Assembly (NCBI RefSeq): GCF_003946245.1
Contig: NZ_RHNN01000012.1
Location: forward strand, 1-64,000
DNA length: 64,000 nucleotides
Source of the DNA: Levilactobacillus cerevisiae
GTDB taxonomy: Bacteria > Bacillota > Bacilli > Lactobacillales > Lactobacillaceae
Reading direction: 5' to 3'
A program made the position numbers and the translations under genes. Under the pieces are notes generated by a model. The model saw only the letters and a list, made by a program, of their open reading frames with translations, was not told where the DNA came from and did no database searches. Shown here piece after piece: positions 1 to 64,000 of the stretch; the first letter of the stretch is position 1; every line of letters starts with the position of its first letter.

Positions 1-3
1 CTC

Positions 4-41
4 AAAAAAAATTGCCTAATCTCAAAGGATTAGACAATTTT
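4..41 (-). terminator. Intrinsic terminator of the hydrolase gene
   Basis: Read on the minus strand, a 14-bp stem (one wobble pair) with a 6-nt loop is followed by a run of T. It lies about 40 nt past the stop codon of the minus-strand hydrolase gene and has the form of a Rho-independent terminator. Confidence 0.85.
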
Positions 42-81
42 ATAAATGGAATTACCAACAACAGTTGACATAGAACCGTTA

Positions 82-876
82 TTAGTCCAGTTCGTGGAGC
101 CATTCTTCGGCGAGATTGAGCCAGTGAGCCACGTGTGGTAGCGCCGTTCCCGGTTTCCAGGCCGTTACCTGGTTGGCAAGCGCCAATCCGTGAGGGCCTT
201 GATGGAAGATATGGAGCTCCGTGTCGACGTGGTTGGCAATAGATGCTTGCGCGTAGTCCAAGGCGTTTTGAACGGGCACCAGGGGATCTTCAGCCGTTGC
301 CCAAATAAAGGTCGCCACGTTGCGGCTGTTGACTAATTTGTCGGCCGCAATCTTAGCAGGGTCATCCGTCCAACTGGCAAGTATAGCCGCATCCGTGGGA
401 TAGCCATCTGCGGGCGTGATAACGGGGTAACTGAGGATGACGGCCCGTGGCTTAATTTCGTAAGGTGTGGTCCCAGCTAATTTATTGAAGGTTTCGTCGT
501 GCCAGAGATCGTTGAATAGCGCCGTGATGTGACCGCCCACGGAAAAACCGGCGACGAAGATGTGCTCCGTGTCGATTTGCCAGTTGTCCGCATTGCGCCG
601 GAGTAGGGCAACCCCCTTGGCGAGTTCAACGACAGGTGCGGGTAACAGGGGCGTCTGCTCGTCAACGAAGCTGTAACGAAGGAAGAAGGCCTGGTAGCCG
701 CGGGCAGACCAGGCGAGTGCTAAGTCCTCGGCCTGCTGTTCGGGGATGTGGGTGTAGTTGCCACCGGGCACGATAATGATGGCGGGATAGGTACCGGTGT
801 CCTCAGCGGGATCGCGAAGATAGCCCTGTAGGTAAGCCTTTGAGTCGGGTGCGAGTGGCAAAGTGATTGTTTTCAA
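82..876 (-). CDS. Alpha/beta hydrolase (esterase/lipase-like, BD-FAE type)
   Basis: Probable carboxylesterase of the alpha/beta hydrolase fold, cytoplasmic, no signal peptide seen. The protein shows an oxyanion-hole segment VPGGNY, the nucleophile elbow GFSVGG, an acid candidate in ATAEDPLVP and the histidine in QGPHGLAL, in the usual order. The frame is open to an ATG at 960, but a TTG at 876 (protein starting MKTITLPLAP) is preceded at 8 nt by GGGAGG and begins where homology to the family should begin, so I chose it (264 aa). The substrate cannot be told. It is a single gene with its own terminator, divergent from the acetyltransferase, with repeat copy A between them. Confidence 0.82.
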   Translation of the reverse strand: MKTITLPLAPDSKAYLQGYLRDPAEDTGTYPAIIIVPGGNYTHIPEQQAEDLALAWSARGYQAFFLRYSFVDEQTPLLPAPVVELAKGVALLRRNADNWQIDTEHIFVAGFSVGGHITALFNDLWHDETFNKLAGTTPYEIKPRAVILSYPVITPADGYPTDAAILASWTDDPAKIAADKLVNSRNVATFIWATAEDPLVPVQNALDYAQASIANHVDTELHIFHQGPHGLALANQVTAWKPGTALPHVAHWLNLAEEWLHELD

Positions 877-1555
877 TTGCGTAACCTCCCAAAATAAGTC
901 ATGATAAGGATTAAAGTAGACGACATCGTGATGATGTCTGGCTGAATACTGATGCGTCACTTTAAAGTATACCGCATTCAGTACGGATGGCGGTAGTGAC
1001 GTTGCAGTTCAGAAGTTAACTAAAGGTTGAAAGCTAGCGTGTCGGGATAGCCCGTTACTAAGCGGATAGCATTAGAAAATTGGCAACACGGAAGCGGAGC
1101 CGACTGCCATATGACAGTTGTTTTGGCAATGTAAAGTCGAAGAACTAAATTCCACAGTTGAGCCTGAATTGGACTCACTCACGCCTACTTAGACTGTGCC
1201 AATTGAGGGAGACAAACGTTGTCAGTCCAGTGATTTTAGCGGCAATGTCCTGTTAAAAACCAATCATAACCGGAGGAGGACAGAGATGGAGGCAGTTGTG
1301 GCGACGGTGTAAGCTGGGAACCAGCTTACACCGTGGGACGTGTTTGGAGACTGTCGTTTTTTTAACAGGCTTCAAACCGAGCCGGAGGACCGACCCTCAG
1401 GCCGCAGGCGCTCCCCATAGCAGCCGGAATCTCTGGCAGCCGCAGGTGGCAATTAACCACTAACTTTGTGGATTGAATCCCTGTTTGCTGGACTGTTTCA
1501 ACCTTTAGAAATTAACCAGCAATTGCTGGCAGTGTCAGGAAAGAGTGGGTAAACG
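877..1555. other. Long intergenic region holding repeat copy A
   Basis: Divergent spacer between the hydrolase and the acetyltransferase. Apart from repeat copy A (about 1079-1492) I see no reliable gene. The short frame with a good ribosome binding site starting at 1286 belongs to the repeat and stops after eight codons. Confidence 0.6.
1079..1492 (+). repeat. Dispersed intergenic repeat, copy A (variant 5' part)
   Basis: It shares with copies B and F a segment starting near 1153 (CACTCACGCCTA and following), the motif GTCAGTCCAG, the ribosome-binding-site-like GGAGGAGGACAGAG before an ATG, a hairpin, GGCTTCAAACCGAGCCGGAG, and a 3' end with TCTCTGGCAGCCGCAGGTGG. The hairpin at 1304-1334 is a perfect 14-bp stem (ACGGTGTAAGCTGG) with loop GAA, the best version among the copies. 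The first 75 nt differ from B and F but share GGCAATGTAAA with copy D, so there seem to be two 5' variants. Confidence 0.85.
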
Positions 1556-2101
1556 ATGGAAAAAATCATAGAAACAGCGCGAGTGCGGTTACGGCCGCTG
1601 ACGGAAAGCGATTTTGTGGGGTATCAACGGTTACTGACCTTACCGGCCGTGGCGGTGGCTAATGGGTCGCCGACCAACCCAACTCCAGCACAAGTCAAAC
1701 GGTGGCTGGCAGCTGACCGTCGTAGTCCCTTTGCGTTTACAGTCGAGGATAAGAGCACCCGGCGGTTTATGGGCACCATTTTGTATTACCAACACACTAC
1801 GGAGACGGGAGAGCCCAGTGAAACGGACTATGATCTAGGGTATTTCTTGGATCCCGTGGACTGGGGTCAGGGGATTATGCCGGAAGCCATTGTGGGGAGT
1901 CTTGCACTGGTCCAGCAGGCAAAACAACAGGAACAAAGCGTTTGGGCAACCTGCTACCTCAACAATCAGCGATCGTATCATGTGCTAGTAAAGCTGGGTT
2001 TTCAACTCATGTTGGACAGCTTTGTGGGTCCCACGGTTGGTGGCAAACCCGCGGCACCACAGGCGCTATTCCGGCTGATCTTACCGGCAACTGAAAAATA
2101 A
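1556..2101 (+). CDS. GNAT family N-acetyltransferase (RimJ/RimL-like)
   Basis: 181-aa acetyl-CoA-dependent N-acetyltransferase of the GNAT fold. The N-terminus IETARVRLRPLTESD is the typical first strand of the RimJ/RimL group. LGYFLDPVDWGQGIMPEA is the acetyl-CoA binding region, with GQGIM in place of the common GxGxA loop, and ATCYLNNQRSYHVLVKLGF is the conserved C-terminal N-x-S/A-x-x-V-x-x-K-x-G-F segment. The start ATG has AGGAAAG upstream. The acceptor (ribosomal protein N-terminus or small amine) is unknown. No terminator is obvious before the lysP promoter, 24 nt downstream. Confidence 0.85.
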   Translation: MEKIIETARVRLRPLTESDFVGYQRLLTLPAVAVANGSPTNPTPAQVKRWLAADRRSPFAFTVEDKSTRRFMGTILYYQHTTETGEPSETDYDLGYFLDPVDWGQGIMPEAIVGSLALVQQAKQQEQSVWATCYLNNQRSYHVLVKLGFQLMLDSFVGPTVGGKPAAPQALFRLILPATEK

Positions 2102-2124
2102 AGCACTCTAATCAAAATTTCATC

Positions 2125-2152
2125 TTGCAATGTGAACCAAGGATGGTATACT
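2125..2152 (+). promoter_or_regulatory. Promoter of the lysine permease leader
   Basis: TTGCAA and TATACT are separated by 16 nt, and TGG stands directly before the -10 (extended -10). Transcription would start about 10 nt before the lysine riboswitch. Confidence 0.7.
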
Positions 2153-2167
2153 ACAAAGTATCGAATA

Positions 2168-2407
2168 GAAGAGGTGCGACCAACAAGAGTCGCTTTCCCG
2201 AGATGGGTCTACATCACGGACGGAAAGCAAAAGGGGCGGTCGCCGAAACCTGCGCGTGAGGGCATAGCGTGTAGGTTGGGTCCTGGTTGAATAAATCAGG
2301 GACTGTCGCAGCCGAATAGGGGTTGCGGGGCGCTTTCAACGATATTGACTTGGAATTATGAACTTTCCAATCTCTTTCGCGGGCTTTTATTGCGAAGGAG
2401 ATTTTTT
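2168..2407 (+). ncRNA. Lysine riboswitch (L box) with terminator
   Basis: The leader carries L-box hallmarks: AGAGGTGCGAC at the 5' side, GGGGCGGTCGCCGAA in the middle, and the block GGTTGGGTCCTGG...CAGGGACTGTCGCA at the 3' side. The closing stem pairs TGCGAC (5') with GTCGCA (3'). It is followed at 2369-2407 by a terminator, stem AATCTCTTTCGC with GCGAAGGAGATT, then six T. In the known family, lysine binding favours termination, so the downstream permease should be expressed when lysine is scarce. The identification rests on motif recognition by eye. Confidence 0.88.
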
Positions 2408-2463
2408 CGTTCACTGGGTCGTTTCGAGGAAGTCCTTCTAAAATCAGAAGGAGGAAACATGTT

Positions 2464-3975
2464 ATGGAACAAAGTATGACCAATGCAACAACTAGTGGGT
2501 CGTCCGATCAAGTGAAGCGGGGGCTCAAGACACGTCACGTCTCAATGATTGCGTTGGGTGGCTGTATCGGAACGGGGTTATTCGTTGCGAGTGGCTCCGC
2601 AATCTCAACCGCCGGCCCTGGTGGCGCTTTAGCCGCTTACGTGGCGATGGGGTTGATGGTTTACTTCCTAATGACCAGTTTAGGAGAAATGGCAACGAAC
2701 ATGCCGATTTCAGGCTCATTCGCTGCGTATTCTGCGAAGTACGTTGACCCAGCCTTGGGATTTGCCATGGGCTGGAACTACTGGTTCAACTGGGCAATTA
2801 CCGTTGCGGTTGATATTTCCACCGCTGCGCTGGTCATGAAGTTCTGGTTGCCAGGTGTGCCGAGTTGGATTTGGAGTGCCATCGCCTTAGCCATTGTGTT
2901 CATGATTAACGCTCTGGCCGTTCAGGCGTTTGGTGAAACCGAATTTTGGATGTCATTAATCAAGGTCGTCACCATCTTCGTCTTCTTGGCCGTTGGATTG
3001 ATGACCATTGTCGGAATCATGGGTGGTCACGCGACCGGCCTGGAAAACTTTACTTACAAAAAGGCCCCATTCGTTGGTGGCTTTCCCGCAATCCTGAGTG
3101 TCTTCGTGGTTGCCGGGTTCTCGTTTCAGGGAACTGAATTGGTCGGGATTACCGCTGGTGAATCTGAAGATCCAGCGCACAGTGTTCCCAAGGCCATCAA
3201 TTCTGTCTTCTGGCGGATCATCTTATTCTATATCTTAGCCATCTTTGTGATTGCCGCCGTCTTACCTTACACCAGTAAGGATCTGTTAGGTTCATCCGCT
3301 ACCGACATTGCTATCAGTCCTTTCACGTTGGTCTTCCAACGGGCTGGACTGGCTGCCGCTGCGAGTGTCATGAACGCGGTTATCTTGACCTCTGTGATTT
3401 CTGCGGCTAACTCGGGGATGTACGCTTCCACACGGATGTTGTACTCTCTCTCCAAGGAAGGCTACGCACCACAATTGTTTGAACGGACCGGGAAGAACGG
3501 GATTCCTTATCCTGCCCTGTTTGCTACCACGATTGTTGCGGCCTTAACCTTTATCAGTAGTATCGCTGGACCACAGATTTACATGTGGCTGGTGGCTGCC
3601 AGTGGGTTGACTGGATTCATCGCTTGGTTTGGGATTGCGCTGTCACATTACCGGTTCCGGCGGGCATTCATCAAGCAAGGCCACAAGTTGGCTGAACTGA
3701 GTTATCATGCTAAGTGGTTCCCAATTGGGCCAATCCTGGCGCTGATTCTCTGTGTGGCTGTGATTGTTGGGCAAGACCCACAATCCTTCTTCTCAGGCAA
3801 TTGGGAGCAGGTACTGGTCACTTACATTAGCGTGCCACTGGTCTTAGTGCTGTACTTTGGCTACAAGATCAAGAAGCACACCAAGTTGATTCCGTTGAGC
3901 GAAGTCGACGTTGCCCCGGTTCATAAGGAAGGCACGTTGAAGGCTGCGCAAACGAATGCTACGTCAAATGATTAA
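2464..3975 (+). CDS. lysP: Lysine-specific permease (APC superfamily, AAT family)
   Basis: 503-aa membrane permease with about 12 hydrophobic segments. The N-terminal motif HVSMIALGGCIGTGLFVASG followed by AGPGG, and EMATNMPISGSFAAYSAKYV, are typical of the amino-acid transporter family that includes E. coli LysP. LysP-type carriers import lysine with protons. The lysine riboswitch directly upstream supports lysine as substrate. The start ATG has AGAAGGAGG nine nt upstream, inside the riboswitch expression region. Single gene, closed by a terminator at 4017-4060. Confidence 0.9.
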   Translation: MEQSMTNATTSGSSDQVKRGLKTRHVSMIALGGCIGTGLFVASGSAISTAGPGGALAAYVAMGLMVYFLMTSLGEMATNMPISGSFAAYSAKYVDPALGFAMGWNYWFNWAITVAVDISTAALVMKFWLPGVPSWIWSAIALAIVFMINALAVQAFGETEFWMSLIKVVTIFVFLAVGLMTIVGIMGGHATGLENFTYKKAPFVGGFPAILSVFVVAGFSFQGTELVGITAGESEDPAHSVPKAINSVFWRIILFYILAIFVIAAVLPYTSKDLLGSSATDIAISPFTLVFQRAGLAAAASVMNAVILTSVISAANSGMYASTRMLYSLSKEGYAPQLFERTGKNGIPYPALFATTIVAALTFISSIAGPQIYMWLVAASGLTGFIAWFGIALSHYRFRRAFIKQGHKLAELSYHAKWFPIGPILALILCVAVIVGQDPQSFFSGNWEQVLVTYISVPLVLVLYFGYKIKKHTKLIPLSEVDVAPVHKEGTLKAAQTNATSND

Positions 3976-4016
3976 ACTAGAAATTAGTGTGGGCACACGA
4001 ATTTTTAAATAAATTG

Positions 4017-4060
4017 AAACGGCGGCTAGTCGGGGTATCTCCGGGCTAGACGCCGTTTTT
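4017..4060 (+). terminator. Terminator after lysP
   Basis: Stem AAACGGCG pairs with CGCCGTTT, supported by an inner CTAG/CTAG pairing, and ends in TTTTT. Confidence 0.88.
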
Positions 4061-4095
4061 AACTGTTACTGGTCTGAGAAAATGGCCACGACATA

Positions 4096-4124
4096 TTGTC
4101 TTTTGCCGGTGAGGTTGGTACAAT
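4096..4124 (+). promoter_or_regulatory. Promoter of the deoxynucleoside kinase gene
   Basis: TTGTCT and TACAAT are 17 nt apart, with TGG just before the -10. Confidence 0.7.
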
Positions 4125-4189
4125 ATGTGGTGTTGAAATTTTGGCCGGTGAGAAAATCCCGGCGCGTCGTTATTTAAAGGAGAGATTGC

Positions 4190-4822
4190 ATGCTTGTATT
4201 ATCGGGAACTATCGGAGCCGGCAAAACGAGTTTAACCACTTTGTTAGCCGAACACTTAAACAAACCAGCTTTTTACGAATCGGTGGATGACAACAAGATT
4301 TTGCCACTGTTCTACCAGAACCCCCAGAAGTATGCTTTCTTGCTGCAAATTTATTTCTTAAACAAGCGGTTAGACAACATCAAGGCTGCTAACGCGGATG
4401 ATGAGAGTGTCTTGGATCGCTCAATTTTTGAGGATTCCCTGCTCTTTCATTTGAACGCTGACTTGGGCCGGGCCACCAGTACGGAAGTCGACATCTACGA
4501 CTCCCTGTTGGCCAACATGATGCAGGAATTGCCAGATGCATCACAAAAGAAGAACCCAGACTTATTGATTCACATCAACATCTCCTTTGAAACGATGCTG
4601 GAACGGATCAAGAAGCGGGGCCGGTCATACGAACAGATTGACCACGACCCTAGCTTGTACAAGTACTACCAGGAGCTTGATCAACGGTACGTGGATTGGT
4701 ACGACGCCTATGACAAGTCGCCAAAGATGCAAATCGACGGTGACAAGCTAGACTTCGTGGAAGATCCAGCTGCCCGCAAACAAGTTCTCCAACTCATTGA
4801 TGACAAAGTGGCATCACTCTAA
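4190..4822 (+). CDS. Deoxynucleoside kinase (dAdo/dGuo/dCyd kinase family)
   Basis: 210-aa salvage kinase that phosphorylates deoxynucleosides to their 5'-monophosphates. The P-loop GTIGAGKTSL is at residues 6-15, the substrate-site motif DRSIFEDSLLF near residues 77-87, and an arginine-rich lid (ERIKKRGRSYEQ) near residue 144. Lactobacilli depend on this enzyme type for deoxynucleotide salvage, often as paired dAK/dGK genes. Only one copy is here and its base preference cannot be read from sequence. Start ATG with AAAGGAGAG upstream. Own promoter and terminator, so monocistronic. Confidence 0.88.
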   Translation: MLVLSGTIGAGKTSLTTLLAEHLNKPAFYESVDDNKILPLFYQNPQKYAFLLQIYFLNKRLDNIKAANADDESVLDRSIFEDSLLFHLNADLGRATSTEVDIYDSLLANMMQELPDASQKKNPDLLIHINISFETMLERIKKRGRSYEQIDHDPSLYKYYQELDQRYVDWYDAYDKSPKMQIDGDKLDFVEDPAARKQVLQLIDDKVASL

Positions 4823-4840
4823 ATTGACGTGATGTGTTCG

Positions 4841-4873
4841 AAGGTTACTCGCAGCTTGCGGGTAGCCTTTTTT
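4841..4873 (+). terminator. Terminator after deoxynucleoside kinase
   Basis: Stem AAGGTTACTCGC with GCGGGTAGCCTT (wobble pairs), loop AGCTT, followed by T. Confidence 0.85.
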
Positions 4874-4943
4874 CTTTGGCGGACTGAGATTGAAAGATGA
4901 AATGTTGGCATAACCTCTACACTACAAGGAGAGGGCCCTGGGT

Positions 4944-5427
4944 ATTGGCAACGTTGTCTAAACCTGCCGCCTTGCCGTTCGCCAAATTTAGGCCGGAACG
5001 CTGTGGGTAGGGCGCAGGCAGCCTGGAAGGCGGTCTGTCAGCTCGCTTTGAACCGTCTGACCCGCGTTTCAAAGTCGCCATTTTCCAAGAAGAGCACATG
5101 GAAAATCCCACGGCTGAGCCTACGCAGACAGTGGCCAATTATTCTGGACAAATATCGTCAGTCCAGCGATTGTCACACGAATGCCACGTTGAAGAACAAT
5201 CGTAACCGGAGGAGGCCAGAGGTGGAGGCAGCTGTGTCGACGGTGTTAGCTGGGAACCAGCTTACAGCGTGGGACGCGTTTGGAGACTGTCGTTTTTAGA
5301 CAGGCTTCAAACCGAGCCGGAGGACCGCCCCTCAGGCCGCAGGCGGTCCCCATAGCAGTCGGAATCTCTGGCAGCCGCAGGTGGCAATCCTCAACTAATT
5401 TTGTGGATTGAACCTTTGTCAGCTAAC
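4944..5427 (+). repeat. Dispersed intergenic repeat, copy B (near full length)
   Basis: About 484 bp, collinear with copy F over its whole length. Shared blocks include CCAAATTTAGG, GGAACGCTGTGGG, CTCGCTTTGAACC, GTTTCAAAGTCGCCATTTTC, CACATGGAAAATCCCACGG, GGTGTTAGCTGGGAACCAGC and the 3' core. Hairpins seen: TTTGAA/TTCAAA, ATTTTCCA/TGGAAAAT, CTGTC/GACAG, and GGACCGCC/GGCGGTCC (5322-5349). Relative to F it lacks about 22 nt after GAGCCTA, consistent with a deletion between GCCTA repeats. It lies between a terminator and the serS promoter and interrupts no gene. Confidence 0.88.
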
Positions 5428-5457
5428 TACCTCTGATATACGCGTTGTATTTTCCAA

Positions 5458-5486
5458 TTGTCATTGTTGGGCAAATGCGGTATGAT
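5458..5486 (+). promoter_or_regulatory. serS promoter
   Basis: TTGTCA and TATGAT are 17 nt apart, directly upstream of the T-box leader and just after repeat copy B. Confidence 0.75.
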
Positions 5487-5493
5487 AAATGTA

Positions 5494-5707
5494 TTCAAAA
5501 ACACGAGGTGCCTTTCAAGTAGACGGCCAGAGAAGCGGGGGAAGCTGCAAACCGCGACGTCGAACATTCCAGCACTAACTAAAGTGGGCGGGTAATGCCG
5601 CACGGTGCAGACCGTTATCATGTTCAAGGGTGTAGCTGGCTGATTAGTTACGAACTTGGGTGGTACCGCGAAGGTCTTCGTCCCATGTGACGGAGGCTTT
5701 TTTTGTA
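5494..5707 (+). ncRNA. T-box leader of serS (tRNA-Ser sensing)
   Basis: The canonical T-box sequence GGGTGGTACCGCG is at 5658-5670, followed by a 12-bp terminator hairpin (5671-5700) and a T run. The 5' domain has an AGAGA element and a GCGG/CCGC distal hairpin. A Ser codon TCC at 5568-5570, in the context GAACATTCCAGCAC, is the best specifier candidate. In this family uncharged cognate tRNA stabilises the antiterminator, so serS should rise when seryl-tRNA is low. Confidence 0.9.
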
Positions 5708-5738
5708 TCATCCGTGAAAAAGAGAGGAGCACAACACA

Positions 5739-7010
5739 ATGTTAGATTTGAAATTAATTCGTCAAGAGCCAGATTTTATTAAAGAGAAATTAGCCACGCG
5801 GGGCGTTGACCCAGCCGATATTGACAGTCTGTTAGCCTTGGACGCCAAGCGTCGGGAACTGATCGTCAAGAGTGAAACTATGAAGGCCCAACGTAACACG
5901 GTGTCCGATGAGATTTCCCAATTAAAACGCAATAAAGAAGACGCGAACGATAAGATTACCGAAATGCGCCAGGTGAGCGCTGATATCAAGGATATTGATG
6001 CACAATTGGACACGCTCAAGGAGCAGGTTCACGATGCGGCTGCACATTTACCAAATATTCCGAATGACAACGTGCCCGTTGGCTTAACGGAAGATGGTAG
6101 CGTTGAGATTCGCCAATGGGGTGAGAAGCCTAACTTGGACTTCACGCCAAAGGCCCATTATGAATTGGGTGAAGACTTAGGCATTTTAGACTTTGAAGCC
6201 GGCGCTAAGGTTTCTGGTAGTCGTTATCTCTACTACTTGGGCTTGGGTGCGCGGTTGGAACGGGCCGTTTACAACTTCTTCTTGGACGAGAACACCAAAG
6301 CTGGCTTCAAGGAAGTTCTACCACCTTACATCGTGAACGACGATTCCATGTATGGGACTGGGCAATTTCCTAAGTTTAAGCAAGATGTTTACCAGTTACG
6401 TGATGAAGAAATGACGTTGATTCCAACGGCCGAGGTGCCACTGGTCAACTACTATCGCGATGAAGTGATTCCAGAAGAGGACTTGCCAGTTTGGTTCACA
6501 GCACTGACACCCGCTTTCCGGTCTGAAGCAGGGAGTGCTGGCCGCGATACCCGGGGCCTGATCCGGCTCCACCAATTTAACAAGGTTGAAATGGTGAAGT
6601 TCTGTAAGCCAGAAAACTCATGGGATGAACTGGAGGCCCTGACTAAGCACGCTGAGAGCCTCTTACAGAAGTTAGGCTTGGCTTACCATGTGATTACCCT
6701 GACGACCAGCGATATGAGCTTCACGGCCGCGATGACGCATGATTTGGAAGTCTGGTTTCCAGAACAGAACACCTATCGTGAAATCTCCAGCTGTTCCAAC
6801 ACGACCGACTTCCAAGCACGCCGGGCGCACATTCAATATCGTGACGACAACGGTAAGCTCCAATACGTTCACGCGTTGAATGGCTCTGGACTGGCTGTTG
6901 GCCGGGCCGTTGCCGCTATTTTGGAAAACTACCAAAATGCCGATGGTTCCGTGACCGTGCCAGATGTGTTGGTTCCTTACATGGGTGGCGTTACCAAGAT
7001 TACCAAATAA
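5739..7010 (+). CDS. serS: Seryl-tRNA synthetase
   Basis: 423-aa class II aminoacyl-tRNA synthetase that charges tRNA-Ser, and also makes Ser-tRNA-Sec where that exists. Starts [18 protein letters not shown], the usual N-terminus. Residues about 30-100 form the charged antiparallel coiled coil that grips the long variable arm of tRNA-Ser. Motif 2 is seen in [20 protein letters not shown] and motif 3 in [20 protein letters not shown]. Length is normal. Controlled by the T-box just upstream and followed by a terminator. Confidence 0.97.
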
Positions 7011-7025
7011 AACATGAAGTTAATG

Positions 7026-7066
7026 AGGAATGCTCAGACTGGATTAGTCTGCAGTGTTCCTTTTAT
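7026..7066 (+). terminator. Terminator after serS
   Basis: Imperfect hairpin with inner CAGACT/AGTCTG and outer GGAA/TTCC pairing, followed by TTTTATTT. Confidence 0.7.
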
Positions 7067-7105
7067 TTGTAACGAAAGGCTGAAAGGTAGTAACCTTCTA
7101 TAAGG

Positions 7106-7194
7106 GCAGGCGGTCCCCATAGTAACCGGAATCCCTGGCAGCCGCAGGTGGCAATTCCAACTAGTCTTACGAATGCCGTCTGTGTTAGCTGGGC
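7106..7194 (+). repeat. Dispersed intergenic repeat, copy C (3' fragment)
   Basis: Only the 3' end of the element is present: GCAGGCGGTCCCCATAG, then CCGGAATCCCTGGCAGCCGC, AGGTGGCAATTCCAACTA and the end TGTTAGCTGGGC. The upstream 390 bp are missing. It sits between the serS terminator and the tRNA operon promoters. Confidence 0.8.
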
Positions 7195-7255
7195 AAACAG
7201 GAGTGACTGAAAAAACAGTTTTCTGAATATTTTTGAATATATTTGTAAATTCTTA

Positions 7256-7284
7256 TTGACGAGGTATGGCGTTTCGTATAAAAT
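7256..7284 (+). promoter_or_regulatory. tRNA operon promoter P1
   Basis: TTGACG and TAAAAT with 17 nt spacing, about 270 nt before the first tRNA, in an AT-rich stretch. A perfect 16-bp palindrome AAAAAGCTAGCTTTTT lies between P1 and P2 at 7377-7392. Confidence 0.6.
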
Positions 7285-7480
7285 AGTTTTTGTTGGTTAT
7301 TTAGTCCAATTGACCGAACGTTGATAGGCTAACTGCCAGGGAACAATGTAGCTTAAAGTTCTTAAAGTTTTTCAAGAAAAAGCTAGCTTTTTGTTTCTAA
7401 GTGAGCTAGAATGTTACTTGTCGTCAAGCGAGTAGTTATTCAACTAACGAATATTTATTCAAAATATTTCAAAAAAGTTG

Positions 7481-7509
7481 TTGACATCATTCGCTAGGCA
7501 TGGTAAATT
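7481..7509 (+). promoter_or_regulatory. tRNA operon promoter P2
   Basis: TTGACA and TAAATT with 17 nt spacing, TGG before the -10. About 48 nt upstream of the first tRNA. Tandem promoters are common for stable-RNA operons in this family. Confidence 0.8.
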
Positions 7510-7557
7510 GTAATAGTTGTTTCGGACAAGGACAGTTGTTCTTGTTGCGGAAAATAT

Positions 7558-7630
7558 GGAGGATTAGCTCAGTTGGGAGAGCGTCTGCCTTACAAGCAGA
7601 GGGTCACAGGTTCGAGCCCTGTATCCTCCA
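7558..7630 (+). tRNA. tRNA-Val (anticodon TAC)
   Basis: Full cloverleaf: acceptor GGAGGAT/ATCCTCC, anticodon stem TCTGC/GCAGA with loop CTTACAA, T-loop TTCGAGC, discriminator A. CCA is not encoded. First gene of the cluster. Confidence 0.97.
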
Positions 7631-7668
7631 TCGGAACTTTGGTTCCTGGCGGTTAGTTCGCCAACGTT

Positions 7669-7750
7669 GCAGGTGTGGCGGAACTGGCAGACGCGCTAGA
7701 TTTAGGTTCTAGTGTCTTATGACGTGGGGGTTCGAGTCCCTTCACCTGCA
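7669..7750 (+). tRNA. tRNA-Leu (anticodon TAG)
   Basis: Class II tRNA with a long variable arm. Acceptor GCAGGTG/CACCTGC, anticodon stem CTAGA/TCTAG, loop TTTAGGT, discriminator A. Confidence 0.96.
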
Positions 7751-7787
7751 TTAACTAAATATTGCAAAATATTTTAAAAAATATTTT

Positions 7788-7860
7788 GCCGACTTAGCTC
7801 AGTTGGCAGAGCATCTCACTAGTAATGAGGAGGTCGGAGGTTCGAATCCTCTAGTCGGCA
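7788..7860 (+). tRNA. tRNA-Thr (anticodon AGT, A34)
   Basis: Acceptor GCCGACT/AGTCGGC, anticodon stem TCTCA/TGAGG and loop CTAGTAA, so the anticodon is AGT. The rest matches tRNA-Thr. An A at position 34 is unusual for bacteria, where only tRNA-Arg(ACG) normally carries it. It would need deamination to inosine to read ACC. Confidence 0.93.
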
Positions 7861-7887
7861 TGGTTTCAATAACCAAATAGCCAATTT

Positions 7888-7959
7888 GCGGAAGTAGTTC
7901 AGTGGTAGAACATCACCTTGCCATGGTGGGGGTCGCGGGTTCGAATCCCGTCTTCCGCT
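7888..7959 (+). tRNA. tRNA-Gly (anticodon GCC)
   Basis: Acceptor GCGGAAG/CTTCCGC, anticodon stem TCACC/GGTGG, loop TTGCCAT, discriminator T as usual for tRNA-Gly in this group. Confidence 0.96.
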
Positions 7960-7970
7960 TTTGCCCTTTT

Positions 7971-8056
7971 GCCGGGGTGGCGGAATTGGCAGACGCACAG
8001 GACTTAAAATCCTGCGGTCAGTGATGACCGTACCGGTTCGATCCCGGTCCTCGGCA
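7971..8056 (+). tRNA. tRNA-Leu (anticodon TAA)
   Basis: Class II tRNA. Acceptor GCCGGGG/CCTCGGC with one G-T pair, anticodon stem CAGGA/TCCTG, loop CTTAAAA, long variable arm GCGGTCAGTGATGACCGT. Confidence 0.96.
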
Positions 8057-8079
8057 TTCAACAATTTAATATACATTTT

Positions 8080-8153
8080 GCACCCATAGCGCAACTGGAT
8101 AGAGTGTCTGACTACGAATCAGAAGGTTGTAGGTTCGACTCCTACTGGGTGCA
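8080..8153 (+). tRNA. tRNA-Arg (anticodon ACG)
   Basis: Acceptor GCACCCA/TGGGTGC, anticodon stem TCTGA/TCAGA, loop CTACGAA. A34 of this tRNA is normally converted to inosine by TadA. Confidence 0.97.
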
Positions 8154-8161
8154 TTTTTGTT

Positions 8162-8189
8162 GCTTATGTTTCCGACATAAGCATTTTTT
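8162..8189 (+). terminator. Terminator-like hairpin inside the tRNA cluster
   Basis: Perfect 8-bp stem GCTTATGT/ACATAAGC followed by ATTTTTT, ending at the base before the first tRNA-Pro. Either some transcripts stop here, or it marks a processing site. No promoter is seen between it and the Pro tRNA genes. Confidence 0.65.
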
Positions 8190-8263
8190 CGGGAAGTAGC
8201 TCAGCTTGGTAGAGCACCTGGTTTGGGACCAGGGGGTCGCAGGTTCGAATCCTGTCTTCCCGA
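8190..8263 (+). tRNA. tRNA-Pro (anticodon TGG)
   Basis: Acceptor CGGGAAG/CTTCCCG, anticodon stem CCTGG/CCAGG, loop TTTGGGA, discriminator A. Confidence 0.96.
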
Positions 8264-8294
8264 TTCAAACTGACGTCAGGTCAGCGGGCTATTT

Positions 8295-8368
8295 CGGGAA
8301 GTAGCTCAGCTTGGTAGAGCACCACGTTCGGGACGTGGGGGTCGCAAGTTCAAATCTTGTCTTCCCGA
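8295..8368 (+). tRNA. tRNA-Pro (anticodon CGG)
   Basis: Nearly identical to the preceding tRNA-Pro outside the anticodon arm, so probably a tandem duplicate. Anticodon stem CCACG/CGTGG, loop TTCGGGA, and a T-arm variant AAGTTCAAATCTT. Confidence 0.95.
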
Positions 8369-8401
8369 TTTTTTTATCCCGAAAATACATATTGCTTCAT
8401 G

Positions 8402-8447
8402 ATGGTCGCCATCCTTACTAATCGTTTGGATGTCGGCCATTTTTTTG
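8402..8447 (+). terminator. Terminator of the tRNA cluster
   Basis: Stem ATGGTCGCCATCC with GGATGTCGGCCAT (one mismatch, one wobble) followed by seven T. Confidence 0.85.
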
Positions 8448-8493
8448 GTATGCTTGTCTTCCAGAACTTCTTGGCCAAATGCAGTCTAATTCT

Positions 8494-8541
8494 TTGCATT
8501 TTCACGGGAAGTTCGTATAATATTAGTCAGCATTAGTCAGA
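8494..8541 (+). promoter_or_regulatory. ctsR-clpC promoter with CtsR operator
   Basis: TTGCAT and TATAAT are 16 nt apart. Immediately downstream, at 8525-8541, lie two heptads AGTCAGC and AGTCAGA separated by ATT. This is the tandem heptad plus 3-nt spacer layout of CtsR boxes (consensus close to A/GGTCAAA-NAN-A/GGTCAAA). Position over the start site implies autorepression, relieved by heat stress. Confidence 0.75.
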
Positions 8542-8567
8542 TAGACTGCACTGAAGGGGGGACGATA

Positions 8568-9035
8568 ATGGAGAATCAAAATATTTCGGATATTATTGAG
8601 TCTTACCTCAAGCAGATTTTGGCTGAGTCTCAGCAGGTGGAAATCCGGCGTGCGGAAATTGCAGATCAGTTCAATGTGGTACCGTCCCAGATTAATTATG
8701 TGATTAAGACCCGTTTTACGATTCAGGACGGCTACGTCGTTCAGAGTAAACGCGGTGGTGGCGGCTACATTCGCATTGAAAAGGTCAAGTTACTCGACAA
8801 CCTCGATTTTATCGACTCGTTGGTCAGCGCGGTGGGTGATCACATTACTCGTCACGATGGTCTGGCAGTGGTCCGTAGCCTGTTTGAGGCTGGGTCCATC
8901 AATCGACAAGAGGCGAACATCATCTTAGCAGCAATCAATAAGGATGCTGTTAACACGGGTGACCGGGCGCTGAACGAACGCGTCCGCGCACAGATTCTGA
9001 TTTCAATTTTAAATCACCTACGTTACGAGAGTTAA
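8568..9035 (+). CDS. ctsR: Transcriptional repressor CtsR
   Basis: 155-aa class III heat-shock repressor. The N-terminal winged helix-turn-helix covers residues 1-75, with VEIRRAEIADQFNVVPSQINYVIKTRF and the glycine-rich wing KRGGGGYIRIEK that contacts DNA. The C-terminal dimerisation/McsB region has LFEAGSINRQEANII. It is the first gene of a two-gene operon with clpC (17 nt gap). mcsA and mcsB, which lie between ctsR and clpC in Bacillus, are absent, as is usual in lactobacilli. GGGGGGACG precedes the ATG. Confidence 0.96.
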   Translation: MENQNISDIIESYLKQILAESQQVEIRRAEIADQFNVVPSQINYVIKTRFTIQDGYVVQSKRGGGGYIRIEKVKLLDNLDFIDSLVSAVGDHITRHDGLAVVRSLFEAGSINRQEANIILAAINKDAVNTGDRALNERVRAQILISILNHLRYES

Positions 9036-9052
9036 GAAAGTGAGGAGTTGCA

Positions 9053-11563
9053 ATGGATAACCTATTTACACCGAGTGCTAAGAGCGTCCTTGTATTGGCA
9101 CAGGAACAAGCAAAATATTTCAAGCACCAAGCAGTCGGTACGGAACACTTGCTGTTAGCCCTCACCATTGAAAAGAACGGAATCGCTAACAAGGTCTTAC
9201 AACAATTTTCCGTTGGCGATGACGATGTTCGCGAAGAAATCGAACGGTTTACGGGCTATGGCACCTTAGCTGATATGGATAAGGATAGCTATCTACCATA
9301 TTCTCCTAAGGCTAAAGCGATGTTGGCCCTGGCTGGCGACGAAGCCAAGCGGCTGGGCGCAACTAAGATTGGGACGGAACACCTCCTATTAGCCTTGTTA
9401 AGTGATGAAACGATTCTGTCTTCACGGATCTTAAAGAATTTAAATGTGGAATTACCTGATGCTCGTAAAGTTGTTTTACGGAAGCTAGGAATTTCTGATA
9501 CGCCGAAACGCCGCGGTGACAACCGTAACCGTCGGGGTGCCGCACCAACACAGGGTGGAACACCAACTCTGGATTCGTTGGCACGTAACTTAACGGAAGC
9601 TGCTAAGGAAGGCCGAATGGATCCGACTGTTGGCCGGAACAAAGAGGTTAAACGGGTCATTCAAATTCTGAGTCGGCGGACCAAGAACAACCCCGTGTTA
9701 ATTGGGGAACCTGGTGTCGGGAAAACGGCGATTGCGGAAGGCTTAGCCCAACGCATCGTGGCCGGCAACGTGCCAGAAGACATGCAAAACAAGCGGTTGA
9801 TGATGCTCGACATGGGCTCATTGGTTGCTGGGACCAAGTATCGTGGTGAATTTGAAGATCGCCTGAAGAAGGTTATCGAAGAAATTTACAACGATGGTCA
9901 AGTGATCCTGTTTATTGATGAACTGCATACCTTGATTGGTGCCGGTGGCGCTGAAGGGGCAATCGATGCCTCTAACATTTTGAAACCAGCACTGGCTCGG
10001 GGTGAACTCCAAACCATTGGGGCAACGACTCTAGACGAGTACCAAAAGTACATCGAGTCCGATGCCGCGCTTGAACGCCGGTTTGCAACGGTTCAGGTCA
10101 ATGAGCCAACGCCGGCGGAAGCCAAAGAAATTTTGCAAGGGCTGCGGCCACGGTATGAGGATCATCACCACGTCAATATCACTGACGAAGCCATTGATCA
10201 GGCTGTGAAGCTGTCGACGCGTTACATTAGCGATCGTTTCCTGCCAGACAAGGCGATTGATTTGATGGATGAAGCTTCCGCTAAGGTCCGAATCGATCAA
10301 ATGGACAAGCCAACGACTGCCAGCAAGCAGGCGCAAGAGTTGAAGAGCTTGGCTGATGAAAAAGAAGCCGCAATCGAACAACAAGACTTTGAACGCGCTG
10401 CTAAGTTACGGACAGAAGAAATGACTTTACGGGAAAAGGTTGATGCCCGGCAAGCCAAGGCTGAAGCCGCTGCAAGCGATGGCGATGAGAGTCGGCATTA
10501 CTCACTGAACGTGACGGGCGAAGACATTGCCGATGTGGTTGCTGAGTGGACCGGCGTGCCGGTGACGCAGTTGAAGCAGACGGATGCCGACCGATTAGTG
10601 AACCTGGAAAAGATTTTGCATAACCGGGTAATTGGTCAAGAAGAAGCTGTATCAGCTGTTTCACGGGCCATCCGCCGAGCACGCTCCGGATTGAAGGATC
10701 CGAACCGGCCAATCGGGTCGTTCATGTTCTTAGGACCTACCGGTGTTGGAAAGACTGAATTAGCCAAGGCCTTGGCCGAAGCAATGTTCGGTTCTGAAGA
10801 CAACATGATTCGGGTCGACATGAGTGAGTATATGGAAAAGTACTCAACGAGTCGGCTGATTGGGTCCGCACCTGGTTACGTGGGCTACGATGAAGGTGGG
10901 CAACTGACCGAAAAAGTTCGGCAGAAGCCATACTCCGTCGTCCTATTCGATGAAGTAGAAAAGGCCCACCCTGATGTCTTTAACATTCTGCTACAGGTCT
11001 TGGATGACGGGTACCTGACCGACTCTAAGGGACGGAAGGTTGATTTCCGGAACACAATTTTGATCATGACGTCTAACCTGGGGGCGACGAAGCTCCGGGA
11101 TGAAAAGACCGTTGGGTTTGGTGCAGAAGATGTTGCTAACAATTACAAGGCAATGTCCGATACCATTCGGGCAACCTTGAAGCAGTCCTTCCGACCAGAA
11201 TTCCTGAACCGAATTGACGAGACCGTTATCTTCCACTCACTGAAGAAGCCGGAACTCCACGAAATCGTGAAGCTGATGGCCAAGCACATTGTGGCACGGG
11301 TCGCTGAACAAGATATCAAGCTGAAGATTACGCCAGCTGCCATTGATGCAGTTGCTAAGGCGGGCTTTGATCCAGAGTACGGTGCACGGCCAATTCGGCG
11401 GGCATTGCAAACGCAGGTCGAAGATAAGCTGAGTGAATCCATGTTAAATGGTGAAATCAAGACGGGCGATGTCGTCACGATTGGTGCCACGAAGGGTGAT
11501 GTCACGATTAACGTGAAGTCACCTAGCGAGAAGAAGACCCCTAAACCGGTCGCCAGTCATTAA
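9053..11563 (+). CDS. clpC: ATP-dependent Clp protease ATP-binding subunit ClpC
   Basis: 836-aa Hsp100 unfoldase that feeds substrates to ClpP. Two Clp-N repeats at residues 1-145. First AAA+ module has Walker A GEPGVGKT near residues 217-224 and Walker [11 protein letters not shown] middle UVR-like coiled coil lies near residues 430-470 ([15 protein letters not shown]). Second AAA+ module has GPTGVGKT near residues 561-568 and [11 protein letters not shown], followed by the ClpB D2-small domain. A Lys-rich tail ends the protein. Co-transcribed with ctsR under the CtsR box; a terminator follows. Confidence 0.97.
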
Positions 11564-11602
11564 GATAATCCGTAACACTTAAATTTAGTGATACACGCAG
11601 GA

Positions 11603-11665
11603 AGCGTCTCTGCCAGTTGTCACCGACCTAATCTTAGGCGGGGCACAACTGGTGTGGCGCTTTTT
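11603..11665 (+). terminator. Terminator after clpC
   Basis: CCAGTTGT/ACAACTGG stem with an outer AGCG/CGCT pairing and a closing T run. Confidence 0.7.
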
Positions 11666-11770
11666 GTCTGCCAGCGGAACGTGGGCAGCGCCGTGATTAC
11701 CGCAGACTAGTGAACTACGGATATTACGTTTTTCAAATGAAGCTACTTGGTCTAACAAGTGATAAGTGAG

Positions 11771-11874
11771 GTGTGGTAAACTGAATGTAAATAAGCCCAT
11801 TACTGTGATGAGGGACTGGCAGGCAAATGTGAACAGATGACGACTGTGATTCAATGATTTGCCAGTCATTTTTT
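11771..11874 (+). promoter_or_regulatory. tetR-type gene leader: extended -10 plus terminator-like hairpin
   Basis: TGGTAAACT at 11774-11782 looks like an extended -10 without a good -35. At 11814-11874 GACTGGC and AAAT pair with ATTT and GCCAGTC (11 bp with a 4-nt bulge), followed by six T. The hairpin ends 35 nt before the regulator gene, so it could attenuate it or just end clpC readthrough. Confidence 0.45.
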
Positions 11875-11908
11875 CAAACAACGTGGGAGTTACGAGAGGA
11901 CGGAAGCC

Positions 11909-12511
11909 ATGAAGAGAGAAGAGCAGCTGAATCATACACACGCGGCGATTTTACAAGCAGCCCGGGAACAGTTCTTGGCCCAGGGGTACCAAGCAACGTC
12001 GACACGGGAGATTGCTAAAGAGGTTGGCATCACGCAGCCGGCACTCTACCATCATTTCAGTGATAAGGAAGTCATCTTCCTGGAAGTGATCAAAAGCGTT
12101 GGTGAGGAGGTACAAGCGGGCATTCTGGCCGTCAACGATCGCCTGGCAACCGCGGATAAGCCGGATCCTGTGGAGGCTTTAGCTGAGGTGACGGAGGTCT
12201 TAACTGCTGTGCATCCCCGCGATGTCTTCACAGTGATTCACAGCAGTTTTCGTTTCCTGAAGCCAGAGAACAAGCGGCAACTGGGGATGGTCTTCATGCA
12301 GGATTATCTCGGGCCACTGCAAAAGTTCTTCGAGCTAGGCGTTGTCACCTTACAACCGAATTTGAGTGCGCAAGACGCTGCGTCGTTCTACCTGACGAGC
12401 CTGAGCCCACTGTTCAACACGTTCCATCACGTGGGACCGGCCGACGTGTCGCAACATGATCAAACGTTGACGTTAATCCGGCTGATTTTATTTGGCATTG
12501 CCGTCAAATAA
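11909..12511 (+). CDS. TetR/AcrR family transcriptional regulator
   Basis: 200-aa one-domain-plus-ligand-pocket repressor. The N-terminal helix-turn-helix is clear at residues 15-60: AAREQFLAQGYQATSTREIA, then EVGITQPALYHHFSDKEVIF. The C-terminal half is all-helical and diverse, as in all TetR regulators, so ligand and target cannot be named. It stands between clpC and rpoB with no transporter or enzyme gene next to it, which gives no clue to its regulon. GAGAGGA lies upstream of the ATG. Confidence 0.9.
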   Translation: MKREEQLNHTHAAILQAAREQFLAQGYQATSTREIAKEVGITQPALYHHFSDKEVIFLEVIKSVGEEVQAGILAVNDRLATADKPDPVEALAEVTEVLTAVHPRDVFTVIHSSFRFLKPENKRQLGMVFMQDYLGPLQKFFELGVVTLQPNLSAQDAASFYLTSLSPLFNTFHHVGPADVSQHDQTLTLIRLILFGIAVK

Positions 12512-12524
12512 TGAGCGTTCTTTA

Positions 12525-12553
12525 TTGACATTTAGCGTCAGATTTAGTAGTAT
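12525..12553 (+). promoter_or_regulatory. rpoB promoter
   Basis: TTGACA and TAGTAT with 17 nt spacing, starting 14 nt after the tetR-type gene's stop codon. Predicted start near 12560. Confidence 0.8.
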
Positions 12554-12625
12554 ATCATTTGTATGCAACTGTGAACTGAAATTGAACGCGCCGATCTATT
12601 GTCCGGTAGCGTCCATTATAAGAAA

Positions 12626-12664
12626 CCAAAAGCAAGCAACCGTGTTTGTTTTTGGATTTTTTTT
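12626..12664 (+). terminator. Intrinsic terminator within the rpoB leader (attenuator candidate)
   Basis: CCAAAAGCAAGCA pairs over all 13 positions with TGTTTGTTTTTGG (two wobbles), loop ACCG, followed by A and eight T. It lies downstream of the rpoB promoter and 89 nt before the rpoB start codon. A second hairpin, GGATTTT (12654-12660) with AAAATCC (12670-12676), overlaps its 3' arm and T run, so the two structures exclude each other. Confidence 0.75.
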
Positions 12665-12752
12665 GCCCAAAATCCGGAGAAAAAGGCATTTGTAATCAAA
12701 ATGTAATATTCCGGTTTGGCCAGTCACAGAATAAATAGGAGAGGTGAACAAC

Positions 12753-15700
12753 TTGGCAGGACACTTAGTTAAATACGGGAAACACCGTACGCGCCGTAGC
12801 TATTCGCGAATCAAGGAAGTCCTTGATTTACCTAACTTGATTGAAATTCAAACCAATTCCTACAACTGGTTCCTCGACGAAGGCTTGCGCGATATGTTCG
12901 ACGACATCATGCCAATCGAAGATTTTCAAGGAAACCTTTCGTTAGAGTTTGTTGATTATCAATTACTAGAACCCAAATATACCGTGGATGAAGCGCGGGA
13001 ACACGATGCCAACTTCTCGGCACCACTTCACGTGACTTTACGATTAACCAACCACGAAACTGGCGAAATCAAATCACAAGATGTTTTCTTTGGCGACTTC
13101 CCATTAATGACAGCCCAAGGGACCTTCATTATCAACGGGGCAGAACGGGTTATTGTTTCTCAATTGGTCCGCTCACCAGGAGTTTACTTCAATGAAGACA
13201 CCGACAAAAATGGCCGGACCGTCTTTGGTGCCACAGTCATTCCTAACCGGGGTGCCTGGCTAGAATTTGAAACCGACGCTAAAAACGTTTCTTACGTCCG
13301 GATTGACCGGACACGGAAGATCCCAATGACCGAATTAGTTCGGGCTTTAGGATTCGGTTCCGACGATGAAATCCTTGATATCTTAGGGGATAACGAAAGT
13401 CTTTCCCAAACCTTGGAAAAGGATATTCACAAAAATACCGACGATTCTCGTGTCGAAGAGTCCTTAAAGGACATCTACGAACGACTACGGCCAGGTGAAC
13501 CTAAGACGGCTGACTCTTCACGGAGCTTGCTGACTGCCCGGTTCTTTGACCCGAAGCGTTACGACATGGCTCCCGTTGGTCGTTACAAGACCAACAAGAA
13601 GCTGAGCCTGAAGACCCGTTTATTGGGCCTGACCTTAGCTGAGACGCTGGCCGATCCAGATACTGGTGAAGTTATTGCGCAAAAGGGAACGGTCGTTGAC
13701 AAGGACGTTATGAAGACGTTGGCCCCATACTTGGATCAAGAAGATTTCAAGATGGTGACCTTTCAACCTTCAGACGAAGCCGTTGTTACTGAACCACTTA
13801 AATTACAAATTATCAAGGTGCAATCACCTGACGATCCAGAACAAGAAGTGCCCGTTATCGGGAATGGCAACATTGACATCAAGCTGAAGCACATTCGCCC
13901 AGCCGATATCATTGCTTCCATGAACTACTTCTTTGACCTGCAAATTGGGATTGGCAACACCGATGACATTGACCACTTGGGTAACCGGCGGATTCGTTCC
14001 GTGGGTGAACTCCTGCAAAACCAATTCCGGATCGGGTTATCTCGGATGGAACGGGTTGTGCGTGAACGGATGTCCATTCAGGACGCTGCGACGGTAACGC
14101 CACAACAACTGATCAACATTCGCCCAGTAGTTGCGTCAATTAAAGAATTCTTTGGTTCTTCACAACTGTCTCAATTCATGGACCAAACCAACCCACTGGG
14201 TGAATTAACCCATAAGCGGCGTTTGTCCGCCCTTGGACCTGGTGGTTTGACCCGTGACCGTGCCGGTTATGAAGTCCGGGATGTGCACTATACCCACTAC
14301 GGTCGGATGTGCCCAATTGAAACGCCTGAAGGCCCTAACATTGGTTTGATCAACAGTCTTTCCAGTTATGCGCGGGTTAACAAGTATGGGTTCATCGAAA
14401 CGCCATACCGTCGTGTTTCATGGGATACGCATAAGGTTACCGACAAGATCGATTACCTGACCGCTGATGAAGAAGATAACTACGTCGTTGCCCAAGCCAA
14501 CACGCCGTTGAACGATGATGGCTCATTCGACACGGAAACCATTATGGCCCGTGACGAAGATAACAACATCGAAACCAGTGCTGACCGGATTGACTACATG
14601 GACGTTTCGCCTAAGCAAGTTGTTGCCGTGGCCACTGCATGTATTCCTTTCTTGGAAAACGATGACTCCAACCGGGCCTTGATGGGTGCCAACATGCAAC
14701 GGCAAGCTGTGCCATTGCTGGACCCTCATGCACCATTAGTTGGGACTGGTATTGAATACAAAGCTGCCCATGACTCCGGTGTTGCTTTAATTAGTCAACA
14801 TGACGGAACCGTTGAATACGTTGATGCACGCGAAATTCGTGTTCGGCGTGAAGACGGTGCCTTGGACACTTACAAGCTGATGAAGTTCCGCCGGTCAAAC
14901 GGTGGGAAGAACTACAACCAACGGCCAATCGTTAAAGTTGGCGATCACGTCGACAACGACGAAATCTTGGCTGATGGTCCTTCTATGGAAAATGGGGAAT
15001 TGGCTTTAGGTCAAAACCCATTAGTTGCCTTCATGACTTGGCAAGGGTACAACTTCGAAGATGCCATCGGGATCAACGAACGTTTGGTTCGCGATGACGT
15101 TTACACGTCGATTCATATTGAAGAATACGAATCAGAAGCACGTGACACGAAGCTTGGACCTGAAGAAATGACACGTGAAATCCCTAACGTTGGGGAAGAT
15201 GCCCTCAAGAACTTGGACGAAGACGGGATTATCCGGATTGGTGCCGAAGTTCAAGATGGTGATATCTTAGTTGGTAAGGTAACGCCTAAGGGTGTGACTG
15301 AATTATCAGCTGAAGAACGTTTACTCCATGCTATCTTTGGTGAAAAGGCCCGTGAAGTTCGGGATACTTCTCTGAAGGTGCCGCATGGTGGTGGCGGGAT
15401 CATCCAGGACGTGAAGATCTTCACCCGTGAAAATGGGGATGAGCTTTCTCCTGGTGTCAACATGATGGTGCGGGTCTACATCGCGCAAAAGCGGAAGATC
15501 CAGGTTGGTGACAAGATGTCTGGTCGTCACGGTAACAAGGGGACGGTTTCCGTCGTTATCCCTGAAGAAGATATGCCGTACATGCCAGATGGTACCCCAA
15601 TCGACATCATGCTGAGTCCCATGGGTGTGCCTTCCCGGATGAACATCGGGCAAGTGCTCGAATTGCATTTAGGAATGGCTGCTCGTAAATTAGGTATTCA

Positions 15701-16364
15701 CGTTGCAACACCTGTTTTCGATGGTGCGCAGGATACTGATATTGCTGACGCTATCAAGGAAGCTGGGATGGCATCCGATGCCAAGACCGTCTTATACGAT
15801 GGTCGTACCGGTGAACCATTTGACAAGCGGGTTGCCGTTGGTGTCATGAACTACCTGAAGTTGGCCCACATGGTCGACGACAAGATGCACGCCCGTTCTA
15901 TCGGACCTTACTCCCTGGTTACGCAACAACCCCTTGGTGGGAAAGCGCAATTTGGTGGCCAACGGTTTGGTGAAATGGAAGTTTGGGCTTTGGAAGCTTA
16001 CGGTGCCGCTTATACGTTGCAAGAAATCTTGACGTACAAGTCTGATGACGTGGTTGGTCGGGTTAAGACCTACGAAGCCATCGTCAAGGGCGATCCGATT
16101 CCTAAGCCTGGTGTGCCTGAATCATTCCGTGTTCTGGTCAAGGAATTACAATCCTTAGGGCTGGACATGAAGGTCTTAGATGGTAACGACGAGGAAATCG
16201 AACTCCGTGATATGGATGACGATGATGATGACGTTGTGAACGTTGATGCATTGAGTAAGTATGCCCAACAGCAAGAAGAACAACGTAAAGCCGCTACACA
16301 GACCGATGATAGCAAGGCAGCAACACCTACGAAAAATGAAAGTCAACCGAACACGCAAGACTAA
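12753..16364 (+). CDS. rpoB: DNA-directed RNA polymerase subunit beta
   Basis: 1203-aa beta subunit of the core RNA polymerase. I start it at TTG 12753 ([17 protein letters not shown]), which matches the usual lactobacillar N-terminus and sits 6 nt after AGGAGAGGTG; a GTG at 12744 would add three residues but lies inside the ribosome binding site. The rifampicin region near residue 467 ([20 protein letters not shown], then [10 protein letters not shown]) looks wild type. Conserved [12 protein letters not shown] and the C-terminal clamp [17 protein letters not shown] are present. The acidic tail ends in a non-conserved stretch rich in Q, T and K. rpoC follows after 21 nt. Confidence 0.97.
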
Positions 16365-16385
16365 TTAATAAGGGAGGTCGCTTCT

Positions 16386-19300
16386 TTGGTCGATGTCAAT
16401 AAGTTCGAAAGCATGCAAATCGGGCTGGCTTCACCTGATAAGATCCGTAGCTGGTCTTACGGGGAAGTTAAGAAACCCGAAACCATCAACTACCGGACAT
16501 TAAAGCCTGAAAAAGACGGGCTATTCGACGAGCGGATTTTTGGCCCTACTAAGGACTGGGAATGTGCCTGTGGAAAATACAAGCGGATCCGTTACAAGGG
16601 TGTCGTTTGTGACCGTTGTGGGGTTGAAGTTACCCGTTCTAAGGTTCGTCGTGAACGGATGGGCCATATCGAATTGGCTGCTCCAGTAACCCATATCTGG
16701 TACTTCAAGGGTATTCCAAGTCGAATGGGCTTGGTCCTTGACATGAGCCCCCGTGCTCTGGAAGAAATCATCTACTTTGCTTCCTACGTTGTCTTAGATC
16801 CTGGTAACACGCCATTGGAAAAGAAGCAATTACTTTCTGAACGTGATTACCGTGACAAGCTCGTAGAATACGGTAGTGATGCCTTCAAGGCTGAAATGGG
16901 TGCCGAAGCCATCAAGAAGTTATTGATGGCCGTGGATCTCGAAAAAGAAGTTACAGAACTAAAAGAAGAATTGAAGGAAGCCACTGGCCAAAAGCGGACG
17001 CGTGCCGTTCGTCGTTTGGACATTTTGGAAGCCTTCGTCACTTCAGGCAACCGTCCGGAGTGGATGGTCATGGATGCTATTCCGGTAATCCCGCCTGATC
17101 TTCGTCCAATGGTACAACTTGAAGGTGGCCGTTTCGCAACGTCTGACCTGAACGATTTGTACCGGCGGGTTATCAACCGGAACAGCCGGTTGAAGCGTCT
17201 GTTAGACCTGAATGCCCCTGGAATTATCGTTCAAAACGAAAAGCGGATGCTTCAAGAAGCCGTTGACGCCTTGATCGATAACGGTCGTCGTGGCCGTCCA
17301 GTGGCTGGTCCTGGTAACCGTCCATTGAAGTCTCTTTCACACATGTTGAAAGGGAAGCAAGGTCGGTTCCGTCAAAACTTGTTAGGGAAGCGGGTTGACT
17401 ACTCTGGTCGTTCCGTTATTGACGTTGGTCCTTCCCTCAAGTTCAACCAAATGGGTCTGCCAGTTCCGATGGCTTTGGAATTATTCCGGCCATTCATCAT
17501 GAAGGAATTGGTTGCCCGTGGGTTGGCTTCTAACATTAAGAACGCTAAGCGCCAAATTGACCGTGAAGATGACGATGTCTTTAACGTTTTGGAAGACGTC
17601 ATCAAGGAACACCCTGTTCTGTTGAATCGGGCCCCTACGCTTCACCGTTTGGGGATTCAAGCGTTCGAACCAGTTCTGGTTAGTGGTAAGGCAATGCGGC
17701 TTCACCCATTGGCTTGTGAAGCTTACAACGCCGATTTCGATGGGGACCAAATGGCCATTCACGTGCCGTTATCTGACGAAGCACAAGCTGAAGCACGTTT
17801 GCTGATGTTAGCCGCTCACCATATCCTGGCACCTGCCAGTGGTAAGCCAGTGGTTGCGCCTTCTCAAGATATGGTTATCGGGAACTACTACCTGACCATG
17901 GAAGAAGATAATCGTGAAGGGGAAGGTATGATCTTTACCGACCTCAACGAAGCTGTTCTGGCTTACCGGAACGGTTTGGTTCATTGGCACAGTCGTGTCG
18001 GTGTTCAGGTTTCATCCATGCCAGACAAGCCATTTACTGACGAACAACGCAGCAAGATTATGGTAACGACCGTTGGGAAGTTGATCTTTAACAACATCCT
18101 ACCAAAGTCATTCCCATACTTGAACGAACCAACTAGCACTAACTTGAATGGTGCCGTTCCGGACAAGTACTTCCTGGAACCCGGCGAAGACATTCATGAT
18201 TACCTGCAAAATGCAGAAATCATTGGACCATTCAAGAAGGGCTTCTTGTCCGATATCATTGCTGCTGTTTACCAACAATACAAAGTGACCGCAACTTCCA
18301 AGTTGCTTGACCGGATCAAAGACTTAGGTTACGACGAATCAACTAAGTCTGGTCTGACCGTTGGGATGGTCGATGTCACCGACTTGAAAGAAAAGCCAGA
18401 AATCATCGACGCTGCCCACAAGCAGGTTGCGACGGTTACCAAGCAATTCCGGCGTGGGTTGATTACTGATCATGAACGTTACGAACGAGTTATTGGTATC
18501 TGGAACGATGCCAAGGACGAAATTCAAAACGCCTTGATTCACAGTTTCGACCAACAGAACCCTATCTTTATGATGAGTGATTCTGGTGCCCGGGGGAACA
18601 TTTCTAACTTTACGCAGCTTGCCGGTATGCGTGGCTTGATGGCCGCACCTAGTGGTGACATCATGGAGCTGCCGATCACGTCTAACTTCCGTGAAGGCCT
18701 GTCTGTGATGGAAATGTTCATTTCGACCCATGGGGCCCGTAAAGGGATGACCGATACGGCCCTCAAGACTGCCAACTCAGGTTACCTGACTCGGCGGATG
18801 GTCGATGTTGCGCAAGATGTTATCATTCGGGAAAAGGATTGTGGGACTGACCGTGGTTTGAAGATTCGTGCCATCACTGATGGAAACGAAATGATCGAAC
18901 CATTGTATGACCGGATCTTAGGGCGTTACACCCAAAAGACCGTCTACGATCCAAAGACTGGGGACGTTATTGTTCCTAAGAACCAAATGATTGTCGAAGA
19001 TACTGCACAACAAATTATTGATGCTGGTATTGAAGAAGTTACCATTCGTTCCGCCTTTACTTGCAACACTGAACATGGTGTCTGCGAGCATTGTTACGGT
19101 CGGAACATGGCTACTGGTGATGAAGTTGAAGTTGGTGAAGCTGTCGGGACCGTTGCCGCGCAATCTATCGGTGAACCTGGGACCCAGCTGACCATGCGGA
19201 ACTTCCATACCGGTGGTGTTGCCGGGAACGAAGATATCACCCAAGGGCTTCCTCGTGTTCAAGAATTATTTGAATCTCGGAACCCTAAAGGTAAAGCTGA

Positions 19301-20033
19301 GATCACCGAAGTTACTGGGACGGTTGAAGCTATCGAAGAAAATCCAGCAGAACGGACCAAGGAAATCACCATCAAGGGTGAGGCTGACACGCGGACTTAC
19401 ACGTTGCCAATCACTGCCCGGATGCGGGTTACTGAAGGTGACTTCATTCACCGTGGGTCTGCATTGAACTATGGGTCTGTTGATCCTAAGGAAATGCTGC
19501 GGGTTCGCGATGTCTTGTCTACTGAAACTTACATCTTAGGTGAAGTGCAACGTGTTTACCGGATGCAAGGTGTTGCTATCAGTGATAAGCACGTGGAAAT
19601 CATGGTTCGGCAGATGTTACGGAAGGTCCGGATCATGGACCCAGGTGACACTGACGTCTTACCTGGTACTTTGATGGATATCCAAGACTTCCGTCGCGCT
19701 AACTACCAGACGTTGATCGATGGTGGCATTGCTGCTACCGCACGTCCAGTTATCTTGGGGATTACCAAGGCTGCCCTGGAAACGAACAGTTTCTTATCAG
19801 CCGCATCCTTCCAGGAAACGACGCGTGTCTTGACCGATGCAGCTATCCGGGGCAAGAACGATCCACTGGTTGGTTTGAAGGAAAACGTTATTATTGGGAA
19901 GATTATTCCTGCCGGGACTGGGATGCCAGATTACCGTCAGATCAAGCCCAAAGAAGTTGGCGGCACGTCAACCGAAGGCGTTTATTCGATCAGCGACTTA
20001 GAAAAACAAATGCAAGAAGACTCACAAGCTTAG
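16386..20033 (+). CDS. rpoC: DNA-directed RNA polymerase subunit beta'
   Basis: 1215-aa beta' subunit. Starts at TTG ([20 protein letters not shown]) with AGGGAGGTCG upstream. The N-terminal zinc site is [20 protein letters not shown] near residues 60-79. The catalytic Mg-binding loop NADFDGDQ is near residues 448-455. The second zinc site uses C in DCGTDRG and [11 protein letters not shown]. The trigger-loop/bridge-helix region [20 protein letters not shown] is intact. Co-transcribed with rpoB; a terminator follows. Confidence 0.97.
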
Positions 20034-20054
20034 CGACAGCTAGGTAGAGAGTTG

Positions 20055-20086
20055 GGGACTCGTCAGAGATGGCGGGTCCCTTTTTT
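20055..20086 (+). terminator. Terminator after rpoC
   Basis: GGGACTCG pairs with CGGGTCCC (one wobble), followed by six T. Confidence 0.9.
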
Positions 20087-20091
20087 GTAGA

Positions 20092-20202
20092 GTGCGGAGA
20101 GAGCCGGTTAGACTCTGAGCATTAACATCGGTTCAGTGATGCCCCTGGGCTTGGGGGATTGCTGAACCGGGGTTAAGCGCAGGAGTCTGGCTCTCGTAGC
20201 AC
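20092..20202. repeat. Long imperfect hairpin (about 111 nt)
   Basis: Outer to inner paired blocks: GTGC/GCAC, GAGAGCC/GGCTCTC, AGACTC/GAGTCT, TTAAC/GTTAA, CGGTTCAG/CTGAACCG and CCCC/GGGG, separated by small bulges, with a short loop around 20150. It lies just after the rpoC terminator and is not followed by a T run. It could be a structured RNA, a small inverted-repeat element or a remnant of one. Confidence 0.7.
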
Positions 20203-20293
20203 GTTTCAGAGGTCACTGAAAGTAGCAAGAAAAGATATGAGCTCTTTGTGGCAGTACGTTCTGTCCCTAGAAGGTCTATCAAGCGCCACGGAA

Positions 20294-20332
20294 AAAAGTC
20301 CCCACAACCAATTCAGAGTTGTGGGACTTTTC
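20294..20332. terminator. Bidirectional terminator
   Basis: AAAAGTCCC and ACAAC (split by one C) pair with GTTGT and GGGACTTTT. T runs are present on both strands. It closes the minus-strand small gene and backs up rpoC termination. Confidence 0.85.
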
Positions 20333-20343
20333 AAGTTATCTGA

Positions 20344-20526
20344 TTAATGTTTGGTAGGTGGCAAGTTAAACAGGCGGTCAGCTTCAGCTTCCTTAGCCTT
20401 AAGCCATTTCTTATAGGCAGGGGTACTTTCACGGGCCAGCATCCGTCGACGTTCTTCAGATGTTAGCGGTCTGGCCTCGGGTTCATCAATTAGCAAACCA
20501 AACTCATTATCATCAGTAGTTTTCAA
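20344..20526 (-). CDS. Small charged hypothetical protein (60 aa)
   Basis: I do not recognise this protein. The likely start is a TTG at 20526 (MKTTDDNEFGLLIDEPEARP) preceded by GAAAGGAG at 9-10 nt; the longer frame upstream has no ribosome binding site. It has an acidic N-terminal half and a basic helical half with TSEERRRMLARE and YKKWLKAKEAEADRLFN. There is no membrane segment. It has its own terminator and lies 150 nt downstream of the prepilin peptidase gene on the same strand. Confidence 0.6.
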   Translation of the reverse strand: MKTTDDNEFGLLIDEPEARPLTSEERRRMLARESTPAYKKWLKAKEAEADRLFNLPPTKH

Positions 20527-20676
20527 GGGAAACAGCTCCTTTCGTAAACCTGATCGGTGGTTTTTAGAATGGCTTCTTGTCCGGTCGCACCACATTCTTT
20601 GCCCGGAGTATACCAGAAATTGAATAGCTTATCTATGGAATTGACCTGTTTCGTCGTTAAAAGCTGGAGCGAACTG

Positions 20677-21321
20677 TCATCGCCACAACCACCATCCAAC
20701 GGCACTGAGTACCAGAAATGGCAGAAAGGGTAGCCGCTCACGTTTGCCAGGATAAAGCAGAGCTAGTCCGCTGGCTACCAACAGCCACTGCGCGCTGGCG
20801 GTCACGCCCCAAAGAACGCCATAACTGAGTAGCATATCTAAATCACCGTCGCCAATCAAAGGGTGCGACCAGCGTGGCCAGAGTAGTCGAATACAAGCGA
20901 ATAACAGCCCGCCCAGTACGATGATAGTGACCGGTTGGTGCCAGAGAGCCAGCCCCATGGCCAAATAGCTCACCCATGCTGGAAACGTCTGGGCTCTGGC
21001 ATCACACAGGGCGGCGAACGTCCACAGTCCCAGCAACAGAAATGGCAGAACTGTGGTATACTGAATGCTCGTCAGAACGATGCCGGTGGCCACTTCTAAT
21101 AGGAAAGTCGTTGCTGGAATGGACGCTTGGCAGTAGTGGCAACGTCCCCGCAGAGTCAGATAGCTGAAGACGGGGACGAGTTGCCAGTAAGCTAACGGCG
21201 TGTGACAGGTCGCGCAGTGGGATGCGGGATAGACGTAGGAAGCTCCGGTGGCATACCTGTCGGCCATTGCTGTGAGCCAGGAACCGATGCAGGCGCCGTA
21301 GATAAACAGAATAATTGTCAT
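20677..21321 (-). CDS. comC: Prepilin peptidase (A24 family, ComC/PilD type)
   Basis: 214-aa integral membrane aspartic protease that trims (and in some members methylates) type IV-like prepilins. It shows the N-terminal cytoplasmic zinc loop with two Cys pairs (CATC and CHYC, residues about 36-66), several membrane helices, the first catalytic Asp in CDARAQTFP and the second in the motif GDGDLD. In Gram-positives this enzyme matures ComGC-type pseudopilins needed for DNA uptake. The comG operon is not in this window. The name comC is by family and context. Confidence 0.88.
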   Translation of the reverse strand: MTIILFIYGACIGSWLTAMADRYATGASYVYPASHCATCHTPLAYWQLVPVFSYLTLRGRCHYCQASIPATTFLLEVATGIVLTSIQYTTVLPFLLLGLWTFAALCDARAQTFPAWVSYLAMGLALWHQPVTIIVLGGLLFACIRLLWPRWSHPLIGDGDLDMLLSYGVLWGVTASAQWLLVASGLALLYPGKRERLPFLPFLVLSAVGWWLWR

Positions 21322-21394
21322 GAAAGTTTCACCTCTATAGGTTAACTCCGTAAAAAAAAGGCGAAATGTTTCTGCAAAATTGTGGCGGCGCTAG

Positions 21395-21423
21395 TTGACA
21401 TGTAATTTCTGGCATGGTATTCT
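21395..21423 (+). promoter_or_regulatory. str operon promoter (rpsL)
   Basis: TTGACA and TATTCT with 17 nt spacing, and TGG before the -10. About 180 nt of leader separate it from rpsL. Confidence 0.8.
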
Positions 21424-21479
21424 ATTCAAGGTGCTTTTCGCAGACAGGTCTCGGGTATTCACTACCGGACATGCTGACT

Positions 21480-21529
21480 GACGGCGGGGAGGACACTTCA
21501 ATTAAATCTCCACTTGGGTCGTCTTTTTT
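21480..21529 (+). terminator. Weak terminator-like hairpin in the rpsL leader
   Basis: GACGGC pairs with GTCGTC (one wobble) around an inner GGAG/CTCC, followed by six T. The inner loop is large, so it is less convincing than the rpoB case. Confidence 0.35.
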
Positions 21530-21604
21530 CTTTACAGGAAAATGAACCACCTGGATGTGTGGACTTAAAACTCTAGAAAGAATACGGAAAGGAGGACTAT
21601 TTAG

Positions 21605-22018
21605 ATGCCTACTATCAACCAATTGGTGCGTAAAGGTCGTAAATCTAAAAGTTCTAAATCAGATGCCCCAGCTTTAAACTACGGGTATAACAGTTTCAAA
21701 AAAGCTCAAGTTAAGAATCCAGCTCCACAAAAGCGTGGGGTTGCTACTCGTGTCGGTACCATGACACCAAAGAAGCCTAACTCTGCTTTACGTAAATATG
21801 CACGTGTACGGTTGTCAAACTTAATTGAAGTGACTGCTTACATTCCTGGTATTGGCCACAACCTTCAAGAACATAGTGTTGTGCTTATCCGGGGCGGCCG
21901 GGTTAAGGATTTACCTGGGGTTCGTTACCACATTATCCGTGGTGCCCTCGATACTGCCGGTGTTACCGACCGTCGTCAAAGCCGTTCCAAGTATGGGACT
22001 AAGAAGCCTAAGGAATAA
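21605..22018 (+). CDS. rpsL: 30S ribosomal protein S12
   Basis: 137-aa S12, part of the decoding centre. Contains [11 protein letters not shown] and [12 protein letters not shown]; the two lysines whose changes give streptomycin resistance are the wild-type residues. AAGGAGGAC precedes the ATG. First gene of the str operon. Confidence 0.98.
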
Positions 22019-22039
22019 TCGACTGAGGCTTTCAAATAG

Positions 22040-22069
22040 GGTCGGGTGCACGGTTGCCGTCAACCGACC
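22040..22069 (+). promoter_or_regulatory. rpsL-rpsG intercistronic hairpin
   Basis: GGTCGG pairs with CCGACC around an 18-nt loop with a smaller inner helix. In E. coli protein S7 binds the rpsL-rpsG spacer for feedback control; whether this hairpin has that role is an inference from position only. Confidence 0.4.
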
Positions 22070-22099
22070 TGTAACAGCATTTCAAGGAGGATATTAACA

Positions 22100-22570
22100 A
22101 TGCCTAGAAAAGGAAACGTACAAAAGCGTGAAGTCCTTCCTGATCCAATTTACAATTCAAAGTTGGTCACTCGTCTGATCAACCATACGATGATGGATGG
22201 GAAACGTGGAACTTCAACTAAGATCATTTATGGTGCCTTCGACATCATTAAGAACGAAACTGGTAACGATCCAGTGGAAGTCTTCGAAGAAGCAATGAAG
22301 AATGTTATGCCAGTCTTGGAAGTTAAGGCTCGGCGTGTTGGTGGGTCAAACTACCAAGTTCCTATCGAAGTTCGGCCAGATCGTCGGACGACTTTGGGTC
22401 TTCGTTGGATGGTTCAGTACTCTCGTTTACGTGGCGAACACACGATGGTTGAACGACTTGCTCGTGAAATCATGGACGCTGCTAACAACACTGGTGCTGC
22501 AGTCAAGAAGCGTGAAGACACTCACCGGATGGCAGATGCCAACCGTGCCTTCGCTCACTACCGCTGGTAA
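22100..22570 (+). CDS. rpsG: 30S ribosomal protein S7
   Basis: 156-aa S7, primary assembly protein of the 30S head. Begins [20 protein letters not shown] and has the conserved [28 protein letters not shown] precedes the ATG at 22100; in-frame codons further upstream lack a binding site. 81 nt after rpsL. Confidence 0.98.
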
Positions 22571-22601
22571 GAGCAGCTATCGCACTGCTTTACTAGTAGT
22601 G

Positions 22602-22716
22602 TGATAAAATGTTAGAGCAACGGGTTCTCGTGACCATTTGCTTCTAACTTAAGGGAGCAATCCTTTAATCCAGAGGTGGCTACTAAAATCAATTGCGATG
22701 TTAGTAGTCACTTTTT
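22602..22716 (+). promoter_or_regulatory. fusA leader: extended -10, stem-loop and terminator
   Basis: TGATAAAAT at 22602-22610 resembles an extended -10. Downstream, TTAGAGCAA pairs with TTGCTTCTAA (one-base bulge). Then GTGGCTACTAA (22676-22686) pairs with TTAGTAGTCAC (22701-22711), an 11-bp stem with one wobble, followed by five T. The terminator ends 43 nt before the fusA start, inside the str operon. Confidence 0.6.
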
Positions 22717-22759
22717 GGCACAATCTACGATCAATTTTGAGAGGAGTTACACATTAATC

Positions 22760-24859
22760 ATGGCTAATACACGTGAATTTCCGCTTGAGAAGACTCGTAA
22801 CATCGGTATCATGGCTCATATTGATGCCGGGAAGACGACGACTACTGAGCGTATCCTGTATTATACTGGTAAAATCCATAAGATTGGTGAAACCCATGAT
22901 GGGGCTTCACAAATGGACTGGATGGAACAAGAACAAGAACGGGGTATTACGATCACTTCTGCCGCTACTACTGCGGAATGGAAGGGTCACCGGATTAACA
23001 TCATTGACACCCCAGGACACGTTGACTTCACTGTTGAAGTTGAACGTTCCCTGCGTGTGCTTGATGGTGCCGTAGCCGTCTTAGACGGTCAAGCCGGTGT
23101 TGAACCTCAAACCGAAACTGTTTGGCGTCAAGCCTCAGATTTCGATGTTCCCCGTATCGTGTTCGTTAACAAGATGGATAAGCTGGGTGCCGATTTCGAC
23201 TTCTCAGTTAACTCCATTCACGAACGCTTACAAGCGAACGCCTTAGCCTTACAAATGGCTATTGGTGCTGAAGATGACTTTGCCGGTGTCGTTGACTTGA
23301 TCGAAATGAAAGCCTACGTTTACGACAAAGATACTTTAGGTGCTGACTGGGATACAGTTGACATTCCTGCAGATATGAAGGAAGAAGCCGAAAAGCGTCA
23401 TGAAGCTATGATCGAAAGCATCGCTGATGTCGATGACGAAATCATGGAAAAGTACCTTGAAGGTGAAGAAATCTCCAAGGAAGAATTGAAGGCCGCTATC
23501 CGTCGGGCAACCTTGAAGCTGGAATTATTCCCAGTCTTCGCTGGTTCTGCCTTCAAGGATAAGGGTGTTCAGATGTTGATGGATGCCGTTGTGGACTACT
23601 TACCATCCCCATTGGATGTTAAGCCATACAACGCCACTGTTCCTGATACTGAAGAAGCCGTTCAATTACGTGCCGATGACGATGCGCCATTCGCTGCCTT
23701 AGCATTTAAGGTTGCAACTGACCCATTCGTTGGTCGTTTGACTTACATCCGGGTTTACTCCGGTACTCTGGAAGCTGGTTCTTACGTGCTTAACTCCACG
23801 AAGGACAAGCGTGAACGTGTTGGTCGTTTGCTGCAAATGCATTCAAATCACCGTCAAGAAATCCCAGAAGTCTTCTCCGGTGATATCGCTGGGGCCATTG
23901 GTTTGAAGAACACCACTACTGGTGACTCTTTGACCGACCCAGATCACCCATTACATTTGGAATCTATGGACTTCCCAGATCCAGTTATCCAGGTTGCCGT
24001 AGAACCAAAGACGAAGGCTGACCAAGATAAGATGAACACTGCCCTCCAGAAACTTTCTGAAGAAGACCCAACTTTCAAGGCTGAAACTAACCCTGAAACT
24101 GGTGAAACTCTGATCGCTGGGATGGGTGAACTTCACTTGGATATCATCATCGATCGGATGAAGCGTGAATTCAAGGTTGAAGCTAACATTGGTGCCCCTC
24201 AAGTTGCCTACCGTGAAGCCTTCACGAAGTCAACTAAGGTCCAAGGTAAGTTCGTTCGTCAATCTGGTGGTAAAGGTCAATATGGTGACGTTTGGATCGA
24301 ATTCACCCCTAACGAACGTGGTAAGGGTTACGAATTCGAAGACGCTATCGTTGGTGGGGTTGTTCCTCGTGAATTTATCCCTTCAGTTGACCAAGGTCTG
24401 CAAGAAGCCATGGCAAACGGTGTGTTAGCCGGTTACCCACTGGTTGATGTTAAGGCCAAGTTATACGATGGTAGCTACCATGAAGTCGATTCCAGTGAAG
24501 CAGCCTTCAAGGTTGCCGCATCATTGGCTTTACGGAAGGCTGTCCAAAGTGCCGGCCCTGTTATTCTTGAACCAATCATGAAGGTTGATATCTTGGTTCC
24601 TGAAGAGTACATGGGTGATATCATGGGCCAAGTTACCGCACGTCGTGGTAAGGTTGATGGTATGGAAGCACGTGGTAACGCACAGATGATTCACTCATTC
24701 GTTCCGTTATCCGAAATGTTCGGTTACGCTACGACGTTACGTTCTGCATCTCAAGGTCGTGGTACCTTTACCATGACGTTTGACCACTACGAACCAACGC
24801 CTAAGAGTGTTCAAGCTGACATTATCAAGAAGAACGGCGGCACACCAGTCGAAGACTAG
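22760..24859 (+). CDS. fusA: Elongation factor G
   Basis: 699-aa translational GTPase that drives translocation and, with RRF, ribosome recycling. I start it at ATG 22760 ([20 protein letters not shown]); earlier in-frame codons lie in the leader terminator. G1 AHIDAGKTT is near residues 17-25, with G2 in [14 protein letters not shown] (G3) and VNKMDK (G4). Domains II-V follow with [13 protein letters not shown] near the C-terminus. GAGGAG lies upstream at a rather long 13 nt. Closed by a terminator. Confidence 0.97.
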
Positions 24860-24883
24860 TCTGTCAGTTATTCTTCATAAGGA

Positions 24884-24913
24884 AACGTCTTACCTCCGGG
24901 TAGGGCGTTTTTT
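24884..24913 (+). terminator. Terminator of the str operon
   Basis: Eleven-pair stem AACGTCTTACC with GGTAGGGCGTT (wobbles), followed by TTTT. Confidence 0.9.
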
Positions 24914-24930
24914 GTTGCCCTGACATCGGT

Positions 24931-24960
24931 TTAACGAAACTTGACTGCTTGGGCTATAAT
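24931..24960 (+). promoter_or_regulatory. Promoter of the MATE transporter gene
   Basis: Perfect -10 TATAAT with a weak -35 TTAACG at 18 nt spacing. Confidence 0.5.
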
Positions 24961-25037
24961 AATAAGTGACGTCATAAATGGTGCCAATGGGGCTTTGAAC
25001 CACAATGGTTAACTAAAGAGCAATTGGAGAGTGAATT

Positions 25038-26366
25038 ATGGAAGAATTGTTTGAACACGCTTCGATTCCTCGGGCTTATTTTAAACTTGCCTTACCGGTA
25101 GTGCTATCGATGGTGGCAAGTATGATTTACAATTTGGCGGATACCTTTTTCGTTTCCCAGACACAGAACACCAATCTGGTGGCCGGGGTCGCCCTGTGTA
25201 CGCCGCTGTTTTCACTGCTGATTGCCCTAGGGGATATCTTTGGACTCGGGGGCAGTTCCTTGATTTCTCGTCTATTGGGAGAGAGGTCCTATGCGACCAG
25301 TAGTCGGGTCAGTAGTTTCTGTTTGTACGGGTCGGTGGGCTTGGGATTGGTGACCACAGTTGTGCTCCTAGTATTCATGCGGCCAATTCTCCTACTACTG
25401 GGGGCCACTGCCGCGACCTACACGTATGCACGCCAATTTTATTGGATTATGGCTGTGGGTGCCATGCCGATTGTCGTCTCGATTGTCCCGGGTAACCTCA
25501 TTCGCACGGAAGGCTTTGCAACCCAGTCCATGATTGGTACAATGGTGGGAACCGTCATTACGATTTTCTTAGATCCTATTTTGATTTTTCCACTGGGTTT
25601 GGGCGCTGCAGGGGCCGCGTTAGCCACAGTCATCGGCTACACAACCTCAGCCATTCTGTTGGCATATTTAACGCAGCGCTATTGTCAGGTCATCTCGATC
25701 GACGTGAAATTGAGACATATTGACCGTAAACTGATTGGCCAGGTCCTGTTCATCGGAATTCCGGGCGCCATCACCAATTTGATGCAGGCTTTCGGTACTA
25801 CGGTGTTAAATCGGCACCTGGTTGCCTATGGACCTACCCGGGTGGCAGCAATGGGAATCGTGTTGAAAGTCTATATGATTGTGATGCTCGTGATGGTTGG
25901 CTTTGCTTTTGGGGCCCAACCACTGATTGGCTATACTTATGGTGCGAAGAAGATGAAACGCTTCAAACAAATACTACATTTCGATCTCATGGTTGAGGTG
26001 GGGTACGCGTTGGTATTCGCCGTCATCTTGATGATCTTCGCGCCACAGATCATCGGCTTGTTTCTCCATGACCAAGCGGTGATTACTGCGGGCACGTACA
26101 TGCTACGAGCATTCTTGTTGACCACGCCGTTCGTGGGGGCCGTCCTGGTATATACGACAGTCTTCCAGAGTACGGGAAAGGCGAGTGGGGCGTTCATCAT
26201 GTCGATCTCACGGCAAGGGGTTGTTTTCTACCTGGCGATTGTTGCGGGCGCAAGCATGTTTGGCTACCACGGTATCATCTGGGCACAGCCAGTTGCAGAC
26301 ATGATTACCTGCCTAATTGGTTGGATCTTAGCCAAATACCTATTTAATAGTAGAAAGTCGATTTAA
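25038..26366 (+). CDS. MATE family efflux transporter
   Basis: 442-aa membrane antiporter with 12 hydrophobic segments in two MatE repeats. The first starts with LALPVVLSMVASMIYNLADTFFVSQ, and the second with IGIPGAITNLMQAFGTTVLN near residue 240. FGAQPLIGYTYGAKKMKRFK is the conserved loop between helices of the second half. MATE proteins export cationic drugs or metabolites against Na+ or H+ gradients; the substrate here is unknown. Single gene with its own promoter, GGAGAG before the ATG. It stands between the str and S10 operons, which are adjacent in many other bacteria. Confidence 0.9.
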   Translation: MEELFEHASIPRAYFKLALPVVLSMVASMIYNLADTFFVSQTQNTNLVAGVALCTPLFSLLIALGDIFGLGGSSLISRLLGERSYATSSRVSSFCLYGSVGLGLVTTVVLLVFMRPILLLLGATAATYTYARQFYWIMAVGAMPIVVSIVPGNLIRTEGFATQSMIGTMVGTVITIFLDPILIFPLGLGAAGAALATVIGYTTSAILLAYLTQRYCQVISIDVKLRHIDRKLIGQVLFIGIPGAITNLMQAFGTTVLNRHLVAYGPTRVAAMGIVLKVYMIVMLVMVGFAFGAQPLIGYTYGAKKMKRFKQILHFDLMVEVGYALVFAVILMIFAPQIIGLFLHDQAVITAGTYMLRAFLLTTPFVGAVLVYTTVFQSTGKASGAFIMSISRQGVVFYLAIVAGASMFGYHGIIWAQPVADMITCLIGWILAKYLFNSRKSI

Positions 26367-26464
26367 TTGGCAAAAATTAGGTAGGATGGGTGCCTGACAA
26401 ACTTGATTGAGGTCAAGCAAGGATGCAGATTCCCAAAAAGATTTGAGAAATTCAACGAAAACCC

Positions 26465-26661
26465 TTGTCAGCCGGCACTTTATTTAGTATGATAGTCAAG
26501 TGCTGTATTTCCCCGGGCATTTTTGTGCCCCGGGGGTTCGGTTCAAAGTTTAAGCGATGATGTGGGAGATTGCGACACACCCGGCTGCTTTGCCATGAGG
26601 GTGCGGCGGGAATTTCCACGGAGTTAGTCTTATTTTTAAAATAGACGAAGGAGGGAACACA
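26465..26661 (+). promoter_or_regulatory. S10 operon promoter and structured leader
   Basis: TTGTCA and TATGAT with 17 nt spacing (26465-26493). The 160-nt leader has a strong GC stem, CCCCGGGCA with TGCCCCGGGG (one bulge), then a CACCC/GGGTG helix around a GC-rich loop. Its size and structure suggest ribosomal-protein feedback control, possibly by L4 as in other bacteria; the specific Rfam family was not identified. Confidence 0.6.
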
Positions 26662-26970
26662 ATGGCAAAACAAAAAATTCGGATTCGGTTGAAGGCATAC
26701 GAGCATCGTATCCTTGATCAATCAGCGGACAAGATTGTTGAAACAGCAAAGAGAACTGGTGCCGGCATCTCAGGTCCAATTCCATTACCTACTGAACGGA
26801 CAATCTACACCGTCTTACGTTCACCACATAAGTTTAAGGACTCACGTGAACAATTCGAAATGCGGACGCACAAGCGTTTGATTGATATCGTTAACCCAAC
26901 GCCAAAGACAGTCGACTCATTAATGAAGCTTGACTTGCCTAGCGGTGTTGACATCGAAATCAAGTTATAA
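26662..26970 (+). CDS. rpsJ: 30S ribosomal protein S10
   Basis: 102-aa S10 (NusE), also a transcription antitermination partner of NusB. Typical [20 protein letters not shown] and [20 protein letters not shown]. First gene of a 29-gene ribosomal cluster that runs in one direction to rplQ. GAAGGAGG precedes the ATG. Confidence 0.98.
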
Positions 26971-27016
26971 TTTCCAGAAACAAGTAAATTACTACAATAT
27001 AATCGGAGGTGTACTC

Positions 27017-27667
27017 ATGACCACTAAAGGAATCTTAGGGAAAAAGGTCGGGATGACGCAAGTCTTCACTGATGCTGGCGAATTAATCCCCGTTACTGTT
27101 GTCGAAGCAACGCCAAACGTTGTGTTACAGGTCAAGACGATGGAAAACGACGGTTACGAAGCCATTCAACTTGGTTACCAAGACAAGCGTGAAGTACTCA
27201 GCAACAAGCCCGAACAAGGTCATGTAGCAAAAGCAAACACGACTCCTAAGCGCTTCATTCGTGAATTCAGAGATGTTGAGCTGGGAGATTACAAGGTAGC
27301 CGACGAAGTTAAAGTCGATACCTTCCAAACAGGAGACATCGTTGATGTCACTGGTACCACTAAAGGTCATGGATACCAAGGTAACATTCACAAGGACGGT
27401 CAAAGCCGTGGCCCTATGGCCCATGGTTCTCGTTACCACCGTCGTCCAGGTTCTCTGGGTGCCATCATTAACCGGGTATTCCCTGGTATGAAGCTTCCAG
27501 GTCGGATGGGTAACAAGCAAGTTACTATCCAAAACCTTGTGATCGTTAAAGCCGACGTTGATAACAACGTTCTGTTGATTAAGGGCAATGTGCCTGGTGC
27601 CAACAAGTCACTCGTTACTGTTAAGAGTGCTGTTCGCCCACCACGTCCTAAGCAATCTGAAAAATAA
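27017..27667 (+). CDS. rplC: 50S ribosomal protein L3
   Basis: 216-aa L3, an early 50S assembly protein near the peptidyl transferase centre. Starts [17 protein letters not shown] with GGAGGTG upstream; an in-frame ATG 87 nt earlier overlaps rpsJ and has no binding site. The central loop [18 protein letters not shown] contacts 23S rRNA. Confidence 0.97.
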
Positions 27668-27688
27668 ATAGGAAGGGAGGATAATTAA

Positions 27689-28312
27689 ATGACAAGCGTA
27701 GCATTATACAAACAAGATGGTAGCCAAAACGGTAACGTTGATTTGAACGCTGATATCTTCGGCATCGAACCTAACGAAAACGTCGTCTTTGACACAATTT
27801 TGATGCAACGAGCTTCACTGCGCCAAGGAACTCACGCCGTTAAAAACCGGAGTGCCGTTCGTGGTGGTGGTAAGAAGCCATGGCGTCAAAAGGGTACTGG
27901 TCGTGCCCGTCAAGGTTCCATCCGTTCCCCACAATGGGTCGGTGGTGGTGTGGTCTTTGGACCAACCCCTCGTTCTTACAGTTACCACCTTCCTAAGAAG
28001 GTTGGTCGTTTAGCACTTAAGTCTGTTCTTTCACAAAAGGTTCTCGACGAAAGCTTAGTCGTTCTTGACGCATTAGCATTCGACGCACCAAAGACGAAAG
28101 AATTTGCTGCAGTGTTGGCTGGTTTGAATGTCACTACTAAGACGTTGGTTGTCCTTGAAGACGATAACGTAACTGCTGCATTAGCAGCCCGTAACTTAGC
28201 AAACGTTAAGGTCATTCCAGCCAAGAGCTTGAATGTCCTTGATATTGCCGGTGCGGACAAGTTAGTGATTACCCAACCAGCTCTTTCTCAAGTAGAGGAG
28301 GTGCTCGCATAA
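27689..28312 (+). CDS. rplD: 50S ribosomal protein L4
   Basis: 207-aa L4; its loop [20 protein letters not shown], followed by [12 protein letters not shown], lines the peptide exit tunnel. L4 is the feedback regulator of this operon in E. coli; the structured leader upstream of rpsJ is compatible with a similar role, not proven. Its stop codon overlaps the rplW start by one base. Confidence 0.97.
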
Positions 28313-28599
28313 TGGAATCACGTGACATTATCTTACGCCCAGTTGTTACCGAAGCTACGATGGCAACTATGGACGACAAGCGTTACACCTTTGACGTTGA
28401 TGTACGAGCAACCAAGACACAAGTCAAGCATGCCGTTGAAGACATCTTTGACGTCAAGGTTGTTAAAGTTAACATCATGAATTTGAAAGGTAAGAAGAAG
28501 CGTCAAGGACGTTACGAAGGCTACACTAAGAAGCGTCGTAAGGCCATTGTCAGCTTATCTGCCGACTCAAAAGAAATCAAGTTATTCAACGAAGAATAA
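28312..28599 (+). CDS. rplW: 50S ribosomal protein L23
   Basis: 95-aa L23, at the tunnel exit where trigger factor and SRP dock. Starts [20 protein letters not shown], ends in the usual EIKLFNEE-type tail. Translationally coupled to rplD by overlap. Confidence 0.97.
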
Positions 28600-28625
28600 A
28601 ATCTCAGATATAGGAGGGAAATAAC

Positions 28626-29474
28626 GTGGCGATTAAGAAATACAAACCAACAAGCAATGGTCGTCGTAACATGACGAGCTTGGTTTACAAAGACGTCATC
28701 ACTAAGACGACTCCTGAAAAGTCATTGCTTGATTCACAAAGTCACTCTGCTGGCCGGAACAATGCTGGTAAGATGACTGTCCGTCATCGTGGCGGTGGTA
28801 ACAAGCGTCAATACCGGATCATTGACTTTAAGCGAATTAAGGATGATGTCCCAGCAACCGTTAAGGCTATCGAATACGATCCTAACCGGACTGCTAACAT
28901 TGCCTTACTTGTGTACGCTGATGGTGTTAAGTCATACATCATCGCACCTAAGGGCTTAAAGGTCGGCGCTAAGGTCCAATCTGGTCCTGAAGCTGATATC
29001 AAGGTCGGTAACACTTTACCATTGAAGAACATTCCTTTTGGAACGGTTATTCACAACATTGAATTGAAGCCTGGTAAGGGTGGCCAATTGGTCCGTTCTG
29101 CTGGTACTTCAGCGCAATTGTTAGGTAAAGCTAACGACGAAAAGTACGTATTGGTTCGTTTATCTTCCGGTGAAGTTCGGATGATTCTCAACGTTAACCG
29201 TGCGACTATCGGTGCCGTAGGTAACGAAGAACATGAATTAGTTAACGTTGGTAAAGCCGGCCGTAACCGTTGGGCTGGTCAACGTCCTCACGTTCGTGGT
29301 TCCGTTATGAACCCTAACGATCACCCACATGGTGGTGGTGAAGGTAAAGCACCTGTTGGTTTACCATCTCCTCTTTCTCCATGGGGTAAGAAGACTGTTG
29401 GTAAGAAGACCCGTTCGAAGAAGAACAAGACTGAGAAGTTCATTGTTCGTCATCGTAAAGGTTCCAAGATGTAA
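28626..29474 (+). CDS. rplB: 50S ribosomal protein L2
   Basis: 282-aa L2, needed for subunit association and peptidyl transfer. GTG start ([16 protein letters not shown]) after AGGAGGG. The conserved C-terminal part [19 protein letters not shown] includes the histidine close to the catalytic centre. Two small hairpins (TTCCGG/CCGGAA and CATCGTA/TACGATG) lie in the 78-nt gap to rpsS. Confidence 0.97.
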
Positions 29475-29552
29475 TTTTCCGGATAACCGGAAGTCAAGAG
29501 ACCTGGTGATCATCGTATTATACGATGCGCCACAAGTAGAGGAGGTTTCATA

Positions 29553-29828
29553 ATGGGTCGTAGTTTGAAAAAAGGACCTTTCGCCGATGCGCACTTACTG
29601 AAGAAGGTTGACGCGCAAAAGGATCAAGACAAAAAGGCTGTCATCAAGACCTGGTCCCGTCGGTCTACTATTTTCCCTAGCTTTGTTGGTTTAACAATTG
29701 CCGTATATGATGGACGGAAGCATGTACCAGTTTACGTTCAAGAAGATATGGTAGGCCACAAGCTTGGCGAATTCGTACCAACCCGGACATTCCGTGGTCA
29801 TGGTGGCGACGACAAGAAAACTCGTTGA
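29553..29828 (+). CDS. rpsS: 30S ribosomal protein S19
   Basis: 91-aa S19 of the 30S head. [19 protein letters not shown] and [18 protein letters not shown] are typical. AGAGGAGG upstream. Confidence 0.98.
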
Positions 29829-29844
29829 TAAGGAGGATTAACTA

Positions 29845-30201
29845 ATGGCTGAACAAGTTACATCAGCGCAAGCAACTGCTAAGACAGTTCGGATTGCAGC
29901 TCGCAAAATTCGCCTTGTCATCGATCTTATCCGCGGCAAGAGCGTCGCTGAAGCAATTGCAATCTTAAAGTTCACACCGCGTGGAGCTTCACCGGTTGTG
30001 GAAAAAGTATTGAACTCTGCTATTGCTAACGCAGAAAACAATTTTGATTTAGATCGTCAAGATCTAGTAGTTAGCGAAGCCTATGTGAACGAAGGACCAA
30101 CCCTCAAGCGGTTCCGTCCTCGTGCCAAAGGCTCTGCTTCACCAATCAACAAGCGTACGAGTCACATTACGGTTGTTGTATCTGAAAAAGAGGAGGGATA
30201 A
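29845..30201 (+). CDS. rplV: 50S ribosomal protein L22
   Basis: 118-aa L22; its beta-hairpin reaches into the exit tunnel and is a macrolide-resistance site. [19 protein letters not shown] and [16 protein letters not shown] are recognisable. AAGGAGG upstream, 16 nt after rpsS. Confidence 0.98.
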
Positions 30202-30204
30202 CGC

Positions 30205-30864
30205 GTGGGTCAAAAAGTAAATCCAACTGGATTACGGGTCGGTATCATTCGCGACTGGGAAGCAAAGTGGTATGCTGAAAAGGATTTCGCTGCTTACCTG
30301 AAGGAAGACCTTCAAATCCGTAAATTTATCGAAAAGCGCCTCGTTGACGCTTCTGTATCAACTGTTGAGATTGAACGGGCTGCAAACCGCGTCAACATCT
30401 CAATCCACACTGCTAAGCCAGGGATGGTTATTGGTAAGGGTGGTTCTGAAGTCGAAAATCTCCGTAAGGAATTGAACGACTTAACTGGCAAACGTGTCCA
30501 CATCAACATCGTGGAAATCAAAAAGCCAGATTTAGATGCCAAATTGGTCGGCGAAAACATTGCTCGTCAATTGGAAGGCCGTGTTGCTTTCCGTCGCGCT
30601 ATGCGTGGGACGATGCAACGTACAATGCGTTCTGGCGCCAAGGGTGTTAAGACGCAAGTTGCTGGTCGGTTGAACGGTGCAGATATGTCCCGTGTCGAAA
30701 GCTATGCTGAAGGTACGGTTCCATTGCACACGTTACGTGCTGACATCGATTACGCTTGGGTTGAAGCGCACACTACTTACGGTTCCTTAGGTGTTAAAAC
30801 CTGGATCTATCGTGGTGAAATTCTTCCCGAAAAGAAACAATCTAACGGACAGGGAGGGAAATAA
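30205..30864 (+). CDS. rpsC: 30S ribosomal protein S3
   Basis: 219-aa S3, at the mRNA entry site with helicase function. GTG start ([20 protein letters not shown]) after GAGGAGGG. KH domain with the [14 protein letters not shown] loop; C-terminal domain [20 protein letters not shown]. Only 3 nt after rplV. Confidence 0.98.
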
Positions 30865-30866
30865 AC

Positions 30867-31301
30867 ATGCTGGTACCTAAGCGAGTAAAGTTCCGTCGTG
30901 TCCACCGTGGTAAGCTTCGCGGCGAAGCCAAGGGTGGTAAGAGCGTTGCCTTCGGTGAATACGGTTTGCAAGCGTTGGATTCCAAGTGGATTACCAACCG
31001 TCAAATCGAAGCAGCCCGTGTGGCAATTACACGTTACATGAAGCGTGGTGGGAAAGTTTGGATTAAAATTTTCCCTCACAAATCCTACACTGCTAAAGGT
31101 GTTGGGGTCCGGATGGGTAATGGTAAAGGTACGCCTGATGGCTGGGTAGCCCCAGTCAAGCGTGGCAAAGTGATGTTTGAAGTCGGTGGCGTTTCAGAAG
31201 AAACTGCCCGTGAAGCATTACGCCTTGCTGCTATGAAACTTCCCGTTCGTACGAAAGTTTTAACACGAGAGGAAGTAGGTGGCGAATCAAATGAAAATTA
31301 A
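30867..31301 (+). CDS. rplP: 50S ribosomal protein L16
   Basis: 144-aa L16, which helps position A-site t[23 protein letters not shown] and [20 protein letters not shown] are family hallmarks. Two nt after rpsC; its end overlaps rpmC. Confidence 0.98.
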
Positions 31302-31485
31302 AGAAATCAACGAATTAACCACTGCTGAAATGCTCGATAAAGAAAAGAGCTACAAGGACGAATTATTCAACCTGCGTTTCCAATTAGCTACTGGTCAATT
31401 GGAAAACACTGCACGGTTGAAGCAAGTTCGCAAGAACATTGCGCGGATTAAAACCGCTCTTCGCCAACAAGAACTGAACAAGTAG
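31291..31485 (+). CDS. rpmC: 50S ribosomal protein L29
   Basis: 64-aa helical L29 at the tunnel exit, with the family signature [20 protein letters not shown] choose ATG 31291 ([15 protein letters not shown]), the usual N-terminus, with AGGTGG upstream. A GTG at 31279, behind GAGGAAG, would add four residues and cannot be excluded. Overlaps the rplP end by 11 nt. Confidence 0.93.
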
Positions 31486-31513
31486 AATACGATAAGAAGG
31501 AGGTCACTAATAC

Positions 31514-31780
31514 ATGAGTGATGCACGTAATAACCGCAAGGTTTACCGTGGTCGTGTCGTTTCCGATAAAATGGAAAAGACGATCACTGTCGTTGTAGAA
31601 ACGACGAAGACTGATGCACGATATGGCAAGCGTGTCAAGTACTCCAAGAAGTACAAGGCACATGATGAAAACAACGAAGCCCACACTGGCGATATTGTTG
31701 AAATCATGGAAACTCGTCCTCTGTCTGCTACCAAGCGGTTCCGCTTAGTCGACATTGTTGAAAAAGCAGTAATCATTTAG
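31514..31780 (+). CDS. rpsQ: 30S ribosomal protein S17
   Basis: 88-aa OB-fold 16S rRNA-binding protein. [19 protein letters not shown] and [20 protein letters not shown] are typical. GAAGGAGG upstream. Confidence 0.98.
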
Positions 31781-31830
31781 GTGTCGTTTTTATCGTATTC
31801 TGAATTAGAACTGAAGGGAGGACACTTACA

Positions 31831-32199
31831 GTGATCCAACAAGAAAGTCGCTTAAAGGTAGCTGATAACTCTGGCGCCCGCGAAATTTTGACCATCAAGG
31901 TTCTGGGTGGCTCCAAGCGTCGCTACGCCGGAATCGGTGATGTCATTGTCGCTACTATCAAACAAGCAACACCAGGTGGCGTTGTCAAAAAGGGTGACGT
32001 TGTGAAGGCCGTTGTCGTTCGTACGAAGTCTCGTGTACGCCGTAACGACGGTTCATACATCAGCTTTGATGAAAATGCCGCAGTGCTGATCAAAGACGAT
32101 AAGAGCCCACAAGGGACTCGGATCTTCGGACCAGTTGCACGTGAATTACGTGACAACGATTTCATGAAGATTATCTCATTAGCACCCGAAGTACTGTAA
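31831..32199 (+). CDS. rplN: 50S ribosomal protein L14
   Basis: 122-aa L14, at the subunit interface and the binding surface for RsfS. GTG start giving [20 protein letters not shown] after GGGAGG. First gene of the spc part of the cluster; the 50-nt gap before it shows no clear promoter. Confidence 0.98.
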
Positions 32200-32233
32200 T
32201 CAAGAAACGTTTAACAAGGAGGTGCCCACAGGA

Positions 32234-32545
32234 ATGCTTATTAAAACTGGTGACAAGGTCCGCGTGATCGCTGGCAAAGATAAAGGCAAAGAAGGAACTG
32301 TATCTAAGGTCCTGAATGCTAAAAACCGCGTGATCGTTAAAGGTATCAACATGATTAAGAAGCACCAAAAAGCTACTCAATCAAATCCCCAAGGCGGGAT
32401 CATTGATATTGAAGCGCCAATTCACGCATCCAACGTTATGCTCATCGATCCTTCGAACAACGAACCAACCCGGCTTGGCGTTCGAGTAGAAGATGGTCAC
32501 AAAGTCCGTTTCGCTAAGAAGTCCGGCGAAACCATCGACAAATAA
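32234..32545 (+). CDS. rplX: 50S ribosomal protein L24
   Basis: 103-aa L24 with the KOW motif [20 protein letters not shown]; initiates 50S assembly. I choose ATG 32234 (MLIKTGDKV), 9 nt after AGGAGGTG; an in-frame GTG at 32222 lies within that binding site. Confidence 0.96.
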
Positions 32546-32570
32546 TCTTTGAAAGGAGGAACATAATTTC

Positions 32571-33113
32571 ATGTCAGCTCGTTTAAAAGAAAAGTTCGTA
32601 AATGAAATTACACCATCTATGGTGGAAAAGTTCAGTTACAGTTCTGTTATGCAAACGCCGAAGATCGAAAAGATCGTTTTGAACATGGGTGTTGGTGACG
32701 CTGTTACCAACGCTAAGAATCTTGACGAAGCCGTTGAAGAGTTGGGCTTGATTTCTGGTCAAAAGCCATTGGTTACTAAAGCCAAGAAATCAATCGCCAC
32801 CTTCCGTCTTCGTGAAGGCATGTCAATCGGTGCTAAGGTTACCCTTCGGGGGGACCGGATGTACGAATTCCTGGACAAGTTAATCAACGTGTCATTGCCA
32901 CGTGTTCGTGACTTCCGTGGTGTTAGCAACCGGGCCTTTGATGGTCGCGGGAACTACACTTTGGGTGTTAAGGAACAATTGATTTTCCCAGAAATTAACT
33001 TTGATAACGTTAACCGTGTTCGTGGTTTGGACATCGTTATCGTTACGACGGCTAATACTGATGAAGAGTCACGCGAATTATTGACTCAATTCGGTATGCC
33101 GTTCGCACACTAA
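32571..33113 (+). CDS. rplE: 50S ribosomal protein L5
   Basis: 180-aa L5, binds 5S rRNA and P-site t[23 protein letters not shown] and the C-terminal [20 protein letters not shown] are conserved. AAAGGAGG upstream. Confidence 0.98.
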
Positions 33114-33133
33114 TACAAGGAGGTTCACACAAA

Positions 33134-33319
33134 TTGGCTAAGAAATCTCAAATTGCTAAGAACAAGCGTCCTGCGAAGTTCTCTACTCAGAATTATACTC
33201 GTTGCGAACGTTGTGGACGTCCACACTCTGTTTATCAAAAGTTCCATCTTTGCCGTATCTGCATGCGCGAATTAGCCCACAAGGGTCAAATTCCTGGCAT
33301 GAAGAAGGCTAGTTGGTAA
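33134..33319 (+). CDS. rpsN: 30S ribosomal protein S14, type Z (zinc form)
   Basis: 61-aa short S14 with four zinc-ligand cysteines ([20 protein letters not shown]), the C+ form. TTG start after AAGGAGG. Many Firmicutes also carry a zinc-free long paralogue elsewhere; none is in this window. Confidence 0.97.
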
Positions 33320-33353
33320 AACGGAATTTTAAACAAAGGGAGGGTAAACGTTA

Positions 33354-33752
33354 ATGTCCATGACTGATCCTATTGCAGACTTCTTGACCCGTATTCGTAA
33401 CGCGAACATGGTTCGTCACGAATCACTCGAAGTACCTGCATCAACAATTAAACGCGACATCGCTGAAATCCTGAAGCGCGAAGGTTTCATCCGCAACGTT
33501 GAATACATCGAAGATGACAAGCAAGGTATCATCCGTGTATTCCTCAAGTACGGTAAGGATAACCAACGTGTCATCAGTGGTTTAAAGCGTATTTCAAAGC
33601 CCGGCTTACGTTCATACGTTAAGGCCGACGCTGTGCCAAAGGTATTAAACGGTTTGGGTATCGCTATTATCTCCACCTCTGAAGGTGTAATTACTGATAA
33701 AGAAGCGCGCGCCAAGAAAATCGGTGGCGAAGTTCTCGCCTACGTTTGGTAA
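33354..33752 (+). CDS. rpsH: 30S ribosomal protein S8
   Basis: 132-aa S8; binds 16S rRNA helix 21 and represses the spc operon in E. coli. [20 protein letters not shown] and the C-terminal [20 protein letters not shown] are diagnostic. AGGGAGGG upstream. Confidence 0.98.
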
Positions 33753-33782
33753 AACTTTTAAGAAGATAGGAGGTGCCTTACA

Positions 33783-34319
33783 TTGAGTCGTATTGGTTAT
33801 AAAACTGTCAACGTCCCAGCCGGCGTTGAAGTTAAACGCGATGGTGATCAAGTAACTGTTAAGGGTCCTAAGGGTTCCTTAACTCGGACTTTCTCTGACT
33901 TCATTACGATGAAGATCAGTGACGGTGCCGTTGATTTTGATCGTCCAGATAACAACAACAAGACGCGGGCCCTTCATGGGACTCAGCGGGCTAACTTGAA
34001 CAACATGGTTGAAGGTGTTGTCAGTGGCTTTGCTAAGACCTTGAAGTTGGTCGGTGTTGGTTACCGTGTTCAAGCTAAGGGTAAGACCTTGGTATTGAGC
34101 GTTGGTTACTCCAACCCAGTTGAAATGGCTATTCCTGAAACCTTGGAAGTTAAGGTTCCAGACAACACCACTATCAACATTTCCGGTATTAGTAAGCAAG
34201 AAGTCGGTGACTTCGCTGCTGAAATCCGTGCCGTTCGTTCACCAGAACCTTACAAGGGTAAGGGTATCCGTTACGAAAACGAATACGTTCGTATCCGCGA
34301 AGGTAAAACTGGTAAGTAA
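33783..34319 (+). CDS. rplF: 50S ribosomal protein L6
   Basis: 178-aa two-domain L6 near the sarcin-ricin loop. TTG start ([17 protein letters not shown]) after AGGAGGTG. C-terminal signature [19 protein letters not shown]. Confidence 0.98.
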
Positions 34320-34365
34320 CAGTAACGCAGCTTAAAGCTGATAATTCTACAAAGAGGTGACTATT

Positions 34366-34722
34366 TTGATTACGAAACCAGATAAGAACAAGACACGTCA
34401 AAAGCGTCATATGCGTGTCCGGAACAAAATTTCTGGAACTGCAGAACGCCCACGCTTAAACGTTTTCCGCTCTAACAAAAACATCTACGCTCAAGTCATT
34501 GATGACGTAGCGGGTGTCACGCTTGTTAGTGCCTCGACGTTAGATAGTGATGTGAATGGTGACAACAAGACTGACCAAGCTAAGGCTGTCGGTGTTTTAG
34601 TTGCTAAGCGTGCTGTCGAAAAGAAGATTAGCAATGTTGTGTTTGATCGTGGCGGGTACTTATACCATGGCCGTGTTCAAGCATTGGCAGAAGCTGCTCG
34701 CGAAAACGGGCTGAAATTTTAA
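34366..34722 (+). CDS. rplR: 50S ribosomal protein L18
   Basis: 118-aa 5S rRNA-binding L18. I choose the TTG at 34366 ([20 protein letters not shown]), 7 nt after AGAGGTG; an in-frame GTG at 34357 lies inside that site. C-terminal [20 protein letters not shown] is the family signature. Confidence 0.95.
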
Positions 34723-34744
34723 CAGTAAGGAGGAATAACCACAA

Positions 34745-35248
34745 ATGGCAAAATTTATTGATCCTGACAAGTTAGAGCTTGAAGACAACGTTGTTGCTAT
34801 CAACCGTATCACTAAGGTTGTAAAAGGTGGCCGTCGTCTCCGGTTCTCTGCACTTGTCATCGTCGGCGATAAGAACGGTCACGTTGGCTTTGGTACTGGT
34901 AAAGCTCAAGAAGTTCCAGAAGCTATCCGTAAAGCCGTTGAAGCCGCTCGTAAGAACCTGATCGAAGTACCTATCGTGGGAACTACCATTCCTCACGAAG
35001 TTCTCGGTTCATATGGTGGGGGCAAGATTATGTTGAAGCCTGCCGCTGAAGGTTCCGGGGTTACTGCTGGTGGCTCAGTTCGTTCCGTCATGGAATTAGC
35101 TGGTGTCGCTGACATTACTTCAAAGCGTTTAGGTTCTAACACGCCAGTCAACGCTGTTCGGGCCACTTTTGCTGGCTTGGCTCAGTTGAAGCGTGCTGAA
35201 GAAGTTGCCGCTCTCCGTGGTGTCTCTCTTCAACACTTAGCTGAATAA
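34745..35248 (+). CDS. rpsE: 30S ribosomal protein S5
   Basis: 167-aa S5, fidelity and spectinomycin-site protein. [20 protein letters not shown] is wild type, followed by the glycine-rich [28 protein letters not shown] upstream. Confidence 0.98.
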
Positions 35249-35262
35249 GGAGGGGTATTAAA

Positions 35263-35445
35263 ATGGCTCAATTAAAAGTTACTTTAATTCATAGTGTTGC
35301 TCACCGCCTCCCCAAACAGCGGAAGATTGTGGAAGCTTTAGGTTTACACCGTGTTAACAGCACTGTTGTACAACCAGATAATGAAGCTACCCGCGGTGCA
35401 CTTTTTCAAGTGGCACATTTAATTAAGGTTGAAGAAGTTAAATAG
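35263..35445 (+). CDS. rpmD: 50S ribosomal protein L30
   Basis: 60-aa L30 with the short-family pattern [29 protein letters not shown] upstream, 14 nt after rpsE. Confidence 0.98.
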
Positions 35446-35480
35446 TTTTCATATCATTAAATAAGGAGGTGCGCAATAGC

Positions 35481-35915
35481 ATGAAGTTGAATGAATTAAA
35501 ACCTGCTGAAGGCTCACGGAAGGTTCGTAACCGGGTTGGCCGTGGTGATTCATCTGGTAATGGTAAGACCGCTGGTCGTGGCCAAAAGGGTCAAAAGGCT
35601 CGTAGCAAGACTCGTTTGGGTTTTGAAGGTGGCCAAATGCCATTGTACCGTCGGATCCCAAAGCGTGGGTTTACCAACATTAACCGCAAGGAATTTGCTG
35701 TCGTAAACTTAGCTGCTTTGAACGTCTTTGATGATGGTGCTGAAGTAACTCCAGCTGCCCTGGTTGAAGCCGGTATCGTTAAAAACGAAAAGTCCGGTGT
35801 TAAGATCTTGGGTAACGGTGAGTTATCAAAGAAGTTAACGGTTAAAGCCGCTAAGTTCTCCAAATCAGCCGCCCAAGCTATCGAGGCTGCTGGTGGTAAA
35901 ACTGAGGTGATTTAA
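35481..35915 (+). CDS. rplO: 50S ribosomal protein L15
   Basis: 144-aa L15, glycine-rich N-terminus ([20 protein letters not shown]) that threads through 23S rRNA. ATG 35481 lies 9 nt after AGGAGGTG; an upstream in-frame GTG is part of that site. Stop codon overlaps the secY start by one base, indicating coupling. Confidence 0.97.
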
Positions 35916-37225
35916 TGCTATCAAGCTTGAAAAACGCCTTTAAGATTAAAGACATTCGTAAAAAGATTCTCTTTACTCTATTGGTTTTGATTGTCTTTCG
36001 GTTGGGTACTTATATTACCGTCCCCGGCATTAACGCAAAGGCACTTCAAAGCGTTGCGTCTTCTGGATTGGTTAGTATTTTAGATACCTTCAGTGGTGGT
36101 GGGTTAACAAACTATTCCATCTTCGCGATGGGGGTTTCACCATACATCACTGCACAAATCGTTATTCAATTGTTACAAATGGACATCGTGCCACGCTTTG
36201 TTGAATGGAGTAAACAAGGGGATACTGGTCGACGGAAGTTAAATCAAGCGACACGGTACCTGGCGATTGCCTTGGCATTCGTTCAATCCATCGGTATCAC
36301 TGCTGGTTTTAGTGCTTTAAGTTCACTGAAATTGGTTCAAAATCCTAGCGTTACAACGTACTTATCAATCGGGTTGATCCTGACTGGTGGAACGATGTTG
36401 ACGACTTGGATGGGTGATATGATTACGGACCGTGGGCTGGGGAACGGGATTTCAATGATCATCTTTGCGGGGATCATTGCTCGGACACCAACTTCTGTCT
36501 ACAAGCTCTACCAAACTTACTTCGTCGATGCAAGTGCCGGAACCATGTGGAAGAGTGTTATCTTCGTCTTAGCTTTAATCGTCTTGGTATTGATCATTGT
36601 GACCTTTACCACCTGGGTTCAGCAAGCCGAACGTCGTGTCCCTATGCAATATACACGACGGGTATCTGGTTCGCCAGATAGTAGTTACCTTCCATTAAAG
36701 GTTAACGTTGCTGGGGTTATTCCAGTTATCTTCGCGAGTTCGTTTATTGCGACGCCACAGACTATTCTGATGGCGTTTCAAAACACGCACTCTCAAGATG
36801 CCTGGTATCAAACCTTAACCGACGTTTTCAACATGCAAACGGTCGATGGTGCCATTTTGTACACTGTTCTGATCATTGTGTTCACGTTCTTCTATGCGTT
36901 CGTGCAAGTTAACCCAGAAAAGTTAGCCGAGAACCTGCAAAAGCAGGGGAGCTACATTCCTGGTGTTTGGCCTGGTCACGAAACACAATCATATGTTTCC
37001 AACTTATTGATGCGACTCAGCACTGTTGGGTCACTCTTCCTTGGATTCATTTCCTTGATTCCGTTATTAGCCCAAAACCTTTGGGACTTAGATGAGTCAA
37101 TTGGTTTAGGTGGTACCAGCCTCTTAATCGTCGTTGGTGTTGCTATCGAAACCATGCGGCAAGTTGACGGGTTGATGATGAAGCGCGAATACGTTGGCTT
37201 TATCCAAGATCCAGAACCAGCTTAA
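35915..37225 (+). CDS. secY: Preprotein translocase subunit SecY
   Basis: 436-aa channel of the Sec translocon with ten membrane helices. Helix 2 region has SVASSGLVSILDTFSGGGLT; GNGISMIIFAGIIARTP and VQQAERRVPMQYTRR are family signatures, the latter the cytoplasmic loop contacting SecA and the ribosome. Coupled to rplO. Confidence 0.97.
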   Translation: MLSSLKNAFKIKDIRKKILFTLLVLIVFRLGTYITVPGINAKALQSVASSGLVSILDTFSGGGLTNYSIFAMGVSPYITAQIVIQLLQMDIVPRFVEWSKQGDTGRRKLNQATRYLAIALAFVQSIGITAGFSALSSLKLVQNPSVTTYLSIGLILTGGTMLTTWMGDMITDRGLGNGISMIIFAGIIARTPTSVYKLYQTYFVDASAGTMWKSVIFVLALIVLVLIIVTFTTWVQQAERRVPMQYTRRVSGSPDSSYLPLKVNVAGVIPVIFASSFIATPQTILMAFQNTHSQDAWYQTLTDVFNMQTVDGAILYTVLIIVFTFFYAFVQVNPEKLAENLQKQGSYIPGVWPGHETQSYVSNLLMRLSTVGSLFLGFISLIPLLAQNLWDLDESIGLGGTSLLIVVGVAIETMRQVDGLMMKREYVGFIQDPEPA

Positions 37226-37235
37226 TGAGTTTCCA

Positions 37236-37275
37236 GCGGGTGTGTTGATCTATTAGCACACCTGCTTGTGTTTTT
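37236..37275 (+). terminator. Terminator-like hairpin between secY and adk
   Basis: GCGGGTGTG pairs with CACACCTGC (one wobble); a TGTGTTTTT tail follows after TTG. Partial termination is possible, as adk needs less expression than the ribosomal proteins. Confidence 0.45.
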
Positions 37276-37305
37276 CGGGCAAATTTTCGAATAAGGAGAA
37301 CGAAC

Positions 37306-37965
37306 ATGACAGCAATGAATTTGATCCTCATGGGTTTACCAGGTGCCGGCAAGGGTACACAAGCTGAGAAAATCATCAACGAGTTCCATTTACCGCATAT
37401 TTCTACGGGAGATATCTTCCGGGAAGCGATGAAGAACGAAACTGAGATGGGCTTGGCTGCCAAGAAATTCATCGATCAAGGTGAATTGGTACCGGACGAA
37501 GTTACGAACGGGATCGTTCGTGATCGGTTAGCTCAGGATGATACCAAAAACGGGTTCATGTTGGATGGGTTCCCCCGTTCCATTGTTCAAGCCGAAGCGT
37601 TAAACACGTTTGGCCCCGAACTGGACCGGACCATCAACGCCGTGATCAATATTCACGTTGAACCAGATGTTTTGGTTGAACGCCTTTCTGGTCGTTATAT
37701 CTGCCGCAACTGTGGGGCAACATACCATAAGCTGTACAAGCAGCCTAAAGTTGCTGGTACTTGTGATGTCTGTGGTAGTCATGACTTCTATCAACGGGAA
37801 GACGACAAGCCTGAAACGGTGAAGAACCGGTTGGCAGTGAATTTGAAAGCAAATACACCGCTGGTTGATTACTACACCAAGAAGAACTTGTTGTTCACCG
37901 TTGATGGTGACCGTGACATCGATGACGTGTATGTCGACATCGAAAAGATCCTGAAGAACCTGTAG
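37306..37965 (+). CDS. adk: Adenylate kinase
   Basis: 219-aa enzyme for AMP + ATP = 2 ADP. P-loop GLPGAGKGT at residues 10-18, AMP-binding STGDIFREA, and a long LID with four zinc-type cysteines (CRNC and CDVC). The start at ATG 37306 has AAGGAG 8 nt upstream; a second ATG three codons later matches many homologues. Confidence 0.97.
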
Positions 37966-37979
37966 GAGCGTCTTAGTTC

Positions 37980-38008
37980 TTGCGTCTTTGTGGGAATTAT
38001 GGTAAGCT
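37980..38008 (+). promoter_or_regulatory. Candidate infA promoter
   Basis: TTGCGT and TAAGCT, 17 nt spacing, TGG before the -10, in the 163-nt adk-infA gap. The transcript would carry two small hairpins (GGTAGG/CCTACC and CGTGTA/TACACG) before the infA binding site. Confidence 0.5.
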
Positions 38009-38128
38009 TATTCAGGTTTAGCCTGTAAATGGCGCGCTGCCGCAATTCACAGGTGCTAGGTAGGTGCAACTTGTTGTTCCTACCGCTTTTACGTGTAGTT
38101 TACACGCAATTATAAGGGAGGTACTTTC

Positions 38129-38347
38129 GTGGCGAAAAGCGATGTCATCGAAGTCGAAGGTAAAGTTACCGAAACATTACCTAACGCAATGTTTCGGGTC
38201 GAATTAGAAAACGGTCATGAGATTCTCGCTCACGTTTCCGGTAAGATTCGGATGCATTACATCCGGATTCTGCCTGGTGACCGAGTAACTGTTGAAATGT
38301 CACCGTATGACTTGTCTAAAGGCCGGATTACTTATCGGTTTAAGTAA
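38129..38347 (+). CDS. infA: Translation initiation factor IF-1
   Basis: 72-aa OB-fold factor that blocks the A site during initiation. GTG start ([20 protein letters not shown]) after AGGGAGG; ends in KGRITYRFK as usual. Confidence 0.98.
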
Positions 38348-38376
38348 CCGCCTGGACAGATGTAGGAGGGATATTC

Positions 38377-38496
38377 ATGAAAGTAAGACCATCAGTTAAG
38401 CCAATGTGCGAACACTGCAAGGTTATCAAGCGTAAGGGCCGAGTTATGGTTATTTGCTCAGCCAACCCTAAGCATAAACAACGCCAGGGTAAGTAA
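38377..38496 (+). CDS. rpmJ: 50S ribosomal protein L36
   Basis: 39-aa protein starting [20 protein letters not shown] and ending [10 protein letters not shown]. It keeps the zinc ligands CxxC, C and H (C+ form). TAGGAGGG precedes the ATG. It lies 29 nt after infA and 26 nt before rpsM, the normal place for rpmJ. Confidence 0.98.
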
Positions 38497-38522
38497 TTTC
38501 AATTTATAGGAGGTGCACTTAA

Positions 38523-38888
38523 ATGCCACGTATTGCTGGAGTGGATTTACCACGTGATAAGCGAATCGCTTACGGTTTGACTTACATTTTTGGAATTGGT
38601 ATCAACACGGCACACAAGATTGTTGCTGATGCTGGTGTCTCAGAAGACGTTCGGGTTCGCGATATGACACCTGATCAAGAAGACAAGATTCGTGCCGAAG
38701 TCGACAAGTACAAGGTCGAAGGTGACTTACGTCGTGAAGTTAGCCTGAACATCAAGAACTTGCAAGAAATCGGTTCTTACCGCGGAATGCGTCACCGTCG
38801 TGGGCTGCCTGTTCGCGGCCAACACACAAAAAACAATGCCCGCACTCGGAAGGGTAAAGCCGTTTCCGTTGCCGGTAAGAAGAAGTAA
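38523..38888 (+). CDS. rpsM: 30S ribosomal protein S13
   Basis: 121-aa S13, bridges 30S head and 50[21 protein letters not shown] and [20 protein letters not shown] are diagnostic. AGGAGGTG upstream. Confidence 0.98.
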
Positions 38889-38905
38889 AGGAGGGTTATC
38901 ACTTT

Positions 38906-39295
38906 ATGGCTACTAGAAAAACTAGTCGCAAGCGTCGGGTCAAGAAAAATATTGAAGCCGGTGTTGCACACATCCATGCTACGTTTAACAACACATTAGT
39001 TATGATCACTGACGTTCAAGGGAACGCTATTGCCTGGTCATCTGCTGGTGCATTAGGTTTCAAGGGTAGTCGGAAATCAACACCATTTGCTGCTCAAATG
39101 GCTGCTGAAGCCGCTGCCAAAGCTTCTCAAGAACATGGTGTTAAGTCTGTTGAAGTTGCTGTTAAGGGTCCTGGTTCAGGACGTGAAGCTGCTATTCGGG
39201 CCATCCAAGCTGCTGGTATCGAAGTTACCGCTATTCGCGATGTAACGCCAGTTCCTCATAATGGTACTCGTCCTCCAAAGCGCCGTCGGGTTTAG
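38906..39295 (+). CDS. rpsK: 30S ribosomal protein S11
   Basis: 129-aa S11 of the platform, near the E site. [20 protein letters not shown] and the C-terminal [18 protein letters not shown] are conserved. AAGGAGGG upstream. Confidence 0.98.
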
Positions 39296-39380
39296 TGAGC
39301 GTTTCATTAATGAGGGCAACCTTCATGATGGGATTGACTTATAGGAGCTCAACGCGGTTTGAAAGGGGTAAACGATAAGA

Positions 39381-40331
39381 ATGATTGAATTTGAAAAGCC
39401 TAACATTCATAAAATTGACGAAAGTAGCAATTACGGTAAGTTTGTTGTTGAACCGTTGGAACGTGGATACGGGACAACCTTAGGCAACTCCTTACGACGA
39501 ATTTTACTTTCTTCATTACCTGGTGCAGCTGTTACCAGCATTCAAATCGACGGGGTTCTGCATGAGTTTTCTACTGTCGAAGGGGTCGTTGAAGACGTCA
39601 CGCAAATCATCTTAAATGTTAAGAAGATTGCGTTGAAGTTAAACGGTTCTGACGAGCAGGAAGAAACGATGGAAATTAACGTTAAGGGTCCTGCCCAAAT
39701 CACTGCTGGTGATATCGTGGCCGGTGCTGACGTTGACGTTTTGAACCCAGATCTGTACATTGCTACAGTTGCTGATGGGGCGACGTTCCACATGCGAATG
39801 ACTGCAGATAAGGGCCGAGGCTATGTCTCTGCCGACGAGAACAAAGTTCGTAACACTGATATGCCAATTGGTGTTTTAGCTGTGGATTCCATTTACACCC
39901 CAATCGAACGGGTTAACTACCAAGTAGAGAATGCACGGGTTGGCCAACGGGCTGACTATGATAAATTGACCCTGGATGTTTGGACAAACGGTTCAATCAA
40001 TCCAAGCGAAGCCATTGCTCTGGCTGCAAAGATCTTGACCGAACATCTGGCTATGTTTGTCGACCTGACTGACGAAGCTAAGAATGCGGAAATCATGGTT
40101 GAAAAAGAAGAAACGCACAAGGAAAAGATGCTTGAGATGACCATCGAAGAGCTCGACCTGTCCGTTCGTTCTTACAACTGCTTGAAGCGTGCTGGTATCA
40201 ACACGGTTCAAGAATTGAACAACAAGACTGAAGCAGACATGATGAAGGTTCGTAACTTGGGTCGCAAGTCCCTTGAAGAAGTTAAGGCTAAGTTAGCTGA
40301 CTTAGGTTTGTCACTTCGGAAGGAAGACTAA
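39381..40331 (+). CDS. rpoA: DNA-directed RNA polymerase subunit alpha
   Basis: 316-aa alpha subunit. N-terminal dimerisation domain begins [20 protein letters not shown]; the C-terminal domain from about residue 245 ([20 protein letters not shown]) binds UP elements and activators. GAAAGGGG upstream, 85 nt after rpsK. Confidence 0.98.
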
Positions 40332-40361
40332 TTTTAGACACTCAAAGGAGGGTTTCTAGTT

Positions 40362-40745
40362 ATGAGTTACCGTAAATTACAACGGACAAGTTCTCAACGT
40401 CGTGCCTTATTACGCGATTTGACTACTAGTTTAATCTTGAACGGTCGTATCGAAACTACCGAAGCACGCGCTAAGGAAGTTCGGAAGACGGCTGACCAAA
40501 TGATTACCTTGGGTAAGAAGGGCGACTTGCACGCACGTCGTCAAGCTGCTGCTTTCATCCGTAACGTGGTTGCAGATGTTAAAGAAGATGGCGACGATGT
40601 CGTTGTTACCAGCGCTTTGCAAAAGGTATTTAGCGAATTGGCACCTAAGTACGCTGATCGTAACGGTGGTTACACACGTATCTTAAAGACGATGCCTCGT
40701 CGCGGAGATGGCGCTGCTATGGCTATCTTGGAATTTGTTGACTAA
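40362..40745 (+). CDS. rplQ: 50S ribosomal protein L17
   Basis: 127-aa L17, at the exit tunnel rim. [20 protein letters not shown] is diagnostic. Last gene of the S10-spc-alpha cluster. AAAGGAGGG upstream. Confidence 0.98.
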
Positions 40746-41034
40746 TTTTTGGTTAATGAATCGGGAGTAATCACGTCCTTAAACGGGATCAATTAGTTAC
40801 AAATTAATCACTAGAACTGTATGGTATAGAGCGCTACGATGATGGGGAATTCTTTCCGAGTCTAGCTTGAATGGGGGCTAACGCCTCAGCGCCGTCAGTT
40901 TGTTAGTGATTTTTTTTGTGTACTTTTTTCTGGACAAAACGGTCGTAAAACAAAAACTACCGGAACACTTCGATAATGGCGTAAACTTTGATATAATTAG
41001 CGGTGACTTTTTCACTAGGAGACGTAAAATACGG
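40746..41034 (+). other. rplQ-ecfA1 spacer with T-rich hairpin and promoters
   Basis: AATCACTA (40806-40813) can pair with TAGTGATT (40904-40911), which runs into eight T, a possible terminator for the ribosomal cluster. TGGTATAGA at 40822-40830 resembles an extended -10 inside the loop. A second promoter candidate, TTCGAT and TATAAT with 17 nt spacing (40969-40997), precedes ecfA1. No gene is seen here. Confidence 0.5.
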
Positions 41035-41871
41035 ATGGCAAATATCATTGAAGTGAAGCATCTTTCATATAAATATGACGAAAATCAACGGCCGGCTTTA
41101 AAGGACGTTAGTTTCGACGTACACGCTGGTGAGTGGTTGGCCATTGTCGGACACAACGGTAGTGGCAAATCGACCTTAGCGAAGTCGTTAGACGGCCTCT
41201 TGCCCTTTACTGAAGGCACCGTGACAGTAGATGGGATACAATTGACGCCTGAGACCGTTTGGGACGTCCGTAGTAAGATTGGCATGATCTTTCAGAATCC
41301 AGATAACCAATTTGTGGGAGCTACTGTTGAGGATGACGTTGCGTTTGGGTTAGAAAATCGGCAAATTCCCCGTGCGGACATGTTGCCGCGGGTGCAGGCG
41401 GCCATGGAAGAGGTTGGGATGTCTGAGTTTGCGCAACGGGAACCTAGTTCGTTGTCTGGTGGCCAGAAGCAGCGGGTCGCGTTGGCCGGTATTGTCGCCA
41501 TCGCGCCTGACATCTTGATTTTGGACGAGGCGACTAGCATGTTGGATCCCCAGGGGCGAAGTGACATGTTGAAGCTGGTGCGGCAGTTGCGGAGTAGCCA
41601 GCAGTTGACGGTTATTTCGATTACCCATGATATTGATGAGGCCGCCGGTGCAGACCGAATCTTGGTGATTGACGACGGCCAACTGATTGAGGAGGCTCAA
41701 CCGGCGACCATCTTTGCACGGGGAGAACGGCTGGTCGACATGGGATTGGATTTACCCTTTACGGCAAAGCTGAAGATTGCACTGCAAAAACGCGGTGTGA
41801 CCGTCCCAACGGCATACCAAACGACGGCTGAAATGGAGGAATGGTTGTGGCAATCTCTTTCGAACACGTAA
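41035..41871 (+). CDS. ecfA1: Energy-coupling factor transporter ATPase EcfA1
   Basis: 278-aa ATPase of the shared ECF module that powers uptake of vitamins (folate, riboflavin, thiamine and others) through different S components. Starts [17 protein letters not shown] at ATG 41035; the longer open frame upstream is non-coding in character. Walker [11 protein letters not shown]-loop QNPDNQFVG, signature LSGGQKQR, Walker B ILILDEAT. Overlaps ecfA2 by 25 nt. Confidence 0.96.
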
Positions 41872-42719
41872 CGTATACCTATCAGGCTGGCACACCATTG
41901 GCCCAGACGGCCGTTCAAGACGTCTCGTTCACGGTACCTGATCACGGCTATCTGGCCATCATTGGTCACACGGGTAGTGGGAAATCGACCTTGATTCAAC
42001 AAATCAACGCGTTGTTTAAGCCGACCAGTGGTGAGATTCACGTGGATGACTTTACGGTGACGCCAACCACCACGAATACTGACTTAAAGCCGCTACGGCA
42101 GCACGTGGGCATGGTGTTTCAATTTCCAGAAAGCCAATTATTTGAGGAGACCGTACGCAAGGACATTGCTTTCGGTCCGCAAAATTTTGGTATGAGTGAA
42201 GACGACGCCAACGCTTTAGCCGACGAAATGTTGACTAGGGTCGGTCTTGACAAAAGTTATGCCGAGCGGTCGCCGTTTGAACTTTCTGGGGGCCAAATGC
42301 GGCGGGTCGCCATTGCTGGTGTGCTTGCCATGCAACCCCAAGTGCTGGTATTAGACGAACCAACGGCGGGGCTTGATCCTCAGGGAAGACAGGCGATGAT
42401 GCAGCTGTTTGAGCGGCTCCACCGGGAGCAGGGGCTGACCATTGTGCTGGTGACTCACCAAATGGAAGACGTGGCCGAATACGCTGAGCAGGTGGCTGTA
42501 ATGCGTGACGGCAAATTGGTCAAATTTGGCCAACCCCAAGACGTGTTTGCTGATCCACAATGGTTACGAGAAAATCAATTGGACGTGCCACGCGCAGCAC
42601 AATTTGCCCAAGAACTGGGTAAGCGGGGCGTTCAGTGGAATAAATTGCCGTTGACCGCAGACCAGCTAGCCGATCAATTAGTGGCTCGCTGGCCAGGCGA
42701 GGGGGCGGACCATGTCTAA
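41847..42719 (+). CDS. ecfA2: Energy-coupling factor transporter ATPase EcfA2
   Basis: 290-aa second ATPase of the ECF module. I choose GTG 41847 ([20 protein letters not shown]), 6 nt after GGAGGA; an ATG at 41841 sits directly on that site. Walker [11 protein letters not shown]-loop QFPESQLFE, signature LSGGQMRR, Walker B VLVLDEPT. Overlaps both neighbours, so tightly coupled. Confidence 0.95.
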
Positions 42720-43515
42720 TAAGTTTATTTTTGGCCGTTACTTACCGCTGAACTCGGTGGTGCATCGGCTGGACCCCCGGGCAAAATTGCTTTTGAGCTT
42801 TTGCTATATTATTTTAGTTTTCTTAGCCAACAACCCGTTAAGTTATGCTGTGCTGATTGTACTAACTATTGGATCAATTTTGGCCTCAAAAATTAGTTTG
42901 GGTTTCTTCTTGCGGGGCATTCGACCGCTACTTTGGTTGATTGTCTTTACGGTGATCCTCCAGCTATTGTTTAGTCCGGTCGGTGGTCACACCTATTTTC
43001 ACTGGGCCTTTATTAATATCACGCAATTTGGCTTGATCAATGCCGGATACATTTTTATCCGGTTCTTGTTAATTATTATGATGTCTACGCTGTTGACGCT
43101 ATCCACACAGCCATTGGATATCGCCACTGGTCTGGCCTCCTTGATGAAACCCTTGCGGTGGCTGCGGGTGCCTGTTGATACATTGGCAATGATGTTGTCG
43201 ATTGCACTCCGATTCGTGCCAACGTTAATGGATGAAGCAACTAAAATTATGAACGCCCAGCGTGCACGGGGTGTTGATTTCGGCGAAGGCGGGCTGTTTA
43301 AACAGGCCAAGTCGTTGATTCCCCTGATGGTTCCTTTATTCATGAGTGCGTTTAACCGGGCCGAGGATCTTTCCACGGCAATGGAGGCACGGGGATACCA
43401 GGACAGTGAACATCGCAGTCAGTATCGCATTTTAACGTGGCAAAAGCGGGATACGATTACCTGGCTGTTATTTTTGATTGGATTTGCGGCGATTCTCGCT
43501 TGTCGCCATTGGTAG
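42712..43515 (+). CDS. ecfT: Energy-coupling factor transporter transmembrane protein EcfT
   Basis: 267-aa membrane scaffold linking the EcfA pair to interchangeable S components. Several hydrophobic helices; the two coupling motifs with A-R-G are seen in AQRARGVDF and AMEARGYQ. Starts 8 nt before the ecfA2 end. The order ecfA1-ecfA2-ecfT-truA after rplQ is standard for Firmicutes. Confidence 0.96.
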
Positions 43516-43524
43516 GAGGATTTC

Positions 43525-44322
43525 ATGCAACGCTATAAAGTAATTTTTATGTATGACGGCACTAACTTCGCCGGTTTTCAACGGCAACCGAATAAGCGGA
43601 CCGTGGAGAGTGCCTTGACGAAAGTTGTCAATAAAATGGCGAAGGATCCGGAGCCAGCAATCGTCATTTATGGCTCCGGCCGAACCGACGCAGGCGTCCA
43701 TGCTTTGGCCCAGGTGGCCCACTTTGACTTTCCCTTCTACATTCCCGCCGAGAGCATGCGCAAGGGCTTAAACAGCATGCTACCCATGGATATGGAGATC
43801 CTCAGCGTGGCAGAGGTTGCACCTGACTTCCATGCGCGGTATGACGTGTCTGGAAAGCGGTATTTGTACCGGATGGATCTCGGCGAATTTCGCAATCCCT
43901 TTAAGCGCAACTACACGGGCCACTGGAAGTTTCCGGTCGATATCGCGAAAATTAATGCGGCTTTGCAGGATTTAGTCGGGGAACACGACTTTACCAGTTT
44001 TGTGGCTTCCGGCGCGCAAACGCGGACCTTTGTCCGGACGATTTATGAAGCCACCTGTCACATTGATCAAGCCAATCATGAATTAGTTTTTGAATTTTAT
44101 GGTAACGGGTTTATGTACAATCAGGTCCGAATCATGGTGGGCGTCTTGGTCGAAATTGGGGCCGGCACCCGACCCGTGCATGACATTCCCCGGCTGTACG
44201 CGGTCAAGGATCGCAAGCAGGCCCGCCGAACGGTTCCGGCCGCCGGCTTGTACTTAAAACACGTTTATTATCAGGGTGAAGATCCGGCTCACCCGACAAA
44301 ATTACCTGAACGTCAACGGTAA
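43525..44322 (+). CDS. truA: tRNA pseudouridine(38-40) synthase TruA
   Basis: 265-aa enzyme that isomerises uridines 38-40 in the anticodon arm. Catalytic aspartate lies in [14 protein letters not shown] near residue 56. [20 protein letters not shown] is the usual N-terminus. TAGGAGG upstream, 9 nt after ecfT. Confidence 0.97.
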
Positions 44323-44348
44323 AATTTTGTTAGTGCGGCAAACAATCA

Positions 44349-44461
44349 TTGACTTTATGGTGAAAACTTTGTATTATGGTTGTTGGTATTGTTTGCCCCA
44401 CGATAAGCCCCGGAAAGTTTACTTGGTGTCAGACAAACACAGATTTATGGAGGAATTTAAC
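44349..44461 (+). promoter_or_regulatory. rplM promoter and L13-type leader
   Basis: TTGACT and TATTAT with 17 nt spacing (44349-44377). The leader has GGTATTGTTTG, AAGCCCCGGAAAG and CAGACAAACAC, where GTTTG pairs with CAAAC. This pattern resembles the L13 ribosomal leader known from Firmicutes, thought to mediate autoregulation by L13. Recognition is by eye. Confidence 0.7.
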
Positions 44462-44905
44462 GTGCGTACAACTTATATTGCAAAACCTAGCGACATTGAT
44501 CGCAAATGGTACATTGTCGACGCAACCGACGTTAGTTTAGGCCGGCTTGCTTCAGTCGTTGCTACTGTATTACGTGGTAAGAACAAGCCAACGTTCACCC
44601 CTAACGTGGACACTGGTGATAACGTAATCGTCATCAACGCTAGCAAGATCGCTTTGACTGGCCGTAAGGCTACTGACAAGATTTACTATCACCACACTGG
44701 TTTTCCTGGTGGCTTAAAGTCACGGACTGCCGGTAACTTCCGGGAAGAAAACCCAGAAAAGTTGATCGAAACTTCTGTACAAGGTATGCTCCCTAAGAAC
44801 TCCTTAGGTCACCAAATGGCATTGAAGCTTCACGTGTATGCTGGTGAAGACCACAAGCACGAAGCACAAAAGCCAGAAGTATTAGACATTACTAACCTTA
44901 TCTAA
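44462..44905 (+). CDS. rplM: 50S ribosomal protein L13
   Basis: 147-aa L13, early 50S assembly. I choose GTG 44462 ([20 protein letters not shown]) after GGAGGAATTTAAC; the longer frame overlaps truA and the promoter. [20 protein letters not shown] and [16 protein letters not shown] are signatures. Confidence 0.97.
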
Positions 44906-44919
44906 GGAGGAAAACCAAA

Positions 44920-45312
44920 TTGGCACAAGTTCAATATCGCGGCACTGGCCGTCGTAAAAACTCCTCTGCTCGTGTACGTTTAGTACCCGGCTCAGGCAAA
45001 ATTGTTATGAACAAAAAGGCAATCGAAGATTACATCCCATTCGCAAGTATTCGTGAAGTTGTTTTACAACCATTCAACGTTACGGAAACCCTTGGTAACT
45101 ATGATGCATTAGTTACTGTGCATGGTGGCGGTTTCTCCGGTCAAGCCGGCGCAACTCGTCATGGGATCGCTCGGGCATTGCTCGAAGTTGACCCAGATTT
45201 CCGTGGACCATTAAAGCGTGCGGGTCTCTTGACTCGTGATGCTCGTATGAAAGAACGGAAGAAGCCAGGTCTCAAGAAGGCCCGTAAAGCTTCACAATTC
45301 TCCAAGCGTTAA
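44920..45312 (+). CDS. rpsI: 30S ribosomal protein S9
   Basis: 130-aa S9, C-terminal tail KASQFSKR reaches P-site tRNA. TTG start ([20 protein letters not shown]) after AAGGAGG. Second gene of the rplM-rpsI operon; terminator follows. Confidence 0.98.
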
Positions 45313-45333
45313 TATTTCGATATTGGCAATTGG

Positions 45334-45366
45334 AAAATCCTCACCATTCAGTTGGTGGGGATTTTT
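45334..45366 (+). terminator. Terminator after rpsI
   Basis: AAAATCCTCACC pairs with GGTGGGGATTTT (one wobble), T run. Confidence 0.92.
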
Positions 45367-45541
45367 TGTTTAGCTGACATTTATGTCAAAAACGGCATCG
45401 TCGCCAGCGACGAGATTCGTCAGTTGCCTATATCGTGGCCGTCAATAACGGTTGGCTAGGTCAGTGATCTTACTTGAAATGGGTATTGTTTTCCCAGACG
45501 GATTGTCTTAAGCTGGAGAGAATAGCTAATAGGAATGAGAT

Positions 45542-46897
45542 ATGATGGAAAAAATTACGCATTCGAGATTATTTGATACTTTGTCCAAAAAGATGGTGTG
45601 GGGCTTCATCTTCCTGATTACGATTGGGACGGTATTGTTGAGCTTGCCCGTTGCCACGAACGAGGCGCAGGGGTCGACACTCATTAACACCTTGTTTACA
45701 GCAACTTCGGCTACCTGTATTACGGGGCTAACGGTCGTCAATACGGCTGAGCACTGGTCCTTTTTTGGTCAGGTAGTGATTTTGGGTCTCTCTGAGATTG
45801 GTGCGTTGGGATACATGACGTTTGCCGTGTTGCTGTTCAACATTATTCGGCGCAACCTCGACCTGTCAACGCAATTGATGGTGAAAGAGTCGTTAAACTT
45901 AGAAAACTTGAGTGATACCAAGAGCGTCATGAAATACGTTGTCGGCCTCTCTGCGCTCTTTCAGGCTGGCGGGGCATTCCTCCTGGTATTTGATTTTATT
46001 CCGCGTTACGGTTGGAAACGGGGCTTATACGCGTCCGTTTACCACGCCGTGATGTCGTTTTGTAATGCGGGGTTCGATATTTTCGGTAACAGTCTGATGG
46101 GCTTTCGCGATGATTCCTACTTGTTAACGGTCACGATTATCCTCATCATCGGTGGGGGACTCGGCTTCTTGGTATGGCGGGATCTCTTGTTGTACCATGA
46201 ACGGAAACGCTTGAGTCTGAACTCGAAACTCACCCTGGTCACGACGGGCGCGTTGTTTGTCACTGGATTTTTGCTCTTATTATTGACCGAACGTGACCTG
46301 TCACTCTTACCGAAAGATACGTCTTGGTTCAACCGGACAATCAACACGTTGTTTCTCAGCGTCACGCCCCGGACGGCCGGATTAATTACCTTACCGACAA
46401 ATGATCTGCAGTCGGGGAGTATTTTTATTATTATGATTCTAATGTTCGTTGGTGGGACGCCAGGCTCAACAGCTGGGGGGATCAAGACGACCACGTTTGG
46501 TGTTCTGATGTTACAAAGCATTGCCCAGTTGCGTGGCAAGAAGGACGTTGAATTCAGTCGGCGCCGTTTCAGTCAAACGAACATCAGTCGTGCGCTCCTG
46601 TTGCTATTCTTGGCCAGCGTGGTGATTGTGATTGCGACGCTCATTCTGACGCAGACCGAAAAGATTCCCAAGGGTTTTGGCCTCGAGTATATCGTGTTCG
46701 AAGTTCTGTCAGCATTTGGAACGGTGGGGCTGAGTCTGGGGTTAACACCGCACCTTACCGTCATCGGCAAATTGGTCATTATGATGCTGATGTTTGTCGG
46801 TCGGGTCGGAATCTTTACCTCCCTATACTCGCTGTCTAAGCGCCAAACGAAGGTCAACCAGATTCGGTATCCGGAAGAAAACATTTTAATTGGTTAG
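45542..46897 (+). CDS. ktrB: Potassium uptake protein KtrB (TrkH/KtrB family)
   Basis: 451-aa ion-conducting subunit with four M1-P-M2 repeats. Selectivity-filter segments are ATSATCITGLT (P1), SFCNAGFDIF (P2), SVTPRTAGL (P3) and SAFGTVGLSLGL (P4), each with the key glycine. GGTPGSTAGGIKTTTF is the family loop. It imports K+ (with Na+ in known members) when gated by the KtrA ring. Start ATG 45542 has AGGA upstream; a second ATG follows immediately. An inverted repeat TCGTCGC/GCGACGA lies at 45398-45413 upstream. Confidence 0.94.
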   Translation: MMEKITHSRLFDTLSKKMVWGFIFLITIGTVLLSLPVATNEAQGSTLINTLFTATSATCITGLTVVNTAEHWSFFGQVVILGLSEIGALGYMTFAVLLFNIIRRNLDLSTQLMVKESLNLENLSDTKSVMKYVVGLSALFQAGGAFLLVFDFIPRYGWKRGLYASVYHAVMSFCNAGFDIFGNSLMGFRDDSYLLTVTIILIIGGGLGFLVWRDLLLYHERKRLSLNSKLTLVTTGALFVTGFLLLLLTERDLSLLPKDTSWFNRTINTLFLSVTPRTAGLITLPTNDLQSGSIFIIMILMFVGGTPGSTAGGIKTTTFGVLMLQSIAQLRGKKDVEFSRRRFSQTNISRALLLLFLASVVIVIATLILTQTEKIPKGFGLEYIVFEVLSAFGTVGLSLGLTPHLTVIGKLVIMMLMFVGRVGIFTSLYSLSKRQTKVNQIRYPEENILIG

Positions 46898-46909
46898 GAA
46901 GTTATGACA

Positions 46910-47575
46910 ATGACGAAGAAAAGTTTTGCGGTGCTCGGTCTGGGACGTTTCGGTCAGAGTGTTGTGCAGACGCTGGTCGAGGCCCATCAGGATGTGCTAG
47001 CGGTCGATGTGAAAGAGGAGCCCGTCAATGCGATGATGGACATTGCGACGCAGACCCTGATTGCGGATACGCGGGACGAGGACGTTCTCCGCGGACTGAA
47101 CATTGATACCTTCGACTACGTGATTGTCGGTATCGGCAATAACATGGAAGCCAGCATTCTAACGACCATGTTGACCAAGGAGCTGGGGGCTAAAAAGGTG
47201 ATTGCCAAGGCCGAAACCAGCGATCATGGTCGCGTCTTGAAGCGGGTCGGGGCGGACCAAGTCATCTTCCCCGAACGGGACATGGGCCACAGTATCGTCC
47301 GGAAATTGTTGTCCAATCATATTCTGAATTTTATTGACCTCAGTGATGAATACACGCTAGCCGAGGTGGTTATTACCGATCCCACCTTCGTGAATCAGGA
47401 CTTGGTCAAACTGAATTTGCGCCAGCGCTTCGACTTAACCATCATTGCCATTCAGCACGGGCACAAGATTAATATCTCGCCGCAACCGACAGATATTGTC
47501 CAGTTACATGACGTGTTGACGGTTGTTGGGCCAATTGCCAACGTGGAAAAATTGGATGAAACTTTAAAAAAATAG
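46910..47575 (+). CDS. ktrA: Potassium uptake regulatory subunit KtrA (RCK protein)
   Basis: 221-aa cytosolic RCK protein that gates KtrB in response to ATP/ADP and, via the RCK_C domain, c-di-AMP in Firmicutes. Rossmann motif GLGRFGQSV is near residue 10, followed by VDVKEEPVN. The C-terminal RCK_C part starts near residue 135. I choose ATG 46910, 8 nt after TAGGAAG; ATG 46904 is only 2 nt from it. Co-transcribed with ktrB (12 nt gap). Confidence 0.94.
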   Translation: MTKKSFAVLGLGRFGQSVVQTLVEAHQDVLAVDVKEEPVNAMMDIATQTLIADTRDEDVLRGLNIDTFDYVIVGIGNNMEASILTTMLTKELGAKKVIAKAETSDHGRVLKRVGADQVIFPERDMGHSIVRKLLSNHILNFIDLSDEYTLAEVVITDPTFVNQDLVKLNLRQRFDLTIIAIQHGHKINISPQPTDIVQLHDVLTVVGPIANVEKLDETLKK

Positions 47576-47581
47576 CCTAAA

Positions 47582-47631
47582 AATGCCACTGCCCGGGATC
47601 GGATGATCACCAGGTAGTGGCATTAGTTTTG
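47582..47631 (+). terminator. Terminator after ktrA
   Basis: AATGCCACTGCC pairs with GGTAGTGGCATT (one mismatch), followed by a modest T-rich tail. Confidence 0.7.
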
Positions 47632-47701
47632 TCTTTTATTAGGGCTGAAATCTGAAGTGTGGGTGCGACCGTCTATCATAGTGAGAATTGAACACTAGCG
47701 C

Positions 47702-47904
47702 ATTGGCACCATCAGTTAAATCTACCGTCTGACACAACACGTTTCGGCAATGTAAAATCGGGAATCATGTGTCATGGCAGGCTTCAAACCGAGCCGGAGG
47801 ACCGATCCTCAGGCGGCAGGAGGTCCCCACAGCAGCCGGAATCTCTGGCAGCCGTAGGTGGCAATTTCCCACTATTTTATGAACTAAATCCCTGTTAGCT
47901 GGGC
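47702..47904 (+). repeat. Dispersed intergenic repeat, copy D (internally deleted)
   Basis: A 5' part related to copy A (ATTGGCA start, GGCAATGTAAAATCG) is joined directly to the 3' core beginning GGCAGGCTTCAAACC. The core continues GAGCCGGAGGACCG and CTCTGGCAGCCG, and ends CCCTGTTAGCTGGGCC. The middle of the element, including the small frame and the GAA-loop hairpin, is missing. Its 3' end lies 5 nt from the asnA stop codon. Confidence 0.82.
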
Positions 47905-47908
47905 CGGT

Positions 47909-48916
47909 TTACAGCAGATGAATCCCGTGAGCTTCACATTGGTCGTGCATTTCTTGTGGCCAGAGGGCAGCTTGGACTTCACCGACGTGGGCTTTACCCA
48001 AGAGCAACATGCACAGTCGGGATTGGCCGATACCGCCACCAATGGTGTAAGGCACCTCTTCGTTCAGAACCATTTGGTGATAGGGCAGGTTCGTCCGGTC
48101 CTCAGCGTGCGCAAGCTTTAATTGACGCTTCATTGCGGCAGCGTCAACCCGAATACCCATGCTGGAGATCTCAATGGCTTGTTGTAACGGTTCGTACCAG
48201 AACATGATGTCCCCGTTTAACTGCCAGTCATCGTAGTCGGGTGCGCGGCCGTCATGACGTTTGCCACTCTTCAGGGCATCCCCAATTTTCATAAGGAAGA
48301 CACAGCCCAATTTCTTACTGATGGCGTTTTCGCGTTCGCGGGGCGTCATGGTTGGGTACATATCTTCAAGTTCTTGCGTGGTGATGAAGTGAATTTCGTC
48401 AGGCAAGTGGTGAACGGCTTTGGGAAATTTGTACCAAACTTCGTGTTCCATGTGCTTGATGACCTTAAAAATAGTGCGAACGGTTTGTTTCAGTGTTTCC
48501 TCGGTCCGTTCGTCCTTGGCAATCACCTTTTCCCAGTCCCACTGGTCCACGTAAGCGGAATGGAAGTTGTCGAGGTCTTCATCTTTACGAATGGCATTCA
48601 TGTTAGTGTATAGGCCTTCATGCATCTTAAAACCGTAGCGCTTCAAAGCCACGCGTTTCCATTTAGCCAGTGAGTGGACAATTTCGATGGTTTCATCCCC
48701 CATGTCGGCCATGGTGAAGGAGACGGGCTTCTCGATACCGTTCAAGTTATCGTTCAGTCCGGTAGACTTTTCAACGAACATGGGTGCGGAAAGGCGAGAC
48801 AAGTTGAGCTGCTCCCCAAATTCTTCTTGGAAGGTTTCGCGAATGTACCGGATGGCAGATTGTGTTTCCCGAACGGATAATTTTGGATCGTATGATTTTG
48901 GAATGATTAAATGCAT
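47909..48916 (-). CDS. asnA: Aspartate-ammonia ligase (asparagine synthetase A)
   Basis: 335-aa enzyme making Asn from Asp, ammonia and ATP, related to class II aspartyl-tRNA synthetase catalytic cores. Starts [20 protein letters not shown] and shows [31 protein letters not shown]-like [14 protein letters not shown], and the C-terminal [20 protein letters not shown]. Length is normal. It lies on the strand opposite to its neighbours, under its own T-box leader. GAAGGAGAAAT precedes the ATG. Confidence 0.96.
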
Positions 48917-48953
48917 AAGCTATTTCTCCTTCTATGGGCCAAATTTAAGATAA

Positions 48954-49236
48954 AACAAAAAGGTTTTCCATCCCTTGTATAGACAAGGGACGAAAAACCT
49001 TTTCGCGGTACCACCCAAGTTGTCGATCCCAATGATCGGCCAGCTCAATTAGAGTACAAACATACTCTACCGATGGTAACGTACCGGTTAACGGCTTACC
49101 CTAGCGTGACTGAGTCATTTCAGGAAGCAACTAAGAAAGTGTTTTTCGGTTAAATCAAACGCTGATTGGGTTCGCACTAACTCCCAACTCACTGACAGGC
49201 TGATCAAACGTACTCCTCTTTCCTACGTTTTTTATC
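48954..49236 (-). ncRNA. T-box leader of asnA (tRNA-Asn sensing)
   Basis: On the minus strand the T-box motif GGGTGGTACCGCG is at 49004-49016, followed by a long terminator hairpin (AAAAGGTTTTTCGTCCCTTG pairing with CAAGGGATGGAAAACCTTTT) and a T run. The 5' domain has GGAAAGAGGAGTACG and a GTTGGG/CCCAAT distal hairpin. AAC at 49149-49151 (in TTTAACCG) is a specifier candidate for Asn. Cognate amino acid is inferred mainly from the gene. Confidence 0.9.
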
Positions 49237-49247
49237 TTGTGGCATTA

Positions 49248-49275
49248 ATACTAGCACCAATTTCAAAATTGTAAA
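49248..49275 (-). promoter_or_regulatory. asnA promoter
   Basis: On the minus strand TTTACA and TAGTAT with 16 nt spacing, just upstream of the T-box. Confidence 0.6.
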
Positions 49276-49638
49276 TGCCTAAATTAAAATTCAACGAGAT
49301 TTTCTCTGGTTGATAACTCATTGAATGTTGCGACTCAAGTAGTAGAAACGTTACCGAAAATGCGGTGAAAAAATTTTGTTATATTTTGAAATTAGTCTCG
49401 TAATGGCGGCTTTTGATAAATATATTTATCAGAGTTTAAGATTCTCTGTAGCTCGGAAAGTAGGTCTAGACCGGTGGCTAGTAGCACGGTATGCTGGGGG
49501 TAATTTTAAGGGAGTAGGGGATGACCAGCATGCATTTTGAGGAGCTATTTACTATGAGCGGCCACTTGAATGGTTCAGCCAAGGCACTAGAGTTCGGGAC
49601 GACCATCAGTGAGCGCGTGCGGCCTCAGGGAGGCAATC
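49276..49638. other. Spacer with a perfect 18-bp palindrome
   Basis: AT-rich spacer between the asnA promoter and the unknown gene. TGATAAATATATTTATCA at 49414-49431 is a perfect palindrome of operator size. No clear promoter hexamers were found beside it, and no gene is seen. Confidence 0.5.
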
Positions 49639-50112
49639 ATGAATCTGGACGATGAGGCTTTGAAAAAGTTGATTCGCACGTTGATTTTGCAGTTGCGCGA
49701 CGCGGGCATTCACGTTGAAGTCACCAGTCATCGGACCCCGAGCCTGTATTTACACTTAGATCACGACATTTTAAAGGAAATTCGGATCAGCGACCATCAC
49801 ATTGGCAAGAAATCCCGACACCGCGTAGGTTACGACATTCAAATCAATCGGGAGCGCCATCGGCAATACTGCGCTGAGACCCGCTGTTTTCAGTATGGTC
49901 GCAACAATGCGTTAGCGGCGGCGACGAAGGCCATTTTTGACCGCGATTCAAAGGTGGCAGCAATGGGCGGCCGTAACTATCGACAGTTAGTGGAGTTGGC
50001 CCAGGAACATCCGCAGTTACCGCATAAGGCCGCTGCGTTTGAAAATAAACTCAGTGCCTTCTTAGATTCAGCACCACTTGGTGGTGGACGCCGGGAACGG
50101 CCGCGCTATTAA
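49639..50112 (+). CDS. Hypothetical protein (157 aa)
   Basis: I do not recognise a named family. The ATG at 49639 (MNLDDEALKKLIRTLILQLR) follows GGGAGG at 5 nt; the frame is open 30 nt further up without a binding site. The middle has a His-rich stretch LYLHLDHDILKEIRISDHHI followed by basic residues (GKKSRHRVGYDIQINRERHR) and one Cys pair (YCAETRCF). The C-terminal third is helical, ending RRERPRY. No signal peptide or membrane helix. The histidines and cysteines might bind metal or nucleic acid, but this is a guess. Confidence 0.7.
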   Translation: MNLDDEALKKLIRTLILQLRDAGIHVEVTSHRTPSLYLHLDHDILKEIRISDHHIGKKSRHRVGYDIQINRERHRQYCAETRCFQYGRNNALAAATKAIFDRDSKVAAMGGRNYRQLVELAQEHPQLPHKAAAFENKLSAFLDSAPLGGGRRERPRY

Positions 50113-50134
50113 AACTAGAAACACTAACTTAGCA

Positions 50135-50168
50135 AAAACGGAGGTTAGTCCCCGTTGTTATCCGTTTT
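50135..50168 (+). terminator. Weak terminator after the unknown gene
   Basis: AAAACGGA pairs perfectly with TCCGTTTT around an 18-nt loop; only four T follow within the stem. Confidence 0.5.
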
Positions 50169-50182
50169 CATCCGATTTTCTA

Positions 50183-50211
50183 TTGACAATCCAGCCAAAT
50201 AAAATTAGACT
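50183..50211 (+). promoter_or_regulatory. Promoter of the APC permease gene
   Basis: TTGACA and TAGACT with 17 nt spacing; an alternative TATGAT is 22 nt away and less likely. Confidence 0.5.
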
Positions 50212-50265
50212 ATGATAATTGGTTTAATCGAATTCTCATTAATCATTTGGAAGGAGGGGTCGCTT

Positions 50266-51681
50266 TTGAGCCGACCACATCAACTCTTTATTAAGAAACA
50301 GGTGCAGACGGATCTCTACAAGAAAACGGGGCTGGAAAAAACCTTAACCGCATTCAGCCTAACGACGATGGGTATCGGTGCCATTGTGGGCTCCGGAATT
50401 TTTATCACGCCGGGACTGATTGCTGCCAACTATACCGGACCAAGCGTCATGCTATCGTACCTGATTGCGGTGATTGTTTGTGCCATGGCGGCGTTATGTT
50501 ATTCTGAATTTTCGTCCACAATTCCCTTAGCGGGGAGTGCTTATACTTACGTTTACGCCGTTTTTGGTGAATTTGCCGCGTGGATTCTTGGCTGGGCGCT
50601 GATTTCCGAATACCTCTTTGCGGTTTCTTCAGTAGCCGTGAGCTGGTCATCGTACTTTCAGAATCTCCTAGCCGGCTTCGGTATGAAGCTACCGCCGGTG
50701 TTGCAAGCGGCTGCCGGAACTGCTGGCGTTAAGGGGGGCGGCATCGACATCATTGCCCTCGTCATCACTATGCTGGTTGCATGGTTATTATCAAAAGGGA
50801 TTCGCGAATCCGCTAAAATTAATAATATTATGGTTATCGTCAAGATCTTGGTTATTTTACTGTTTATCGGTATTGCTATTTTTTACGTTAAGCCAGCTAA
50901 TTACAATCCCTTTCTACCATTTGGGACTAGTGGGATTTTCAAAGGAGCTGCGGTTACCTTCTATGCATACATCGGTTTTGATGCCGTCTCCACCGCTAGT
51001 GAAGAAGTTAAAAATCCCAAGCGGAACATGCCCATTGGGATTATCAGTTCTCTGTTGGTCGCAGCCGTCCTGTACGTGAGTTTGTCTGCGGTACTCGTGG
51101 GTGTGGTTCATTATTCGAAATTGAATGTAGCCGATCCGGTGGCCTTAGCGTTGACGTTGATTCACCAGGACTGGGCATCCGGTGTCATTTCCTTTGGGGC
51201 AATTGTTGGGATGACGACCGTCTTAATCGTCATGTCATATGGTGGCACGCGGCTACTCTTTGCGATCAGCCGGGATGGTTTATTGCCAGCATCTCTAAAG
51301 AAACTCAATCCCAAGACGCACGTGCCGGTGGCCAACACCTGGATCTTTGGCGCGATTGCCAGCATTTTTGCGGCGGTCATTCCCATTGATAAGATTGCGG
51401 AGTTGGTTAACATCGGGACGCTTTCAGCATTTGCCATGGTTTCTTTAGGAATTGTCTTTCTCCGTCACGATGAACGGTTTAAAAACCTCGACACGTCCTT
51501 TAAGGTGCCGTGGTATCCTTACTTGCCAATTATCTCTTTCCTAGCATGTGTGTACCTGATGACCCAACTCCAACCGTTTACCTGGGAAGCTTTTGGTGTC
51601 TGGGTAATCCTAGGGCTGATTGTGTACATCACGTATGGTTACCGCCACAGTCAGGTCCGTCAGATTAAAGACGCTGGATAA
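50266..51681 (+). CDS. APC family amino acid permease (CAT/YfnA-like)
   Basis: 471-aa permease with 12 hydrophobic segments. I choose the TTG at 50266 (MSRPHQLFIKKQVQTDLYKK), after AAGGAGGGG; an ATG 54 nt earlier lies in the promoter. TTMGIGAIVGSGIFITPG is the substrate-binding unwound helix 1 motif. FYAYIGFDAVSTASEEVKNP is the helix 6 region typical of cationic amino acid transporters and YfnA. The substrate cannot be set from sequence. Lone gene, 54 nt before lplA. Confidence 0.88.
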   Translation: MSRPHQLFIKKQVQTDLYKKTGLEKTLTAFSLTTMGIGAIVGSGIFITPGLIAANYTGPSVMLSYLIAVIVCAMAALCYSEFSSTIPLAGSAYTYVYAVFGEFAAWILGWALISEYLFAVSSVAVSWSSYFQNLLAGFGMKLPPVLQAAAGTAGVKGGGIDIIALVITMLVAWLLSKGIRESAKINNIMVIVKILVILLFIGIAIFYVKPANYNPFLPFGTSGIFKGAAVTFYAYIGFDAVSTASEEVKNPKRNMPIGIISSLLVAAVLYVSLSAVLVGVVHYSKLNVADPVALALTLIHQDWASGVISFGAIVGMTTVLIVMSYGGTRLLFAISRDGLLPASLKKLNPKTHVPVANTWIFGAIASIFAAVIPIDKIAELVNIGTLSAFAMVSLGIVFLRHDERFKNLDTSFKVPWYPYLPIISFLACVYLMTQLQPFTWEAFGVWVILGLIVYITYGYRHSQVRQIKDAG

Positions 51682-51735
51682 CGCTTTCATTTTTCGTGGT
51701 AGAATGGTCGTAGACTAATCGAGAGGGATGACTTG

Positions 51736-52755
51736 ATGCGTTACTTAGCAAGCTCAAGTTTAGATATTCGCCAAAATTTGGCAATTGAAACGTACCTGAT
51801 GGAACATGCCGACTTAACGGAACCCATCTTGTATTTTTACGTGAACGCTCCCTGCATCATCGTGGGGCGGTATCAAAACGTTTTGGCAGAAATCAATCAA
51901 CAGTACGTGAAGGATCATCAGATTATTTTGACGCGGCGGACCTCGGGTGGGGGCGCTGTGTATGACGATCTTGGAAATGTCAGTTTTAGCTTTATCACTA
52001 AGGACGATGGGGATGCGGTTGGTAACTTTAAACGCTTTACCGATCCCGTGATTAAGGCCCTTCATCAAATGGGAGCGACCGGAGCAGCCATGACGGGTCG
52101 CAATGACTTAACGATTGACGGCAAGAAATTTTCTGGCAACGCCATGCACGTGGAAAATGGCCGCATGTTTTCCCACGGCACCTTGATGTACGACGTTGAC
52201 CAGACGCAGATTGCTAAAGCCTTGCAGGTGCCAGCCGATAAGCTAGCTACCAAGGGAATCAAGTCCGTTCGGAGCCGCGTGACTAATCTGAAACCATACT
52301 GTGCGCCTGAATACCAGAATTTAACGATTGAAGAATTTCGTGACACGTTAGCCAAAGAGATTCTTGGCGTCAGTGATTTGCGGCAGGCACACCAGTATGA
52401 ACTGACGGACGCGGATCAAGCGGGCGTTAAGGTCCTGGCAGATAAATACTTTAATAATTGGGATTGGATCTACGGCAATGATCCGGCTTATTCCTTAACA
52501 CGACGGCAACACTTTGCCGCGGGAACGGTGGAGTTTGATTTAGACGTGGACCAAGGAAAAATCAAAGCCATCCAGATTCACGGCGACTTCTTTGGCCAGT
52601 TACCAATTGAAGACGTTACGCAGCAACTGACAGGGGTGACTTACTCGTTATCCGCCATTCAGGCCGTCTTTGAACAGCTGGACGTCCCGAGTTACTTTGG
52701 CAAGATTCCAACGGCGGACTTGGTGAACCTGCTGGCAAAACAACCAACTGCTTAA
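51736..52755 (+). CDS. lplA: Lipoate-protein ligase A
   Basis: 339-aa enzyme that activates scavenged lipoate with ATP and attaches it to E2 or GcvH lysines. RRTSGGGAVYDDLGNVSFSF is the lipoate/AMP loop, and KKFSGNAMHVENGRMFSHGT holds the catalytic lysine (DGKKFSG). The C-terminal accessory domain starts near residue 245. ATG 51736 is 9 nt after GAGAGG; a TTG one codon earlier is less likely. Confidence 0.95.
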   Translation: MRYLASSSLDIRQNLAIETYLMEHADLTEPILYFYVNAPCIIVGRYQNVLAEINQQYVKDHQIILTRRTSGGGAVYDDLGNVSFSFITKDDGDAVGNFKRFTDPVIKALHQMGATGAAMTGRNDLTIDGKKFSGNAMHVENGRMFSHGTLMYDVDQTQIAKALQVPADKLATKGIKSVRSRVTNLKPYCAPEYQNLTIEEFRDTLAKEILGVSDLRQAHQYELTDADQAGVKVLADKYFNNWDWIYGNDPAYSLTRRQHFAAGTVEFDLDVDQGKIKAIQIHGDFFGQLPIEDVTQQLTGVTYSLSAIQAVFEQLDVPSYFGKIPTADLVNLLAKQPTA

Positions 52756-52774
52756 TCAAATTCATGCGAAATAG

Positions 52775-52810
52775 AGCGTGACTGCGAAGACGGTGACGCT
52801 TTGTTTTTTT
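52775..52810 (+). terminator. Terminator after lplA
   Basis: AGCGTGAC and GTGACGCT pair (one mismatch), then TTGTTTTTTT. Confidence 0.8.
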
Positions 52811-52853
52811 CTTAAGCTTCCAGAGAACTTAGGTCACGTTAAGACTTAACCCC

Positions 52854-52859
52854 TATAAT
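52854..52859 (+). promoter_or_regulatory. -10 element before the LCP gene
   Basis: Perfect TATAAT 77 nt before the start codon; no convincing -35 hexamer at the right distance. Confidence 0.45.
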
Positions 52860-52935
52860 GGTCAAGTCGATTATAAATGGAAAAATCCACCAGTTGGTTA
52901 CGTGCCGACTGGATTGAAAGGGTGGGTACCAAACC

Positions 52936-54000
52936 ATGGAAATGGAAAAGCGGCAACGACCGCGTCGAAAAAGACATCCAATTCGGAATCTCTTTATTAT
53001 CTTGATCATCGCCTTAATCGGGGGCGGCGCTGCTTATGGGATGCACAAGTATCAGAGCATTAAAGACAGTGTTGACAAGACCTATAAGTCATCTGGCGTC
53101 AAGAAGTTACGAAACGTCAACGAAGTTCTCAAGAAAAAACAACCGGTCTCGATTCTCTTAATGGGGACGGATACCGGGGCACTCGGTCGGACGTTTGCGG
53201 GTCGAACGGATAGTATGATGGTCGTGACCATCAATCCAACGACAAACAAAACTACGATTACTAGTCTGCCGCGAGATACCGCAGTAACCATTCCTGGCTT
53301 CGAAGATTACGGCATCTCGAAGATTAATGCTGCATACGCCTACGGCAAGTCTAAGACGGCTATCACCACGGTTCAGGATATGCTGAATATTCCGATTGAT
53401 TTCTACGCCATCATCAACATGGGTGGCATGGAGAAAATCATCGATGAAGTTGGTGGGGTTGACTTGAAACCAACTTTAACGTTTAGCTACGGTGGTTATT
53501 CATTTAAGAAGGGCGTTAAGACCCACATGAACGGGAAAAAGGCCTTGGCTTATTCTCGGATGCGTGATGATGATCCGCTCGGCGATTATGGGCGGCAAAC
53601 GCGGCAACGGAAGGTTATCATGGCCTTGCTCAACAAGTCCAATTCGGTGACCTCATTGTTAAATGAAACGTTCATCAGTTCATTGTCGAAACAGACGCAA
53701 ACTGACCTGACGTTCGATGACCTGACGGCTTTAGCGGCGAACTACCGGAAGGCAACGTCAAGCATCAAGACGACTCATTTGCAAGGGACCAGTGAGACTA
53801 TTAATAGTCAAAGCATGGAAGTGGCATCAAAGACCGAACTGCAACGTGTGACGAATTACATTCGCAATGCGCTAGGATTAGCACATAAAACAACCGGAAC
53901 CATTGCCCAGGTGGACAGTACGACCGGTACGACGACAACTACCAGTGACACTGGTGGATCCAGTGATTCCGGTAACGGTGGACCTGGCGGCGGCTACTAG
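52936..54000 (+). CDS. LCP family protein (LytR-CpsA-Psr)
   Basis: 354-aa extracytoplasmic ligase that attaches teichoic acids or polysaccharides to peptidoglycan. Basic cytoplasmic N-terminus, one membrane helix (NLFIILIIALIGGGAAYGM, about residues 18-36), then the LCP domain. Diphosphate- and metal-binding residues lie in LLMGTDTGALGRTFAGRTDS, ITSLPRDTAV and YSRMRDDDPLGDYGRQTRQR. The C-terminal tail is low-complexity Thr/Ser/Gly. Start ATG is preceded by AAAGGGTGG. The specific polymer is unknown. Confidence 0.93.
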   Translation: MEMEKRQRPRRKRHPIRNLFIILIIALIGGGAAYGMHKYQSIKDSVDKTYKSSGVKKLRNVNEVLKKKQPVSILLMGTDTGALGRTFAGRTDSMMVVTINPTTNKTTITSLPRDTAVTIPGFEDYGISKINAAYAYGKSKTAITTVQDMLNIPIDFYAIINMGGMEKIIDEVGGVDLKPTLTFSYGGYSFKKGVKTHMNGKKALAYSRMRDDDPLGDYGRQTRQRKVIMALLNKSNSVTSLLNETFISSLSKQTQTDLTFDDLTALAANYRKATSSIKTTHLQGTSETINSQSMEVASKTELQRVTNYIRNALGLAHKTTGTIAQVDSTTGTTTTTSDTGGSSDSGNGGPGGGY

Positions 54001-54014
54001 TCCGCTCTTAAAGA

Positions 54015-54049
54015 CACGAAAATTCTGTGATTAGAATTTCGTGTTTTTT
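54015..54049 (+). terminator. Terminator after the LCP gene
   Basis: CACGAAA and TTCT pair with AGAA and TTTCGTG (one bulge), then six T. Confidence 0.9.
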
Positions 54050-54059
54050 GTTATGATGA

Positions 54060-55094
<1,035 letters not shown>

Positions 55095-55112
55095 CTGACC
55101 TACATGTAGCCT

Positions 55113-55152
55113 AAAAAATACCCCCACCTATGTATCCGGAGAGGGCATTTTT
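55113..55152 (+). terminator. Terminator after rmlB
   Basis: AAAAAAT and CCC pair with GGG and ATTTTTT around one mismatch; T run on the + strand, A run allows use on the other. Confidence 0.75.
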
Positions 55153-55245
55153 TAAGTTGATGTTTATTTCAAAATTTGACATCTGCGTTCTTCGATGTAG
55201 CCGAGCTAGTGACTCTAAGTGCTGGTAATACTAGCAAAGACTGTT

Positions 55246-55390
55246 GGAGCACTCACGCCTGCTGGGTCTGTAACCAATGACTCAGATAAACGTTGCCAGT
55301 CCAGCGATGATCATAGCAATGTCAGATTGAAGTACTAATCATAACCGGAATCTCTGGCAGCCGCAGGTGACTGGCTTGGACTAATTTAGT
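55246..55390 (+). repeat. Dispersed intergenic repeat, copy E (internally deleted)
   Basis: The middle part ACTCACGCCT...AAACGTTGCCAGTCCAGCGAT...AATCATAACCGGA is fused directly to the end TCTCTGGCAGCCGCAGGTG. The fusion point is CCGGA, which occurs at both borders of the missing 190 nt in copies A and B. The 3' end overlaps the stop codon of the minus-strand dehydrogenase gene. Confidence 0.8.
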
Positions 55391-56330
55391 AGCCGCGGTT
55401 GACATCAACCACGTTGACCGTCAACTTGCCATCGGTTTCCCAGCTTTGCAGATTATCACTGAGGTAGCCGAAGAGGGCACGAATGTTATCAACGTCAAAG
55501 CCACTTTGGTGCGGTGTAATCAGAACATTCGGGTAATCCCACAACTTAGACTCACGGGGCAGGGGTTCATTTTCAAAGACATCTAAAGCAGCGTTCAGGA
55601 CGTTTTGGTACAGCAGCGCGTGCATCAAGGCCGCTTCGTCTACCGACTTGCCGCGCCCGACGTTGACGAAGATACGGACGCCGTTCAGCTGGTTGAAGTA
55701 AGTCTCGTTGAAGTAGTGGATGGTTGTTGGCGTAGCGGGCATGGCATTGATCACCACGTCGGCGTCCTTAACCAGGTCCGCATCGTCTTCCATGCTGACG
55801 GTGCCCTGAAAGCCATTAACGCCATGGCCGGAACGATTGACGCCAAAGGGATAACTGCCAAAACCATTGAGCAGTTCGGCAATGTGCTGGCCAATACTGC
55901 CAGTGCCATAAATGACAATCTTTTGGTTGGCCAAGGTTGCCAGTTCCGTCCGGGCTGGGACTTGCCAGAAGTGACCCGCTTGGTTCTTTACCGCGTCGTT
56001 AAAGTCACGAAGAAAGTAAAGTAAATAACCAATCGTCGATTCGGCAATTGCTGCGGAATAAGCGCCACTAGCATTGGTGACTTGCACATCGTGGGCCCGG
56101 ATCCAGTCGAGTGGGAGGTAATCTACGCCGGCACTAACGGTTTGAATCCAGCGGACGTGATTTTGCGGATTCTGTAAAACGGCGGCACCGTGCTGGCTCC
56201 AACCGAAGATAATATCGATATCCGTGGCCGTTTCCCAGTCGGTAGCGGGGACCACATCGATTCCTTGCGCCTTTAAGGCGTCGGTTTGTGTTTGATTGAG
56301 AGTTGGAAAGGTTAATAATCGTTCTGTCAT
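55386..56330 (-). CDS. D-2-hydroxyacid dehydrogenase family protein
   Basis: 314-aa NAD(P)-dependent dehydrogenase of the D-isomer family. The dinucleotide motif is YGTGSIGQHIAELL near residues 144-157. Catalytic Arg is in FVNVGRGKSVDE, Glu in DVFENEPLPRES and His in ITPHQSG. N-terminal substrate domain begins LLTFPTLNQTQTDALKAQGI. Members reduce 2-keto acids such as hydroxyisocaproate, glyoxylate or phenylpyruvate; the substrate here is not clear. Start ATG has GAAGGAGG upstream. Divergent from cydA. Confidence 0.9.
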   Translation of the reverse strand: MTERLLTFPTLNQTQTDALKAQGIDVVPATDWETATDIDIIFGWSQHGAAVLQNPQNHVRWIQTVSAGVDYLPLDWIRAHDVQVTNASGAYSAAIAESTIGYLLYFLRDFNDAVKNQAGHFWQVPARTELATLANQKIVIYGTGSIGQHIAELLNGFGSYPFGVNRSGHGVNGFQGTVSMEDDADLVKDADVVINAMPATPTTIHYFNETYFNQLNGVRIFVNVGRGKSVDEAALMHALLYQNVLNAALDVFENEPLPRESKLWDYPNVLITPHQSGFDVDNIRALFGYLSDNLQSWETDGKLTVNVVDVNRGY

Positions 56331-56413
56331 TTAAAAAACCTCCTTCGACGGTTTGCGTCTCCTATATTTTAGCACGAGTAGGGGTCATTCGCCTAGAAAT
56401 CCCATCAAAACAA

Positions 56414-56427
56414 GGAAAACGCTTACA
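56414..56427. promoter_or_regulatory. cre-like CcpA site upstream of cydA
   Basis: GGAAAACGCTTACA matches the catabolite-responsive element consensus TGWAAGCGYTWNCA at most positions. It lies about 100 nt upstream of the probable cydA -35. CcpA control of cyd genes is known in other Firmicutes. Confidence 0.5.
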
Positions 56428-56435
56428 GAAACAAC

Positions 56436-56453
56436 ACACATATTTAAATGTGT
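56436..56453. promoter_or_regulatory. Dyad upstream of cydA
   Basis: ACACAT and ATGTGT flank the spacer ATTTAA, an 18-bp operator-like dyad between the cre-like site and the promoter. It does not match the Rex consensus; the regulator is unknown. Confidence 0.45.
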
Positions 56454-56529
56454 TACGAGGATTGACAACTAAATTGCACACAAATTTCGAATATAATCCA
56501 TTAACTTTGAGGAGATTGGCGCCCAACCA

Positions 56530-56558
56530 TTGCTTATTGACTTATCACTCGATATAAT
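56530..56558 (+). promoter_or_regulatory. Probable cydA promoter
   Basis: TTGCTT and TATAAT with 17 nt spacing. Another TATAAT at 56492-56497 lacks a well-spaced -35. Confidence 0.6.
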
Positions 56559-56614
56559 GGACTCAAGACAGCAATTATTTATTTACACTAATAACGTTTG
56601 GGGAGGTTAGAAAA

Positions 56615-58066
56615 ATGTTAAATCTTGGTCTGGATATCCTAGGCCTAGCGCGATTCCAATTTGGAATGACCACTGTCTTTCATTTCTTCTTCGTTCCATT
56701 TTCAATCGGCTTAGCCTTCGTCGTCGCCGTCATGGAAACCATGTATGCGATTAAAGGCGATAAGGATTACAAGAAGATGGCGCAGTTCTGGGGCAAAATG
56801 TTCCTCTATAGCTTCGCTGTCGGTGTTGTTACTGGTATTATTCAAGAATTCCAATTCGGAATGAACTGGTCCGAATACTCTCGGTTCATGGGAGACATCT
56901 TCGGCGCGCCACTGGCGATTGAAGCCTTGGCTGCCTTCTTCCTGGAATCCACGTTCATCGGGATGTGGATGTTCACCTGGGACCGCTTTAACAAGTGGGT
57001 CCACACTTTATTCATTTGGTTAGTTATGTTCGGGTCTTCACTTTCTGCACTATGGATTTTGGCTGCCAACAGTTTCATGCAAAACCCATTGGGCTACATC
57101 ATCAATCAGCAAACGGGTCACGTTCAAATGGTCAGTTTCGGTGCTGTCCTGAGTAACCCCCAACTGTGGAGTGAATTTCCGCACGTTATCTTCGGCGCTT
57201 TTGTTACCGCTTCCTTCGTCATTGCCGGCTGTGCCGCATGGCGTTTGCTGAAGAAGGACCACGTGACGTTCTACCGCAAGTCTTTGAACGTTGCCTTGGT
57301 CATTGGCTTAATCTTCTCCGTTGGCTCCATTGCCAGTGGGGATATGCAAAGTCGTTACTTAATCAACAACCAACCCATGAAATTTGCCGCAATGGAAGGG
57401 CTCTACAAGAACTCAACCAACAAAGGTGAATGGGCGGCCGTTTCTGGCTTCGATACCAAGAATCACAAGACGACTTGGTCGGTTGATGTGCCATACGTCT
57501 TGAACCTGTTGAGCTACCACAAGACAACTGGGACTGTTAAAGGCATGAACACCATCAACACGGAATTACATGCCAAGTATGATAAGAAATTTGGGAGTGA
57601 CATCAATTACTACGTCCCAACCAAGACGTTGTTCTGGAGCTTCCGGATTATGTCTGGGGCAGGTGCCTTGTTCGCGCTACTCGCTATCGTGGGACTGATC
57701 TTTAACCGGAAGAAGTCACAACTCATTATGAGTCAACGCTGGTTCCTGTACATTATGGGGCTCTGCCTGTGGCTACCGTTCGTGGTCAACACGGCTGGTT
57801 GGTTCATCACTGAATTTGGGCGTTATCCATGGGTTGTCTATGGTCTGCTGACCATTGCCGATGCGGTTTCGCCAAATGTATCCGTTGCGTCGCTACTCAC
57901 GTCGAACATCATCTACTTCCTGATGTTTGCGGGTATGGGGGTCGTCATGATCGTTCTGTGTCACCGGACGTTGAAGGCGGGACCTGATATTGAAAATACC
58001 GATGGGTATGCGGCAGGCGATACCGACCTGGATCCGTACTCAAAGGGGGCGTTCAACCATGACTAG
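56615..58066 (+). CDS. cydA: Cytochrome bd ubiquinol/menaquinol oxidase subunit I
   Basis: 483-aa membrane subunit binding hemes b558, b595 and d; oxidises quinol and reduces O2 to water. Early heme-ligand His in TTVFHFFFVPFSIG, the glutamates of EFQFGMNWSEYSRFMGDIFG and the conserved GRYPWVVYGLLTIADAVSPN are all present. The Q-loop is short, as in Firmicutes. Lactobacilli lack heme synthesis, so activity would need external heme and usually menaquinone. GGGGAGG upstream. Overlaps cydB by 8 nt. Confidence 0.96.
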   Translation: MLNLGLDILGLARFQFGMTTVFHFFFVPFSIGLAFVVAVMETMYAIKGDKDYKKMAQFWGKMFLYSFAVGVVTGIIQEFQFGMNWSEYSRFMGDIFGAPLAIEALAAFFLESTFIGMWMFTWDRFNKWVHTLFIWLVMFGSSLSALWILAANSFMQNPLGYIINQQTGHVQMVSFGAVLSNPQLWSEFPHVIFGAFVTASFVIAGCAAWRLLKKDHVTFYRKSLNVALVIGLIFSVGSIASGDMQSRYLINNQPMKFAAMEGLYKNSTNKGEWAAVSGFDTKNHKTTWSVDVPYVLNLLSYHKTTGTVKGMNTINTELHAKYDKKFGSDINYYVPTKTLFWSFRIMSGAGALFALLAIVGLIFNRKKSQLIMSQRWFLYIMGLCLWLPFVVNTAGWFITEFGRYPWVVYGLLTIADAVSPNVSVASLLTSNIIYFLMFAGMGVVMIVLCHRTLKAGPDIENTDGYAAGDTDLDPYSKGAFNHD

Positions 58067-59069
58067 TTTACAACTACTCTGGTTTATTCTAATCGGTGTG
58101 CTGTTTAGTGGTTTCTTCTTCCTGGAAGGTTTCGACTTCGGGGTGGGGATGCTCGTCAAGAGTTTCGCCAAGAATGAAGCCGAACGTGACGTTGTGATTC
58201 GTTCAATCGGACCGCACTGGGATGGTAACGAAGTCTGGTTGATCACCGCTGGTGGTGCCATGTTCGCGTCATTCCCAATGTGGTACGCAACGTTGTTCTC
58301 TGGATTCTATCTCGTCTTGTTCCTGATTCTAGCCTCGTTGATTTTCCGGGGTGTCTCGTTCGAGTTCCGGGCAAACATGAAGACGGAGACTTGGCGAAAC
58401 TTCTGGGAATGGGCTTCCACAATTGGTAGTTTCTGCGCGGCGTTCCTCTTTGGGATGTTATTTACCGCAATGATTGCTGGGATGCCAATTGATAAAAATG
58501 GCGACATGACGGCCCACTTCTTCGACTACGTCAACCTGTTCTCTCTGGTTGGTGGGGTCGCCGTTACCGTCTTGTCACTGGTCCACGGCTTGAACTTCAT
58601 TCGGTTGAAGACGTCTGGTGAATTACGTGACCGGGCCCTGGCTTGGAACAAGATTTTGTACCCCGTTCTATTTGCGGGTGAAGTCTTGTTTGCCATTCTT
58701 CTGTACTTCTCAACGGACTTCTTTGCCAAGAAGCCACTGACGACGACGGCCATTGTCGTTGCATTGGTTGTCTTCACTTGCTTGGCTTACTGGGGTGTCT
58801 TGGGGAACCACGAGTGGCTCTCATTTATCGGCAGTGGTCTCTCACTGATCAGTGTGGTTGTCTTGATCTTCAATGGGTTATTCCCACGGGTCATGGTTGC
58901 CAACAATTCAGCGTACTCACTGCTGATCAAGAATTCTTCTAGCTCGCCATACACGCTACACCTGATGACCATCCTGACGTTTAGTATCCTGCCAATCGTT
59001 TTGATCTACTTCATCTGGAGCTACTGGGTCTTCTACAAGCGGCTCGCTTCACCAAAGCAAAACGCTTAA
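58059..59069 (+). CDS. cydB: Cytochrome bd oxidase subunit II
   Basis: 336-aa subunit II, starting MTSLQLLWFILIGVLFSGFF at ATG 58059. FLEGFDFGVGML and RSIGPHWDGNEVWLITAGGA are diagnostic. About eight membrane helices. Translationally coupled to cydA. It is followed by a strong terminator and repeat copy F, so cydDC is not simply part of the same transcript. Confidence 0.96.
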   Translation: MTSLQLLWFILIGVLFSGFFFLEGFDFGVGMLVKSFAKNEAERDVVIRSIGPHWDGNEVWLITAGGAMFASFPMWYATLFSGFYLVLFLILASLIFRGVSFEFRANMKTETWRNFWEWASTIGSFCAAFLFGMLFTAMIAGMPIDKNGDMTAHFFDYVNLFSLVGGVAVTVLSLVHGLNFIRLKTSGELRDRALAWNKILYPVLFAGEVLFAILLYFSTDFFAKKPLTTTAIVVALVVFTCLAYWGVLGNHEWLSFIGSGLSLISVVVLIFNGLFPRVMVANNSAYSLLIKNSSSSPYTLHLMTILTFSILPIVLIYFIWSYWVFYKRLASPKQNA

Positions 59070-59088
59070 TTAATCAGTCTTTTCCACC

Positions 59089-59124
59089 GTCCCCACGACT
59101 TTGCGGCCGTGGGGACTTTCTTTT
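59089..59124 (+). terminator. Terminator after cydB
   Basis: GTCCCCACG pairs perfectly with CGTGGGGAC, followed by TTTCTTTT. Confidence 0.88.
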
Positions 59125-59151
59125 ATCACTTGCAATCAATGGGTTTACAAA

Positions 59152-59650
59152 ATTGTGGCGACATTGTGTGAAGTTGCCGGCTTACCGTTCCCAAATTTAG
59201 GCTGGAACGCTGTGGGGAGGACGGCCTAAGCCGAAGAGCGGTCTTGGACCTCGCTTTGAACCGCCAAACCCGCGTTTCAAAGTCGCCATTTTCCAAGAAG
59301 ACCACATGGAAAATCCCACGGCTGAGCCTAAATTTGGCTCACTCACGCCTACATAGACGACGACCAACTATTCTGGACAAAGGTTGTCAGTCCAGCGATG
59401 GTCGCATCGATCTCATGTTGAGGAGCTATCCTAACCGGAGGAGGACAGAGATGGAGACAGCTATGTCGACGGTGTTAGCTGGGAACCAGCTTACAGTGTG
59501 GGACGCGTTTGGAGATTGGCGAATTTTGCCAGGCTTCAAACCGAGCCGGAGGACCGCTTCTCAGGCCGCAGGCGGTCCCCACAGCAGGCGGAATCTCTGG
59601 CAGCCGCAGGTGGCAAGCTTTAGCCAATTTGGCACCAACGCTCCTGTGGG
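59152..59650 (+). repeat. Dispersed intergenic repeat, copy F (longest copy)
   Basis: About 499 bp, collinear with copy B. An outer 13-bp perfect inverted repeat CCAAATTTAGGCT (59191-59203) with AGCCTAAATTTGG (59325-59337) encloses two nested hairpins, TTTGAA/TTCAAA (59255-59281) and ATTTTCCA/TGGAAAAT (59288-59314). Further hairpins follow: GTTAGCTGG/CCAGCTTAC-type, TGGC/GCCA and GGACCGC/GCGGTCC. A frame with ribosome binding site GGAGGAGG starts at 59451 and could encode 70 residues. It separates cydB from cydD. Confidence 0.88.
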
Positions 59651-59754
59651 TTACGTTGCATGAATTATTTTATGCAAGCAATCCTTAGTAGACAATTAAA
59701 TTGTAAAAAAGATGGTGAGAAGTAGCGATTGGTAGCGCTTAGATGAACGAAAAA

Positions 59755-59763
59755 TGCTATCAT
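59755..59763 (+). promoter_or_regulatory. Extended -10 before cydD
   Basis: TGCTATCAT 41 nt before the cydD start, without a good -35. GGTAGCGCTTAGA at 59731-59743 is weakly cre-like (three mismatches). Confidence 0.4.
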
Positions 59764-59803
59764 TGCAGTATGAGTTATCACTTGTTGTGAGGGGGCTTTA
59801 TTT

Positions 59804-61537
59804 TTGATTGATCAACGTGTTTTTAAATTTCCGGGTGTGAAACCGGCGACGGTCATGGAAGCGATATTGACATTGATTCAAGCTATCATGATTATTATTC
59901 AGGCGCAATACTTGTCCGTCGCAATTGTTCACCTCTGGAAGCAACAGCCAATTGGCACCATTGTGGCACCGTTAGCTGTCTTTGCCGTGGCATTCTTAGC
60001 CCGGCACCTGTTAACGCTCTTAAAGGATTGGTTACTCTATCCTTTCGTGGAAAAAACCACGAAGAAGTTGCGGAAGGACTTTATGGCCAAGCTGTTTGAC
60101 CTGGGTCCGAGCGTCGTGGCCGAAAAGGGAACCGGGAACGTGGTTACCATGGGGCTCGAAGGTATTGACAAGATTCAGACTTATCTGATGATGATTATCG
60201 GTAAGGTCTTGGACCTGTCGATCACACCGTGGCTAGTTCTGATTTACATTGCCTTTATCCAGTGGAAAGAGGCCTTGTTCTTACTCGCGATTTATCCCTT
60301 AATTATTATCTTCATGATTATTTTGGGGTTAGCCGCTCAGGCCAAGGCCGACCGGCAGTACGCTGGTTATCAACGACTTTCGAATCACTTTGTGGACACA
60401 TTACGGGGGCTGCCGACACTGAAGCAGTTGGGGCTGAATGAAAGATATGCGGATAACGTTTATCAAGTGAGTGAGGATTACCGGAAGAAAACGATGGCGA
60501 CGTTGACGATTGCCATGACCTCTACGTTTGCCCTGGATTTCTTCACGACTCTGTCCATCGCAATCATCGCGGTATTCTTGGGTTTTGGCTTGATGAACAA
60601 CACGATACAACTGTTGCCAGCACTGGTGATCTTAACCTTAGCACCGGATTACTTTGCACCAATTCGGAACTTTGCCAATGACTATCACGCTACCCTGAAT
60701 GGGAAAAATGCGTTGACGGCCGTTCTAGATATTTTGCAGCGTGAAACACCGACCGACCGGGAGCTTTTACCGGCACGGGAGCCCGTTTGGACGGTTGATG
60801 ATGACGTTCGGTTCGATCACGTTAACGTAGCCTATGGTGAAGACCCGGCAACTTTACAGGACATTACCTTTGACGTTCACGGCTTACAGAAGGTCGGCAT
60901 CATTGGGGCTTCTGGTTCAGGGAAGTCGACGCTGATCAACACCTTAGGCGGCTTTCTTAGCCCCCAGGATGGCCAGATCAGTGTTCGCGGGGTCAATGTG
61001 CCCCACCTCGACCAAAAGGCCTGGCAGCGGAGTTTTGTGTACATTCCGCAGGCCCCTTACTTGTTCCACGCTAGCCTACGGGAGAATCTGGCCTTTTACG
61101 CGCCAGAAGCTACCGAGGAAGCTGTGAATGCCGCGGCTGCCAAGGCTGGACTGACCGACTGGATCACGACGTTACCTGAGGGCTTGGATACGCAAATTGG
61201 TGAAGGTGCCCGGGGTGTCAGTGGGGGTCAGGCCCAACGAATTGCGTTGGCACGGGCCTTTCTCGATGATTCACGGCGCGTCTTACTCTTCGACGAGCCC
61301 ACGGCACACTTGGATATTGAAACGGAAGTTGAGTTAAAACAGACTATGATGCCGGTCTTTGCGAATCATTTGGTATTTTTCGCCACGCACCGGCTACACT
61401 GGATGAACGAAATGGATTACATTTTGGTGATGGACCACGGCAAAATTGTGGAACAGGGAACGCCGGCCGAGCTACAGGCTAAGAATGGCGCCTACGTTCG
61501 GCTACGGTCCGAAATGGAAGGGGCGACGACACGATGA
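59804..61537 (+). CDS. cydD: Thiol reductant ABC exporter subunit CydD
   Basis: 577-aa ABC half-transporter needed to assemble cytochrome bd; E. coli CydDC exports cysteine and glutathione. Membrane domain with six helices over residues 1-310, starting with AILTLIQAIMIIIQAQYLSV. The nucleotide-binding domain has Walker A GASGSGKST, signature VSGGQAQR and Walker B VLLFDEPTAHLD. TTG start, 8 nt after GAGGGGG. Bacillus nomenclature calls this first gene cydC. Overlaps the next gene by 4 nt. Confidence 0.94.
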   Translation: MIDQRVFKFPGVKPATVMEAILTLIQAIMIIIQAQYLSVAIVHLWKQQPIGTIVAPLAVFAVAFLARHLLTLLKDWLLYPFVEKTTKKLRKDFMAKLFDLGPSVVAEKGTGNVVTMGLEGIDKIQTYLMMIIGKVLDLSITPWLVLIYIAFIQWKEALFLLAIYPLIIIFMIILGLAAQAKADRQYAGYQRLSNHFVDTLRGLPTLKQLGLNERYADNVYQVSEDYRKKTMATLTIAMTSTFALDFFTTLSIAIIAVFLGFGLMNNTIQLLPALVILTLAPDYFAPIRNFANDYHATLNGKNALTAVLDILQRETPTDRELLPAREPVWTVDDDVRFDHVNVAYGEDPATLQDITFDVHGLQKVGIIGASGSGKSTLINTLGGFLSPQDGQISVRGVNVPHLDQKAWQRSFVYIPQAPYLFHASLRENLAFYAPEATEEAVNAAAAKAGLTDWITTLPEGLDTQIGEGARGVSGGQAQRIALARAFLDDSRRVLLFDEPTAHLDIETEVELKQTMMPVFANHLVFFATHRLHWMNEMDYILVMDHGKIVEQGTPAELQAKNGAYVRLRSEMEGATTR

Positions 61538-63270
61538 AGGGATTTTTTGCGACATTTAAAAATGATCATTGGGTCATGCCCTACCTCCGTCGGTACCGGA
61601 AGCTGCTGGCCTTGGTTCTGTTCCTCGGTTTCATGACGTTCTTCTGCGGTGGGGCGCTGATGTTTAACTCCGGCTATTTGATTAGTCGGGCGGCAACGCA
61701 TCCTTATAACATCTTGATGATTTACGTACCCATCGTACTCGCGCGGGCCTTTGGGATTGGGCGACCAGCGTTTCGGTATGCAGAACGGCTGACCAGTCAT
61801 AACTGGGTCTTACGGATTGTTTCCGACTTCCGTAAACGGCTGTACCAGGCCGTGGAAAAGCAAGCGGTAGCGATTCGCCAGACGCATCAGACTGGGGATG
61901 TCCTCAGCATCTTGGCAGAAGACATTGATCATATTGAGAATTTATACTTACGAACGGTCTTTCCACTAGTGATTGGTTGGCTATTGTACCTGTTCGTGGT
62001 GCTGGGCATTGGCTATTTTAACTGGGCCTTTGGCTTGTTAATGCTACTACTGCTGGGTGTGATTGTTATTTTTATGCCGCTGTTGTCCGTGACGGTTAAC
62101 GGTCGGCGAGAATTCCAGGCGCGTCAGGTACAGCGGACCTTCTACACGAAATTAACTGACTCCGTTTTAGGTTTGGGAGACTGGTTGATTTCAGGTCGCC
62201 GGGAGGCCTTCTTGCAGCAGCAAGATCAACCAATTGATGAAATTGCGACCCTCCGGCGAGCAGACCACCATTTCCAGTGGTGGCGGAACTTTGCAATTCA
62301 ATTCGTCTTTGGCGCGGCCGTCGTCCTAATTGTGTGGTGGGCGGGTTTAACGTTCACGCACAATCAGGCTGAAGCCAACTGGGTCGCTGCTTTTGGTCTG
62401 GCACTGTTTCCAACGGTTGAGCCGTTTTCGAGCATGAGTCAGGGGGTCAGCGAGTGGCCGGTCTACAAGGACTCCATTCAGCGGGTCAATCGCTTGGATG
62501 AGAACGAACCTGAACAAGCCCCACAGACCACGATTACTGACTTGCCAGAGCTGAAATTGGATCACGTGAGCTTCACCTACCAGGGTGCGCAACGCGAGGT
62601 CATTGATGATCTCTCTCTTGAGCTTCACCCTGGTGAAAAATTAGCCCTGTTGGGACCGAGTGGCACGGGGAAGAGTACCTTGCTCAAGCTGATTTTAGGC
62701 GACGAGCAGCCCTCTGCTGGACAAGTCACGTTAAATGGCGTGCCGATTGCCCAACTGCAGCAACAACGGGCACAGCTCTTTGGCGTCCTTGATCAGCAGC
62801 CTTACCTGTTTGACACCACGGTCATGAACAACGTCCGTTTAGGAAACTTGAACGCGACTGACGAAGAGGTCCACGCGGCGGTCAAGGCCGTTGAGCTGGA
62901 CGATTTGATCGGTCGGTTGCCCCAGGGCTACGACACGGAAGTTCAAGAAGCCGGGAGTCGTTTTTCTGGCGGGGAACGGCAACGGTTGTCGTTGGCACGG
63001 ATCCTGTTGCAGGATGCACCCATCATTATTCTGGATGAACCGACCGTTAGTTTGGATCCCATTACGGAGCAACACTTACTAGACACCGTGTTCGATGTGC
63101 TCCAGGATAAAACGATTATTTGGGTCACCCACCATTTAGCTGGGATTACCCACGTCGATCAGGTGCGGTTCATTGAGAACGGCCGCTTCGACATGCAAGG
63201 GTCACCAGCGGAACTGTACCGGGACAATGCCCGCTTTAGAGCTCTGTATGATTTGGATCGTGGGAAGTAA
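61534..63270 (+). CDS. cydC: Thiol reductant ABC exporter subunit CydC
   Basis: 578-aa partner half-transporter. The membrane domain has GGALMFNSGYLISRAATHPY and RPAFRYAERLTSHNWVLR, the CydC-type R-x-x-E-R-x-x-S-H motif. The nucleotide-binding domain has GPSGTGKST, FSGGERQR and IIILDEPTVSLD. Starts inside the cydD stop (ATGA overlap), so the two are made together. Named cydD in Bacillus nomenclature. Confidence 0.94.
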   Translation: MKGFFATFKNDHWVMPYLRRYRKLLALVLFLGFMTFFCGGALMFNSGYLISRAATHPYNILMIYVPIVLARAFGIGRPAFRYAERLTSHNWVLRIVSDFRKRLYQAVEKQAVAIRQTHQTGDVLSILAEDIDHIENLYLRTVFPLVIGWLLYLFVVLGIGYFNWAFGLLMLLLLGVIVIFMPLLSVTVNGRREFQARQVQRTFYTKLTDSVLGLGDWLISGRREAFLQQQDQPIDEIATLRRADHHFQWWRNFAIQFVFGAAVVLIVWWAGLTFTHNQAEANWVAAFGLALFPTVEPFSSMSQGVSEWPVYKDSIQRVNRLDENEPEQAPQTTITDLPELKLDHVSFTYQGAQREVIDDLSLELHPGEKLALLGPSGTGKSTLLKLILGDEQPSAGQVTLNGVPIAQLQQQRAQLFGVLDQQPYLFDTTVMNNVRLGNLNATDEEVHAAVKAVELDDLIGRLPQGYDTEVQEAGSRFSGGERQRLSLARILLQDAPIIILDEPTVSLDPITEQHLLDTVFDVLQDKTIIWVTHHLAGITHVDQVRFIENGRFDMQGSPAELYRDNARFRALYDLDRGK

Positions 63271-63305
63271 AAAGCAATTTGAATGCGATAGGGTAAATTT
63301 TATCC

Positions 63306-63355
63306 AAAAAAATAGCAGGCCGTAGTCTTGAAATCGACTAGGCCTGTTATTTTTT
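63306..63355. terminator. Bidirectional terminator between convergent genes
   Basis: CAGGCC and TAGTC (split by one G) pair with GACTA and GGCCTG, flanked by A-rich and T-rich arms. It serves cydC and the minus-strand prenyl synthase. Confidence 0.9.
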
Positions 63356-63405
63356 GATCACTATTCGCTTAATTTAATTCGAAGGTGGCGATAAGCACCA
63401 ATTAC

Positions 63406-64000
63406 TTAGTGATCCCGCCGCAACAGCATCGTCGTTAATTTTTCCAAATCAGCCTGAGCGCTGCCCGCGGGTAGTTGGCGAATTAAGGATAAGGCTTTTT
63501 CAGTGTGACGGAGCGCTAATTTACGCGCCGCTCCCACGCCATCATACTGGGCCACTAGGGCTTGCACAGCTTGGATATCGGCCACCGTCATGTCTTGCTT
63601 CTTCCGCAAGAGATGGTGGAAATCGCGTTTTGCTAGGGGAATCGCTAAGATGAGGGGCAGGGAGTAAACACCTGAGCGTAGATCTTCTAAAACTGGTTTT
63701 TGCGTTTTAACGGGATCACCCGCGTAATCCAAAATGTCATCTAGCATTTGGTAGGCGGATCCTAACGCAATGCCAATTTCTCGGGTGAGAGCAACGACGC
63801 TGACCGGTGCACCCGCTAATTTTGCGCCGGTATAGCAGCTCAGCGCAAACAATTCCGCCGTCTTACCAGCGACCTCACTCAGGTAAGCGTCCACGGTCGT
63901 GTCTTCACGGTAGTTTAGGGCCATTTGATGGAGCTCGCCTTGCAGAATTCGGTGCATGGCGTCGATGTGTTCTTGAACCATTTGCCGGTCGCCGGTAGCT
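63406..64000 (-). CDS. Polyprenyl diphosphate synthase (partial, N-terminus beyond window)
   Basis: C-terminal 198 residues of a trans-prenyl diphosphate synthase; the frame stays open through the window edge, so an internal ATG at 63981 is not the start. The second Asp-rich motif is seen as YQMLDDILDYAGDPVKTQKP, with the following DLRSGVYSLPLILA. The first Asp-rich motif lies outside. It resembles heptaprenyl/solanesyl synthase component II used for the menaquinone tail. Beside cydABDC this suggests quinone supply for the respiratory chain, an inference. Confidence 0.88.
   Translation of the reverse strand, partial: ATGDRQMVQEHIDAMHRILQGELHQMALNYREDTTVDAYLSEVAGKTAELFALSCYTGAKLAGAPVSVVALTREIGIALGSAYQMLDDILDYAGDPVKTQKPVLEDLRSGVYSLPLILAIPLAKRDFHHLLRKKQDMTVADIQAVQALVAQYDGVGAARKLALRHTEKALSLIRQLPAGSAQADLEKLTTMLLRRDH

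Follow-up and report, generated by a model that had tools for sequence, protein, structure and literature searches.

The window analysed here, a stretch of 64,000 nucleotides (positions 1-64000 of contig 4 of a Levilactobacillus cerevisiae genome of 3,375,178 bases in 82 contigs), contains a sequence of about 0.5 kb that recurs six times, as copies A to F. This raises the question of what kind of element the repeat is, how it became dispersed, and whether its sequence has been preserved for a reason. We put at roughly three in four the probability that it is a miniature transposable element (MITE) with ends of the IS4-family type that carries a divergent pair of a selected folded module, which we call D. 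Below, we present the evidence for the successive parts of this reading and weigh it against four alternatives.

Copies in the window and in the genus

The six copies were all recovered, by a repeat search and by covariance-model matches, near the positions given in the first-pass annotation. All of them lie on the plus strand. Copies B (4940..5430) and F (59156..59630) are, according to the alignment, nearly full-length with decayed ends, and their reported collinearity was borne out, as query bases 7-462 align at 81% identity. Copies C, D and E had been described as partial, and they are: C (7105..7194) is a fragment with the 3' end of what we will call the right module, detected by the repeat search together with a weak model match; D (47720..47904) has a reduced right module; and E (55250..55390) is a fragment with an internal deletion. 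Copy A is present where it had been placed, but its start, given as 1079, lies 59 bases further out, so that this copy spans 1020..1508; it is a MITE with inverted repeats at its two ends and a reduced left module.

The expectation that the genome would contain many more copies was also correct. The 24-base core GGAATCTCTGGCAGCCGCAGGTGG has 128 matches in the 3.375-Mb genome when up to 3 mismatches are allowed (74 forward and 54 reverse), against none for the reversed pattern under the same conditions, and 81 exact copies are found among the 100 matches listed. A blastn-type search of the same genome, in which 40 of 279 candidates were scored, gave at least 51 matches. The repeat has relatives in other Levilactobacillus species, with a match in 27 of the 35 genomes of the genus, the source genome included; the plasmid and phage collections gave no match to it. 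The repeat is mostly intergenic, since only 3 of 99 copies in the source genome lie within an open frame of at least 100 codons; one of these three, at G000:C23:50677 (locus L024), lies within a frame of 287 codons. Many copies in this genome are incomplete or carry internal deletions, which recur at certain places. A separate repeat of about 110-130 bp, common to the source genome, G010 and G022, is present in or near some of the elements (L008 2531-2649, L137, L139, L149, L153 and L170).

The genes next to these 99 copies show the strand combinations (upstream, downstream) (-,-) in 30 cases, (+,-) in 26, (+,+) in 25 and (-,+) in 8, and in the other 10 one side has no gene found. Gene ends facing the element are 3' ends in 113 cases and 5' ends in 75. 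The idea of a transcription-oriented control element was rejected, because there is no preference between the co-directional orientations of the neighbouring genes.

Inverted ends, target duplications and an empty site

The repeat had been reported to lack terminal inverted repeats and target duplications. This was mistaken: copy A and many copies in sister species have both. The inverted ends, CTAAAGGTTGAAAG, are 13-14 bp long, the target duplications measure 7-9 bp, and intact copies have sizes of 489-702 bp. In the case of copy A, the ends (1020-1032 and 1496-1508) form a perfect 13-bp inverted repeat consisting of CTAAAGGTTGAAA and its exact inverse, and the flanking 7-bp duplication (AAGTTAA at 1013-1019, AAATTAA at 1509-1515) matches at 6 of 7 positions. 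Intact ends were not found at the window copies B-F. An alignment of 16 copies of the source genome and seven of sister species showed outer sequences common to only some of them, and a pattern combining the core with the right end occurs in 4 copies of the source genome, in 19 of G022 and in none of the other 33 genomes.

At 59 loci from nine sister species, both ends lie within 3 mismatches in 29 matches. As raw counts, 12 of these 29 have exact duplications of 7-9 bp, which come from six species, nine have a duplication with one mismatch (in one case just 6 bp long), and eight are without a convincing duplication. Examples of exact duplications are CTGTTTAA (L137), ATAGATAG (L141), GCATTAA (L133) and CTAAAAT (L145); L131 is one of the copies without. 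When up to 2 mismatches were allowed, the 99 copies of the source genome showed 12 left ends, 12 right ends and three copies with both, compared with 0, 1 and 0, respectively, for the reversed-motif control. At up to 3 mismatches, both ends were found in seven of these copies versus four in the control, and because these counts barely exceed the control we used the 2-mismatch counts for the source genome.

Copy L226 of G031 is flanked on both sides by GTATATTAA. In the sister species G032 the same flanks are joined directly, the element is absent and GTATATTAA occurs once, as is expected of an empty site; at this locus G027 has a short left match and a weak profile match. We firmly conclude that the repeat is a MITE, i.e. 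a non-autonomous DNA transposon, of Levilactobacillus. Copies without ends and the strong covariation described below could also be produced by a non-mobile family of structured RNA genes amplified by ordinary duplication. The exact target duplications in six species argue against such a family, and the empty site refutes it for the intact copies; we regard it as scarcely credible. G005 also has elements of 262-480 bp (L164, L165 and L166) that share these ends and have duplications of 7-8 bp; they constitute related MITE subfamilies.

A probable partner insertion sequence of the IS4 family

As the first-pass annotation had stated, the repeat itself contains no transposase: the transposase matches in the source genome are on contigs 37, 41 and 56, and there is none on contig 4, to which the window belongs. 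In L. hammesii, nine contigs stop 54-56 bases within the terminal sequence, as would be expected for a longer multi-copy element. When 84,980 species, each represented by one genome, were searched for one such end, 13 stretches were found, in five genera of Lactobacillaceae. In L180 of Secundilactobacillus oryzae, a transposase of 447 aa lies between two such ends and matches the IS4-family model NF049925 with 471.3 bits (cutoff 250); a matching duplication was not found at L180. Within the genus, L186 of G013 is an insertion sequence of 1,559 bp with the same ends and an exact 8-bp duplication, CTGATTAA; no match to the covariance model R1 (see below), and hence no D, was seen in it. By eye, the translation of the partner transposase contains what we take to be the YREK motif, Y-x2-R-x3-E-x6-K. 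We consider an IS4-family insertion sequence with these ends the probable source of the transposase. The repeat, for which the first-pass annotation knew of no described element, has the ends of an IS4-family insertion sequence.

A transposase match is present in 17 of the 35 genomes of the genus, several of which have only fragments or weak matches, and is absent in G022, G005, G027 and G028, genomes with intact or many MITE copies. As G022 and G005 have many intact copies, the partner was not seen where the MITE is youngest. In the source genome, an open transposase fragment lies on contig 56, at a distance of 70 bp from an exact end, and contig 41 has a transposase remnant. A related insertion sequence with the end CTACATGTTGAAA (L188-L191) encodes a transposase that is 50-53% identical to that of L180.

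The ISPepr1 subgroup consists of elements of 1500-1600 bp with 7-8-bp duplications, AT-rich targets and ends of the form YT-AA-YTT---A (PMC2266710). The partner L186 resembles this subgroup in its size of 1,559 bp, its 8-bp duplication, its ends starting with CT and its AT-rich targets (PMC2266710). By eye, CTAAAGGTTGAAA fits the end consensus of the subgroup at 7 of 8 positions, position 7 being G instead of Y (PMC2266710). In addition, the partner transposase falls within the IS4-family model NF049925. Save for position 7 of the ends the agreement is good, and the repeat appears to be a MITE of an ISPepr1-like IS4-family element. It differs from the subgroup in that it has no transposase and in that its interior, unlike its ends, is not related to the insertion sequence. 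IS231-type mobile insertion cassettes, which belong to the IS4 family, lack a transposase and carry foreign cargo between IS4-family ends. The MITE described here shares these three properties with them, but differs from them in that its cargo is non-coding, folded and co-varying. In our reading, the MITE would be mobilised in trans by an IS4-family transposase through a cut-and-paste mechanism, and the majority of copies would lose their ends after insertion.

A divergent pair of folded modules

RNAalifold gave -273 kcal/mol for an alignment of 33 full-length copies and -252 for its reverse strand, compared with -143 to -154 for ten column shuffles of the 33-copy alignment. The predicted fold consists of two domains, in each of which a long stem encloses three hairpins. 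When the right domain is taken as its reverse complement, it is homologous to the left one (local score of 46 versus at most 22 in 200 shuffles), the score on the same strand being 15. Covariance models led to the same result. Of these, R1 was made from the right domain and R2 is a wider model. The right modules of copies A (1265..1452), B (5201..5387) and F (59430..59616), all on the plus strand, obtained R1 scores of 203.9, 217.9 and 208.2 bits, respectively. The left module of copy F (59174..59353) was found on the minus strand with 35.7 bits for R1 and 57.7 for R2, and that of copy B (4976..5139), also on the minus strand, with 36.4 bits for R2, compared with 24.7-26.2 for the reverse-strand echoes in that search; these values have to be read against a baseline of about 24-28 bits, which is the score of the reverse-strand echoes of right modules. 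R1 also matched the reduced right module of copy D (47720-47864, 35.6 bits) and part of copy E (55285-55373, 19.3 bits, E 0.0017). Therefore, the unit is not a single block of about 0.5 kb, as had been supposed: these comparisons show the element to be a divergent pair of a module D of about 190 nt, D(-) followed by D(+), the two modules being inverted homologues. A short reading frame that had been noticed by eye within copy B's right module was discarded, because rows of G022 read ATG TAG at that place and the frame is shifted by differing loop lengths.

REPIN/BIME elements, too, consist of a folding unit in inverted pairs, with units of 20-40 bp. A REPIN/BIME-like origin, in which a RAYT-type HUH transposase mobilises inverted pairs in single-stranded form, would agree with the inverted pairs, the intergenic position, the many copies and the single-strand folds. 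However, the modules here are far from that size, at about 190 nt, and the element has DDE-type ends and 7-9-bp target duplications, neither of which HUH enzymes are known to make. We consider such an origin very unlikely.

Covariation and the strand of folding

Two data sets were used to follow changes in the fold of the MITE. The first comprises 77 full-length copies of 10 species, with a consensus only for species having at least four copies. In the resulting nine species consensuses, 25 of the 109 pairs predicted on both strands show changes from one Watson-Crick pair to another, and 25 of 977 cells are unpaired. The second, for comparisons within species, comprises 72 copies of eight species with at least five copies each, the two domains being denoted DI and DII. 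Among these copies there are 116 double Watson-Crick cells, versus 7.9 doubles of any kind expected from independence; it should be noted that these are cells and not events, that shared variants are recounted, and that 18 of them fall on one pair. Paired positions changed at rates of 4.1% (DI) and 3.7% (DII), unpaired ones at 10.3% and 6.4%, and positions outside the modules at 17.9% (spacer) and 21.5% (ends).

In 45 diverse D modules, 97.6% of the pairs are standard versus 78.4 when shuffled, 45 of 56 pairs changed on both sides, and the covariation score is 0.539 versus 0.181, slid structures scoring 0.019-0.080. As this alignment had been fitted to the R1 structure, the test was repeated on an independent MAFFT alignment, which gave -132.8 versus -24.7 to -35.9 in ten column shuffles, and double changes at 43 of 61 pairs. 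On the basis of these sequence comparisons, we firmly conclude that D is a folded module with the predicted structure.

The balance between G-U and A-C pairs bears on which strand folds. Singleton states are near balance (G-U:A-C of 12:15 in DI and 17:11 in DII), as is expected after insertion. States found in at least two copies of a species lean towards the plus strand in DII (13:2) and towards the minus strand in DI (8:16); both correspond to the same strand of D. For the 45 modules, the ratio is 81:53 at pairs found in both strands. An excess of G-U over A-C favours a fold of a single strand, whether RNA or DNA, and the bias is modest.

Module D outside the transposon

R1 detected D in at least 53 of 301 Lactobacillaceae genomes, from 9 of 40 genera, and R2 in at least 24 of 395 genomes of the order, from 7 of 80 genera, one of which lies outside the family and has a single weak match (E 2.2e-7). 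These searches scored 8 (R1) and 6 (R2) candidates per genome, and consequently missed copies. Among 33 loci (one of which, L269, duplicates L254) there are 10 divergent pairs, two tandem arrangements and 21 loci with one module above threshold. One divergent pair, from genus g38, is bounded by perfect transposon ends and has a duplication; at the other nine, no transposon ends were found on both sides. As nine of the ten D pairs compared in other genera lack such ends, D may not depend on this transposon. The idea of a gene between the two modules was rejected: a single one of the 10 pairs (L267 671-1500) has a long open frame there, of 232 codons, its modules being 830 bp apart.

In genus g20, a single D adjoins the same gene, which we take to be yhgE-like, in five genomes. 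In an alignment of four of these loci, 10 of 66 pairs have changed in a compensatory way, in part within the long stem, and 6 of 66 pairs have a non-standard cell. The identity of D exceeds that of the intergenic sides in L258/L260 (156/179 versus 88/122 and 35/51), L264/L262 (168/183 versus 72/87 and 50/58) and L264/L258 (146/182 versus 54/80 and 41/62), although in L264/L262 it is not above that of the genes (273/308 and 409/441). A divergent pair in two Levilactobacillus species (L252/L253) has identities of 189/200 and 177/186 for D, 238/296 for the spacer and 345/380 for the neighbouring gene, and the 148 bp that adjoin the pair on its right match D in conservation (140/148). The D loci of L254 (G020) and L269 (G015), which are listed as different species, are 100% identical in all stretches that were compared, and this pair was left out.

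These loci have a bearing on whether D serves the transposon or the host. On the one hand, D could be a DNA element for transposition or maintenance, acting in end recognition, protection or folding of single-stranded DNA, with no RNA involved. The arrangement of the divergent pair, with one module on either side of the element, is in line with this, and so is the fact that both strands of full-length copies fold about equally (-251 versus -246). On the other hand, some single and paired D modules without transposon ends stay conserved, and the IS4-family insertion sequences identified here move with their ends, no D being seen in L186, which has no R1 match. We therefore think it unlikely that D acts in this way. 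D looks like a selected folded element, which would act as RNA. In this reading of a MITE carrying selected D modules, selection would keep D foldable as a single strand, D would most likely be read as RNA from the centre of the element outwards and may act as a structured RNA or a 3'-end element, and the transposon would have spread D, which some hosts kept, even as a single copy. Given the rest of this explanation, the odds that D works as RNA seem to us slightly better than even.

Possible conversion between copies

It is also conceivable that the repeat is an ordinary MITE with a functionless, hairpin-rich interior, whose compensatory changes are due to template switching inside hairpins and to gene conversion among its many copies, which would also homogenise D. 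The many broken copies and the balance of singleton G-U and A-C changes agree with this, as do two further observations. Firstly, at the site upstream of serS in three close species (L041, L042 and L044), the flanks are 99% identical, whereas the D modules are strongly different and look swapped hairpin by hairpin, which makes conversion between dispersed copies likely. Secondly, the two orthologous pairs found between G027 and G031 are not closer than paralogues: identities of orthologues versus paralogue medians are 0.92-0.94 versus 0.91-0.92 for DI, 0.96-0.97 versus 0.95-0.96 for DII, and 0.74-0.81 versus 0.79-0.81 for the spacer. This would fit either conversion or an old burst after which D changed slowly in the individual copies. 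However, compensatory changes occur also in the long closing stem, whose arms are about 120-150 nt apart, at one fixed locus in four genomes; D is more identical than the intergenic sides at that locus; and the fold is kept in nine genera. A functionless interior therefore appears quite improbable to us.

In three other same-site comparisons (L032/L097, L251/L023 and L145/L165), D was no better conserved than the flanks, or the orientation of the element was opposite, and these were taken as different insertions. L043/L049 and L145/L165 occupy the same intergenic space in opposite orientation in sister species, which may reflect independent insertions or inversion in place.

Comparison with described elements

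Folded MITEs of bacteria such as QMITE2, BOX and SPRITE are intergenic, present in many copies and have transcripts predicted to fold, and QMITE2 generates duplications of 7-9 bp (PMC10969869). The same three properties are given for Bcr1 (PMC2267715). The MITE described here differs from these elements in that its two inverted modules are large and have three hairpins each, in that the covariation extends over nine genera, and in that the module also occurs outside the transposon. MITEs are common, and a MITE with a structurally selected interior is unusual. It seems that a transposon disperses a folded module here, and that some lineages keep D at fixed places. The more than 100 copies in one genome provide natural replicates to establish whether the structure plays a role in transposition or in the expression of host genes, or reflects mutation and conversion only. 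Tentatively, and with odds somewhat short of even, D may be a structured regulatory RNA of Lactobacillaceae that forms a class of its own and was brought by a transposon, in divergent pairs, to more than 100 sites per genome; hosts would keep many of these copies under structural selection, and one genus would have retained D as a single conserved element beside one gene.

That no described element was known to correspond to the repeat agrees with the literature, as open-licence PMC papers gave no description of the repeat or of D. The repeat belongs to no Rfam family either: at Rfam gathering scores there was no match on D in the window or at nine further loci, and region 4900-5500 gave weak, chance-level matches only. 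Two other sites in the window deserve mention. Upstream of serS, positions 5490-5710 look by eye like a T-box leader, with GGTGGTACCGCG, the same 20-mer recurring inverted at 49002-49021; a T-box was not among the matches at gathering scores in the window scan, which included this region. The same window contains a lysine riboswitch (RF00168, 113.6 bits) at 2161-2343, upstream of a long frame that by eye resembles an amino-acid permease.
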